From NCBI GenBank assembly GCA_025964325.1, contig JAOPZA010000082.1, forward strand, positions 1-42,967: a DNA stretch of 42,967 bases. Direction: 5' to 3'. The position numbers were made by a program, and so were the translations under genes. Of the stretch, positions 1-42,967 are shown piece after piece; the stretch's first letter is position 1, and the number at the start of each line of letters is the position of its first letter. The notes beneath the pieces were generated by a model. That model was not told the DNA's origin, did not search any database, and saw nothing but the letters and a program-made list of their open reading frames with translations. This DNA is from Conexibacter sp. (lineage in GTDB: Bacteria; Actinomycetota; Thermoleophilia; Solirubrobacterales; Solirubrobacteraceae).

Positions 1-128
1 GCGGCCGGCGCGCCGCGGCCGGCGCGACGCTCGCGGCGCGACGTCAGCCAGCGACGCTCCCGCTCGGCGCGGTCGCGCAGATGGTCGGCCCGATACTCCT
101 GCGCGACGATGTTCAAGAAGGTGCTCAT
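1..128 (-). CDS. Small hypothetical protein, N-terminal part only
   Basis: An open frame starts at an ATG (complement of 126-128) and runs off the left edge of the window, giving 42 residues that begin MSTFLNIVAQEYRADHLRDR. A GAGG Shine-Dalgarno-like run lies a few bases upstream of the start. The visible part is rich in Arg and Glu, with no membrane segment. I do not recognise the family. The gene is divergent from lepA, and the 173 bp between them must hold both promoters. The reasonable ribosome site and the lack of any other plus-strand gene here support it, but only the N-terminus can be seen. Confidence 0.5.
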   Translation of the reverse strand, partial: MSTFLNIVAQEYRADHLRDRAERERRWLTSRRERRAGRGAPA

Positions 129-285
129 GGGGGCCTCGATTCGCTGGTGCGTTGGTGCTATCGAAGGTAAAGACGCAGCGAGGACCCCACATCGGACAAA
201 CGCCTCCAGTTCGCGGCGGCCGAGCCTTACTGCCGCCCAGGCAGCCCTTACCCTGCTCGGATGGGGCGATCAGGTTCTAAGGCCC

Positions 286-291
286 TACTCT
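286..291 (+). promoter_or_regulatory. Putative lepA -10 box (TACTCT), near-leaderless
   Basis: TACTCT ends 10 nt before the lepA ATG at 302, and no Shine-Dalgarno sequence precedes the ATG. The same arrangement recurs at most transcription-unit heads in this window. No convincing -35 hexamer is visible. Confidence 0.35.
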
Positions 292-301
292 GTACCGGCC
301 C

Positions 302-2107
<1,806 letters not shown>

Positions 2108-2122
2108 GGCGCGAGCCACCGG

Positions 2123-3055
2123 ATGCGGATCGAGCCTCTCTCGCAGCCCGAGCGCCTCGCGCGGCGCACGGCCGCCCAGCGCCGTCGGCGCGCGCAGCGC
2201 CGGCTCGTCGTCGTCGGCGCGCTGCTGCTCGTCGCGCTCGTGGCGGTGCTGGCCATCGGGCTCGCCGGCGGCAGCGGCGTGCGGCCGAGCGCGGGCGCGG
2301 CGCGCGCGAGCGGCACGAGCGCAGCGGGCGGCCTCGGTGGCGGGAAGCACGGCGGCGGCGCGGCGGGCCGCCACGCCGCCGCGTCCGTGAAGCTCGGTGC
2401 GATCCCGCCCGTGCAGCCCGGCGCCGCGCACGTGATCCAGCAGGGCCCCACGCGCGGCGGGATGGTCGCGTTGACGTTCGACGACGGCTTCTGCACCGCC
2501 TGCGTGGCGCGCATCGTCCGCACCTTGGAGCGCACCGGCGCGCACGCGACCTTCTTCCCCAACGGCACCTACGCCGCCTCCTGGGATCCGCAGGCGAAGG
2601 CGATCCGCGCGCTCGTCGCGAGAGGCCAGCTGATCGTCGGCAACCACACCTTCCACCACGTCGACGCCGCGGCGGTCGGCGCGCCGGCGTTCGCCGCCGA
2701 CCTGCGCCTCAACGAGCAGTGGATCGAGAGAACGTTCGGCCTCACCGGGCGGCCGTTCTTCCGGCCGCCCTACGGCGCCTACGACGCCGGCACGGTCGCC
2801 GCCGCCGGGCAGGAGGGGTACACGAAGGTGATCATGTGGTCCGGCACGCTCGCCGACTCGAACGTCCGCTCGAAGCCCTACATCCTCAACGCGATCAGAC
2901 ACTGGGCGAGACCGGGTGCGATCATCCTGATGCACGGCAACTATGCGCCGACGTCCGAGCTCCTGCCGCAGATCCTGGCGCTGCTGAAGCAGCGGCACCT
3001 GCGCCCGGTGACGATCCAGGAGCTGGTCGGCGGCTCGCCCTACAAGGCCGGGTGA
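2123..3055 (+). CDS. Membrane-anchored polysaccharide deacetylase (NodB homology domain)
   Basis: 310 residues. A basic N-terminus (RRTAAQRRRRAQRR) leads into one hydrophobic segment at about residues 29-50, then a Gly/Ala-rich linker to about 115, then a NodB (carbohydrate esterase 4) domain. Motifs are visible in order: TFDDG (metal and catalytic Asp), NHTFHH (the metal-binding His pair), RPPYGAY, and a terminal ILMHGN. The family removes acetyl groups from peptidoglycan or other N-acetylated glycans outside the membrane in a metal-dependent reaction. Topology suggests an inner-membrane anchor with an external catalytic domain. The substrate cannot be told from sequence. It lies between lepA and an SDR gene with short gaps, so it is probably part of one transcript. 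Confidence 0.9.
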   Translation: MRIEPLSQPERLARRTAAQRRRRAQRRLVVVGALLLVALVAVLAIGLAGGSGVRPSAGAARASGTSAAGGLGGGKHGGGAAGRHAAASVKLGAIPPVQPGAAHVIQQGPTRGGMVALTFDDGFCTACVARIVRTLERTGAHATFFPNGTYAASWDPQAKAIRALVARGQLIVGNHTFHHVDAAAVGAPAFAADLRLNEQWIERTFGLTGRPFFRPPYGAYDAGTVAAAGQEGYTKVIMWSGTLADSNVRSKPYILNAIRHWARPGAIILMHGNYAPTSELLPQILALLKQRHLRPVTIQELVGGSPYKAG

Positions 3056-3062
3056 TGGAGCG

Positions 3063-3857
3063 ATGGATCTGGGACTGACCCGCCGGCGCTGCCTCGTGAC
3101 CGGCGCGAGCCGCGGGATCGGCCGCGCGGTCGCGCACGCGCTCGCGGACGAGGGCGCCGAGCTGCTGCTGACCGCCCGCGACCCCGACGCGCTCGCGGCC
3201 AACGCGCCGAGCGGCCGCGACGGCGCCCGCGTCGAGCTGCTCGCGACCGACGTGACGGCGCCCGACGCCGGCGAGCTGCTGGTCGGGGCGTGCGTCGAGC
3301 GGCTCGGCGGCATCGACGTGCTCGTCAACAACGCCGGCACCTCGCGGCGCGTCGCGCTCGACGAGCTGCGCGAGGACGACTGGGAGCTGCAGTGGCAGCT
3401 CAACGTGCGCGCGCCCGATCGCCTGATGCGGCTCGCCGCGCCGCGGATGGCGATCGACGGATGGGGGCGGATCGTCAACGTCTCCTCCTCAGCCGGCAAG
3501 CGCCCGTCGTCGCAGAACGCCGCCTATGCCGTCACGAAGAGCGCGCAGCTCGCGCTCTCGCGCGCCTACGCCGACGCCTACGCGGCGCAGGGCGTGCTCG
3601 TCAACGCCGTTGCGCCCGGTCCGACCGGCACCGGTCTGTGGCTCGGCGAGGGCGGCCTCGCCGACCAGCAGGCGCGGGAGCACGGGCACGATCGCGTGGC
3701 CGCGCTCACGGCCGTCGCCGCGAGAGTGCCGCTCGGGCGGCTGGCCGACCCCGAGGAGGTCGCGGACGTGATCGTCTTCCTCTGCTCCGAGCGCGCCAGC
3801 GCGGTCGCCGGCGCGGCCTGGTCGGCCGACGGCGGCGCCGCCGGAATGTTCATCTGA
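3063..3857 (+). CDS. SDR-family NAD(P)-dependent oxidoreductase
   Basis: 264 residues, a classical short-chain dehydrogenase/reductase. The Rossmann motif TGASRGIG is at residues 13-20, NNAG near residue 90, and the catalytic Ser lies in the NVSSSAG strand, followed by YAVTK. The C-terminal VAGAAWSADGG is typical of FabG-like and 3-oxoacyl reductase relatives. GGAG at 3057-3060 precedes the ATG. The next two genes encode a dehydratase of the HadA/HadB type, so a role in a fatty-acyl or polyketide-like reduction-dehydration pair is plausible. That is inference from context; substrate and cofactor preference are unknown. Confidence 0.88.
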   Translation: MDLGLTRRRCLVTGASRGIGRAVAHALADEGAELLLTARDPDALAANAPSGRDGARVELLATDVTAPDAGELLVGACVERLGGIDVLVNNAGTSRRVALDELREDDWELQWQLNVRAPDRLMRLAAPRMAIDGWGRIVNVSSSAGKRPSSQNAAYAVTKSAQLALSRAYADAYAAQGVLVNAVAPGPTGTGLWLGEGGLADQQAREHGHDRVAALTAVAARVPLGRLADPEEVADVIVFLCSERASAVAGAAWSADGGAAGMFI

Positions 3858-3925
3858 ACGATCACGTACAGGACGCCGATGGGGGATACTCGCGAGCGCA
3901 ACCGTCGCTGAGAGGAAGGAGCCCG

Positions 3926-4366
3926 GTGTCCGTCGAGACCAGAGCCGTCGGCAAGACCTATGCGCCCGTCACGTACGCCGTCGGCCGCGAGAAGATCAGG
4001 GAGTACGCGAACGCCGTCGGCGAGACGAACCCCCTGTACCTCGACGCGGAGGCCGCGCGTGCGGCGGGCTACGCCGACGTCGTCGCGCCGCCGATGTTCG
4101 CCGTCGTCTACCAGTCGCCGTCGGTGATGCCGGGGATCTTCGACCCCGAGGTCGGGATCGACTTCGGGATGATGGTCCACAGTGGCCAGGAGTTCCGCTG
4201 GACGCGCCCGGTCGTCGCGGGCGAGGAGATCACCAGCACGACGACGGTCGCGGCGATCGCGGAGAGAGGCGGCATGGGGTTCTTCGACTTCGAGGTGGTC
4301 TCGCGCGACGCCGGCGGCGAGCCCGTCTGCCGCGGCACCTGGAAGATGATCGTGAGGGGGAGCTGA
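3926..4366 (+). CDS. MaoC-like dehydratase subunit, HadA-type (N-terminal hot-dog half)
   Basis: 146 residues from a GTG preceded by AGGAAGGAG. The frame is open much further upstream, but only this start has a ribosome site and gives the family N-terminus. The sequence fits the FAS1-like dehydratase (hot-dog) domain: YAVGREKIREYANAVGETNP, then GYADVVAPPMFAVVY, then a strand ending CRGTWKMIVR. In mycobacteria HadA is the substrate-binding partner of HadB in the 3-hydroxyacyl-ACP dehydratase. Lack of the catalytic D-x4-H hydratase motif here and its presence in the next gene fit a HadA-HadB heterodimer. The gap to that gene is 1 nt. Confidence 0.85.
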   Translation: MSVETRAVGKTYAPVTYAVGREKIREYANAVGETNPLYLDAEAARAAGYADVVAPPMFAVVYQSPSVMPGIFDPEVGIDFGMMVHSGQEFRWTRPVVAGEEITSTTTVAAIAERGGMGFFDFEVVSRDAGGEPVCRGTWKMIVRGS

Positions 4367-4367
4367 G

Positions 4368-4760
4368 ATGGCGAGCTACGAGCCGGGCGAGCAGTTGCCG
4401 GAGCTGAGGACGACGCCCGACCGCTTCCTGACGGTCCGCTACGCGGGCGCCTCGGGCGACTTCAACCCGATCCACATCGACGAGGAGTTCGCCAGATCGG
4501 TCGGGCTGCCGGGCCGCATCCTCCACGGGCTGTGGTCGATGGCGCAGGTCGCGCGGGCGCAGACCGAGGCGGCCGGCGGACCCGAGACGCTGAAGGCGCT
4601 CTCGGTCCAGTTCCGCGGCATGGGGGTCCTCGAGCAGGAGGTGACCGTCACGAGCACGGTGCGCTCGATCGAGGACGGCGTCGCGACGGTCGCGGCCGAG
4701 GCGCGGCAGGCCGACGCGCGGATCATCCGCAACGCGGTGGCGACGCTCGTCGTCGGTTGA
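4368..4760 (+). CDS. MaoC-like hydratase/dehydratase, HadB-type catalytic subunit
   Basis: 130 residues, a single hot-dog fold. The hydratase-2 motif with catalytic Asp and His is visible in GDFNPIHIDEEFA, followed by GRILHGLWSMAQV, the usual helix and loop after the motif. It would remove water from a (3R)-hydroxyacyl thioester, or add water to an enoyl thioester, together with the HadA-like protein encoded just upstream. The ATG follows the preceding TGA by one base, with GGGGGAG a few bases before it, so translation is probably coupled. The acyl substrate (fatty acid synthesis or breakdown) is not settled by sequence. Confidence 0.87.
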   Translation: MASYEPGEQLPELRTTPDRFLTVRYAGASGDFNPIHIDEEFARSVGLPGRILHGLWSMAQVARAQTEAAGGPETLKALSVQFRGMGVLEQEVTVTSTVRSIEDGVATVAAEARQADARIIRNAVATLVVG

Positions 4761-4762
4761 CC

Positions 4763-5494
4763 ATGTCGGCCCCGCCCGCATCCACGCCGCGCAAGCGCCA
4801 CGCGCTCGAGCTCTTCGCCGGGCTCCCGCGCCACTACGACCGTGCCGGCGCGGCGCTGAGCTTCGGGCAGGACCCGCGCTGGCGCGCGGCCCTCGTCGCG
4901 GCAGTCCCGGCCGGGCCGAGCGATCGCGTGCTCGACGTCGCCACCGGCACCGGGATGGTCGCCGCCGCGCTCGTGCGGCGGACCGGCTGCCGCGTCGTCG
5001 CGCTCGACCAGAGCCCGGACATGCTCGCCGGCCTCCGCGCGCGGCTGGCCGACGATCCGCTGCTGGCGGAGCGGATCGAGCCGGTCACCGGCCAGGCGGA
5101 GGCGCTGCCGTTCGCGGACGCCGCGTTCGGCGCGCTCACCTTCACCTACCTCCTGCGCTACGTCGACGACCCGGCCGCGACGCTGCGCGAGCTGGCGCGC
5201 GTCGTGAAGCCCGGCGGCCCGATCGCGATGGTCGAGTTCGGGATGCCGCCGCGTCCGCTGCTGCGGGCCGCCTGGCGGATCTGGACGCGTATCGGGCTGC
5301 CCGGCTGCGGGCGCCTGCTCTCGCGCGACTGGCAGGAGGTCGGCAGCTTCCTCGGACCGAGCATCGAGGGCTTCTACGAGCGCGTGCCGCTGCCGCGGCT
5401 CGCGGCGCTGTGGGAGGAGGCCGGGATCGGCGACGTGCGGGTGCGGCGGATGAGCTTCGGCGCCGGCGTCGTGATGGCGGGCACGAGACGGTGA
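4763..5494 (+). CDS. Class I SAM-dependent methyltransferase, MenG/UbiE-like
   Basis: 243 residues from the ATG two bases after the HadB-like stop. The SAM-binding motif I reads VLDVATGTGMVA, followed by VALDQSPDML, the post-I acidic strand. The motif around VVKPGG and the N-terminal FAGLPRHYDRAGAALSFGQD match the MenG/UbiE quinone-methylase family (FDxIAxxYDxxNxxLSFG in typical members). MenG methylates demethylmenaquinone to menaquinone at the membrane. The following gene encodes a polytopic membrane protein, which fits a membrane-lipid or quinone role. Other small-molecule methyltransferases share this fold, so the substrate is probable rather than certain. Confidence 0.75.
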   Translation: MSAPPASTPRKRHALELFAGLPRHYDRAGAALSFGQDPRWRAALVAAVPAGPSDRVLDVATGTGMVAAALVRRTGCRVVALDQSPDMLAGLRARLADDPLLAERIEPVTGQAEALPFADAAFGALTFTYLLRYVDDPAATLRELARVVKPGGPIAMVEFGMPPRPLLRAAWRIWTRIGLPGCGRLLSRDWQEVGSFLGPSIEGFYERVPLPRLAALWEEAGIGDVRVRRMSFGAGVVMAGTRR

Positions 5495-6222
5495 CGGCGC
5501 CGCTCGAGCGGCCCGCCTTCTACGCGCTCGCGGGCGGCGGCTGGCGCGACCTCGTGACGCTCCTGCATCCGCCCTACACCGCCTGGCACGTCGCGTACGT
5601 CGCGCTCGGCGCGGCGGTCGCCTCGCACTTCTCGCTCGGCCGGATGGGCGCCGCGCTGGCCGCCTTCGCGTTGGCTGTCGGGATCGGCGCGCACGCGCTC
5701 GACGAGCTGCACGGGCGGCCGCTCGGGACCGCGCTCTCGTCGCGCACGCTGGTGGCGCTCGGGGCGATCGGGATCGGCGGTGCGACCGCGATCGGGATCG
5801 TCGGGATCATCACCATCTCCGCCACGCTGATCCCGTTCGTGCTGGCCGGCGCCTTCCTCGCCGTCGCCTACAACCTCGAGCTGTTCGGCGGCCGCTTCCA
5901 CTCGGACCTCTGGTTCGCGCTCGCGTGGGGTGGGCTGCCGGCCCTGACCGGCTTCTGGGTCTGCGCGCTGCGCTTCGAGGCGACCGGTCTGATCATCGCC
6001 GCCGCCTGCACCGCGCTGAGCCTCGCGCAGCGCCGGCTCAGCACGCCGGTGCGCGAGCTGCGCCGCCGCACCGCCTCGGTGCAGGGGACGCAGCGGCTGC
6101 TCGACGGGCGCGCCGTCGAGCTGACCGCCGCGCGGCTGGCGCAGCCGCTCGACGGCGCGCTGCGGATGCTCTCGCTCGCGATCGTGCTGCTGGCGGCCGG
6201 CGCCGTCGCGCTGCGGGTGTGA
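5491..6222 (+). CDS. Polytopic membrane protein of unknown function (possibly UbiA-superfamily-like)
   Basis: 243 residues from a GTG that overlaps the methyltransferase stop by 4 nt (GTGA). About six hydrophobic segments are visible, for example YVALGAAVASHF, AALAAFALAVGIGAHALDEL, TAIGIVGIITISATLIPFVL and a C-terminal LSLAIVLLAAGAVAL. A conserved-looking HPPYTAWHVAY and ALDELHGRPLGT sit in or near the first loops. The latter loosely recalls the Asp-rich loop of UbiA prenyltransferases, but the canonical NDxxDxxxD is absent. Coupling to a MenG-like gene suggests quinone or isoprenoid lipid work. The stop abuts the convergent efeB stop with no spacer. Confidence 0.6.
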   Translation: MTAPLERPAFYALAGGGWRDLVTLLHPPYTAWHVAYVALGAAVASHFSLGRMGAALAAFALAVGIGAHALDELHGRPLGTALSSRTLVALGAIGIGGATAIGIVGIITISATLIPFVLAGAFLAVAYNLELFGGRFHSDLWFALAWGGLPALTGFWVCALRFEATGLIIAAACTALSLAQRRLSTPVRELRRRTASVQGTQRLLDGRAVELTAARLAQPLDGALRMLSLAIVLLAAGAVALRV

Positions 6223-7482
6223 CTAGGCCGCGAACAGGCCCGAGCCGACCCAGTCGGCGGCGCCGCGCGAGCCGCGCGGGACGAAGAAGTAGCCGCCGCC
6301 GACGGGCGTGACGTAGTCGGCCATCGGCTCGTCCGCAAGCCGCTCCTGGACCGTTGCGAACTGCCGCCGCGGGTCCTGGTTGAACGCGACGAACGCGAGC
6401 CCCTGGTCGAGCTGGCCGGCGGCGTCGAAGCCGCGGTGGTAGTTCCATCCGCGGCGCAGGATGCGCTGCGACTCGGTGCTCGCGGAGCGCGGCCGTGCGA
6501 GTCGGATGTGCGCGTCGAGCGGGATCCGCGCGCCCTTCGGATCGGCCTCGTAGTCCGGCGCCTGGAGCTCGTCGCTGCCGCCGAGCGGCGCGCCGGCGTC
6601 GCGCGAGCGGCCGATCATGCTCTCCTGCTCACGCAGCCCGACGCGGTCCCAGAACTCGACGTGCATGCGGATCGCGCGCACCACCTGGTAGGTGCCGCCC
6701 GCGGTCCAGCCCGGCTCCTCGGCGCCGGGCTGGACCCACACGAGCTGGTCGAGCAGCGCGGCGTCGGAGACGTCGGGGTTGGCGGTGCCGTCGCGGAAGC
6801 CGAAGAGGTTGCGGCGCGAGCTGTGCGGCGTCGGTCCGCGGTCCGCGCTCTGGAAGCCGTCGAGCGTCCAGCGCAGCGCGAACTGGTCGCGCACCGGACG
6901 CATCAGCTCGCGCAGCGTGTGGATGACGGTGTCGCGTCGCTGCGCGGCGATCTGGAGCAGCAGGTCGCCGTGGCTGCGGGCCGGGTCGAGGTCGTCGTTC
7001 GGGAACGCCGGCATCGTCGTGAGGCGGGCCGGCTGCCGCCGCGCGAGCCCGTAGCGGTCGTCGAACAGCGAGGCGCCGAAGGCGATCGTGACCGTGAGGC
7101 CGTCCGGCGCGATCGTCGTGCCGAGCGTGCCGGAGTCGGCCGGCGGCTCGTCGACCTCCTGCTCGGGCATCGTCGTCCCCTGCGCGAGCTGGCGGGCGCG
7201 GGAGCTGAGCGCCTGCAGCCCCTGGACGAGGTTGCTGCGGTCGCCGGCGATCGCGTCGAGCGCGACGAGCGTCATCTGGTCCTGCGGCGGCGAGGCGACG
7301 CCCGCCTGGTGCGCGCCGTCGAACGGGACGCGCGCGGTCAGCGCCGCGGTCGCGCCCGAGGACGCCGGCGCGGTCGTCGGGGATGAACCGGCGAGCGCCT
7401 GCTGCGCGGTCGCGCCGGCGAGGCCGCCGGCTCCGAGCGTGGCGGCGGAGCGCAGCAGGAACGCGCGCCGGTCGACGCTCAT
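6223..7482 (-). CDS. efeB: Dyp-type heme peroxidase EfeB (exported by Tat)
   Basis: 419 residues. The N-terminus SVDRRAFLLRSAATLGAGGL has the twin Arg of a Tat signal, so the protein should be exported folded with heme. The Dyp motif GFRDGTANP is present, with downstream EFWDRVGLREQESMIGR and ILRRGWNYHRGFD typical of EfeB. EfeB oxidises ferrous iron or takes iron from heme for the elemental ferrous uptake system. Its ATG overlaps the efeO stop by 4 nt (ATGA), so the two are one operon, efeO-efeB. The permease gene efeU is not in this window. Confidence 0.94.
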   Translation of the reverse strand: MSVDRRAFLLRSAATLGAGGLAGATAQQALAGSSPTTAPASSGATAALTARVPFDGAHQAGVASPPQDQMTLVALDAIAGDRSNLVQGLQALSSRARQLAQGTTMPEQEVDEPPADSGTLGTTIAPDGLTVTIAFGASLFDDRYGLARRQPARLTTMPAFPNDDLDPARSHGDLLLQIAAQRRDTVIHTLRELMRPVRDQFALRWTLDGFQSADRGPTPHSSRRNLFGFRDGTANPDVSDAALLDQLVWVQPGAEEPGWTAGGTYQVVRAIRMHVEFWDRVGLREQESMIGRSRDAGAPLGGSDELQAPDYEADPKGARIPLDAHIRLARPRSASTESQRILRRGWNYHRGFDAAGQLDQGLAFVAFNQDPRRQFATVQERLADEPMADYVTPVGGGYFFVPRGSRGAADWVGSGLFAA

Positions 7483-8525
7483 CTCGTCGCCGCTCTCTTC
7501 GGCGCGGCCAGCGCGGGCAGCGCGGGGATCGCGCGCGGCAGCTGCGTCTCGAGCGCGCCGGGGACGGCCGCGAGCGACTCGAGGACCGCGCCGAGGCGGC
7601 CGTCGACGCGCTCGTGCTGCGCGCGCGTGAGCGCGCCGGTCGCGGGCCAGCGGCCGCCGTGGTCGCGACGCACGCTGGCGAGCTCGGCGTCGAGGCGCCG
7701 CAGTCCGTACTGCACGGGCGGGAGCGCGTCGCCGCGACCCTGGAGCAGCGGCACGAGCGTGCCGACCACGGCCGCGGTGGCGGCGCTCGCGTCGGCCGTC
7801 GCCCGCACGCCGGCGCCGCTCCAGGGCGCCGCGCGGCCGCTCACCAGGTCGCGCTGGGCGTCCTCGAGGATCTCGTGCGCCCGCGTCGCGTAGTCGAGCG
7901 GCGTGATCGGGATCGTGCGCACGACGCGCCGCAGCGTGTGGACGTCGCGCGCGAGCTTGACCGCCCAGGGCACGAGCGAGGCGAGCGGCGCCCCCGTCCA
8001 GAGGCCGTGCTCGAGCCGGTGCAGGCCCGCGAAGCGACGGTCGGCGACCCCGCGCCGCAGGCCTCCCGGCATCCCGTCGATCGCCCGGTCGAGGGGACCG
8101 AGCGCGCGGTAGGCGGCACCGAGCAGGAGGTAGCGGTCGCACGCCCGTCCCCACGCGGCCTGCGCGGCGCCGCGATCGCCGCGGCGCAGCGCGGTCGCGA
8201 GCTGCCCGACGGGCGCCTGCATCGCGTCGGCCTCGCGTGCGGCGTAGGCGCGATAGCGCGCGACCGGCGCGCGAAACGCGCGCGGGGAGAGCGGACTGAT
8301 CTCCGTGCGCAGTCCGGCGGCCGTCGGTCTCATCGCCGCGGCGTCGGCGACCGCCTGCGGCGAGGAGGCGGAGCCCGCGACCGTCGTCACGACGTGAGGC
8401 GGCGCGGCCGCGGACGGAGCGATGCCGGCGCTCGTTCGCGCGGGCGCGCCACCGCCGCAGCCGGCGAGCGCGAGCAGCGCGGCGCCGGCCGCGAGCGCAG
8501 GGAGGAGTCGGGGAAGTCGGAGCAC
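7479..8525 (-). CDS. efeO: EfeO/EfeM-type iron-uptake lipoprotein (imelysin, M75 domain)
   Basis: 348 residues from a GTG (complement of 8523-8525). That start gives a clean lipoprotein signal, VLRLPRLLPALAAGAALLAL followed by AGC. An upstream GTG at 8624 would add 33 residues before the signal and is less likely. The M75 domain covers about residues 90-330 and has the HxxE iron-site motif in GLHRLEHGLW. E. coli EfeO has an N-terminal cupredoxin-like domain, which I do not see here, so this is the shorter M75-only (EfeM-like) form. It should bind ferrous or ferric iron on the outer face of the membrane. It is divergent from the phosphoesterase gene. Confidence 0.9.
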   Translation of the reverse strand: MLRLPRLLPALAAGAALLALAGCGGGAPARTSAGIAPSAAAPPHVVTTVAGSASSPQAVADAAAMRPTAAGLRTEISPLSPRAFRAPVARYRAYAAREADAMQAPVGQLATALRRGDRGAAQAAWGRACDRYLLLGAAYRALGPLDRAIDGMPGGLRRGVADRRFAGLHRLEHGLWTGAPLASLVPWAVKLARDVHTLRRVVRTIPITPLDYATRAHEILEDAQRDLVSGRAAPWSGAGVRATADASAATAAVVGTLVPLLQGRGDALPPVQYGLRRLDAELASVRRDHGGRWPATGALTRAQHERVDGRLGAVLESLAAVPGALETQLPRAIPALPALAAPKRAATR

Positions 8526-8625
8526 GGTGGCGGAGGGCGACCCGGCGCGAGCGGAGGCGAAGGGCGCCGGCAAGGTGACTTTGCAACGGCGCGCGAGAGC
8601 TCGTGTTACCGACTCGTGATTCACG

Positions 8626-8640
8626 TCACCGTCACGGTGA
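8626..8640. promoter_or_regulatory. 15-bp perfect palindrome between efeO and the phosphoesterase
   Basis: TCACCGT-C-ACGGTGA is a perfect inverted repeat with a one-base centre. It sits at the start of the 244-bp region between 8525 and 8770, next to the Pho-box-like repeats. It does not match the DtxR/IdeR or Fur consensus. It could be an operator for efeOB or the phosphoesterase; function is unknown. Confidence 0.3.
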
Positions 8641-8645
8641 GCGTT

Positions 8646-8689
8646 AACTCATCCAGCTCTCATCGGAAGCTCATCCGACCGTCACACCG
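8646..8689 (+). promoter_or_regulatory. Pho-box-like array of 11-bp direct repeats
   Basis: CTCATC occurs at 8648, 8659 and 8670, exactly 11 bp apart. As 11-mers the units are AACTCATCCAG, CTCTCATCGGA and AGCTCATCCGA. A fourth, weaker unit, CCGTCACACCG, follows in phase. Eleven-bp direct repeats with a TCA core are the hallmark of PhoB/PhoP boxes (CTGTCAT in enterics, GTTCACC in Streptomyces). They read toward the secreted phosphoesterase, a typical phosphate-starvation target. Binding by PhoP is inferred, not shown. Confidence 0.6.
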
Positions 8690-8799
8690 CTGCGACATCC
8701 GTCCGCGATCGCGGCCTCAGGATCACGTTCGCGCCGACCGGCGGGCGGCCGGAGGCGCCTCAGGCCCCGATGATCCGTCCAGGAAAGGAACGAGGCATC

Positions 8800-10782
8800 T
8801 TGCGCAGGATCAAGACCCTCGCATGTGGAGGACTGGTCGCGAGCATCGCGGCGGCCGGACTCGCCGTCGCTCATGCCGACACGTCGTCGTCGACGACGCC
8901 GGCCTCGACGCCGATCAAGCACGTCGTCGTGATCTTCGGCGAGAACGTGTCGTTCGACCACTACTTCGGCACCTACCCGAACGCGACCAACCCGGCGGGC
9001 GAGCCGAGGTTCCAGGCGGAGGCCGGCACGCCCGCCGTCAACGGCCTCAGCGACGCGCTGCTGAACAGCAACCCGAACGCGCTGAACCCGCAGCGGCTCG
9101 ATCGTTCGCGTGCCGTGACGTGCTCGCAGAACCATGGCTACGGCGCCGAGCAGTCGGCCTACGACCACGGCCTGATGGACAGATTCGTCGAGAGAACGGC
9201 TGGCGGGGGCGCGCTCTGCCCGACCCCGATCGTGATGGACTACTACGACGGCAACACGCTCACCGGGCTGTGGAACCTCGCGCAGAGCTTCTCGATGAGC
9301 GACAACTCCTACAGCACCAACTTCGGGCCCTCGACGGTCGGCGCGCTGAACCTGATCAGCGGCCAGACGCATGGCGCGAGCGCCGGTGGCAACAGCGCCG
9401 GCACCGTGATCGGCGATCCCGACCCGTCGACGGCGCTCGACGACTGCGCCACCGGCGGCACGGTGATGTCGGGCAAGAACGTCGGCGACCTGCTGAGCGC
9501 CCACCACGTCACCTGGGGCTGGTTCCAGGGCGGCTTTCGGCCCTCGAGCGTCGATTCGACGACGGGCAGAGCGACCTGCAGCTCCTCGCACGTGAACGTC
9601 GCCGGCGCCACCGTGCGCGACTACTCGCCGCACCACGAGCCGTTCCAGTACTACGCCTCGACCGCGAACATCCACCACACCGCGCCGGCCTCCGCCGCGC
9701 TGATCGGCAAGGACGATCCAGCCGGCACGGCCGTGGGGCAGAAGGTCAACCACCAATACGACCTGACGGACTTCGACACGGCGCTGGCGAGCGGCAACCT
9801 GCCGGGCGTCTCGTTCCTGAAGGCGGCGGCGTTCGAGGACGCGCACCCGAGCAACTCCGACCCGCTCGACGAGCAGCGCTTCGTCGCGCGGACGCTCAAC
9901 GCGCTCCAGCAGTCGCCCGACTGGAGCAGCACCGCCGTGATCATCGCCTACGACGACTCCGACGGCTGGTACGACCACCAGATGTCGCCGATCGTCAACC
10001 ACTCCCAGACGCCCGACGACACCCTCACCGGGACGGACTGCGGCGCTCCGACGGACACGACCGGCACCGCCTACCAGGGTCGTTGCGGATACGGGCCGCG
10101 CCAGCCGCTGCTGGTGGTCTCGCCGTTCGCGAAGCAGAACTTCGTCGACCACTCGGTCACCGACCAGACGTCGGTCCTGAAGTTCATCGAGGACAACTGG
10201 CAGCTCGGCCGCATCGGCGACCAGTCGTTCGACGCGCGCGCCGGCTCGCTCGGCAACATGTTCAACTTCGACGCCGACGCGAAGCTGGCGCCGAAGGTCT
10301 TCCTCGACCCGACCACGGGTGAGGTGACGAAGACGACGCCGGCGACCGACGAGGGCGGCACGACGCCGACGACGACCACGCCGAGCGGCGGCGATCCCGG
10401 CGACGGCAGCCACACCGGCGACGGCGGTCAGTCCGGCGGGGGCAAGCCCGGGCACGGCGGCGGCAAGCCGACGACGGGCCAGGGCCACGGACCGAAGCGG
10501 CCGGACATCACGGTCACGTGCGCGACGACCCGCCACGGCAGCCGTCTGACGGTCGCGTGCAGGGTGACCGGCAAAGACGCGAAGACGGGCGCGACGGCAC
10601 TGCGCTTCCGCGTCGAGCGCGGCAACGAGGTCGTCGCGACGACCCGCTCGGTCGTCAGGAAGGGACACGCCGCGGCGGTCCTGAAGACGAAGAGCGCGCT
10701 GCACGGGAAGTTCACGCTGCGGATCGCGATCGCGCATTCCGGCAGCGCGAGCGCCTCGACGGCCCGCGCGCTGCGCCTGTAG
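8800..10782 (+). CDS. Secreted phosphoesterase (phospholipase C / acid phosphatase family)
   Basis: 660 residues from a TTG preceded by AGGAAAGGAACGAGG (8781-8795). An ATG ten codons upstream (8770) has no good ribosome site. A Sec signal (ALACGGLVASIAAAGLAVAHA-like region, to about residue 27) is followed by the phosphoesterase domain. It opens with HVVVIFGENVSFDHYFGTYP and includes NFGPSTVGALNLISGQ and YDDSDGWYDHQM, the latter supplying metal-binding Asp and His. Residues about 510-570 are a Thr/Gly/Pro-rich linker. A C-terminal beta-rich domain of about 90 residues follows (ITVTCATTRHGSRLTVACRV). The enzyme should release phosphate from phospholipids or phosphomonoesters outside the cell. 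A Pho-box-like array lies upstream and a strong hairpin follows the stop. Confidence 0.9.
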   Translation: MRRIKTLACGGLVASIAAAGLAVAHADTSSSTTPASTPIKHVVVIFGENVSFDHYFGTYPNATNPAGEPRFQAEAGTPAVNGLSDALLNSNPNALNPQRLDRSRAVTCSQNHGYGAEQSAYDHGLMDRFVERTAGGGALCPTPIVMDYYDGNTLTGLWNLAQSFSMSDNSYSTNFGPSTVGALNLISGQTHGASAGGNSAGTVIGDPDPSTALDDCATGGTVMSGKNVGDLLSAHHVTWGWFQGGFRPSSVDSTTGRATCSSSHVNVAGATVRDYSPHHEPFQYYASTANIHHTAPASAALIGKDDPAGTAVGQKVNHQYDLTDFDTALASGNLPGVSFLKAAAFEDAHPSNSDPLDEQRFVARTLNALQQSPDWSSTAVIIAYDDSDGWYDHQMSPIVNHSQTPDDTLTGTDCGAPTDTTGTAYQGRCGYGPRQPLLVVSPFAKQNFVDHSVTDQTSVLKFIEDNWQLGRIGDQSFDARAGSLGNMFNFDADAKLAPKVFLDPTTGEVTKTTPATDEGGTTPTTTTPSGGDPGDGSHTGDGGQSGGGKPGHGGGKPTTGQGHGPKRPDITVTCATTRHGSRLTVACRVTGKDAKTGATALRFRVERGNEVVATTRSVVRKGHAAAVLKTKSALHGKFTLRIAIAHSGSASASTARALRL

Positions 10783-10796
10783 GAGCCGACTCCAGC

Positions 10797-10823
10797 AGCG
10801 GGGCGGCGGATGGCCGCCCCGCT
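10797..10823 (+). terminator. Strong GC hairpin after the phosphoesterase, within the hrcA promoter
   Basis: AGCGGGGCGGC (10797-10807) pairs perfectly with GCCGCCCCGCT (10813-10823) around a GGATG loop. An outer arm, GTAGGAGC (10779-10786) with GCTCCTAC (10825-10832), adds eight more pairs and covers the phosphoesterase stop codon. There is no U-tract, as is usual in high-GC genomes. The outer 3' arm overlaps the hrcA -10 box. Confidence 0.65.
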
Positions 10824-10829
10824 CGCTCC

Positions 10830-10835
10830 TACAAT
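10830..10835 (+). promoter_or_regulatory. Putative hrcA -10 box (TACAAT), leaderless
   Basis: TACAAT ends 7 nt before the hrcA ATG at 10843, placing the likely transcription start at or next to the ATG. No CIRCE inverted repeat (TTAGCACTC-N9-GAGTGCTAA) is visible here. Confidence 0.5.
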
Positions 10836-10842
10836 CGGATGC

Positions 10843-11862
10843 ATGCTCACGCCCCGCCAGGAGCTGGTCCTCAGAAAGGTCGTCGACGCCTACCTCGAAG
10901 GCGGTCAGCCGGTCGGCTCGAAGGTCGTCGCCGCCGACGTCGAGTGGGGGCCGTCCACGGTCCGCTACGAGCTGGCGATGCTGGAGGAGCACGGCCTGCT
11001 CGCGCACCCGCACACCTCCGCCGGCCGCGTCCCGACCGACGCCGGCTACCGCTACTTCGTCGACCGCCTGCTGCGGCAGGCGCCCACGCCGGTGGCCGCG
11101 CAGCCGCTCGCGCTGACGCTCGTGCGCCATGAGGTCGACGAGGCGATGCGCGTCACGACCGAGACGCTGTCGCAGGTCACGAACCTGCTCGCGATCGTCT
11201 CCGCGCCGCCGATCGAGACCGCCACGATCCGCCATGTCGAGGTGCTCGTGCTGCAGCCGCAGGTCCTGATGGTCGTCGTGATCACCTCGACCGGCGGCGT
11301 CACGAAGCGCGTCTTCACGTTCGACTCGCCGGTCGACGCCGGGCTCGCCGACTGGGGCGCGAGCTATCTGAACGAGCGCCTCGTCGGCCTCGGACTCGGC
11401 GCGCGCGTGCTCCACCAGCGGCTGCACGACGTCACGCTCGCCGCGAGCGAGCAGACGTTCCTGGCCGCGATCGCGCCCGCCTTCACGGAGCTGGCCGAGA
11501 TGGCGGAGGACACGCTCTACGTCGACGGCGCGGCGCGCCTCATCAGCGAGTACCGCTTCCAGGACCTGACGCAGCTCAACGACGTGATGGAGATGCTCGA
11601 GCGGCGCGTCTCGCTGCTCGGGGTGCTGAGCTCCGCGCTCGCCCAGCGCGACGTCTTCGTCCGCATCGGCCAGGAGAACGAGGCGCCGGCGCTGCATTCG
11701 CTGGCGCTCGTCGCGGCCAGCTACGGCCTGCCGCAGCGCAGCCTCGGCACCGTCTCGGTGATCGGGCCGCTGCGGATGGACTACGCGCTCGCGATCAGCT
11801 CCGTGCGCTCGGCCGCGACCGAGCTCTCGCGCTTCGTCGAAGACGTCTACGACGAAGGCTGA
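10843..11862 (+). CDS. hrcA: Heat-inducible transcription repressor HrcA
   Basis: 339 residues, the usual length. The N-terminal winged helix reads LTPRQELVLRKVVDAYLEGG, then QPVGSKVV and STVRYELAMLEEHGLLAHPH with HTSAGRVPTDAGYRYFVDRL, a family signature. The C-terminal GAF-like part includes FVRIGQENEA and GPLRMDYALAISSV. HrcA represses groE/dnaK-type chaperone genes through CIRCE operators. No CIRCE is seen in this window, so its targets lie elsewhere. The frame is open 33 nt further upstream, but ATG 10843 gives the family N-terminus and fits the -10 position. It is linked to dnaJ (about 1 kb downstream), with a response regulator on the other strand between them. Confidence 0.97.
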   Translation: MLTPRQELVLRKVVDAYLEGGQPVGSKVVAADVEWGPSTVRYELAMLEEHGLLAHPHTSAGRVPTDAGYRYFVDRLLRQAPTPVAAQPLALTLVRHEVDEAMRVTTETLSQVTNLLAIVSAPPIETATIRHVEVLVLQPQVLMVVVITSTGGVTKRVFTFDSPVDAGLADWGASYLNERLVGLGLGARVLHQRLHDVTLAASEQTFLAAIAPAFTELAEMAEDTLYVDGAARLISEYRFQDLTQLNDVMEMLERRVSLLGVLSSALAQRDVFVRIGQENEAPALHSLALVAASYGLPQRSLGTVSVIGPLRMDYALAISSVRSAATELSRFVEDVYDEG

Positions 11863-11886
11863 GGACGGGACGATCCGCCGCGCGGA

Positions 11887-11913
11887 CTGCGGGCGGTCGT
11901 CGACCGCCCGCAG
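11887..11913. terminator. Hairpin terminator between convergent hrcA and response regulator
   Basis: CTGCGGGCGGT (11887-11897) pairs with ACCGCCCGCAG (11903-11913) over a CGTCG loop. It lies 24 nt after the hrcA stop and 20 nt before the regulator stop on the other strand, so it can serve both directions. Confidence 0.7.
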
Positions 11914-11933
11914 GGGAGCTCGCCGCCGGGCGG

Positions 11934-12671
11934 CTAGGTGAGCGACGGCATCGGCCGCTCGCGCGGCGCGACGAGGACGTTGGCGCTGCCGTCGCGCATG
12001 CGCTGGGCGAGCTCGACCGCGTCGCGACGCGAGGAGACGTCGAGCTTGCGCATCAGGTGCTTGATGTGCGAACGCACCGTCTCGACCGTCAGCACCAGGC
12101 GGTCCGCGATGTCGGCGGTCGACAGCCCCAAGCAGAGGAGGTCGAGGACCTCCCACTCGCGATCGGTCAACGGGCTGCGCACCGGCCGCAGACCGGTCGC
12201 ATCCTCGCCGTGACCGCGGATGCACTCGACGAGGTGCGCGGTCATGTGGCGGGGCACGATCGCCTCGCCGTCGCTCGCCGCGCGCAACGCGCGGGCGAGC
12301 GGCTCGAGCCCGTAGCGCTTCGGCAGGAAGCCGACCGCCCCGGCGCGCAGGCTGCGGATCGCGAGCTCGGCGTCGTCGACGGCGGCGTGGATGATCACGC
12401 GCACCGCCTCGGTGCGCTCGACGATCCGGCGCGTCGCCTCGACCCCGTCGACGACCGGCATGTCGGCTTCCATCAGCACGATGTCGGGTGCGTAGTGCAA
12501 CGCCAGCTCGATCGTCTCGCGGCCGTCGCAGGCCTCCGCGATGACGGTCATGCCGGCGTTCTGCAGGGCGTCGCGCACCGCGCGGCGCGAAAGCGGGTCG
12601 TCGTCTCCGACGATGACGCGCAACGGCCGTGTTGCCTGACGGTCATGCCCCGTCGTGTCGGTCCCAGACAC
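11934..12671 (-). CDS. Atypical NarL/LuxR-type response regulator lacking the phospho-acceptor Asp
   Basis: 245 residues from a GTG (complement of 12669-12671) preceded by GGGAGGT. The frame is open further upstream but without a ribosome site. The receiver covers about residues 17-135, with acidic DDD at 23-25 and Lys118 (GFLPK). The phospho-acceptor position reads IVLMEADMP, so the expected Asp is Glu68. The switch Thr/Ser is Ala96 (VIIHAAVDD). The C-terminal LuxR helix-turn-helix is intact (LTDREWEVLDLLCLGLSTAD, then VRSHIKHLMRKL). No histidine kinase gene is adjacent. It is inferred to be a phosphorylation-independent DNA-binding regulator; target genes are unknown. Confidence 0.9.
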   Translation of the reverse strand: MSGTDTTGHDRQATRPLRVIVGDDDPLSRRAVRDALQNAGMTVIAEACDGRETIELALHYAPDIVLMEADMPVVDGVEATRRIVERTEAVRVIIHAAVDDAELAIRSLRAGAVGFLPKRYGLEPLARALRAASDGEAIVPRHMTAHLVECIRGHGEDATGLRPVRSPLTDREWEVLDLLCLGLSTADIADRLVLTVETVRSHIKHLMRKLDVSSRRDAVELAQRMRDGSANVLVAPRERPMPSLT

Positions 12672-12776
12672 GTGCGGTACCTCCCGATCGGTGGTGGGGG
12701 CGGACAGGGGCCAGCATGACGGGAGGAAGGCGTCCGCCAGGGGGTAGGAACGCCCCCCATGGAGTGCGGCGGCGCC

Positions 12777-12782
12777 ATAGTA
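12777..12782 (-). promoter_or_regulatory. Putative -10 box of the response regulator (TACTAT)
   Basis: The minus strand reads TACTAT here, about 105 nt upstream of the GTG start, which would give a 5' leader of roughly 100 nt. That is unlike the leaderless neighbours. No clear -35 is seen. Confidence 0.3.
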
Positions 12783-12843
12783 CTGCAAACTGGCGCATCG
12801 GAGTGGGCGAGAGCGCTCGCGGCGTCCACTGCGAGCGGTCGCC

Positions 12844-12849
12844 TACCAT
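12844..12849 (+). promoter_or_regulatory. Putative dnaJ -10 box (TACCAT), leaderless
   Basis: TACCAT ends 7 nt before GTG 12857. The spacing matches hrcA, ndh and polA and argues for GTG 12857 rather than the overlapping ATG 12848 as the dnaJ start. Confidence 0.4.
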
Positions 12850-12856
12850 GGTGGCC

Positions 12857-13984
12857 GTGAGTTCCGACCTTTCGCGCGACTTCTACGAGATCCTCGGCAT
12901 CGGCCGCGACGCGGGCGAGGCCGAGATCAAGAAGGCCTTCCGCAAGCTCGCCCGCGAGCTGCATCCGGACGTCAACAGCCACGACCCCGAGGCGGAGGAC
13001 AAGTTCAAGCGCGCCGCGGAGGCCTACGAGGTGCTGTCCGACCCCGAGCGCCGCGCGACCTACGACCGCTATGGCGCCGAGGGACTGCGCAACGGCGGCT
13101 ACCAGCCGACCGGCTTCGGCTCCTTCTCCGACATCTTCGACGCCTTCTTCGGGGGCGCGGACATGTTCGGCGGCGGCGGGGGGCGCAGCGGTCCGGCGCA
13201 GGGCGGCGACCTCGCCGTCAATGCGACGATCGACCTCGCGGCCGCGGCGACCGGGGCGCCGGTCGAGCTGAGCTACGACGCGGTCGTGCGCTGCGAGGTC
13301 TGCCACGGCAACGGAGCCGAGCCGGGCACGCCGATCGAGACCTGCGAGCGCTGCGGCGGGAGCGGGCAGCTGCGCGCCGTCAGCCGCACGCCGTTCGGCC
13401 AGGTCGTGCGCGCCGTCGCCTGCGACACCTGCCACGGTGACGGACGGGTGCCGCGCCAGCCGTGCACGGCCTGCGCCGGACGTGGGCGCAAGGTCGAGCG
13501 CGTGACCGTCTCCGTCGACGTCCCCGCCGGCATCGCCGACGGTCAGCGGATCCGCCTCTCCGGCCGCGGCCACGCCGGCGAGCAGGGCGGCCCGCCCGGC
13601 GACCTGTACGTCCTCATCCGCGTGCGGGAGGACGAGCGCTTCGTCCGCGACGGCGACGACCTCGTCACCGTCGTGGAGGTGGCGGCCCCGCACGCGGCGC
13701 TCGGCACGACGATCGAGGTGCCGACGCTCGACGGCCCCCACGAGCTCGAGATCCCCGCCGGCACCCAGCCGAACGACACGCTTATGCTGCGCGGCAAGGG
13801 CATGCCGGCGCTGCGGCGCGGCCGCCACGGCGACCTGCGCGTCGTCGTCAGCGTCGTCATCCCGCGGCGCCTGAGCCACGAGCAGCGCGACCTGCTGGAG
13901 CAGCTCGCGGGCACGCTCAGCGACGAGAACCTGCGCTCCGACGAAGGCGTCTTGGGCAAGCTCAAGCGCGCCTTCGGCGCCTAG
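12857..13984 (+). CDS. dnaJ: Chaperone protein DnaJ
   Basis: 375 residues from GTG 12857 (378 if ATG 12848 is used). The J domain spans about residues 7-70 with the HPD tripeptide in ARELHPDVN. A short Gly/Phe-rich region (FGSFSDIFDAFFGGADMFGG) follows. Then come the four zinc-binding repeats CEVCHGNG, CERCGGSG, CDTCHGDG and CTACAGRG, and the two C-terminal substrate-binding domains. DnaJ delivers clients to DnaK and stimulates its ATPase in the cytoplasm. No dnaK or grpE is in this window, so this may be the second, hrcA-linked dnaJ common in actinobacteria. prmA follows after a 120-bp gap with hairpins. Confidence 0.97.
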   Translation: MSSDLSRDFYEILGIGRDAGEAEIKKAFRKLARELHPDVNSHDPEAEDKFKRAAEAYEVLSDPERRATYDRYGAEGLRNGGYQPTGFGSFSDIFDAFFGGADMFGGGGGRSGPAQGGDLAVNATIDLAAAATGAPVELSYDAVVRCEVCHGNGAEPGTPIETCERCGGSGQLRAVSRTPFGQVVRAVACDTCHGDGRVPRQPCTACAGRGRKVERVTVSVDVPAGIADGQRIRLSGRGHAGEQGGPPGDLYVLIRVREDERFVRDGDDLVTVVEVAAPHAALGTTIEVPTLDGPHELEIPAGTQPNDTLMLRGKGMPALRRGRHGDLRVVVSVVIPRRLSHEQRDLLEQLAGTLSDENLRSDEGVLGKLKRAFGA

Positions 13985-14005
13985 ACGGTTGATTACACGA
14001 TCTCG

Positions 14006-14077
14006 GGCTGGCCTCGCCAGCCTCCGCGGCGCCAGCCGCCCAACGTGCACCTCGCATCCACGAATCCCGTGGATTCG
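14006..14077. repeat. Tandem small-loop hairpins in the dnaJ-prmA gap
   Basis: GGCTGGC (14006-14012) pairs with GCCAGCC (14016-14022) around CTC. CGAATCC (14061-14067) pairs with GGATTCG (14071-14077) around CGT. Both have perfect 7-bp stems and 3-nt loops. They could terminate or attenuate dnaJ transcription before prmA, or be a palindromic repeat like those at 25768 and 30445. Confidence 0.5.
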
Positions 14078-14104
14078 ACCATCTAGGCCGAGCGGCGAGG
14101 CCCC

Positions 14105-14965
14105 GTGATCCGCCTGGCGCTGCGCGTCGACCGCGCACATGCCGAGATCGCGCTCGCCGAGCTGCTGGAGCTGGCGCCGAGCGGGGTGGAGGAGGTCGAC
14201 CACGGCGACGTCGTCGAGTACGCCGTCTACGGAGCGCCCGGCGAGCTGCCGTCGCTGCCCGACGTCGAGGCCGCGGTCGGCGACGCGCTCGTCGCCGTCT
14301 CGACGACGGAGCTGCCGGACGACTGGAGCGAGCGCTGGAAGGAGTTCCACCGGCCGCTCGTGATCGGGCCGGCGGGGCCCGAACGGGACGCCCGCCCGCA
14401 GCTCGCCGTGCGGCCGCCGTGGGAGCCGCCGATCGGGGCGGCGACCGAGGTCGTGATCGATCCGGCGCAGGCCTTCGGCACCGGCGCGCACGCGACCACT
14501 CGGCTCTGCCTCGAGCTGCTGCTCGAGCTCGCGGGCGCCGCCGGGCCGCCCGCCGCACGCGGCTCGCTGCTCGACCTCGGCTGCGGATCGGGGGTGCTCG
14601 CGATCGCGGCCGCCGAGCTGGGGTGGGATCCGGTCCTGGCGGTCGACCACGACCCGCTCAGCGTCGCGGCGACGCGCGCGAACGCGGCCGTCAACGGCGT
14701 CGTGCTGCAAGCGCGTCGGGGCGACCTGCGGCACGAGCCGGTGCCGTTCGCGCCGACCGTGCTCGCGAACCTGCTGCGGCCGCTCCTGCTCGACTACGCC
14801 GACGCGCTCGGTGCACGCGCCCAGGGCGGCCCGGACACGCTGATCGCGAGCGGCCTGCTGGTGCACGAGGCCGACGAGGTCGCCGCCGCGTTCCGGCGCC
14901 ACGGACTGCGGGAGCAGGCCCGTCGCGAGCGCGGCGAATGGGCCGCGCTGCTGCTGTCACGGTGA
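14105..14965 (+). CDS. prmA: Ribosomal protein L11 methyltransferase PrmA
   Basis: 286 residues from GTG 14105. A poorly conserved N-terminal substrate-recognition domain with the PrmA signature DDWSERWKEFHRP and IDPAQAFGTGAHATTRLC precedes the SAM-binding fold. SAM motif I is LLDLGCGSGVLAIAAAELG and the motif after it is AVDHDPLSVAATRANA. PrmA trimethylates lysines and the N-terminus of ribosomal protein L11. dnaJ-prmA adjacency is common in Gram-positive bacteria and supports the call. The usual next gene, rsmE, is missing and an NADH dehydrogenase follows instead. Confidence 0.94.
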   Translation: MIRLALRVDRAHAEIALAELLELAPSGVEEVDHGDVVEYAVYGAPGELPSLPDVEAAVGDALVAVSTTELPDDWSERWKEFHRPLVIGPAGPERDARPQLAVRPPWEPPIGAATEVVIDPAQAFGTGAHATTRLCLELLLELAGAAGPPAARGSLLDLGCGSGVLAIAAAELGWDPVLAVDHDPLSVAATRANAAVNGVVLQARRGDLRHEPVPFAPTVLANLLRPLLLDYADALGARAQGGPDTLIASGLLVHEADEVAAAFRRHGLREQARRERGEWAALLLSR

Positions 14966-14975
14966 CGTTCGTCAC
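14956..14975. promoter_or_regulatory. Overlapping palindromes upstream of ndh
   Basis: GTCACGGTGAC (14956-14966) overlaps GTGACGTTCGTCAC (14962-14975), both perfect inverted repeats. A further GTGACGTT half-site lies at 15006-15013, 44 bp from the first, next to the likely -35. The cluster overlaps the prmA stop. It may be an operator for the NADH dehydrogenase gene; the regulator is unknown. Confidence 0.35.
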
Positions 14976-15011
14976 ACAAGCGACGGGATCGCCTCGATCC
15001 CAATTGTGACG

Positions 15012-15041
15012 TTGGTCTCTTCCGGCCGATGGGCATAGGGT
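15012..15041 (+). promoter_or_regulatory. Putative ndh promoter (TTGGTC-N18-TAGGGT)
   Basis: The -35-like TTGGTC (15012-15017) and -10-like TAGGGT (15036-15041) are spaced 18 bp. The -10 ends 7 nt before ATG 15049. GAGG also lies just before the ATG. Confidence 0.4.
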
Positions 15042-15048
15042 GAGGGAC

Positions 15049-16464
15049 ATGGCATGGGACATCGTCATCGCGGGCGGCGGCTTCGGCGGCTATCACACGG
15101 CTCGCACGCTCGAGAAGGTCCTGCCGCCGCAGGCGGCCCGGATCACGCTCGTCAACGACACCAACTACCTCACGTACACCCCGCTGCTGCCGGGCGCGGC
15201 GGCCGGCTCGCTGGAGCCCCGCCACGTCGTCGTGCCGCTGCGGGAGCAGCTGAAGAAGACCGACCTCTGGCTCGGCCACGTCAGCGCCGCGGAGCCGGAG
15301 CGCCAGCGCCTGATCGTCGACTCGCTCGACGGTCGCCGGCACGAGCTGCGCTACAACCAGCTGATCGTCGCGCTGGGGTCGATCTCCCGCACGCTGCCGA
15401 TCCCCGGCCTGGTCGACCACGCGATCGGCTTCAAGACGTTGGCGGAGGCGATCGCGCTGCGCAACCGGCTGATCTCGCTGCTCGAGATCGCCGAGACGGT
15501 CAAGGACCCCGACGTCCGCGCCGAGTACCTCACCTACGTCTTCGTCGGCGCCGGCTACGCCGGACTCGAGGGGCTCGCCGAGCTGCAGGACTTCGCCGCC
15601 GACGTGATCGAGCTCTATCCGCGCTGCCGCGTGCAGGGGATGCGCTGGATCCTCGTCGAGGCCCGCGAGCGCGTGATGCCCGAGGTCGCTCCGAGCCTCG
15701 CCGCCTTCGCCGAGCGGGAGCTGCGCGGCCGCGGCATCGAGATCCGCACGAACACGACGATCGAGCGGGTCACCGACAACTCGGTGATCCTCAAGGGCGG
15801 CGAGGCCGTTCCGACGCGGACGGTGGCGTGGACCGCCGGCGTGCGTCCCTCGCCGGTCGTCGCCGAGCTGGGGCTGGCGCTGCGCGAGGACGGTCGCGTC
15901 GACGTCGACGCGACGATGCGCGTGAGAGGTCAGGAGCGCGTCTGGGCGATCGGCGACTGCTCCGGCGTGCCGGACCCGGCGCGCAAGGGCTTCCCGTGCC
16001 CGCCGACCGCGCAGCACGCGATCCGCCAGGGGCGGCTCGTCGCGCGCAACGTCGCGGCCGAGCTCGGGGCCGGCGGCAAGGTGCGCAAGTTCAAGTACAA
16101 GACGCTCGGCGTCTTCGTCGACATGGGTCGTCAGAAGGCGGTCGCGAGCACCGCCGGGATCAAGTGGCGCGGCTTCCCCGCCTGGTTCCTCGCCCGCACC
16201 TACCACCTCGCGAACATGCCGGGCGGCAAGCGCAAGGCGCACCTGCTGGTCGACTGGACCGTCGGACTGCTGTTCGACCGCGACACGTCGGAGCTGGGCC
16301 AGATCGGCAATCCGCCGGAGCTCGACCGCGACGCGGCGGGCGCCACGGGCCGCCCGACCTCGCCCCAGCCCGCGCAGCTGCCCGCCGCCGCCAACGGCGC
16401 GGCGAGCGCGCCGGCGCAGGCAGACGGAGCCGGGGCGCAGGCCGCGAAGCCGGCCGGCTCCTAG
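15049..16464 (+). CDS. Type II NADH dehydrogenase (NDH-2 flavoprotein)
   Basis: 471 residues from ATG 15049; an in-frame GTG three codons upstream overlaps the -10 box. The FAD-binding motif is IVIAGGGFGGYHTARTL. The second Rossmann motif for NADH is FVGAGYAGLEGLAEL. The FAD-proximal VWAIGDCSGVPDPA and CPPTAQHAIRQG complete the NDH-2 pattern. The enzyme passes electrons from NADH to menaquinone without pumping protons, as a peripheral membrane protein. The last 40 or so residues are an Ala/Pro-rich tail (QPAQLPAAANGAASAPAQAD) beyond the usual family end. It is probably a single transcription unit. Confidence 0.92.
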   Translation: MAWDIVIAGGGFGGYHTARTLEKVLPPQAARITLVNDTNYLTYTPLLPGAAAGSLEPRHVVVPLREQLKKTDLWLGHVSAAEPERQRLIVDSLDGRRHELRYNQLIVALGSISRTLPIPGLVDHAIGFKTLAEAIALRNRLISLLEIAETVKDPDVRAEYLTYVFVGAGYAGLEGLAELQDFAADVIELYPRCRVQGMRWILVEARERVMPEVAPSLAAFAERELRGRGIEIRTNTTIERVTDNSVILKGGEAVPTRTVAWTAGVRPSPVVAELGLALREDGRVDVDATMRVRGQERVWAIGDCSGVPDPARKGFPCPPTAQHAIRQGRLVARNVAAELGAGGKVRKFKYKTLGVFVDMGRQKAVASTAGIKWRGFPAWFLARTYHLANMPGGKRKAHLLVDWTVGLLFDRDTSELGQIGNPPELDRDAAGATGRPTSPQPAQLPAAANGAASAPAQADGAGAQAAKPAGS

Positions 16465-16501
16465 CCCGTCGAACTCCGTGGGGAGACGCCGCGGACCCGG
16501 C

Positions 16502-16507
16502 TATCCT
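16502..16507 (+). promoter_or_regulatory. Putative -10 box (TATCCT) of the yqeY-phoH-ybeY-era operon
   Basis: TATCCT ends 9 nt before GTG 16517. GAGGGA lies between them and could act as a very close ribosome site. Confidence 0.35.
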
Positions 16508-16516
16508 TGAGGGACC

Positions 16517-16948
16517 GTGACCGTCGTCGAACAGCTGAAGACCGATCTCACCTCCGCCATGAAGGCGGGGGAGAAGGAGCGCGTTGGCGCCCTCCGTCTG
16601 GTGCTGTCGGAGCTGCAGAAAGCCGCGAAGGACGGAGATGGCGACGAGGTGAGTGTGCTGCGCCGTGAGCGCAAGCGCCGCCTCGATGCCGCCGAGCAGT
16701 TCCGGGACGGCGGTCGCGATGAGCTTGCAACACAGGAGGAGGGCGAGGCGACGCTGATCGCCTCGTACCTCCCGGCGGAGCTGTCGGACGACGAGATCGG
16801 CGCGATCGTCGCCGCCGCCGTCGTCGAGACCGGCGCCAGCTCGCCGAAGGAGATGGGCCAGGTCATGAAGGTCGCGATGGCGCGCGTCGCCGGTCGCGCC
16901 GACGGCAAGCGCGTCTCCGCGCAGGTGCGGGGGGCACTGACCGCCTAG
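16517..16948 (+). CDS. GatB/YqeY domain-containing protein
   Basis: 143 residues, a stand-alone YqeY. It begins VEQLKTDLTSAMKAGEKERV and continues with the typical LRLVLSELQKAAKD and ETGASSPKEMGQVMKVAMAR. The fold resembles the C-terminal tRNA-binding domain of the amidotransferase subunit GatB, but the molecular role of stand-alone YqeY proteins is not firmly established. Its stop overlaps the next GTG by one base (TAGTG). It heads a conserved actinobacterial cluster yqeY-phoH-ybeY-era linked to ribosome and RNA maturation. Confidence 0.9.
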   Translation: MTVVEQLKTDLTSAMKAGEKERVGALRLVLSELQKAAKDGDGDEVSVLRRERKRRLDAAEQFRDGGRDELATQEEGEATLIASYLPAELSDDEIGAIVAAAVVETGASSPKEMGQVMKVAMARVAGRADGKRVSAQVRGALTA

Positions 16949-17925
16949 TGCGTCAGCAATTGGAGCTCGACAACGCCGTCGCCGCGGAGCTCGCCGGTGC
17001 GCAGGACGAGGTGCTGCGCACGCTCGAGCAGCACCTCGACTGCGACGTCTACCTCCGTGGCAACGTGCTGACGCTGGCCGGCGACGACGATGCCGTCGCG
17101 GCGGGCGCGCAGGTCGTTCGCGAGCTGTCGGAGCGGATCGGGCGCGGTCACGAGATCGCCCCCGACACGATCGAGGCGATCCAGGGCGCGCTCGACAGCG
17201 ACGAGTCGCCGAGCGCGGTGCTGGAGGACGTCGTCTGGCGCCACCGCTCGCGCGACGTCACGCCGCGGACGGTCAACCAGAAGCGCTACGTCGACTCGAT
17301 CCGCCGCAACACGATCACGTTCGGCATCGGCCCGGCCGGCACCGGCAAGACGTGGCTGGCGGTCGCGATGGCGGCCGCCGCGCTCAGCAACCGCCAGGTC
17401 AACCGCATCATCCTGACGCGCCCGGCGGTCGAGGCCGGCGAGCGGCTCGGCTTCCTGCCCGGCGACCTGATGGCGAAGGTCGACCCGTACCTGCGGCCGC
17501 TGTTCGACGCGCTGCACGACATGATCGACCCGGCCCGCTTCGCGCAGTACCTCGAGAGCGGCGTGATCGAGGTCGCCCCGCTCGCCTTCATGCGCGGCCG
17601 GACGCTGAACGACTCGTTCATCATCCTCGACGAGGCGCAGAACACGACGCCGGAGCAGATGAAGATGTTCCTGACGCGGCTCGGCGAGAGCTCGAAGATG
17701 GTCGTCACCGGCGACGTCACGCAGGTCGACCTGCCGAGCGACCAGCGCTCCGGGCTCGTCACGGTCGCCGACGTGCTCGACACGGTCGACGGGATCGAGT
17801 TCATCCGCTTCGGCGGCAGAGACGTGATCCGTCACAAGCTCGTGCAGAGCATCGTCGCCGCCTACGCGGCCCACCAGGAGCGGCTCACGCCCGAGCTGCG
17901 CCCTGCTGCCGCCAAGCGCGCCTAG
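16948..17925 (+). CDS. PhoH-like ATPase
   Basis: 325 residues. An N-terminal KH-like region (residues 1-90) precedes the PhoH nucleotide-binding domain. Walker A is GIGPAGTGKTWLAVAMA and Walker B is FIILDEAQN; TGDVTQVDLP is the family sensor motif. PhoH proteins are cytoplasmic ATPases with likely RNA helicase activity. The name comes from phosphate regulation in E. coli and does not prove it here. It overlaps yqeY and ybeY by one base each (TAGTG twice), indicating translational coupling. ybeY next door supports a ribosome or RNA-processing role. Confidence 0.94.
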   Translation: MRQQLELDNAVAAELAGAQDEVLRTLEQHLDCDVYLRGNVLTLAGDDDAVAAGAQVVRELSERIGRGHEIAPDTIEAIQGALDSDESPSAVLEDVVWRHRSRDVTPRTVNQKRYVDSIRRNTITFGIGPAGTGKTWLAVAMAAAALSNRQVNRIILTRPAVEAGERLGFLPGDLMAKVDPYLRPLFDALHDMIDPARFAQYLESGVIEVAPLAFMRGRTLNDSFIILDEAQNTTPEQMKMFLTRLGESSKMVVTGDVTQVDLPSDQRSGLVTVADVLDTVDGIEFIRFGGRDVIRHKLVQSIVAAYAAHQERLTPELRPAAAKRA

Positions 17926-18353
17926 TGCTGGAGGTCGAGGTCATCGGGCTCGACGAGGCCGAAACCGGCGAGTTGACGGCGCTCGACGTCGAGGAGCTGT
18001 GCGCGCTCGCCTTCTCCTCCGCGGGGATCGAGGACGGCCACGTCGCGATCGCCTTCGTGGACGAGGGCACGATCCAGCTGCTCAACCGCGACCACCGCGG
18101 CAGAGACGCGCCGACCGACGTGCTGTCGTTCCCGATCGACGGCGCCGAGCCGGTCGACGCCGACGACGACGACGACGGGATCCCACCCGAGGAGCGCGAG
18201 CTGGGCGACGTCGTCATCTGCCCGCCCCTCACGGAGGACCTCAGCGAGGCGGTCGTCCACGGCGCCCTGCACCTGACCGGCATGGACCACGAGGTCGACG
18301 ACGGCGAGATGCTCGCGCTCCAGGCGGAGCTGCTGCGCTGGGTGCAGCAATGA
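17925..18353 (+). CDS. ybeY: Endoribonuclease YbeY (16S rRNA maturation)
   Basis: 142 residues from a GTG that overlaps the phoH-like stop by one base. The zinc-binding motif HGALHLTGMDH is intact near the C-terminus, and the family strands DEGTIQLLNRDHRGRDAPTD and VLSFPID are present. An acidic insert (DADDDDDGIPPEE) lies in the loop after VLSFPI and is longer than in the E. coli protein. YbeY is a metal-dependent endoribonuclease that processes the 16S rRNA 3' end. era follows with a 4-nt ATGA overlap, the usual order. Confidence 0.95.
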   Translation: MLEVEVIGLDEAETGELTALDVEELCALAFSSAGIEDGHVAIAFVDEGTIQLLNRDHRGRDAPTDVLSFPIDGAEPVDADDDDDGIPPEERELGDVVICPPLTEDLSEAVVHGALHLTGMDHEVDDGEMLALQAELLRWVQQ

Positions 18354-19231
18354 CGCGGAGCGGCTTCGTCGCGCTGACGGGCCGGCCGAACGTCGGCAAG
18401 TCGACGCTCACGAACGCGATCGTCGGCGAGAAGATCGCGATCGTCTCCGACAAGCCGCAGACGACCCGCCGAGCGATCCGCGGCGTCGTCACGACGCCCG
18501 ACTACCAGCTCGTCCTCGTCGACCTGCCCGGCGTCCAGCGCCCGCGCGACGCGCTCACGTCGCGGATGCAGCGGCGCGTCGAGAGCGAGCTGTCGGGCGC
18601 CGACGCGGCGCTGCTGCTGCTCAACGCCGAGCAGGGGATCGGCCCCGGCGACCGCTTCATCGCGACGCTGCTCGCACGCGCGTCGGTCCCGGTCGTGATC
18701 GCCGTCAACAAGGTCGACCGCTGCAACCGCGCGCAGATCGCCGCGATCCTGCAGGAGGCCTCGGAGCTCGAGGTCGGCGACGACATCTTCCCGATCTCCG
18801 CCCGCAGAGGCCACGGGGTCGTCCCGCTCGTCACCCACCTCGCGGGGCTGCTGCCGGAGAGCCCGTTCTTCTTCCCGACCGACGAGCGCTCGGACCAGTC
18901 CGAGGACGTGATGCTCGCCGAGCTCGTGCGCGAGCAGGTGCTGCGCCGCACGCGCCAGGAGGTGCCGCACGCGGTCGAGGTCGAGATCGAGGAGATCGAG
19001 GAGCGGCGCAGAGACCTGATCGCCGTGCGCGCCGTGATGTGGGTCGAGGCCGACTCGCAGAAGGGCATCCTGATCGGCGCCGGCGGCAGGAAGATCAAGG
19101 AGATCGGCATCGCTGCGCGCAGGGAGCTGGAACGCGAGCTGGGCTGCGGCGTCCACCTCGACCTGCAGGTGCGGGTGCGGCGCGCCTGGCGCAGCGACGA
19201 GCGCCTGCTCGACCGCCTCGGGATCGAATAG
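18350..19231 (+). CDS. era: GTPase Era
   Basis: 293 residues. G1 is GRPNVGKST (about residues 11-19), the switch contains [12 protein letters not shown]4 is NKVD and G5 is ISARRGHG. The C-terminal KH domain has [20 protein letters not shown] with the RNA-binding GxxGxxI loop. Era binds the 16S rRNA 3' end and chaperones 30S assembly. G3 reads DLPGVQRP where most Era proteins have DTPG; the Asp and Gly needed for Mg and gamma-phosphate contact are kept. It is coupled to ybeY by ATGA. A weak hairpin (19254-19273) follows the stop. Confidence 0.96.
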
Positions 19232-19253
19232 CCGGAGCACGGCACTCGAGGGT

Positions 19254-19273
19254 CTCAGCACGCGCTCGCTGAG
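19254..19273 (+). terminator. Possible weak terminator after era
   Basis: CTCAGC (19254-19259) pairs with GCTGAG (19268-19273) over an 8-nt loop, just upstream of the hisIE -10 box. The stem is short, so this is tentative. Confidence 0.3.
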
Positions 19274-19279
19274 GCCTCG

Positions 19280-19285
19280 TACAAT
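19280..19285 (+). promoter_or_regulatory. Putative -10 box (TACAAT) of the hisIE-trp operon
   Basis: TACAAT ends 10 nt before GTG 19296. There is no room for a trp leader peptide or attenuator between it and the first gene. Confidence 0.45.
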
Positions 19286-19295
19286 CCCTCCGACC

Positions 19296-19901
19296 GTGCC
19301 TGACCTCGAGATCGCGTTCGACGACGACGGCCTCGTGCCGTGCGTCCTCCAGGACTGGCGCACGGGCGAGGTGCTGACGCTCGCGTACATGAACGCGGAG
19401 GCGGTCGCGCGCACGCGGGCGACCGGCGAGGTGCACTTCTGGAGCCGCTCGCGGCAGGAGCTCTGGCACAAGGGCGCCACGAGCGGCAACACCCAGCGGC
19501 TGCGGGCGCTGCGGCTCGACTGCGACGGCGACGCGCTGGTCGCGCTGGTCGAGCCCGACGGTCCTGCCTGCCACACCGGCGAGCGCACGTGCTTCCACCA
19601 CGGCGACCTCGCCGAGCAGGCGCTCTACGAGGTGCTGCCCGCGCTCGAGCGCACGATCGCGGCGCGCGTCGACGCGAGCGCGGAGACGTCGTACACCGCC
19701 CAGCTGCTGGCCGACCCCGCGCTCGCCGGCGCGAAGGTCGAGGAGGAGGCGGAGGAGGTCGTCCGCGCCGTGCGCGAGGAGACCGACGAACGCGTCGCGA
19801 ACGAGGCCGCCGACGTGCTCTACCACCTCGCCGTGCTGCTGCGCTCCCGCGGCCTCGGCCTCGGTGACGCCGAGCAGGTGCTCGATGACCGTCGCCGCTG
19901 A
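19296..19901 (+). CDS. hisIE: Bifunctional phosphoribosyl-AMP cyclohydrolase / phosphoribosyl-ATP pyrophosphatase
   Basis: 201 residues from GTG. The HisI half (residues 1 to about 105) has the cyclohydrolase signature [17 protein letters not shown] and the zinc-site cysteines in [11 protein letters not shown]. The HisE half (about 115-195) has [20 protein letters not shown] and [14 protein letters not shown], the Mg-binding acidic helices of the MazG-like pyrophosphatase. Together they carry out steps 2 and 3 of histidine synthesis. The stop lies 17 nt inside trpE, so a histidine gene leads the tryptophan operon. Both pathways draw on phosphoribosyl pyrophosphate. Confidence 0.95.
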
Positions 19902-21369
19902 CTCCGTCAGCTCGCGGCCGTCCGCGACGCCGTCGCTCGAGGAGGTCCGCGCACTCGCCCGCGACTTCTCGCTGGTGCCGGTCCGCCACACCTTCATCGA
20001 CGACGTCGAGACGCCGATCTCGGCGTTCCTGAAGCTGCGCGGCGACGGTCCCGCGTTCCTGCTGGAGTCGGCCGAGCAGGGGCGCGTCGGACGCTGGTCG
20101 TTCATCGGCTTCCGCCCGCGCAGCGTCTTGCGCTGGTCGCTCGGCGACGCGGGCGACCCGTACGCGCTCGCGGCGGCCGAGGTCGCGCGCTACCGCCAGG
20201 CGACGTTGCCGGGTCTGCCGCCGTTCTCCGGCGGGGCGGTCGGCTTCTTCGGCTACGACCTCGTGCGCACCGTCGAGCCGCTCGGCGAGCCGAACCCCGA
20301 CCCGGTCGGTCTGCCCGACCTGGCGCTGATGCTGACCGACGTGATGGTCGCCTTCGACCACCTCAGACACGAGGTCACGGTGCTCGCCAACGTCTACGCC
20401 GAGGACCAGGATCTCGAGCGCTCCTACGCGGCCGCGCTCGACACGATCGCCGACGTGCGGCGGCGCCTCGCCGGCCCGCTGCCGACCGCGCCCGAGCGTG
20501 CTGCCGGCGGGCCGCCGCGCGCCGTCCCGCGATTCGAGAGCAACATGCCGCGCGAGCAGTTCGAGGGGATGGTCGCGCGCATCATCGAGTACATCCACGC
20601 CGGCGACGCCTACCAGGTCGTGCCCTCCCAGCGCTGGTCGGCGCCGGTCGCGATGGAGGCGTTCTCGATCTACCGCGGGCTGCGCGCCGTCAACCCGAGC
20701 CCGTACATGTACTTCCTCGACTTCGGCGACTTCGAGATCGCCGGCGCCAGCCCGGAGCCGCTCGTGACCGTGCGGGACGGCCGCGTCGCGACGCGGCCGG
20801 TCGCCGGCACGCGGCCGCGCGGCGCGACCGCCGCCGAGGACGCGCGGCTGGCCGAGGATCTGCTGGAGGACCAGAAGGAGCGCGCCGAGCACGTGATGCT
20901 CGTCGACCTCGGTCGCAACGACGTCGGCCGCGTCAGCGAGTTCGGCAGCGTCTCCGTCGACGGCTTCATGGAGATCGAGAGCTACAGCCACGTGATGCAC
21001 ATCGTCTCGCGCGTCTCCGGCACCCTGCGGGCCGACGTCGGTCCGCTCGACGCGCTGCGCTCGATCCTGCCGGCCGGCACGCTGTCGGGTGCGCCGAAGG
21101 TGCGCGCGATGCAGATCATCGACGAGCTGGAACCCGTCAAGCGGGGCGGCTACGGTGGGGCGATCGGCTACCTCTCCTACACCGGCGACCTCGACACCTG
21201 CATCCACATCCGCACCGTCGTGGTGAAGGACGGCGTCGCGCACGTCCAGGCCGGCGGCGGGACCGTCGCCGACGCGAAGCCGGACTACGAGTTCCGCGAG
21301 TCGGAGGCGAAGGCGAAGGCCGTGCTGCAGGCGATCGAGCTGGCGCTGGCGCAGCCCGAGTGGCCATGA
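19885..21369 (+). CDS. trpE: Anthranilate synthase component I
   Basis: 494 residues from ATG 19885, inside the end of hisIE; an in-frame GTG at 19864 is an alternative. The N-terminal domain carries the tryptophan feedback element [18 protein letters not shown] (LLES). The chorismate-binding domain has [44 protein letters not shown] and [14 protein letters not shown]. It makes anthranilate from chorismate using ammonia delivered by TrpG. Its stop overlaps trpG by 4 nt (ATGA). The intact LLES motif suggests normal feedback inhibition. Confidence 0.97.
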
Positions 21370-21923
21370 GGGTCCTCGTCGTCGACAACTACGACTCGTT
21401 CACGTACAACCTCGTGCAGTATCTCGGCGAGCTGGGGGCGGAGATCGAGGTCGTCCGCAACGACCGCGCGACGGTCGACGAGCTGATGTTGCGCGGCTAC
21501 GACCGCGTCCTCGTCTCGCCCGGGCCCTGCACGCCGAACGAGTCCGGCATCTCGCTCGAGGTGCTGCAGCGCTTCCCGCAGGCCGGGATCCCGACGCTCG
21601 GCGTCTGCCTCGGCCACCAGGCGCTGGCGCAGGCCTATGGCGGCAGCGTGATCCGGCACCGACCCGTGCACGGCAAGACGGAGGAGATCGAGCACGACGG
21701 CCGCACCGTCTTCGCCGGCCTGCACTCGCCGCTGACCGTCGGCCGCTACCACTCGCTGATCGTCGACGAGCAGCTGCCCGACGAGCTCGAGGTCTCCGCG
21801 CGCGGCGGCGGCGTGATCATGGCGCTGCGCCATCGCACGCTGCCGGCGGAGGGGATCCAGTTCCATCCCGAGTCGGTCCTGACCGACCACGGCCACGACC
21901 TGCTGCGCAACTTCCTCGCGTGA
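21366..21923 (+). CDS. trpG: Anthranilate synthase component II (glutamine amidotransferase)
   Basis: 185 residues from ATG 21366, which overlaps the trpE TGA; a GTG two codons upstream is possible. Class I glutamine amidotransferase motifs are VLVVDNYDSFTYNLVQYLGE, SPGPCTPNESG, the nucleophile in GVCLGHQALAQAYGG, and the His-Glu pair in GIQFHPESVLT. It supplies ammonia to TrpE. A sequence of this type can also serve PabA in folate synthesis. Position inside a trp operon favours TrpG, though dual use is possible. Confidence 0.95.
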   Translation: MRVLVVDNYDSFTYNLVQYLGELGAEIEVVRNDRATVDELMLRGYDRVLVSPGPCTPNESGISLEVLQRFPQAGIPTLGVCLGHQALAQAYGGSVIRHRPVHGKTEEIEHDGRTVFAGLHSPLTVGRYHSLIVDEQLPDELEVSARGGGVIMALRHRTLPAEGIQFHPESVLTDHGHDLLRNFLA

Positions 21924-21933
21924 GCGCCTGACC

Positions 21934-22974
21934 GTGGCCGCGAACGAGCACGTCCTGACCCGCGCGATCGACGCGCTCGCCTCGGGCGAGGACCTCTCCA
22001 GCGACGCCGCCGCCGAGGTGCTCGCCGAGATCATGACCGGCAACGCAACCGAGGTGCAGATCGCGGCGTTCCTGATCGCCCTGCGGACGAAGGGCGAGAC
22101 GGTCGAGGAGCTCACGGGCCTCGCGCGGACGATGCGCGCGCTGGCGACCCACGTCGACACCGCGCACGTCGAGGACCTGCTCGACGTCGTCGGCACCGGC
22201 GGCGGGCGCCAGACCTTCAACGTCTCGACGACGGCGGCGCTGATCGCCGCCGGCGCCGGCTGCACGGTCGCCAAGCACGGGAACCGCTCGGCGACCGGCC
22301 TGTCGGGCGCCGCCGACGTGCTCGAGGCGCTCGGCGCGCGGATCGACCTGGCGCCCGACGCGGTCGCGCGCTGCATCGACGAGGTCGGCTTCGGCTTCAT
22401 GTTCGCGCCCACGCATCATGCCGCGATGCGCTACGTGATCCCGGTTCGCAGAGTTCTCGGAGTGCGCACGATCATGAACTTCCTCGGCCCGCTGACGAGC
22501 CCGGCCGGCGTCACCCGGCAGCTGACCGGCGTCGCCGACCGCCGCTACCTCGAGACGATCGCGGGCGCGTTCGCGGCGCTCGGCGCCAGACACGTGCTGA
22601 TCGTCTCCAGCGACGACGGGCTCGACGAGCTCAGCACCGCGGCGCCCTCGCTCGTGATCGAGGTTCGTGACGGCCAGATCGGGCAGTTCACGGTCGACGC
22701 GGCCGAGGTCGGCCTCGACCGCGCCGACCACGAGGAGCTGCGCGGAGGGACACCAGACGTCAACGCCGCGATCGCGCGGCGGATCTTCGAAGGCGAACGC
22801 GGCGCGCCGCGCGACATCGCCGTCTTCAACGCGGGCGCCGCGATCTACGCGAGCGGCCGCGCGGAGACGCTCGAGGCGGGCGCCCGCGCCGCCGAGGCCG
22901 CGATCGACGGAGGCGCCGCCCGTGCGACGCTCGACCGGTACATCACTCAGACCCAGGAGCTGGCTGTCGCGTGA
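21934..22974 (+). CDS. trpD: Anthranilate phosphoribosyltransferase
   Basis: 346 residues from GTG 21934. The PRPP-binding glycine loop is VVGTGGGRQTFNVSTTAALI, followed by AKHGNRSATGLSGAADVLEA and FMFAPTHHAAMRYVIPVRR, the anthranilate tunnel. NFLGPLTSPAG and SSDDGLDELS are the remaining family motifs. It joins anthranilate to PRPP. It lies 10 nt after trpG and overlaps trpC by 4 nt (GTGA), so translation is coupled. Confidence 0.97.
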   Translation: MAANEHVLTRAIDALASGEDLSSDAAAEVLAEIMTGNATEVQIAAFLIALRTKGETVEELTGLARTMRALATHVDTAHVEDLLDVVGTGGGRQTFNVSTTAALIAAGAGCTVAKHGNRSATGLSGAADVLEALGARIDLAPDAVARCIDEVGFGFMFAPTHHAAMRYVIPVRRVLGVRTIMNFLGPLTSPAGVTRQLTGVADRRYLETIAGAFAALGARHVLIVSSDDGLDELSTAAPSLVIEVRDGQIGQFTVDAAEVGLDRADHEELRGGTPDVNAAIARRIFEGERGAPRDIAVFNAGAAIYASGRAETLEAGARAAEAAIDGGAARATLDRYITQTQELAVA

Positions 22975-23756
22975 ACACGTTGGACCGCATCGTCGACACG
23001 ACCCGTCGCGACGTCGAGCAACGCCGCTCGGCGGTCCCCCTCGTCGAGCTCGAGCGCGAGCTGCTCGGGCGCGGGGAGGACCGTCCCTTCTCCGAGGCGC
23101 TGGTGCACCCCGGCATCTCGCTGATCGCCGAGTACAAGCGCCGCTCGCCGTCGGCGGGCACGATCCGGGAGGGGGCGACGGTCGGCGACGTCGTCCGCGC
23201 CTACGAGCGGGCCGGCGCCGCGGCGGCCTCCGTCCTGACCGAGAGCCACCACTTCGGCGGCTCGCTCGACGACCTGCGCGAGGCGAAGGCGTCGACGCGG
23301 CTGCCGATCCTGCGCAAGGACTTCGTCGTCGACCACTACCAGCTGTACGAGTCGGCGGTCGTCGGCGCCGACGCGATCCTGCTGATCGTCGCCGCGCTCG
23401 ACGAGCGCGAGCTGGCGCGGCTGCACGCCGAGGCGCTCGCGCTCGACCTCGACGTGCTCGTCGAGGTCCACGACCAGCGCGAGCTCGAGGTCGCGCTCGA
23501 GATCGACGCCGACGTGATCGGCATCAACAACCGCGACCTGACCGACTTCAGCGTCGACCTCGACCGCACGTTCGAGCTGCTCGCGGACGTGCCGGCCGGC
23601 AAGACCGTCGTCTCGGAGTCGGGCATCCGCACGCGCGACCAGCTCGACGAGCTGGAGCGGGTCGGCGTCGACGCGGTGCTGATCGGCGAGGCGCTGATGC
23701 GCGCCGACGACGTCGAGGCGGCCTGCCGTGCGCTGACCGGGCACGCCGACGTCTGA
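22971..23756 (+). CDS. trpC: Indole-3-glycerol-phosphate synthase
   Basis: 261 residues. A TIM barrel with the signature LIAEYKRRSPSAGTI, then VLTESHHFGGSLDDL, PILRKDFVVDHYQLYE, IGINNRDLTDFSVDL and VSESGIRTRDQLD, which carry the catalytic Lys and Glu residues. It closes the ring of carboxyphenylamino-deoxyribulose phosphate. The start overlaps the trpD stop (GTGA). It is the last gene of the first trp block; an htrA-like protease follows. Confidence 0.97.
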   Translation: MNTLDRIVDTTRRDVEQRRSAVPLVELERELLGRGEDRPFSEALVHPGISLIAEYKRRSPSAGTIREGATVGDVVRAYERAGAAAASVLTESHHFGGSLDDLREAKASTRLPILRKDFVVDHYQLYESAVVGADAILLIVAALDERELARLHAEALALDLDVLVEVHDQRELEVALEIDADVIGINNRDLTDFSVDLDRTFELLADVPAGKTVVSESGIRTRDQLDELERVGVDAVLIGEALMRADDVEAACRALTGHADV

Positions 23757-23834
23757 TCGACGCGCGTGTCGCGACCTTCGCGACCGCCCGCGTTTAGCTG
23801 CGATTCAGCGCTCCTCGCGACACTCGCGAGCGAG

Positions 23835-25040
23835 ATGAGAGCGGTCGCCAGATCCCCGTTCGTCGCCGCGCTCGTCGGCGGCGTCGTCGTCGCGATCGCG
23901 TTCCTCGCCTTCGACGTCGGCGGCGGCCCGAGCACAACGACCGTCGTGCAGCAGGCGCCGGTGATGTCGGAGACGTCCGCGTCCTCGTCCGGCAGATCCG
24001 ACGGCTCGGCGCTGACCGCGCACGACATCTACGTGCGCGACGCGCCGGGCGTCGTCTTCGTGCGCGCGCGCATCTCGCAGTCGGTCCAGTCGCCCTTCGG
24101 CACGCAGCAGACGCAGCAGGGCGAGGCGACCGGCTCCGGGTTCGTGATCGACGCCGACGGCTACGTGCTGACGAACTACCACGTCGTCGAGCGCGCGACG
24201 AAGGTGACGCTCGGCTTCGACGACAACACGACCGTGCCGGCGCGGGTGACCGGGACCGATCCGAACAACGACCTCGCGCTGCTGAAGGTCGATCCCGCCG
24301 TGGCGAAGCTGCGCCCGCTGGAGCTGGGCAACTCGAGCATGGCCGAGGTCGGCGACCCCGTGCTCGCGATCGGCAACCCGTTCGGCCTCGACCGCACCCT
24401 CACGACCGGCGTCGTCTCGGCGCTGCAGCGCGAGATCAGCGCGCCGAACGGCTTCACGATCCAGCACGTGATCCAGACCGACGCGCCGATCAACCCCGGC
24501 AACTCGGGCGGCCCGCTGCTCGACGCGGCCGGGCGCGTGATCGGCATCAACTCGCAGATCGCGACGAGCGGCAACGGCAGCAACGGCAGCGTCGGGATCG
24601 GCTTCGCGGTGCCGATCAACACCGCCAAGCAGCTGCTGGCGCAGCTGAAGGCCGGCGACGTCTCGCACGCGTACCTCGGCATCACCGGCACGACGATCGA
24701 CGCGTCGCTCGCCGACATGCAGCTGAAGGTCGACAGAGGCGTCCTGGTCCAGACCGTAAACAGCGACGGGCCGGCGGGCAAGGCGGGCCTGCGCGGCGGC
24801 ACGATCCAGAGCGAGGTCAACGGCGTGCAGCTGGCGCTCGGCGGCGACGTCATCGAGGCGATCGACGGCGGGGCGATCGACTCGATGGAGCAGCTCAGCA
24901 CCGACATCGGCCGGCGCAAGCCGGGCGACCGCGTGCGCCTGAAGGTGCTGCGGCAGGGGCAGGAGATGACGGTCACCGTGACGCTCGGCAAGGCGCCGAA
25001 GGAGGCGCCGGCCGCCAGCGGCCAGCAGAGCACGCCGTAA
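23835..25040 (+). CDS. HtrA/DegP-like serine protease with PDZ domain, membrane-anchored
   Basis: 401 residues from ATG 23835 (GTG 23766 would add 23). One hydrophobic segment near the N-terminus (FVAALVGGVVVAIAFLAF) anchors it, with the protease outside. Catalytic residues are His in VLTNYHVVERA, Asp in NNDLALLKV and Ser in NPGNSGGPLLD. A PDZ domain (about residues 285-385) includes LQMKVDRGVLVQTV and KPGDRVRLKVLRQG. S1C proteases handle misfolded or processed envelope proteins. It sits between trpC and trpF with no evident tie to tryptophan synthesis. trpF has its own promoter downstream, so this is probably a passenger gene in the trp locus. Confidence 0.93.
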   Translation: MRAVARSPFVAALVGGVVVAIAFLAFDVGGGPSTTTVVQQAPVMSETSASSSGRSDGSALTAHDIYVRDAPGVVFVRARISQSVQSPFGTQQTQQGEATGSGFVIDADGYVLTNYHVVERATKVTLGFDDNTTVPARVTGTDPNNDLALLKVDPAVAKLRPLELGNSSMAEVGDPVLAIGNPFGLDRTLTTGVVSALQREISAPNGFTIQHVIQTDAPINPGNSGGPLLDAAGRVIGINSQIATSGNGSNGSVGIGFAVPINTAKQLLAQLKAGDVSHAYLGITGTTIDASLADMQLKVDRGVLVQTVNSDGPAGKAGLRGGTIQSEVNGVQLALGGDVIEAIDGGAIDSMEQLSTDIGRRKPGDRVRLKVLRQGQEMTVTVTLGKAPKEAPAASGQQSTP

Positions 25041-25053
25041 GCCTGGCAGGGGC

Positions 25054-25059
25054 TACGAT
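25054..25059 (+). promoter_or_regulatory. Putative -10 box (TACGAT) of trpF-trpB-trpA
   Basis: TACGAT ends 6 nt before ATG 25066, consistent with a leaderless trpFBA transcript separate from trpEGDC. Confidence 0.4.
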
Positions 25060-25065
25060 GGGTGC

Positions 25066-25818
25066 ATGGCTCGGGCCCCGCGCATCAAGTTCTGCGGCAT
25101 CACCCGCCTGGAGGACGCCGAGCGTGCGGTCGAGCTCGACGCCTGGGCGGTCGGGATGATCCTCTGGCCCGGCTCGCCGCGCAGCATCCGCGCCGCGCAG
25201 GCGGCCGAGATCGGCGCGGCGCTCAGACGCCGCGCGGAGATCGCAGGCGTCTTCGTCGACGCGCATCTCGACCACGTCGTCCGCCTCGCCGACCAGATCG
25301 GGCTGACGCTGATCCAGCTGCACGGCGACGAGGGCCCGGCCTACGCGTCCGAGGTCGCTCGCCGCACCGGCGCGAAGGTGATCAAGGCGGCCCGCGTGCA
25401 CGACCGCGCCGACGTGCAGGCGCTGCGCCCCTTCCAGACCGACTTCCACCTGCTCGACGCCTACGCGAAGGGCGTGCCGGGCGGCACCGGCGAGACCTTC
25501 GCCTGGGAGCTGGCGAGAGCGCATCCGCGCGACCGCCCGCTGATCCTCAGCGGCGGCCTCACGAGCGAGAACGTCGGCGACGCGATCGCCGCCGTGGAGC
25601 CGTACGCCGTCGACGTCGCCAGCGGCGTCGAGCGCGCGCCGGGCATCAAGGACCACGCCGCGATGGAGGCATTCGCCGCGGCGGTCGCCGCCACCGCGCC
25701 CGACCCCGAGCCCGAGTCCGATTCCGAGCCCGAGCCCGAGTCCGGCGACGATCTCGGCAAGACCGCCGGGAAGCGCGAAGCGCTTCCCAATGCTCGCGAA
25801 GCGAGCACGACCACATGA
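25066..25818 (+). CDS. trpF: Phosphoribosylanthranilate isomerase with acidic C-terminal extension
   Basis: 250 residues, about 40 more than typical TrpF. The core has [20 protein letters not shown] (catalytic Cys), [21 protein letters not shown] and the phosphate loop [10 protein letters not shown]. From about residue 208 an acidic tail, [18 protein letters not shown], follows. The last 20 residues are encoded by two tandem perfect hairpins (25768-25807). The tail looks like an extension made by insertion of a palindromic element at the 3' end rather than a functional domain. The TGA overlaps the trpB ATG (ATGA). Confidence 0.94.
25768..25807. repeat. Two tandem GAA-loop hairpins in the 3' end of trpF
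   Basis: GGGAAGCGC (25768-25776) pairs with GCGCTTCCC (25780-25788). TGCTCGC (25791-25797) pairs with GCGAGCA (25801-25807). Both stems are perfect and both loops are GAA. They end 8 nt before the trpB ATG, which lacks a Shine-Dalgarno, and may affect trpB expression or mark an inserted REP-like element. Confidence 0.6.
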
Positions 25819-26996
25819 TCACCTCCGTCGAGCACCGCTTCGGCCCCTACGGCGGCCAATACGTCCCGGAGACGCTGATGCCGGCGCTCGCCGAGCTCGA
25901 GGCGGCCTGGCTCGACGCCTCGCGCGATCCGGAGTTCACGACGCGGCTCGACGAGCTGCTGCGCGACTACGCCGGTCGTGCGACGCCGCTCTACCTCGCC
26001 GAGCGCCTCAGCGAGGTCGGCGGCCGCCCGATCTACCTCAAGCGCGAGGACCTGCTGCACACCGGCGCGCACAAGATCAACAACGCGCTCGGGCAGGCGC
26101 TGCTGGCGAAGCGGATGGGCAAGCGCCGCGTGATCGCCGAGACCGGCGCCGGCCAGCATGGCGTCGCGACCGCGACGGCCTGCGCGCTGCTCGACATCGA
26201 GTGCGTCGTCTACATGGGCACCGAGGACATGCGCCGCCAGAAGCCGAACGTCGAGCGGATGGGCCTGCTGGGTGCGACCGTCGAGCCCGTCGAGGCCGGC
26301 TCGCGGACGCTCAAGGAGGCCTGCTCGGCGGCGATCCGCGACTGGGTCACCAACGTCGCGACGACGCACTACGTGCTCGGCACGGCCGCCGGGCCGGCGC
26401 CGTACCCGGCGATCGTGCGCGATCTCCAGCGCGTGATCGGCGAGGAGACGCGCGCGCAGATCCTGGAGAAGGAGGGGCGGCTGCCGCAGCGCGTGATCGC
26501 CTGCGTCGGCGGCGGCTCGAACGCGATCGGGATCTTCACGCCGTTCACCGCGGACGTCGAGGTCGAGCTGATCGGCGTCGAGGCGGCGGGGGAGGGGCTC
26601 GAGACGGGGCGCCACGGCGCGCCGCTGACGGCCGGCAACCGGCCCGGCGTGCTGCACGGTGCCTACGAGCCGATCATGCAGGACGACGACGGCCAGATCC
26701 TCGAGGCGCACTCGATCTCCGCCGGCCTCGACTACCCCGGCGTCGGCCCCGAGCACGCCTGGCTGCGCGACACCGGGCGCGCCCGCTACGAGGCGATCAG
26801 CGACAGGGACGCGCTCGCGGCGCTGCAGCGGGTCGCGAAGCTCGAGGGGATCATCCCGGCGCTCGAGTCCTCCCACGCGCTCGCCTGGGCGCTCGCGAAC
26901 GGCGGCAGCGAGCTCGACGTCGTCTGCCTCTCCGGGCGCGGCGACAAGGACCTCGCGCAGGTGCTCGAGATGATCGCCCGGGACGGCGGCGCGTGA
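25815..26996 (+). CDS. trpB: Tryptophan synthase beta chain
   Basis: 393 residues, the usual length. It opens [20 protein letters not shown]. The PLP lysine lies in [19 protein letters not shown], the substrate loop in [19 protein letters not shown], and the phosphate loop in [12 protein letters not shown]. The C-terminal LSGRGDKDL is the family end motif. It condenses indole with serine. The ATG overlaps the trpF stop, and trpA starts 4 nt before its own stop (GTGA), so the three genes are translationally coupled. This is the TrpA-dependent TrpB1 type. Confidence 0.98.
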
Positions 26997-27787
26997 CCGG
27001 CACGGTCACGGGCGTCGAGCGGATCGCCGCCGCCTTCGCCGACAGCGGCAAGCGCGCGGCATTGATGCCCTACCTGATGGGCGGCTTTCCCGACCTCGCC
27101 ACCTCGCGCGCGATCGGCGAGGCCTACGCGGACGCCGGCGCCGACCTCGTCGAGCTCGGCATCCCGTTCTCCGACCCGCTCGCCGACGGCCCCGTGATCC
27201 ACGCCGCCGCGACCTCGGCGCTGGCCGCCGACGCGACCGTCGACGGCGTGCTCGACGTCGGCGCCGCGCTCGCGGAGCGCCTGCCGGTCGTGATCATGTG
27301 CTACGCGAACATCGTCTACGCGCGCGGCTTCGAGACCTTCGTCGACGCCCTGCGCGAGCACGGCGTCAGCGGGCTGATCGTGCCCGACCTGCCGCTCGAG
27401 GAGGCGCCCGTCCTGCTGGAGCTGTGCGACGAGCGCGGGATCGCGCTCGTGCCGCTCGTCGCGCCCACGACACCGGACGAGCGCCTGCGTCGGATCGGCG
27501 CGGGCGCCCGCGGCTTCCTCTACACGGTCTCCGTCACGGGGACGACCGGCGAGCGCGGCGCGCTGGTCGACGTCGAGGCGATCCTCCGGCGAGCGGCGGC
27601 CGCGACGGTGGTGCCGGTCGCGCTCGGCTTCGGCATCGCGACGCCCGAGCAGGCGGCGGCCGCCGCGGACGCCGGCGCCGCCGGCGTGATCGTCGGCAGC
27701 CGGCTCGTGCGGGCGGCCAGCGAGGCCGCCGATCCGGTCGCCGAGGTGCACGCGCTCGTGGCCGCGATGGCCGCGGCGCTGCGATAG
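26993..27787 (+). CDS. trpA: Tryptophan synthase alpha chain
   Basis: 264 residues from GTG. Catalytic Glu is in [20 protein letters not shown] and catalytic Asp in [39 protein letters not shown] and [11 protein letters not shown] complete the barrel. It cleaves indole-glycerol phosphate and channels indole to TrpB. The stop codon TAG forms the first three bases of the TAGGAT -10 box of the next small gene. Confidence 0.97.
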
Positions 27788-27790
27788 GAT
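27785..27790 (+). promoter_or_regulatory. Putative -10 box (TAGGAT) overlapping the trpA stop
   Basis: TAGGAT ends 9 nt before ATG 27800. Its first three bases are the trpA stop codon. Confidence 0.4.
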
Positions 27791-27799
27791 CCGCGCCTC

Positions 27800-27973
27800 A
27801 TGGGACTCGCATTCATCAGCACCGCCGCCTTCGGGCTCTGGCTCATCCTGTGGGCCCTCGGCATCAAGGGCTTCGACGGCTTCCTCGTCGCCGCGCTCAT
27901 CATCCTCGTCGCCGCCGGCGTCAGATACCTCGGGCAGTTCATGCCCTGGGCGCAGGCCTCCGACGACGTCTAG
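27800..27973 (+). CDS. 57-residue membrane protein of unknown function
   Basis: The frame begins MGLAFISTAAFGLWLILWAL and ends QASDDV. It has two hydrophobic stretches (FISTAAFGLWLILWALGI and FLVAALIILVAAGVRYL) joined by KGFDG, so it is a two-pass or hairpin membrane protein. No Shine-Dalgarno is present, but a TAGGAT hexamer ends 9 nt before the ATG, matching the leaderless pattern of its neighbours. The gene is convergent with the phosphofructokinase gene, 27 nt apart. I do not recognise a named family. The clear hydrophobic pattern and promoter position make it a real gene. Confidence 0.75.
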   Translation: MGLAFISTAAFGLWLILWALGIKGFDGFLVAALIILVAAGVRYLGQFMPWAQASDDV

Positions 27974-28000
27974 ACGCGGCCGGCGCGGCGCGGCCGTCCG

Positions 28001-29038
28001 CTAGCCGAAGAACGTGCGGGCGATCTCCAGATAGCGGAGGTCGACCGTCTTGATGCCCTCGACAGCCGACAGCGGCACGCTCGTCATCTCGGTGCCGTGG
28101 AGGGCGACCATGCGTCCGGTGTCGCCGGCCATCACGAGGTCGGCGGCGTGCGCTCCGTAGCGCGTCGCGAGCAGCCGGTCGGTCGCCGTCGGCGTGCCGC
28201 CGCGCTGGATGTGGCCGAGCGAGGTGACGCGCGACTCGAAGCCGGTGCGCTGCTCGAGCTCGATCGCGAGCGCCGTCGCGATCCCGCCGAGGCGCGGGTA
28301 GCCGTAGGCGTCGACCTCCTCGGAGGTGCGGACGAGGCGCCGCTCGCCCGACTCGAAGGCCAGCTCCGCGCCCTCCGCGACGACGATGATCGAGAACGAC
28401 TTGCCGCGCTCGTGGCGCCGCTTCACGTTCGCCGCGATCTCTTCGACGGTCAGCTCCAGCTCGGGGATCAGGATCCCGTCGGCGCCGCCGGCGATGCCGG
28501 CGAAGACGGCGATCCAGCCTGTGTTGCGGCCCATCACCTCGAGCAGCATCACGCGATCGTGCGACTGCGCGGTCGTGTGGAGGCGGTCGATCGCGTCGGT
28601 CGCGATCTGCACGGCGGTGTCGAAGCCGAACGTGTAGTCGGTCTGCGTGACGTCGTTGTCGATCGTCTTCGGCACGCCGACGACGGGGATCCCCAGCTCC
28701 TCCTGGACGCGGCGGGTGATCATCATCGTGTGCTCGCCGCCGATCGCGATCACCGCGTCGAGCTCGTCCGCCGCCTGCGCGGCGTTGACCTTCTCGACGC
28801 CGTTCGGCTCGCGGAACGGGTTGTAGTTCGAGGTCGAGAGGATCGTGCCGCCGAGATGGAGGATCCCCGAGACGCTCTGCCCGTCGAGCCGCATGTGCTC
28901 GCGCTCCGCGAGGCCGCGGTAGCCGCGGCGCAGGCCGACCGGCTCGTGGCCGTGCGTCAGCAGGCGCCGCGCGGCTGCGCGGATGACCGCGTTCAGCCCC
29001 GGACAGTCGCCTCCGGCTGTGAGGATCCCCACACGCAT
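28001..29038 (-). CDS. 6-phosphofructokinase with atypical phosphoryl-donor site
   Basis: 345 residues. The PFK core is clear: MRVGILTAGGDCPGLNAVIR, PKTIDNDVTQTDYTFGFDTA with the catalytic Asp, VMLLEVMGRNTGWIA, and GHIQRGGTPTATDRLLAT. The donor-site motif reads GGEHT. ATP enzymes have G and pyrophosphate enzymes D at the position held by His here, while the Lys of PKTIDND is the state linked to pyrophosphate use and to group III actinobacterial enzymes. Donor use (ATP, pyrophosphate or both) is therefore open. The gene is divergent from the lipoprotein at 29159 and has a TACGCT -10 box 10 nt before its ATG. Confidence 0.93.
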   Translation of the reverse strand: MRVGILTAGGDCPGLNAVIRAAARRLLTHGHEPVGLRRGYRGLAEREHMRLDGQSVSGILHLGGTILSTSNYNPFREPNGVEKVNAAQAADELDAVIAIGGEHTMMITRRVQEELGIPVVGVPKTIDNDVTQTDYTFGFDTAVQIATDAIDRLHTTAQSHDRVMLLEVMGRNTGWIAVFAGIAGGADGILIPELELTVEEIAANVKRRHERGKSFSIIVVAEGAELAFESGERRLVRTSEEVDAYGYPRLGGIATALAIELEQRTGFESRVTSLGHIQRGGTPTATDRLLATRYGAHAADLVMAGDTGRMVALHGTEMTSVPLSAVEGIKTVDLRYLEIARTFFG

Positions 29039-29048
29039 CGAGGCGGCA

Positions 29049-29054
29049 GCGTAG
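29049..29054 (-). promoter_or_regulatory. Putative -10 box (TACGCT) of the phosphofructokinase gene
   Basis: On the minus strand TACGCT ends 10 nt before the ATG at 29038. Confidence 0.35.
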
Positions 29055-29106
29055 CGGCATCGGGCGTGGCATGACGGCCGGCTCCGCCTCGGTCGCGACG
29101 CGAGCA

Positions 29107-29112
29107 TAGAAT
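29107..29112 (+). promoter_or_regulatory. Putative -10 box (TAGAAT) upstream of the lipoprotein gene
   Basis: TAGAAT ends 8 nt before a TTG at 29121 that opens a 13-codon frame. The spacing matches the leaderless starts seen elsewhere in the window. Confidence 0.35.
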
Positions 29113-29120
29113 CGCCGCCG

Positions 29121-29162
29121 TTGTCCGATCCCGACCTCATCATCCGCGGGGCGTCGCACTGA
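29121..29162 (+). CDS. Possible 13-residue leader peptide
   Basis: TTG 29121 opens a short frame, (L)SDPDLIIRGASH, ending at TGA 29160-29162. The TTG sits 8 nt after TAGAAT. The stop overlaps the CTG codon (29159-29161) that is the best candidate start for the lipoprotein. It may couple translation of that gene, or be chance; no family can be judged at this size. Confidence 0.25.
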   Translation: MSDPDLIIRGASH

Positions 29163-30424
29163 GACACGGTCATTCGATATCGGTCGCATGCGCCTGTCTG
29201 CTGGTGCTTCTGATCGCCGGCTGCGGCGGGGGCCGGGAGAAGGACGGCGGCGCCGTCCCCGGCAGCCGCCTGACGATCTACTCCTCGATGCCGCTCGAGG
29301 GCCCCGACCACGACATCTCGGTCGACGTCGTCCGCGCCGAGCGGCTCGCGCTGCGCGAGCACGGCGGCCGGGCCGGCCGCTACGCGATCCAGCTCGTCTC
29401 GCTCGACGCGGCGACGCCGAAGGCGGGCGAGTGGGACCCGGCGCAGATCTCGAAGAACGCCCGTCGCGCGGCGAAGGATCCCGACACGATCGCCTACGTC
29501 GGCGAGCTGCACTCCGGCTCCTCGGCGATCTCGATCCCGTTGCTGAACGAGGCCGGGATCCTCGAGGTCAGCCCGCTCGACACCGCGATGGAGCTGACGA
29601 CGAGAACGATGGCGATCGCGGGCTCGCCGCTGAAGTACTACCCCAACCTGGCGAAGGTCGGCCGCACGTTCGCCCGCGTCGTGCCGAACGACCGCGTGCA
29701 GGCCGACGCGTTGGCGCTCTACATGCGGCAGGAGGGCGTCGGGCGGCTGGCGATCCTGACCGACGACGACACGAACGGCCTGCCGCTCGCCGCGACCCTG
29801 AAGGCGAGCGCGAAGGCGGCCGGGATCACCGTCGTCCCCGACGAGGACCCGATCGACGCGCACGCCATGGACCAGACCCAGCGGGCCGCGAAGATCGCGG
29901 CGACGGGCGCCGACGCCGTCTTCTTCGTCGGCTCCACGCGTCCCGGCGTCGTGCAGCTGTGGCGTGCGCTCAACCTCCAGGAGCCGTCGCTCCAGCTCTA
30001 CGCGCCCGGCGCCGTCGTCGACGCGCCGTTCGTCGCGGCGATCGGCAACGCCCGCGCCCAGACGCGCGTGACGCGGGCGCCGCTGGGACTGAGCGACTAC
30101 CCGCCGGCGTCGCGCAGATTCCTCGCCTCCTTCCGCAGCGTCTACGGCTACACGCCCGCGCCGGAGGCGCTCTACGGCTACGAGGCGATCCGAGCGGTGC
30201 TCGACGCGATCGACCGCGGGCAGGCGACGGCAGGCGACCGCGCGCTCACACACCCCGACGTGGTGCGCGCCTTCTTCCGGACGCAGGCGCGCGGCACGGT
30301 CCTGGGCGACTACGCGATCGACCGCAGCGGCGACACGGGCCTGCACCGGTTCGGCGCCTATCGCGTCGTCGGCAGAGCGCTGCGCTTCGTGCGCCCGCTC
30401 GACCCCGGTCGCCCGACGGGCTGA
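29159..30424 (+). CDS. Lipoprotein substrate-binding protein (type 1 periplasmic binding fold, LivJ-like)
   Basis: 421 residues if it starts at CTG 29159. The first GTG in frame (29204) would leave only VLLIAGC and destroy the signal peptide. From 29159 the protein begins with RHGHSISVACACLLVLLIAG and Cys, a full lipobox signal. The mature part follows the Leu/Ile/Val-binding family: YSSMPLEGPDHD, VGELHSGSSAISIPLLNEAG, RVVPNDRVQADALALYM, AILTDDDTNGLPLA, and YGYEAIRAVLDAIDRG near the C-terminus. It should bind a small solute, perhaps an amino acid, outside the membrane. No ABC permease or ATPase gene is adjacent. The gene ends just before the two-hairpin element at 30445. Confidence 0.8.
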   Translation: MRHGHSISVACACLLVLLIAGCGGGREKDGGAVPGSRLTIYSSMPLEGPDHDISVDVVRAERLALREHGGRAGRYAIQLVSLDAATPKAGEWDPAQISKNARRAAKDPDTIAYVGELHSGSSAISIPLLNEAGILEVSPLDTAMELTTRTMAIAGSPLKYYPNLAKVGRTFARVVPNDRVQADALALYMRQEGVGRLAILTDDDTNGLPLAATLKASAKAAGITVVPDEDPIDAHAMDQTQRAAKIAATGADAVFFVGSTRPGVVQLWRALNLQEPSLQLYAPGAVVDAPFVAAIGNARAQTRVTRAPLGLSDYPPASRRFLASFRSVYGYTPAPEALYGYEAIRAVLDAIDRGQATAGDRALTHPDVVRAFFRTQARGTVLGDYAIDRSGDTGLHRFGAYRVVGRALRFVRPLDPGRPTG

Positions 30425-30444
30425 GCGGCGCCAGCCCCGCCTGC

Positions 30445-30508
30445 GCGGGCTTCGCCCTCTGGGCGAACACCCGCAAGGTGAAACGAGCGCGCAGCGCGAG
30501 GCTTCACC
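30445..30508 (+). repeat. Two-hairpin intergenic element, copy A
   Basis: The first hairpin has TTCGCCC (30451-30457), loop TCT and GGGCGAA (30461-30467), enclosed by GCGGG/CCCGC (30445-30449 and 30470-30474). The second pairs GGTGAA (30477-30482) with TTCACC (30503-30508) around a GC-rich core. The inverse orientation of the same element lies at 35727-35790, with about four bases in five identical and compensating stem changes. It sits between convergent genes and contains the stop codon of the epimerase gene. Confidence 0.7.
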
Positions 30509-31406
30509 CGAGGGCGTCGCGCAGCGCCTCGTCGAGGTCGGCATGCCGGTAGGCGTAGCCGAGCTCGAGCGCCCGCTTCGGCACGGCCCGCTGCCCGGTC
30601 GTGACGAGCTGCTCCATGTCGCCGTACAGCAGCTTCAGCGCGAGCCGCGGGACCGGTGCGATCGCTGGGCGCCGCAGCGCGCGGCCGAGCGCCTTGGAGA
30701 AGGCGGCGTTCGTGACCGGGGTCGGCGCGGTCGCGTTGATCGGTCCGCGCCACGCCTCGCCGTCGAGCGCGGCGAGGTAGAGCCCGACGAGGTCGTCGCG
30801 ATGGACCCAGGAGAGGTACTGCCGGCCGCCCGCGACGGGGCCGCCGGCGCCGAGCCTGAACGGCGGCAGCATCTTCGCGAGCGCGCCGCCCGCGGCGTCG
30901 AGCACGACGCCCGTGCGCACCAGCACGACGCGCACGCCGAGCGCCTCGGCGGCGAGGGCCGAGCGCTCCCACGCGGCGCAGACGCGTGCCGCGAAGTCAT
31001 CTCCGGCGGGCGCCGTCTCGTCGAGCTGCTCGTCGCCGTGCGGCCCGTAGTAGCCGACGGCGGAGGAGGAGACGAGCACGCGCGGGCGCGGGTCGGCGGT
31101 GCGCAGGCCGGCGACGAGGTTCGCGGTGCCGGTCTCGCGGCTCGCGCGGATCCGCGCGCGCGACTCGTCGCTCCAGCGCTGCGCGAGGTTCTCGCCGGCG
31201 AGGTGGACGACGGCGTCGCGGCCGCCGAGCGCGTCCGCGGGGGCCGGCTCGTGCAGCGGATCCCAGCCGATCGCCGGGATGCCGAGGCGAGAGCGGGCCG
31301 CCTCCGCGTTGCGCGAGAGCACGGTGACCTCGTCTCCGCGCGCCGTCAGCTGCTCCACCAGCCTCGACCCGATCAGCCCGGTCGCGCCCGTCACCGTCAC
31401 CCGCAT
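30504..31406 (-). CDS. TIGR01777-family NAD(P)-dependent epimerase (SDR39U1-like)
   Basis: 300 residues. The N-terminal Rossmann motif is VTVTGATGLIGSRLVEQL. Family features follow: VVHLAGENLAQRWSDESRAR, VLVSSSAVGYYGPHGDE and LVRTGVVLDAAGGALAKMLP, then INATAPTPVTNAAFSKALGR. The extended SDR fold is certain; the substrate for this subfamily is not known. GAGGAG lies before the ATG (complement of 31404-31406). The stop codon falls in the second hairpin of the repeat element. A 109-bp GC-rich gap with no clear gene separates it from the malic enzyme gene on the same strand. Confidence 0.92.
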   Translation of the reverse strand: MRVTVTGATGLIGSRLVEQLTARGDEVTVLSRNAEAARSRLGIPAIGWDPLHEPAPADALGGRDAVVHLAGENLAQRWSDESRARIRASRETGTANLVAGLRTADPRPRVLVSSSAVGYYGPHGDEQLDETAPAGDDFAARVCAAWERSALAAEALGVRVVLVRTGVVLDAAGGALAKMLPPFRLGAGGPVAGGRQYLSWVHRDDLVGLYLAALDGEAWRGPINATAPTPVTNAAFSKALGRALRRPAIAPVPRLALKLLYGDMEQLVTTGQRAVPKRALELGYAYRHADLDEALRDALG

Positions 31407-31515
31407 GCCCGCTCCTCGCCGTTGGACGTCCTGGGAGGGATACGGGCGAGCCGCGCGCGCGGATGGCCGCGCGGCGGCGCTGGTCCGCTCGCGCGCCCGG
31501 CCGCGCGCGGCCGCC

Positions 31516-32979
<1,464 letters not shown>

Positions 32980-33114
32980 GAAGCGGTGGCCTCCGTGGAT
33001 GGATCGGATCGCGAGGCGCAGCATATCCGCTGGTCGAACAGCATGTTCCGTACTGCGGAAACCGCGGGCGAGGTCGCCGCCGGCCGGGGGGCGGCCCCGT
33101 CCGGGGGGCCCCTC

Positions 33115-33120
33115 TAAAGT
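33115..33120 (+). promoter_or_regulatory. Putative polA -10 box (TAAAGT), leaderless
   Basis: TAAAGT ends 7 nt before GTG 33128, with no Shine-Dalgarno between. It lies in the 148-bp gap shared with the divergent malic enzyme gene. Confidence 0.45.
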
Positions 33121-33127
33121 GTCGGCC

Positions 33128-35725
33128 GTGACCACCGACGCGCACGACGAGCTCTTCCTGATCGACGGGAACTCGCTCGCCTTCCGCGCGTTCTTCGCGC
33201 TGCCCGAGTCGATCGCGACCTCGACCGGCTTCCCGACGAACGCGATCTTCGGCTTCGCGTCGATGCTCGTGAGAATCCTCACGGAGTTCGGCCCGAAGGC
33301 GACGATCGTCGTCTGGGACCGCGGCCACTCGGGCCGCAGAGAGGTCTATCCGGACTACAAGGCGCAGCGCAGCACGCGGCCGGACCTGCTGCGGCAGCAG
33401 TGGCCGCACCTCGAGCCGCTCGTCGACGCGTTCGGCTACGCGAACGTATCGGTCGAGGGCTACGAGGCCGACGACGTGATCGCAACGCTGGCGGAGCGGG
33501 CGAGAGCGGCCGGGATCCCGGTGATGGTCGTGACCGGCGACCGCGACGCCTACCAGCTGGTCGGCGACGGCGTGCAGATCATGACCACGTCCAGGGGCAT
33601 CACCGACACGAAGGTCTACGACCGCCAGGGCGTGATCGACCGCTACGGGATCCCGCCCGAGCTGGTGCCCGACTTCATCGGCCTCAGAGGCGACACCTCC
33701 GACAACATCCCTGGCGTCCCCGGGATCGGCGACAGAACGGCCGCGCAGCTGCTCCAGCAGTACGGCACGCTCGAGGAGGTGCTCGCGCACGCGGGCGAGA
33801 TCAGAGCCGCGAGACGGCGCGAGAACCTGATCGCGCACGCCGACGACGCGCGCGTCTCGAGACAAATCGCGACGATGGTGCGCGACATCGACGTGCCGAT
33901 CGACGTTGAGGCCTTCGTCGGCGCGCCGCCCGACCGCTCGCGCCTGCGCGAGGTCTTCCGCGAGTTCGAGCTGCGCGACCCGCTGCGGCGGATCGAGGAG
34001 GCGCTCGCCGACCGCGACGACGAGGCGGCGCCGCGGCCCGCGGCCGAGCACGTGCTGAGCGCGACCCTGCACAACGGCGCCACGCCGCTCGAGCTCGCCG
34101 GCCTCGGCGCGGACGGCGCCGAGGTCGCGGTTGCCGCACGGGCGCCCGAGAAGCCCGACGACGCGCTCTTCGGCGAGAACGACGCGTGGCGCTTCGGCGC
34201 GTTCGCCGGGGGCGGGGAGGCGGTCGCCGGCGAGCTGACCGACCCCGCCGAGCTGGCGGCCGCGCTCGGCGAGCGCCCGGTGCTCGCGCACGACGCGAAG
34301 GCGCTCGGGACGGTGCCGGCGCGGCTCGCGCACGACACGCTCGTGGCCGCCTACCTGCTCGACCCGGCGCGCCGCGCCTACCCGCTCGACGAGCTGACGG
34401 AGGAGCGCGGGATCGTCGCCGAGCTGGAGGATCCGGCCGCCGCCGACGCGCTGCTGATCCACGCGCTGACGGCGGCGCAGCGGGAGCAGCTGCGCGAGCG
34501 CGGCCTCGTGCCGCTGCTGGACGAGGTCGAGCTGCCGCTCGTGCGCGTGCTGCGGACGATGGAGGCGGTCGGGCTGAAGCTCGACACCGAACGGCTGGCG
34601 ACGATCCGCGAGCGCGTGATGGAGGAGGCGCGCGCGCTCGAGCGTGAGATCCACGAGCTGGCCGGCGAGGAGTTCATGATCGGCTCGCCGCAGCAGCTAG
34701 GGTCGGTGCTGTTCGAGCAGCTCGGGCTGTCGCGCAGACGGCGCGGCAGAACCGGCTTCTCGACCGACGCCCGCGTCCTGCAGGCGATCCGGCACGAGCA
34801 CGAGATCATCCCCAGGATCGAGCGCTGGCGCGAGCTGACGAAGCTGGCCTCGACCTACCTCGACGCGCTGCCGCTGCTGATCGACCCGGTCGACGGCCGT
34901 CTCCACACGACGTTCAGCCAGGTGACGGCGGCGACCGGCCGGCTCTCCTCGAACAACCCGAACCTGCAGAACATCCCGATCCGCACGCCGCTCGGCCGCG
35001 AGATCCGCGCCTGCTTCGTCGCCGAGCCCGGCAACGTGCTGATCTCGGCCGACTACTCGCAGGTCGAGCTGCGCGTGCTCGCGCACATCGCCGGCGAGGA
35101 GGTGCTGAAGGAGATCTTCCGCCGCGGCGAGGACGTCCACAGCGCGACCGCGGCCTCGATCCTCGGCGTCTCGGCCGAGGAGCTCGACTCCGGCTCGCGC
35201 TCGAAGGCGAAGATGGTCAACTACGGGATCGTCTACGGGCTCTCCGCCTTCGGCCTCGCCGATCGCCTGCAGATCCCGCGCGAGGAGGCGGAGGAGTTCA
35301 TCGAGCGCTACCTCGACCGCTTCCCGGCCGTCCGTGCCTTCATCGCCTCGACGATCGAGCAGGCGACCGAGGACGGCTACGTGACGACGCTGATGGGCCG
35401 CCGCCGTCAGATCCCGGAGCTGCGCGCGCGCAACCGCCAGGTGCGCCAGCTGGGGGAGCGGCTCGCCGTCAACACCGTCATCCAGGGGACCGCCGCCGAC
35501 ATCATCAAGGTCGCGATGGTGAACGCCGAGCTCGCGCTCGAGCGCTCCGGCCTGGCGACGCGCCTGATCCTCCAGATCCACGACGAGCTGCTGTTCGAGG
35601 GACCCGCCGACGAGGCCGAGGCAGCGAGCGGGCTGGTCGTGCGCGAGATGGTCGACGCGCTCGCGCTCGATCCGCCGCTCGTCGTCGACGCCGGCGTCGG
35701 ACCGAACTGGCTGGACGCCAAATAG
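33128..35725 (+). CDS. polA: DNA polymerase I
   Basis: 865 residues from GTG. The 5' nuclease domain starts with LFLIDGNSLAFRAFFALPES and keeps its metal-binding acids in VEGYEADDVIATLA and VTGDRDAYQLV. The middle proofreading-like region (about 300-460) lacks the D-x-E exonuclease motif, so 3'-5' exonuclease activity is probably absent. Polymerase motif A is DYSQVELRVLAH (Asp about 642), motif B is KMVNYGIVYGLSAFGLA (Lys about 695) and motif C is IHDELLFE (about 817). It fills gaps in repair and removes Okazaki primers. Ten AGA arginine codons stand out against the GC-rich codon use. Copy B of the two-hairpin element follows the stop. Confidence 0.98.
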   Translation: MTTDAHDELFLIDGNSLAFRAFFALPESIATSTGFPTNAIFGFASMLVRILTEFGPKATIVVWDRGHSGRREVYPDYKAQRSTRPDLLRQQWPHLEPLVDAFGYANVSVEGYEADDVIATLAERARAAGIPVMVVTGDRDAYQLVGDGVQIMTTSRGITDTKVYDRQGVIDRYGIPPELVPDFIGLRGDTSDNIPGVPGIGDRTAAQLLQQYGTLEEVLAHAGEIRAARRRENLIAHADDARVSRQIATMVRDIDVPIDVEAFVGAPPDRSRLREVFREFELRDPLRRIEEALADRDDEAAPRPAAEHVLSATLHNGATPLELAGLGADGAEVAVAARAPEKPDDALFGENDAWRFGAFAGGGEAVAGELTDPAELAAALGERPVLAHDAKALGTVPARLAHDTLVAAYLLDPARRAYPLDELTEERGIVAELEDPAAADALLIHALTAAQREQLRERGLVPLLDEVELPLVRVLRTMEAVGLKLDTERLATIRERVMEEARALEREIHELAGEEFMIGSPQQLGSVLFEQLGLSRRRRGRTGFSTDARVLQAIRHEHEIIPRIERWRELTKLASTYLDALPLLIDPVDGRLHTTFSQVTAATGRLSSNNPNLQNIPIRTPLGREIRACFVAEPGNVLISADYSQVELRVLAHIAGEEVLKEIFRRGEDVHSATAASILGVSAEELDSGSRSKAKMVNYGIVYGLSAFGLADRLQIPREEAEEFIERYLDRFPAVRAFIASTIEQATEDGYVTTLMGRRRQIPELRARNRQVRQLGERLAVNTVIQGTAADIIKVAMVNAELALERSGLATRLILQIHDELLFEGPADEAEAASGLVVREMVDALALDPPLVVDAGVGPNWLDAK

Positions 35726-35726
35726 G

Positions 35727-35790
35727 TGGCGAAACTGCGCGCTGCGCGCTCGTTTCGCTTGCGGGTGGTCGGCCAGAGGCCGAAACCCGC
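35727..35790 (-). repeat. Two-hairpin intergenic element, copy B (inverted relative to copy A)
   Basis: Stem TCGGCC (35769-35774) pairs with GGCCGA (35778-35783) around AGA, enclosed by GCGGGT/ACCCGC (35761-35766 and 35785-35790). The second hairpin pairs GCGAAAC (35729-35735) with GTTTCGC (35752-35758). It lies between convergent polA and the cyclase gene and is inverted relative to the copy at 30445. Confidence 0.7.
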
Positions 35791-35811
35791 GGCTGCTGCG
35801 GGATGGACGCC

Positions 35812-36426
35812 TCAGCCGACCCCCAAGAGCGCGCGGGCGGGGGCGCCGTCGGAGCCCTCGATCCGCAGGGGCAGGCACAGCAGCTCGTAGCGGCCCGGCG
35901 CGACGACGCAGAGGTCGAGGCCCTCGAGCGTGACGACCTGCTGGCGCAGCAGCAGGCGGTGGGCCGCGAGGTCGCCGACGGAGAGGTCGTCGATCCCGAC
36001 CAGCCGCACGCCGGCGTCGAGCAGGCGCCGGGCGCCGCCCTCGTCGAGCCGCACCGACTGCTCGGGGTCGGGGTGGTCCCACGGACGCTCGACGCGCGTG
36101 CGCAGCAGCACGCGCTGGATCCTCCGCGGCAGCCGTGCCCGCTCGAGCGCGGCGGCGTCGATCGTCCCGACGGCGTCCGTCAGGTCGAGCACGCGCACGT
36201 CGCCGATCAGCGGGTCGAGCGGGATGTCGTCGGCGTCGGGTGCGCCCTCGGTGAAGTGGACCGGCGCGTCGATGTGCGTGCCGCTGTGGCAGCCCATGTC
36301 GAGGCGGCTGACGTTCGACGCGTCGCCCCGCGCGAGCGAGTGGGCACGCGTCAGGATGACCTCGGGCTCGCCCGGGTAGATCGGCATGCCGTCCCGCAAC
36401 GGGACCGTGATGTCGATCAGGCGCAC
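35812..36426 (-). CDS. Cyclase-family metalloenzyme (KynB-like formamidase fold)
   Basis: 204 residues from GTG (complement of 36424-36426). It starts LIDITVPLRDGMPIYPGEPE. The metal-binding signature is MGCHSGTHIDAPVHFTEGA, where the H-x-GTH-x-D motif binds zinc or manganese. GIDDLSVG follows and VAPGRYELLCLPLRIEG near the end is also typical. The family includes bacterial kynurenine formamidases, antibiotic cyclases and other hydrolases. A role in tryptophan breakdown is possible but no other kyn gene is nearby. It lies 92 bp downstream of pyrF on the same strand. Confidence 0.87.
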   Translation of the reverse strand: MRLIDITVPLRDGMPIYPGEPEVILTRAHSLARGDASNVSRLDMGCHSGTHIDAPVHFTEGAPDADDIPLDPLIGDVRVLDLTDAVGTIDAAALERARLPRRIQRVLLRTRVERPWDHPDPEQSVRLDEGGARRLLDAGVRLVGIDDLSVGDLAAHRLLLRQQVVTLEGLDLCVVAPGRYELLCLPLRIEGSDGAPARALLGVG

Positions 36427-36518
36427 GCCGCCAGCATGCCCGCTACGGCGCTTCGTCTATCCGTGCGGGCCGGTCGGCCTCGCGCTCTTTCGGCGCGGCG
36501 CGGCGCGGGGCTGCGGCG

Positions 36519-37475
36519 CTACCAGCGGAGCCGGCCGGCGGCCTCGAGCGCGACCGCCAGGGTCGCGTTCGTCGCGGTGGCGGCCTGCGCCGCGCCGCGC
36601 CGGACCGCTTCGAGCACGGGCTCGCCGGGATCGGTGCGCGCGCGCCAGCCGCCCGCGATGCTGCGCGAGGCGGCGGCGACGGCGCCGAGCCCGTCCTCGT
36701 CGAGGTAGCGGGCGAAGTCCTCCGGCCGGCCGCCCTGCGCGCCGAGGCCGGGCACGAGCAGGTAGGCGCGCGGCATCAGCTCCCGCAGGATCGGCGCCTC
36801 CTCGGGATACGTGAGGCCGGTGACCGCGCCGACGTCGCTGTAGCCGCGCGCCCCGACGCTGTCCGCGCCGAGGCGGTTCACGAGCGCGGCGACGAGCGCG
36901 TACAGCGGCAGGCCGTCCGGCCCCAGCAGCGCCTCCTGCAGCTCGCCGGAGCCCGGGTTGCTGGTGCGCACGAGCACGAAGATCCCCTTGCCGAAGCAGC
37001 GCGCGACGTCGAGCATCGGCGCCAGCGACTCGGCGCCGAGGTACGGCGAGACGGTGACGGCGTCGGCGTCGTGGACCGGCAGCGCGTGCTCGCCGACGCG
37101 CAGGCGCCCGAGCGACGCGGTCGCGTAGGCCGCCATCGTGTTGCCGATGTCGCCGCGCTTGGCATCCTCGAGCACCAGCAGGCCGGCCCCGCGGGCGTGC
37201 GCCTCGACGCGCTCGAGCGCCGCGACGCCGGCCGAGCCGAAGGCCTCGAAGAACGCCGACTGCGGCTTGACGGCCGGCACGAGATCGGCGACCCCGTCGA
37301 TCACGGCGATCGCGAAGCGCTCGGCCGCGTCGGCGGCGTCGGCGAGCGTCTCGACCCCCTCGAGCAGCGCCGGCGGCAGCTCGCGCAGGTCGGGATCGAG
37401 GCCGACGACGAGGTGGCTGCGCGTCAGGTCGACGCGCTCGATCAGGCGGTCGGCGAAGTGGGTCGGAGGCGCCAT
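36519..37475 (-). CDS. pyrF: Orotidine 5'-phosphate decarboxylase (type 2)
   Basis: 318 residues, longer than the E. coli type and matching the actinobacterial type 2 enzyme. It starts FADRLIERVDLTRSHLVVGL. The catalytic Lys and Asp array is LVLEDAKRGDIGNTMAAYA, and the phosphate-binding end includes LLVPGLGAQGGRPEDFARYL. It makes UMP from OMP, the last step of pyrimidine synthesis. The ATG (complement of 37473-37475) follows a TAGACT hexamer at 37489-37494 on the minus strand, giving a very short leader. It is divergent from the carboxyltransferase gene. A GC-rich gap of 92 bp after its stop holds no gene. Confidence 0.96.
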   Translation of the reverse strand: MAPPTHFADRLIERVDLTRSHLVVGLDPDLRELPPALLEGVETLADAADAAERFAIAVIDGVADLVPAVKPQSAFFEAFGSAGVAALERVEAHARGAGLLVLEDAKRGDIGNTMAAYATASLGRLRVGEHALPVHDADAVTVSPYLGAESLAPMLDVARCFGKGIFVLVRTSNPGSGELQEALLGPDGLPLYALVAALVNRLGADSVGARGYSDVGAVTGLTYPEEAPILRELMPRAYLLVPGLGAQGGRPEDFARYLDEDGLGAVAAASRSIAGGWRARTDPGEPVLEAVRRGAAQAATATNATLAVALEAAGRLRW

Positions 37476-37488
37476 CGGGACGACGGGG

Positions 37489-37494
37489 AGTCTA
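37489..37494 (-). promoter_or_regulatory. Putative pyrF -10 box (TAGACT)
   Basis: On the minus strand TAGACT ends 13 nt before the pyrF ATG, implying a 5' leader of only about 6 nt. Confidence 0.3.
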
Positions 37495-37566
37495 TTCGTG
37501 AGTCGTCGCCGCCGAGTTGATCGCGGCGCACGTTCGGGGCGAGCGGGAGGGCGGGCTGCCGTGCCT

Positions 37567-37572
37567 TACGAT
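37567..37572 (+). promoter_or_regulatory. Putative carboxyltransferase -10 box (TACGAT), leaderless
   Basis: TACGAT ends 6 nt before GTG 37579, which decides the start in a frame that is open far upstream. Confidence 0.4.
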
Positions 37573-37578
37573 CCGCGC

Positions 37579-39189
37579 GTGCCGAGCGAGTCGGACAGCA
37601 GCATCGCCAGCGCCTGGGAGCGGGCGGCGCTCGTCGCCGACGCCGGCAGCATCGAGCCGTGGGACGGCGAGGTCGTCTCCGACGATCCGCTCCGCTTCGC
37701 CGACGTGAAGCCGTATCGCGAGCGGCTCGTCGAGGCGCGCGAGCGGACGGGCCTGGGGGAGTCGGTGCTGACGGGTCGCGCGACGCTCGGCGGTCGGCCG
37801 CTCGTCGTGATCGCCGGCGAGTTCGGCTTCCTCGGCGGGTCGATCGGCGTCGCGACGGGGGAGCGGATCGCACGGGCGTTCGAGCGCGCGCTCGCGGAGC
37901 GGCTCCCGGTCGTGGCGCTGCCGGCCTCGGGCGGCTCGCGGATGCAGGAGGGGACGCTCGCGCTCGCGCAGATGGCGAAGCTGGCGGCCGCCGCGCGGCG
38001 GCTGCGCGACGGCGGCCTCCCGTACGTCGTCGTGCTGGGCCACCCGACGACCGGCGGCGTGCTGGCGTCGTGGGGCTCGCTTGGCACGGTGACGGCGGCG
38101 CTGCCGCACGCGTTGCTCGGCTTCGCCGGCCCGCGGGTGGTCGAGCTGCTGCGCGGCTCGCCGCTGGCGGACGGGGTGCAGCGGTCCGAGACGCTGCTCG
38201 CGCAGGGCATGCTCGACGCCGTCCTCGCACCCGAGGAGGTCCGCGGCTGGGTCGGCGGCGTGCTGGCGGTCGCGGCGGCTGGTCCGGTCCCGCCGCCCGC
38301 CGCCGATTCCGCCTCGGTCGCCGGTTCCGCGCCGCCGGTCGGCGTGCCGCGTGCGCCGTCCCCCGAGATCGCCCCAGCGGGCGACCTCGGCGGGGTCGCC
38401 CCAGCCGGCGCCCGTGACGCGTGGGTCTCGCTGCTCCACGCGCGTGACCGCCGCCGGCCCGGCGCCGACGCGGTCCTGGCCGCGTTCGCGACCGACCTGA
38501 CCGAGCTGCGCGGCGATCGCGGCGGGCGCCCGGACGATCCGGCCTGCCTGATCGCGCTCGCACGGCTGCTCGGCCATCACGCGGCCGTGATCGCGCAGCG
38601 GCGCGCGCCGGACGGCGCGCCGCGCGCGCTCGTCGCGGCGGGCTATCGCAAGGCGCGCCGCGCGATGGCGCTCGCCGCGGAGCTGCGGCTGCCGCTGGTG
38701 ACGATCGTCGACACGCCGGGGGCGGAGCTGAGCGAGGCGGCGGAGCGCGGCGGGCTCGCGTACGAGATCGCCGGCTGCCTGGCCGATCTCAGCACGCTGC
38801 CGGTCCCAGCGCTCGCGCTGCTGCTGGGGGAGGGCGGCAGCGGCGGCGCGCTCGCGCTGCTGAGCGGCGACCGCGTCGTCTGCGCCGAGCACGCGTCGCT
38901 CGGCGTGATCGCCCCCGAGGGCGCCTCCGCGATCCTCTACCGCGACCGCGACCACGCGGCCGAGCTGGCCGCCTCCCAGGGCGGCGCTTCCTGGCAGCTG
39001 CTGGAGTCCGGCATCGCCGACGTGGTCGTGCCCGAGCCGCGTCCCGCGCACGAGGAGCCGGATGCGTTCCTCGCCCGCCTCGGTGAGACGCTCGCGCGGG
39101 AGCTGACCGCGCTGCTCGCGCGCCCGCCGGCCGAGCGCCTCGCCGCCCGCCGCCGGCGCTGGCGCACGGTCGGCGCTGCCGGCGACTGA
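37579..39189 (+). CDS. Acetyl-CoA carboxylase carboxyltransferase, fused AccD-AccA chain
   Basis: 536 residues from GTG. Residues about 45-240 follow AccD: YRERLVEARERTGLGESVLT, FGFLGGSIGVATGERIARAF, LPASGGSRMQEGTLALAQMA, VVVLGHPTTGGVLAS and FAGPRVVELL. A Pro/Ala-rich linker (about 240-275) leads to the AccA half: TELRGDRGGRPDDPACL, AGYRKARRAMALAAEL, TIVDTPGAELSEAAERGG, GEGGSGGALALLSGD and LGVIAPEGASAILYRD. The four-Cys zinc ribbon at the N-terminus of AccD is absent. It should transfer carboxyl from carboxybiotin to acetyl-CoA for fatty acid synthesis. No biotin carboxylase or carrier gene is here, so acyl-CoA preference is not certain. Confidence 0.88.
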   Translation: MPSESDSSIASAWERAALVADAGSIEPWDGEVVSDDPLRFADVKPYRERLVEARERTGLGESVLTGRATLGGRPLVVIAGEFGFLGGSIGVATGERIARAFERALAERLPVVALPASGGSRMQEGTLALAQMAKLAAAARRLRDGGLPYVVVLGHPTTGGVLASWGSLGTVTAALPHALLGFAGPRVVELLRGSPLADGVQRSETLLAQGMLDAVLAPEEVRGWVGGVLAVAAAGPVPPPAADSASVAGSAPPVGVPRAPSPEIAPAGDLGGVAPAGARDAWVSLLHARDRRRPGADAVLAAFATDLTELRGDRGGRPDDPACLIALARLLGHHAAVIAQRRAPDGAPRALVAAGYRKARRAMALAAELRLPLVTIVDTPGAELSEAAERGGLAYEIAGCLADLSTLPVPALALLLGEGGSGGALALLSGDRVVCAEHASLGVIAPEGASAILYRDRDHAAELAASQGGASWQLLESGIADVVVPEPRPAHEEPDAFLARLGETLARELTALLARPPAERLAARRRRWRTVGAAGD

Positions 39190-39251
39190 CGGCGCGCCGG
39201 CGTCTTTGCGCTCAAGGCGAGGGCAAAGGCGGCCGATCGTCGTGGCGTGGG

Positions 39252-39269
39252 GTCGCGCGAATGCGCGAC
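39252..39269. promoter_or_regulatory. Hairpin upstream of the collagen-like gene
   Basis: GTCGCGC (39252-39258) pairs with GCGCGAC (39263-39269) over GAAT, in the 107-bp gap between the carboxyltransferase stop and the next GTG. It could terminate the upstream gene. Confidence 0.35.
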
Positions 39270-39296
39270 CGGCGAGGTCGAATCCCGGGAGGGGCA

Positions 39297-40230
39297 GTGA
39301 GGCAAGGAATGGTCGTGGCCGCGATGGCAGCCGCTGGACTCGGGGTGGCGTTCGGCGGCGGCTCCGCGCACGCGGCGGCGCAGGTGCCTCCGGGATCGTG
39401 GACGTGCCACCGGCAGGCCGGCCGCTGCGTCTGCGTGCAGGCGCCGGTCCGGCACAGGGCGAAGACGCCGGCCGCGCCCAAGCGCCAGACGGGCAGATCC
39501 CACCCGGCGCCGAAGCGCACGCCGGTCAGACCGCAGCCGGCGCCCAAGTACGCGCCGGGCAGATCGCAGCCGGCCCCGAAGCACACGGCGACGAGACGGA
39601 AGCCGACGGCCGCCGCCTGCGTGCTGCCGCGCGGTCCGCGCGGTCCGGCGGGCGCGCAGGGGAAGACGGGTCCGCGGGGCAGAGCCGGCCCGCAGGGAGG
39701 AACCGGCGCGCCGGGCCCGCAGGGTCCGACCGGTCCCGCCGGCTCGACGGTCACCGCCGCGACGAGCCGCTACGCGGAGGTCGCCGCGGCCGAGTCGACG
39801 AGCTCGACGGGCTTCGTGGCGCTCGCGACGCCGGGACCGTCGGTGACGCTCTCAGTGCCACCCTCGGGGACGATCCAGGTCGCCGCCTCGACGGAGGCGA
39901 CCGACGGCGACGGCGCCGTCTCGCTCTACCAGGACGGCGTCCAGATGCCCGGCCAGGCGCCGTACAACGCCACCATGCCCTACTGCGCGGGACCGGACGG
40001 GACGCTCTTCGACGCTCCGGGCAACATCGCGGGCCCCGGGCCAGTTCAGCACCCCGGCCATCCTCGGCATCCTCGGCTGTGCGACCGTCGGCGCGCCCGG
40101 TCCCGTGCTGTTCCAGACGACGCCGGGGATCCACACCTACGAGCTGCGCTACGCGTTCGTGAACTGCGGCTGCGGTGGCACGCAGGCGGCGTTCTCCAAC
40201 CGCCGCCTCTGGATCAACCCGATCCCGTAG
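39297..40230 (+). pseudogene. Exported collagen-like (Gly-X-Y) protein with a one-base frameshift
   Basis: The frame starts at GTG 39297 after GGGAGG. It encodes a Sec signal (VVAAMAAAGLGVAFGGGSAH), a short Cys-containing segment (WTCHRQAGRCVCVQ) and a basic Pro/Lys-rich repeat region (SQPAPKHT-like units). About ten Gly-X-Y triplets follow (GPRGPAGAQGKTGPRGRAGP) and then a beta-rich C-terminal domain. At 40031-40042, in a G/C run, one extra base shifts the frame. In the shifted frame the domain continues sensibly as QFSTPAILGILGCATVGAPG to NRRLWINPIP and a TAG at 40228-40230. The unshifted frame degenerates into Arg/Pro-rich junk ending at 40241. It may be a pseudogene, a phase variant or a sequencing error. 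Confidence 0.75.
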
Positions 40231-40256
40231 CGCCGCGATAGCGCACATCCGAGGGC

Positions 40257-40282
40257 GTGAGCCGGCGCCCCCGCCGGCTCAC
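40257..40282. terminator. Bidirectional hairpin terminator
   Basis: GTGAGCCGGCG (40257-40267) pairs perfectly with CGCCGGCTCAC (40272-40282) over CCCC. It lies between the collagen-like gene and the convergent flavoprotein gene. Confidence 0.75.
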
Positions 40283-40296
40283 TCGCGCGCGGAGCG

Positions 40297-41448
40297 CTAG
40301 GCCGTCGCGATCGCGGACGCGAGATCGCCGCGAGCGAGGTCGCGCGATCCGTGCGGACCGCCGAGCGCGTACGACGGATGCGCGATCTGGAGGTAGTGGC
40401 CGAAGGACCAGTCGACGAAGCGCTTGACGCCCATCGCGCGCAGGCCGGGCGCGAGCGCACGCGGATGGATCCGCGGCACGAGTCGCTGGAGCTTCAGCAG
40501 CGAGTCGAAGGCGAAGCGGTGGCCGGCGCTGAAGGCGTGGTAGCGGGCGAGCGCCTCCTCGCGCGTCCGGCGCCCCTCGACGACGTCGCGCAGCTCGCGC
40601 CCACAGGCGAGTCCGAAGTAGAGCGCTGTGCGGATCCCCTCCGCCGTCAGCGGCAGGCAGTGGCCGGCCGAGTCGCCGGCGAAGAAGACGCCGTCGTCGG
40701 TCGCCGGCCGCAGCGCGTGCGGGATCCAGTTGCCCTGGAAGCGGACGGGGTCGGCCTTCAGATCCTCGGCCAGCCGGACGGTCGGCTCCTTCACGTGGAA
40801 GCGGGGATCGAACGAGCCGACGCCGACGCGCAGCTCCTCGCCCGCGGGGAAGCTCCAGCCGTAGCCGGCGGGAACGTAGGAGCGGTCGATCCAGATCTCG
40901 AGCTCGTCGCCGCTGCCCTGCGGATGGACCTCGAGCCCGCGCGAGAGCAGCGCGTCGGGCGGCTGGACGTTCTCGCCGCTGCCGAGGATCCGCCGCCAGC
41001 CGAGCGCGTCGACGATCAGCGGCGCGGTCAGGTCGCCGCGGTCGGTGTGAACGGTGTTGCCCGTGCGGCCGTCGATCTTCGCGATCTCGAAGTCCGCGTC
41101 TCCCTGCTCGTCGAGCAGCCCGCAGAGCGTGCGGTAGTCGAAGGTCGAGAACGTCCACGGCAGGTCGTAGCGGACGGTCGTGTGCGGCGTGTGGAGCGTC
41201 AGCTCGGGGAACGTCTGCTGGTGGGCGCCCATCAGGCCGAGGTTCCGCAGCCAGTCGGTCGGGATCCCGCACGCGGAGGTCTGCCGCTCGCCGACCTCGT
41301 AGCGGTCGATCATCAGCACGCGCGCGCCCGAGCCCGCGAGCTCGCGGGCGATCGCGAGCCCGGCGAAGCTGCCGCCGCAGATCAGGACGTCGGCGTCGCG
41401 GGAGAGCGGCGTGCGCTCGGCGCCGCGCTTGGTTGCACGCTTCGGCAT
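40297..41448 (-). CDS. FAD-dependent oxidoreductase, geranylgeranyl reductase family
   Basis: 383 residues from ATG (complement of 41446-41448); upstream in-frame codons overlap the promoter. The FAD motif is VLICGGSFAGLAIARELAGS, a slightly atypical GxGxxG. TSACGIPTDWLRNLG and VDALGWRRILGSG follow. The second FAD motif, FFAGDSAGHCLPLTAEGIRT with ALYFGLACGREL, is typical of geranylgeranyl reductases and related lipid-modifying flavoproteins. These enzymes saturate isoprenoid chains of quinones or lipids. Here menaquinone or polyprenyl lipid is a guess. It is divergent from rpsA, with a TACAAT box 9 nt before its start. Confidence 0.87.
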   Translation of the reverse strand: MPKRATKRGAERTPLSRDADVLICGGSFAGLAIARELAGSGARVLMIDRYEVGERQTSACGIPTDWLRNLGLMGAHQQTFPELTLHTPHTTVRYDLPWTFSTFDYRTLCGLLDEQGDADFEIAKIDGRTGNTVHTDRGDLTAPLIVDALGWRRILGSGENVQPPDALLSRGLEVHPQGSGDELEIWIDRSYVPAGYGWSFPAGEELRVGVGSFDPRFHVKEPTVRLAEDLKADPVRFQGNWIPHALRPATDDGVFFAGDSAGHCLPLTAEGIRTALYFGLACGRELRDVVEGRRTREEALARYHAFSAGHRFAFDSLLKLQRLVPRIHPRALAPGLRAMGVKRFVDWSFGHYLQIAHPSYALGGPHGSRDLARGDLASAIATA

Positions 41449-41457
41449 CGAAGCTGG

Positions 41458-41463
41458 ATTGTA
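41458..41463 (-). promoter_or_regulatory. Putative -10 box (TACAAT) of the flavoprotein gene
   Basis: The minus strand reads TACAAT, ending 9 nt before the ATG at 41448. Confidence 0.45.
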
Positions 41464-41501
41464 CGGAGCCGCAGGGATCCCCCGGATCCAGGTCAACCCG
41501 C

Positions 41502-41507
41502 TAACCT
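41502..41507 (+). promoter_or_regulatory. Possible rpsA -10 box (TAACCT)
   Basis: TAACCT lies 52 nt before the rpsA ATG. The implied leader contains GCGGCTCCGC and the palindrome GCGGATCCGC (about 41511-41535), which could fold near the start. No Shine-Dalgarno is visible. Confidence 0.3.
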
Positions 41508-41559
41508 CTTGCGGCTCCGCTCCATGCGGATCCGCTTCCTGCCCCCAACCGGTTCCCCT

Positions 41560-42967
41560 ATGTCAACGACCGACCTTCAGCCCACCGCCACGATCGTCGA
41601 AGGCTCCGACGGCCTGCTGCTCCTGATCGATGGCCAGATCGTCCCCAACTATGACGCGACGCTCCAGCCCTTCGAGGAAGGCGACGTCGTCACGGGCCAT
41701 GTCGTCCGGATCGACAAGGACGAAGTCCTCGTCGACATCGGCTACAAGTCCGAGGGGGTCATCCCGTCCAATGAGCTCTCGATCCGCAAGTCGGTCGACC
41801 CCAAGGACGAGGTCGAGATGGGCGAGGAGGTCGACGCGCTCGTCCTCACGAAGGAGGACCAGGACGGTCGGCTGATCCTCTCGAAGAAGCGTGCGCGCTT
41901 CGAGAAGGCGTGGCGCCGCATCGAGGCCGCCGCCGAGTCCGGCGAGCCCGTCGACGGCACGGTCATCGAAGTCGTCAAGGGCGGCCTGATCATCGACCTC
42001 GGGGTGCGCGGCTTCCTGCCCGCCTCGCTCGTCGACATCCGCCGTGTGCCGCACCTCGACGAGTACCTCGGTCAGACGATCGAGTGCAAGGTGATCGAGC
42101 TCAACCGCTCGCGCAACAACGTCGTCCTGTCAAGGCGAGCCGTACTCGAGGAGCAGCGTCGCGAGGACCGCGAGCGGATCCTCGACCGACTGCAGCCGGG
42201 CATGGTCGTCGACGGCACGATCTCGAACATCGTCGACTTCGGCGCGTTCGTCGACCTCGACGGCATCGATGGCCTGATCCACATCTCCGAGCTGTCGTGG
42301 TCGCACGTCAACCACCCGAGCGAGATCCTCTCGATCGGCGACACCGTCAACGTGAGAGTGCTCGACATCGACCGTGACCGCCAGCGCATCTCCCTCGGTC
42401 TGAAGCAGACCCAGGAGGATCCGTGGCAGCGGGTCGTCGACACCTACAACGTCGGCGACGAGCTCGAAGGCAGAGTCACGAAGGTCGTCACGTTCGGCGC
42501 GTTCGTCGAGATCCTCGACGGCGTCGAGGGTCTCGTGCACATCTCCGAGCTGGCGCAGCACCACGTCGAGAACCCGCGCGAGATCATCCAGCCGGGTGAC
42601 GAGGTGAGGGTGAAGATCCTCGAGATCGACTCCGAGCGCCGTCGCCTCTCGCTCTCGATCAAGCGGGTGGAGGGCCAGGTCCTGCCGCTGCGTCGCCTCG
42701 AGGAGGACGGCGCCGAGGGTGAGGGCGCGGTCGCCGAGGGCGCGGTCGCCGAGGGCGCCGTCGCCGAGGGCTACGACAACGTGCCCGAGCTCGGGCTCTC
42801 CGAGGACGTGTTCTCCGACGCGGTCGAGACGACGGCCGATCCGGCCGACGTCGCGCCGCCGGCCGACGCGGCCGCCGGCGAGCCGCAGGCGGAGGCCGCC
42901 GTGGCCGAACCCGAGGCCGTGACGCCCGCGGCGCCGCAGTCCGGCACCGAGGCGCCGGTCGAGCCGG
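41560..42967 (+). CDS. rpsA: 30S ribosomal protein S1 (C-terminus beyond the window)
   Basis: 469 residues are visible from ATG 41560 and the frame is open to the window end. Four S1 domains follow one another at about residues 36-107, 127-192, 212-283 and 297-368. Their cores read VVTGHVVRIDKDEVLVDIG, VDGTVIEVVKGGLIIDLG, DGTISNIVDFGAFVDLDG and EGRVTKVVTFGAFVEILDG. Four-domain S1 with an acidic, Ala-rich tail is the actinobacterial form. It binds mRNA on the 30S subunit. The tail contains three 15-bp tandem repeats coding EGAVA (42721-42765). Confidence 0.97.
   Translation, partial: MSTTDLQPTATIVEGSDGLLLLIDGQIVPNYDATLQPFEEGDVVTGHVVRIDKDEVLVDIGYKSEGVIPSNELSIRKSVDPKDEVEMGEEVDALVLTKEDQDGRLILSKKRARFEKAWRRIEAAAESGEPVDGTVIEVVKGGLIIDLGVRGFLPASLVDIRRVPHLDEYLGQTIECKVIELNRSRNNVVLSRRAVLEEQRREDRERILDRLQPGMVVDGTISNIVDFGAFVDLDGIDGLIHISELSWSHVNHPSEILSIGDTVNVRVLDIDRDRQRISLGLKQTQEDPWQRVVDTYNVGDELEGRVTKVVTFGAFVEILDGVEGLVHISELAQHHVENPREIIQPGDEVRVKILEIDSERRRLSLSIKRVEGQVLPLRRLEEDGAEGEGAVAEGAVAEGAVAEGYDNVPELGLSEDVFSDAVETTADPADVAPPADAAAGEPQAEAAVAEPEAVTPAAPQSGTEAPVEP
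42721..42765 (+). repeat. 15-bp tandem repeat in the rpsA tail (three copies)
   Basis: GAGGGCGCGGTCGCC occurs twice in full and a third time with one change (GCC for GCG), encoding EGAVA three times. It is in frame, so copy-number change would alter tail length without breaking the gene. Confidence 0.8.

What the first reader, a model, noticed from the sequence alone, without database searches (positions are those of the whole stretch)
8646..8689. Pho-box-like 11-bp repeat array in front of a secreted phosphoesterase
CTCATC recurs at exactly 11-bp steps (8648, 8659, 8670) with a weaker fourth unit in phase. That period and the TCA core are the signature of PhoB/PhoP sites, and the downstream gene is a classic phosphate-starvation enzyme. 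The core CTCATC differs from the known GTTCACC and CTGTCAT versions, so it may define a lineage-specific box.
Basis: partly seen in the sequence, partly recalled or inferred. Interest (0 to 1): 0.6.

Follow-up and report, generated by a model that had tools for sequence, protein, structure and literature searches.

The report
Phosphate-starvation switch before a phosphoesterase
The repeated 11-base DNA motif in front of this secreted phosphate-releasing enzyme is very probably a phosphate-starvation switch (a Pho box), because the same kind of array sits before phosphate-uptake and phosphatase genes throughout this soil-bacterium family; it is a known kind of control element in a lineage where we found no earlier description of it.

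Summary
The array is real: CTCATC at 8648, 8659 and 8670, plus an in-phase GTCACA at 8681. Four in-phase TCAY units at 11-bp steps occurred in 0 of 20,000 dinucleotide shuffles of the intergenic region. It lies before a PF04185 phosphoesterase, probably starting at TTG 8801. A matrix trained only on 12 arrays from other loci gives this region the top 2-, 3- and 4-unit scores in the 43-kb window. Exact TCAY triplets at 11 bp occur at two places in the genome: here and before the pst-phoU operon. Across the family, TCAC triplets (119, against 4 for the backward control) often precede pst, phoU, phoX, GDPD or PhoU_div-Pit genes. A 70%-identical ortholog with a different upstream neighbour keeps five units. 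The Pho-box reading is therefore well supported. The 'lineage-specific CTCATC box' is not: the lineage's unit is [GTC]TCAC, close to Streptomyces GTTCACC, and CTCATC is a local variant. Phosphate response, binding and the regulator were not shown; a RegX3-type regulator is the best candidate. Novelty: new member of a known kind. Two side finds may be more interesting: a Pho-like site facing the divergent efeOB iron genes, and a receiver-less winged-helix gene between the box and pstS or phoU in other genera.

The parts
8646..8689 (+). Four-unit 11-bp direct-repeat array (CTCATC x3 + GTCACA), the proposed Pho box of the phosphoesterase
   Evidence: read directly; shuffles; top 4-unit score in the window with a matrix trained on other loci; five units in the G001 ortholog
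8618..8639 (+). Second two-unit site GATTCACGTCACCGTCACGGTG, in phase with itself, not with the main array
   Evidence: best 2-unit score of the window on either strand (15.9); function inferred
8601..8622 (-). Two-unit site GAATCACGAGTCGGTAACACGA facing efeO
   Evidence: score 13.2; similar site 78 bp before the efeO ortholog in G001
8692..8699 (+). GCGACATC, possible -10 region of the phosphoesterase promoter
   Evidence: same distance from the last repeat unit in three orthologs; promoter role inferred
8801..10782 (+). Secreted phosphoesterase gene (PF04185), probable TTG start at 8801 rather than ATG 8770
   Evidence: Pfam 253 bits; ribosome-binding-like AGGAACGAGG; TTG conserved in G001 and G003 homologs
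7479..8525 (-). efeO-like gene, divergent neighbour (with efeB downstream at about 6223-7500)
   Evidence: PF09375 and NCBIfam EfeO below cut-off; efeB TIGR01412 above cut-off

Best explanation
The array is a Pho box (PHO operator). When phosphate is scarce, a phosphorylated PhoB/PhoP/RegX3-type response regulator binds head-to-tail, one subunit per 11-bp unit, and recruits RNA polymerase to a promoter whose -10 lies at about 8692-8699 and whose -35 is replaced by the last units. The phosphoesterase is then made and secreted to release phosphate from organic phosphate. Shown here: the array, its conservation before an ortholog, its link to phosphate genes across genus and family, and the constant distance to GCGACATC in orthologs. 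Inferred: the response to phosphate, the binding, activation rather than repression, and the regulator (most likely the RegX3 ortholog with an adjacent kinase-like gene on contig C54, next the response regulator inside the pst-phoU operon).
For: Own genome: the only two exact TCAY triplets are here and before the pst-phoU operon; with one mismatch a third lies between phoU and a secreted-protein gene. Genus: 31 hits against 1 for the backward pattern and 5 at period 10; 15 of 27 places precede phosphate genes or this PF04185 gene. Family: 119 against 4, and about 19 of 26 sampled loci at phosphate genes. A matrix trained without the window or its orthologs gives the top 2-, 3- and 4-unit scores of the window to this intergenic region. 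The ortholog in G001 has a different upstream gene but keeps five units. A Solirubrobacterales homolog has three units. Literature: PHO boxes are 11-nt direct repeat units, GTTCACC in S. coelicolor (PMC4415409).
Against: No expression or binding data. Three of four units carry TCAT, off the lineage consensus TCAC, and the array scores well below canonical arrays (11 against 25-33 for three units). The G003 ortholog keeps only two degenerate units. About 12 of 27 genus hits are not at recognised phosphate genes. The regulator is not identified.
Confidence: 0.88

Rival explanations
1. The array is bound by another OmpR-family regulator, such as the ortholog of M. tuberculosis PhoP on contig C189, that answers a signal other than phosphate; phosphate genes are part of its regulon.
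For: C189 encodes a close ortholog of M. tuberculosis PhoP (273 bits), whose site is TCACAGC repeats with 4-bp spacers (PMC4832192), and relatives of this gene lie about 10 kb from pst genes in several genus members.
Against: The array-linked genes are dominated by phosphate uptake and phosphatases; a RegX3 ortholog is also present.
Confidence: 0.15
2. The sites in this intergenic region serve the divergent efeOB iron operon rather than the phosphoesterase.
For: A minus-strand two-unit site faces efeO at 75 bp, and the G001 efeO ortholog at another place has a similar site at 78 bp.
Against: The four-unit array points to the phosphoesterase and is kept before its G001 ortholog, which has a different neighbour. 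The efeO site is a separate element, so both can be true.
Confidence: 0.05
3. The repeat is a chance low-information pattern without function.
For: Units are off-consensus, and the G003 ortholog is degenerate.
Against: Shuffles, genome rarity, independent matrix and ortholog conservation.
Confidence: 0.03

Closest known systems
PHO box of Streptomyces coelicolor PhoP (11-nt direct repeat units, GTTCACC core)
   Same: 11-bp direct repeats with a TCAC core; two to five units per promoter; upstream of pst, phosphatase and GDPD genes (PMC4415409, PMC7866108)
   Different: In this window three of four units read CTCATC; the lineage's other arrays read [GTC]TCAC without a fixed last C
E. coli PhoB pho box (CTGTCAT repeats)
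   Same: 11-bp period, TCAT core as in three window units, role before phosphate genes (PMC4415409)
   Different: Different flanking bases; the lineage consensus is TCAC
Mycobacterium tuberculosis PhoP site (TCACAGC repeats with 4-bp spacer)
   Same: TCAC core, strict 11-bp step, tandem binding (PMC4832192)
   Different: The linked genes here are phosphate uptake and phosphatase genes; the third to seventh bases are not conserved as TCACAGC here
Bacillus PhoP box (TT[ACT]ACA repeats, from memory)
   Same: 11-bp direct repeats; a Bacillota homolog of this phosphoesterase carries TTAACA-like units at 11 bp (L200)
   Different: Core sequence; the Bacillus consensus was recalled, not tested

Membership tests
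Pho box (PhoB/PhoP/RegX3 operator) | At least two direct repeat units at an 11-bp step | tested here: met
   four units at 8646-8689
Pho box (PhoB/PhoP/RegX3 operator) | Unit core shared with the species' other phosphate promoters | tested here: met
   TCAY core shared with C184 pst-phoU and genus arrays; matrix from other loci ranks the region first; three units deviate at the fourth core base (T for C)
Pho box (PhoB/PhoP/RegX3 operator) | Location in the promoter of a phosphate-acquisition gene | tested here: met
   upstream of a PF04185 phosphoesterase and kept before its ortholog
Pho box (PhoB/PhoP/RegX3 operator) | Same motif enriched before pst and other pho genes genome-wide | tested here: met
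Pho box (PhoB/PhoP/RegX3 operator) | A PhoB/PhoP/RegX3-type response regulator encoded in the genome | tested here: met
   RegX3 ortholog on C54; also C184 and C189 regulators; which one binds is unknown
Pho box (PhoB/PhoP/RegX3 operator) | Regulator binding and phosphate-dependent transcription | not testable with these tools
   needs footprint and expression data
Phosphocholine-specific phospholipase C (TIGR03396) | Score above the curated cut-off of 580 bits | tested here: not met
   165 bits; PF04185 superfamily membership is clear (253 bits)

The most novel reading that the evidence does not exclude
In this family the Pho regulon is read, at least in part, by an unusual regulator: the divergent-receiver response regulator inside the pst-phoU operon, or the receiver-less winged-helix protein encoded between the array and pstS or phoU in other genera. 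The same boxes would also couple phosphate starvation to the efeOB iron genes.
Probability: 0.25. Interest if true: 0.55.

Novelty: new member of a known kind. Interest (0 to 1): 0.35.

Why it matters
It gives a usable Pho-box model ([GTC]TCAC at 11 bp) for an actinobacterial family of soil bacteria in which the searched library shows none. A phosphate regulon can then be predicted genome by genome, and a large family of secreted phosphoesterases is tied to phosphate starvation. It also corrects the CTCATC-box idea and points at possible phosphate-iron coupling.

Tried and rejected
CTCATC as a distinct lineage box: rejected, the exact TCATC triplet is unique to the window. Period 12 as a spacing control: its 59 hits exceed period 11, but many are the same word repeated in several genomes and look like coding-frame effects (12 is a multiple of 3); I did not test each, and used period 10 (5 hits) and backward patterns as controls instead. 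Control of the array by efeO alone: disfavoured by the ortholog at another place. One-mismatch hits at C20, C113, C161, C204 and C244 did not look like phosphate promoters. Paper PMC2275107 on the Streptomyces repeat structure is not held. Literature searches for the lineage gave nothing on a Pho box.

Full report
What was checked. The window is the whole of contig C217 of a 4.34-Mb draft genome. CTCATC occurs at 8648, 8659 and 8670, and GTCACA follows in phase at 8681. In 20,000 dinucleotide shuffles of the 244-bp intergenic region, three or more in-phase TCAY units at 11 bp occurred in 0.015% and four or more never; any 6-mer three times at equal spacing occurred in 0.27%. Exact TCAY-N7-TCAY-N7-TCAY occurs at two places in the genome, both with phosphate genes: here, and C184:8853.

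Genes. Downstream is a PF04185 phosphoesterase (253 bits). It is related to phospholipase C and acid phosphatase but below both NCBIfam cut-offs, so its substrate is open. The start is probably TTG 8801: it follows AGGAACGAGG, and TTG at this place is kept in homologs of G001 and G003, while the G001 ortholog has no ATG at the place of 8770. Upstream and divergent are an efeO-like gene and efeB of iron uptake.

The array follows the phosphoesterase. The G001 ortholog (70% identity) has another gene upstream, yet carries five in-phase units, TCAT-TCAC-TCAC-TCAC-TCAC. The G003:C22 ortholog is divergent from efeO as here and keeps two degenerate units, TCAT and TAAC. In all three, GCGACATC follows the last unit at the same distance. 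That fits a -10 region placed as in PhoB-type promoters (general knowledge, not tested). A Solirubrobacterales homolog has TTCACGCGATG-GTCACAAGTTG-GTAAC; a Bacillota homolog has TTAACAGAAGT-TTAACGGCGTA-TTAACAAAACC-TTTACG, the Bacillus form as I recall it. Among 79 relatives from many phyla, 7 have two TCAY units at 11 bp within 400 bp upstream, against 0 for the reversed control; most show none, so the link outside the family is only partial.

The same box precedes phosphate genes. In the own genome C184 carries array, TIM-barrel gene, pstS, a permease gene read as pstC, phoU and a response regulator, with further sites before pstS. C18 carries an array between phoU and a secreted protein of no Pfam family. 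In seven genomes of the genus the TCAY triplet gives 31 hits, against 1 for the backward pattern and 5 at period 10. Period 12 gives 59; many are the same word repeated across genomes and look like coding-frame effects, which I did not test one by one. Of the 27 distinct places, I count 15 before pst/phoU operons, pstS, pstC, alkaline phosphatase PF00245, an ExeM/NucH-type nuclease, a metallophosphoesterase, PhoU_div-Pit, or the PF04185 gene. In 61 genomes of the family TCAC triplets number 119, against 4 for the control, in 50 genomes (summed by me). About 19 of 26 sampled loci are at phosphate genes, including GDPD, PhoX and PstS. The family includes Patulibacter: the contig of G025 has the length of the named record NZ_KI912613.1. 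That the genus is Conexibacter is my inference from the size of genome G002 (6,359,369 bases), recalled, not tested.

Independent scoring. A unit matrix was trained on 12 arrays, with the window and its orthologs left out. It gives the best 2-unit score of the window to 8618-8639 (15.9), the best 3-unit score to 8657-8689 (11.3) and the best 4-unit score to 8646-8689 (9.8), both strands scanned. Scores this high occur at about 1 in 10,000 positions in loci chosen to be rich in true arrays. Canonical arrays score about 25-33 for three units, so the window array is an off-consensus member.

The lineage unit is [GTC]TCAC, close to the Streptomyces GTTCACC (PMC4415409). The exact TCATC triplet is unique to this promoter. 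This is a variant array of a TCAC-type box, not evidence for a new box.

Regulator. Three candidates in the own genome: C54, a RegX3 ortholog (227 bits) with an adjacent long reading frame that looks like a kinase but was not scanned; C184, inside the pst-phoU operon, with a weakly scoring receiver domain; C189, an ortholog of M. tuberculosis PhoP (273 bits), whose site is TCACAGC with 4-bp spacers (PMC4832192). My estimates are 0.5, 0.25 and 0.15. SenX3-RegX3 is the phosphate system of M. smegmatis (PMC4415409).

Side finds. A minus-strand site at 8601-8622 faces efeO 75 bp before its start. The efeO ortholog in G001, at another place, has TCACCACTCCGTAACACC about 78 bp before its start (distances computed by me). 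This suggests that efeOB belongs to the same regulon. In other genera a protein of about 110-140 aa that is only a winged-helix domain (PF00486) lies between the array and pstS or phoU.

Verdict. A well-supported Pho box of known kind, in a lineage where the searched library shows no description. Phosphate response and binding remain to be shown.

Noticed in passing
window 8601-8622 (-); L281 1386-1407 (+): Pho-like two-unit site 75-78 bp before efeO here and before its ortholog at an unrelated place in G001; possible phosphate control of the efeOB iron genes.
   Followed up: partly
L289 1573-1941, L295 1564-1890, L310 1574-1990, L150 2175-2531, also L292, L296, L304: A receiver-less OmpR-type winged-helix protein (about 110-140 aa, PF00486 only) lies between the TCAC array and pstS or phoU in many genera of the family, often divergent from PhoU_div-Pit.
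   Followed up: partly
L123 7879-8808 (-), L134 6151-7113, L139 6106-7050, L142 5538-6449: A xylose-isomerase-like TIM-barrel gene (PF01261) is the first gene of the array-driven pst/phoU operon; its role in phosphate metabolism is unexplained.
   Followed up: no
window 8801: The phosphoesterase probably starts at TTG 8801 rather than ATG 8770.
   Followed up: partly
L127 4769-4846 (-): The pstC promoter in G001 carries two separate arrays of several units each.
   Followed up: no
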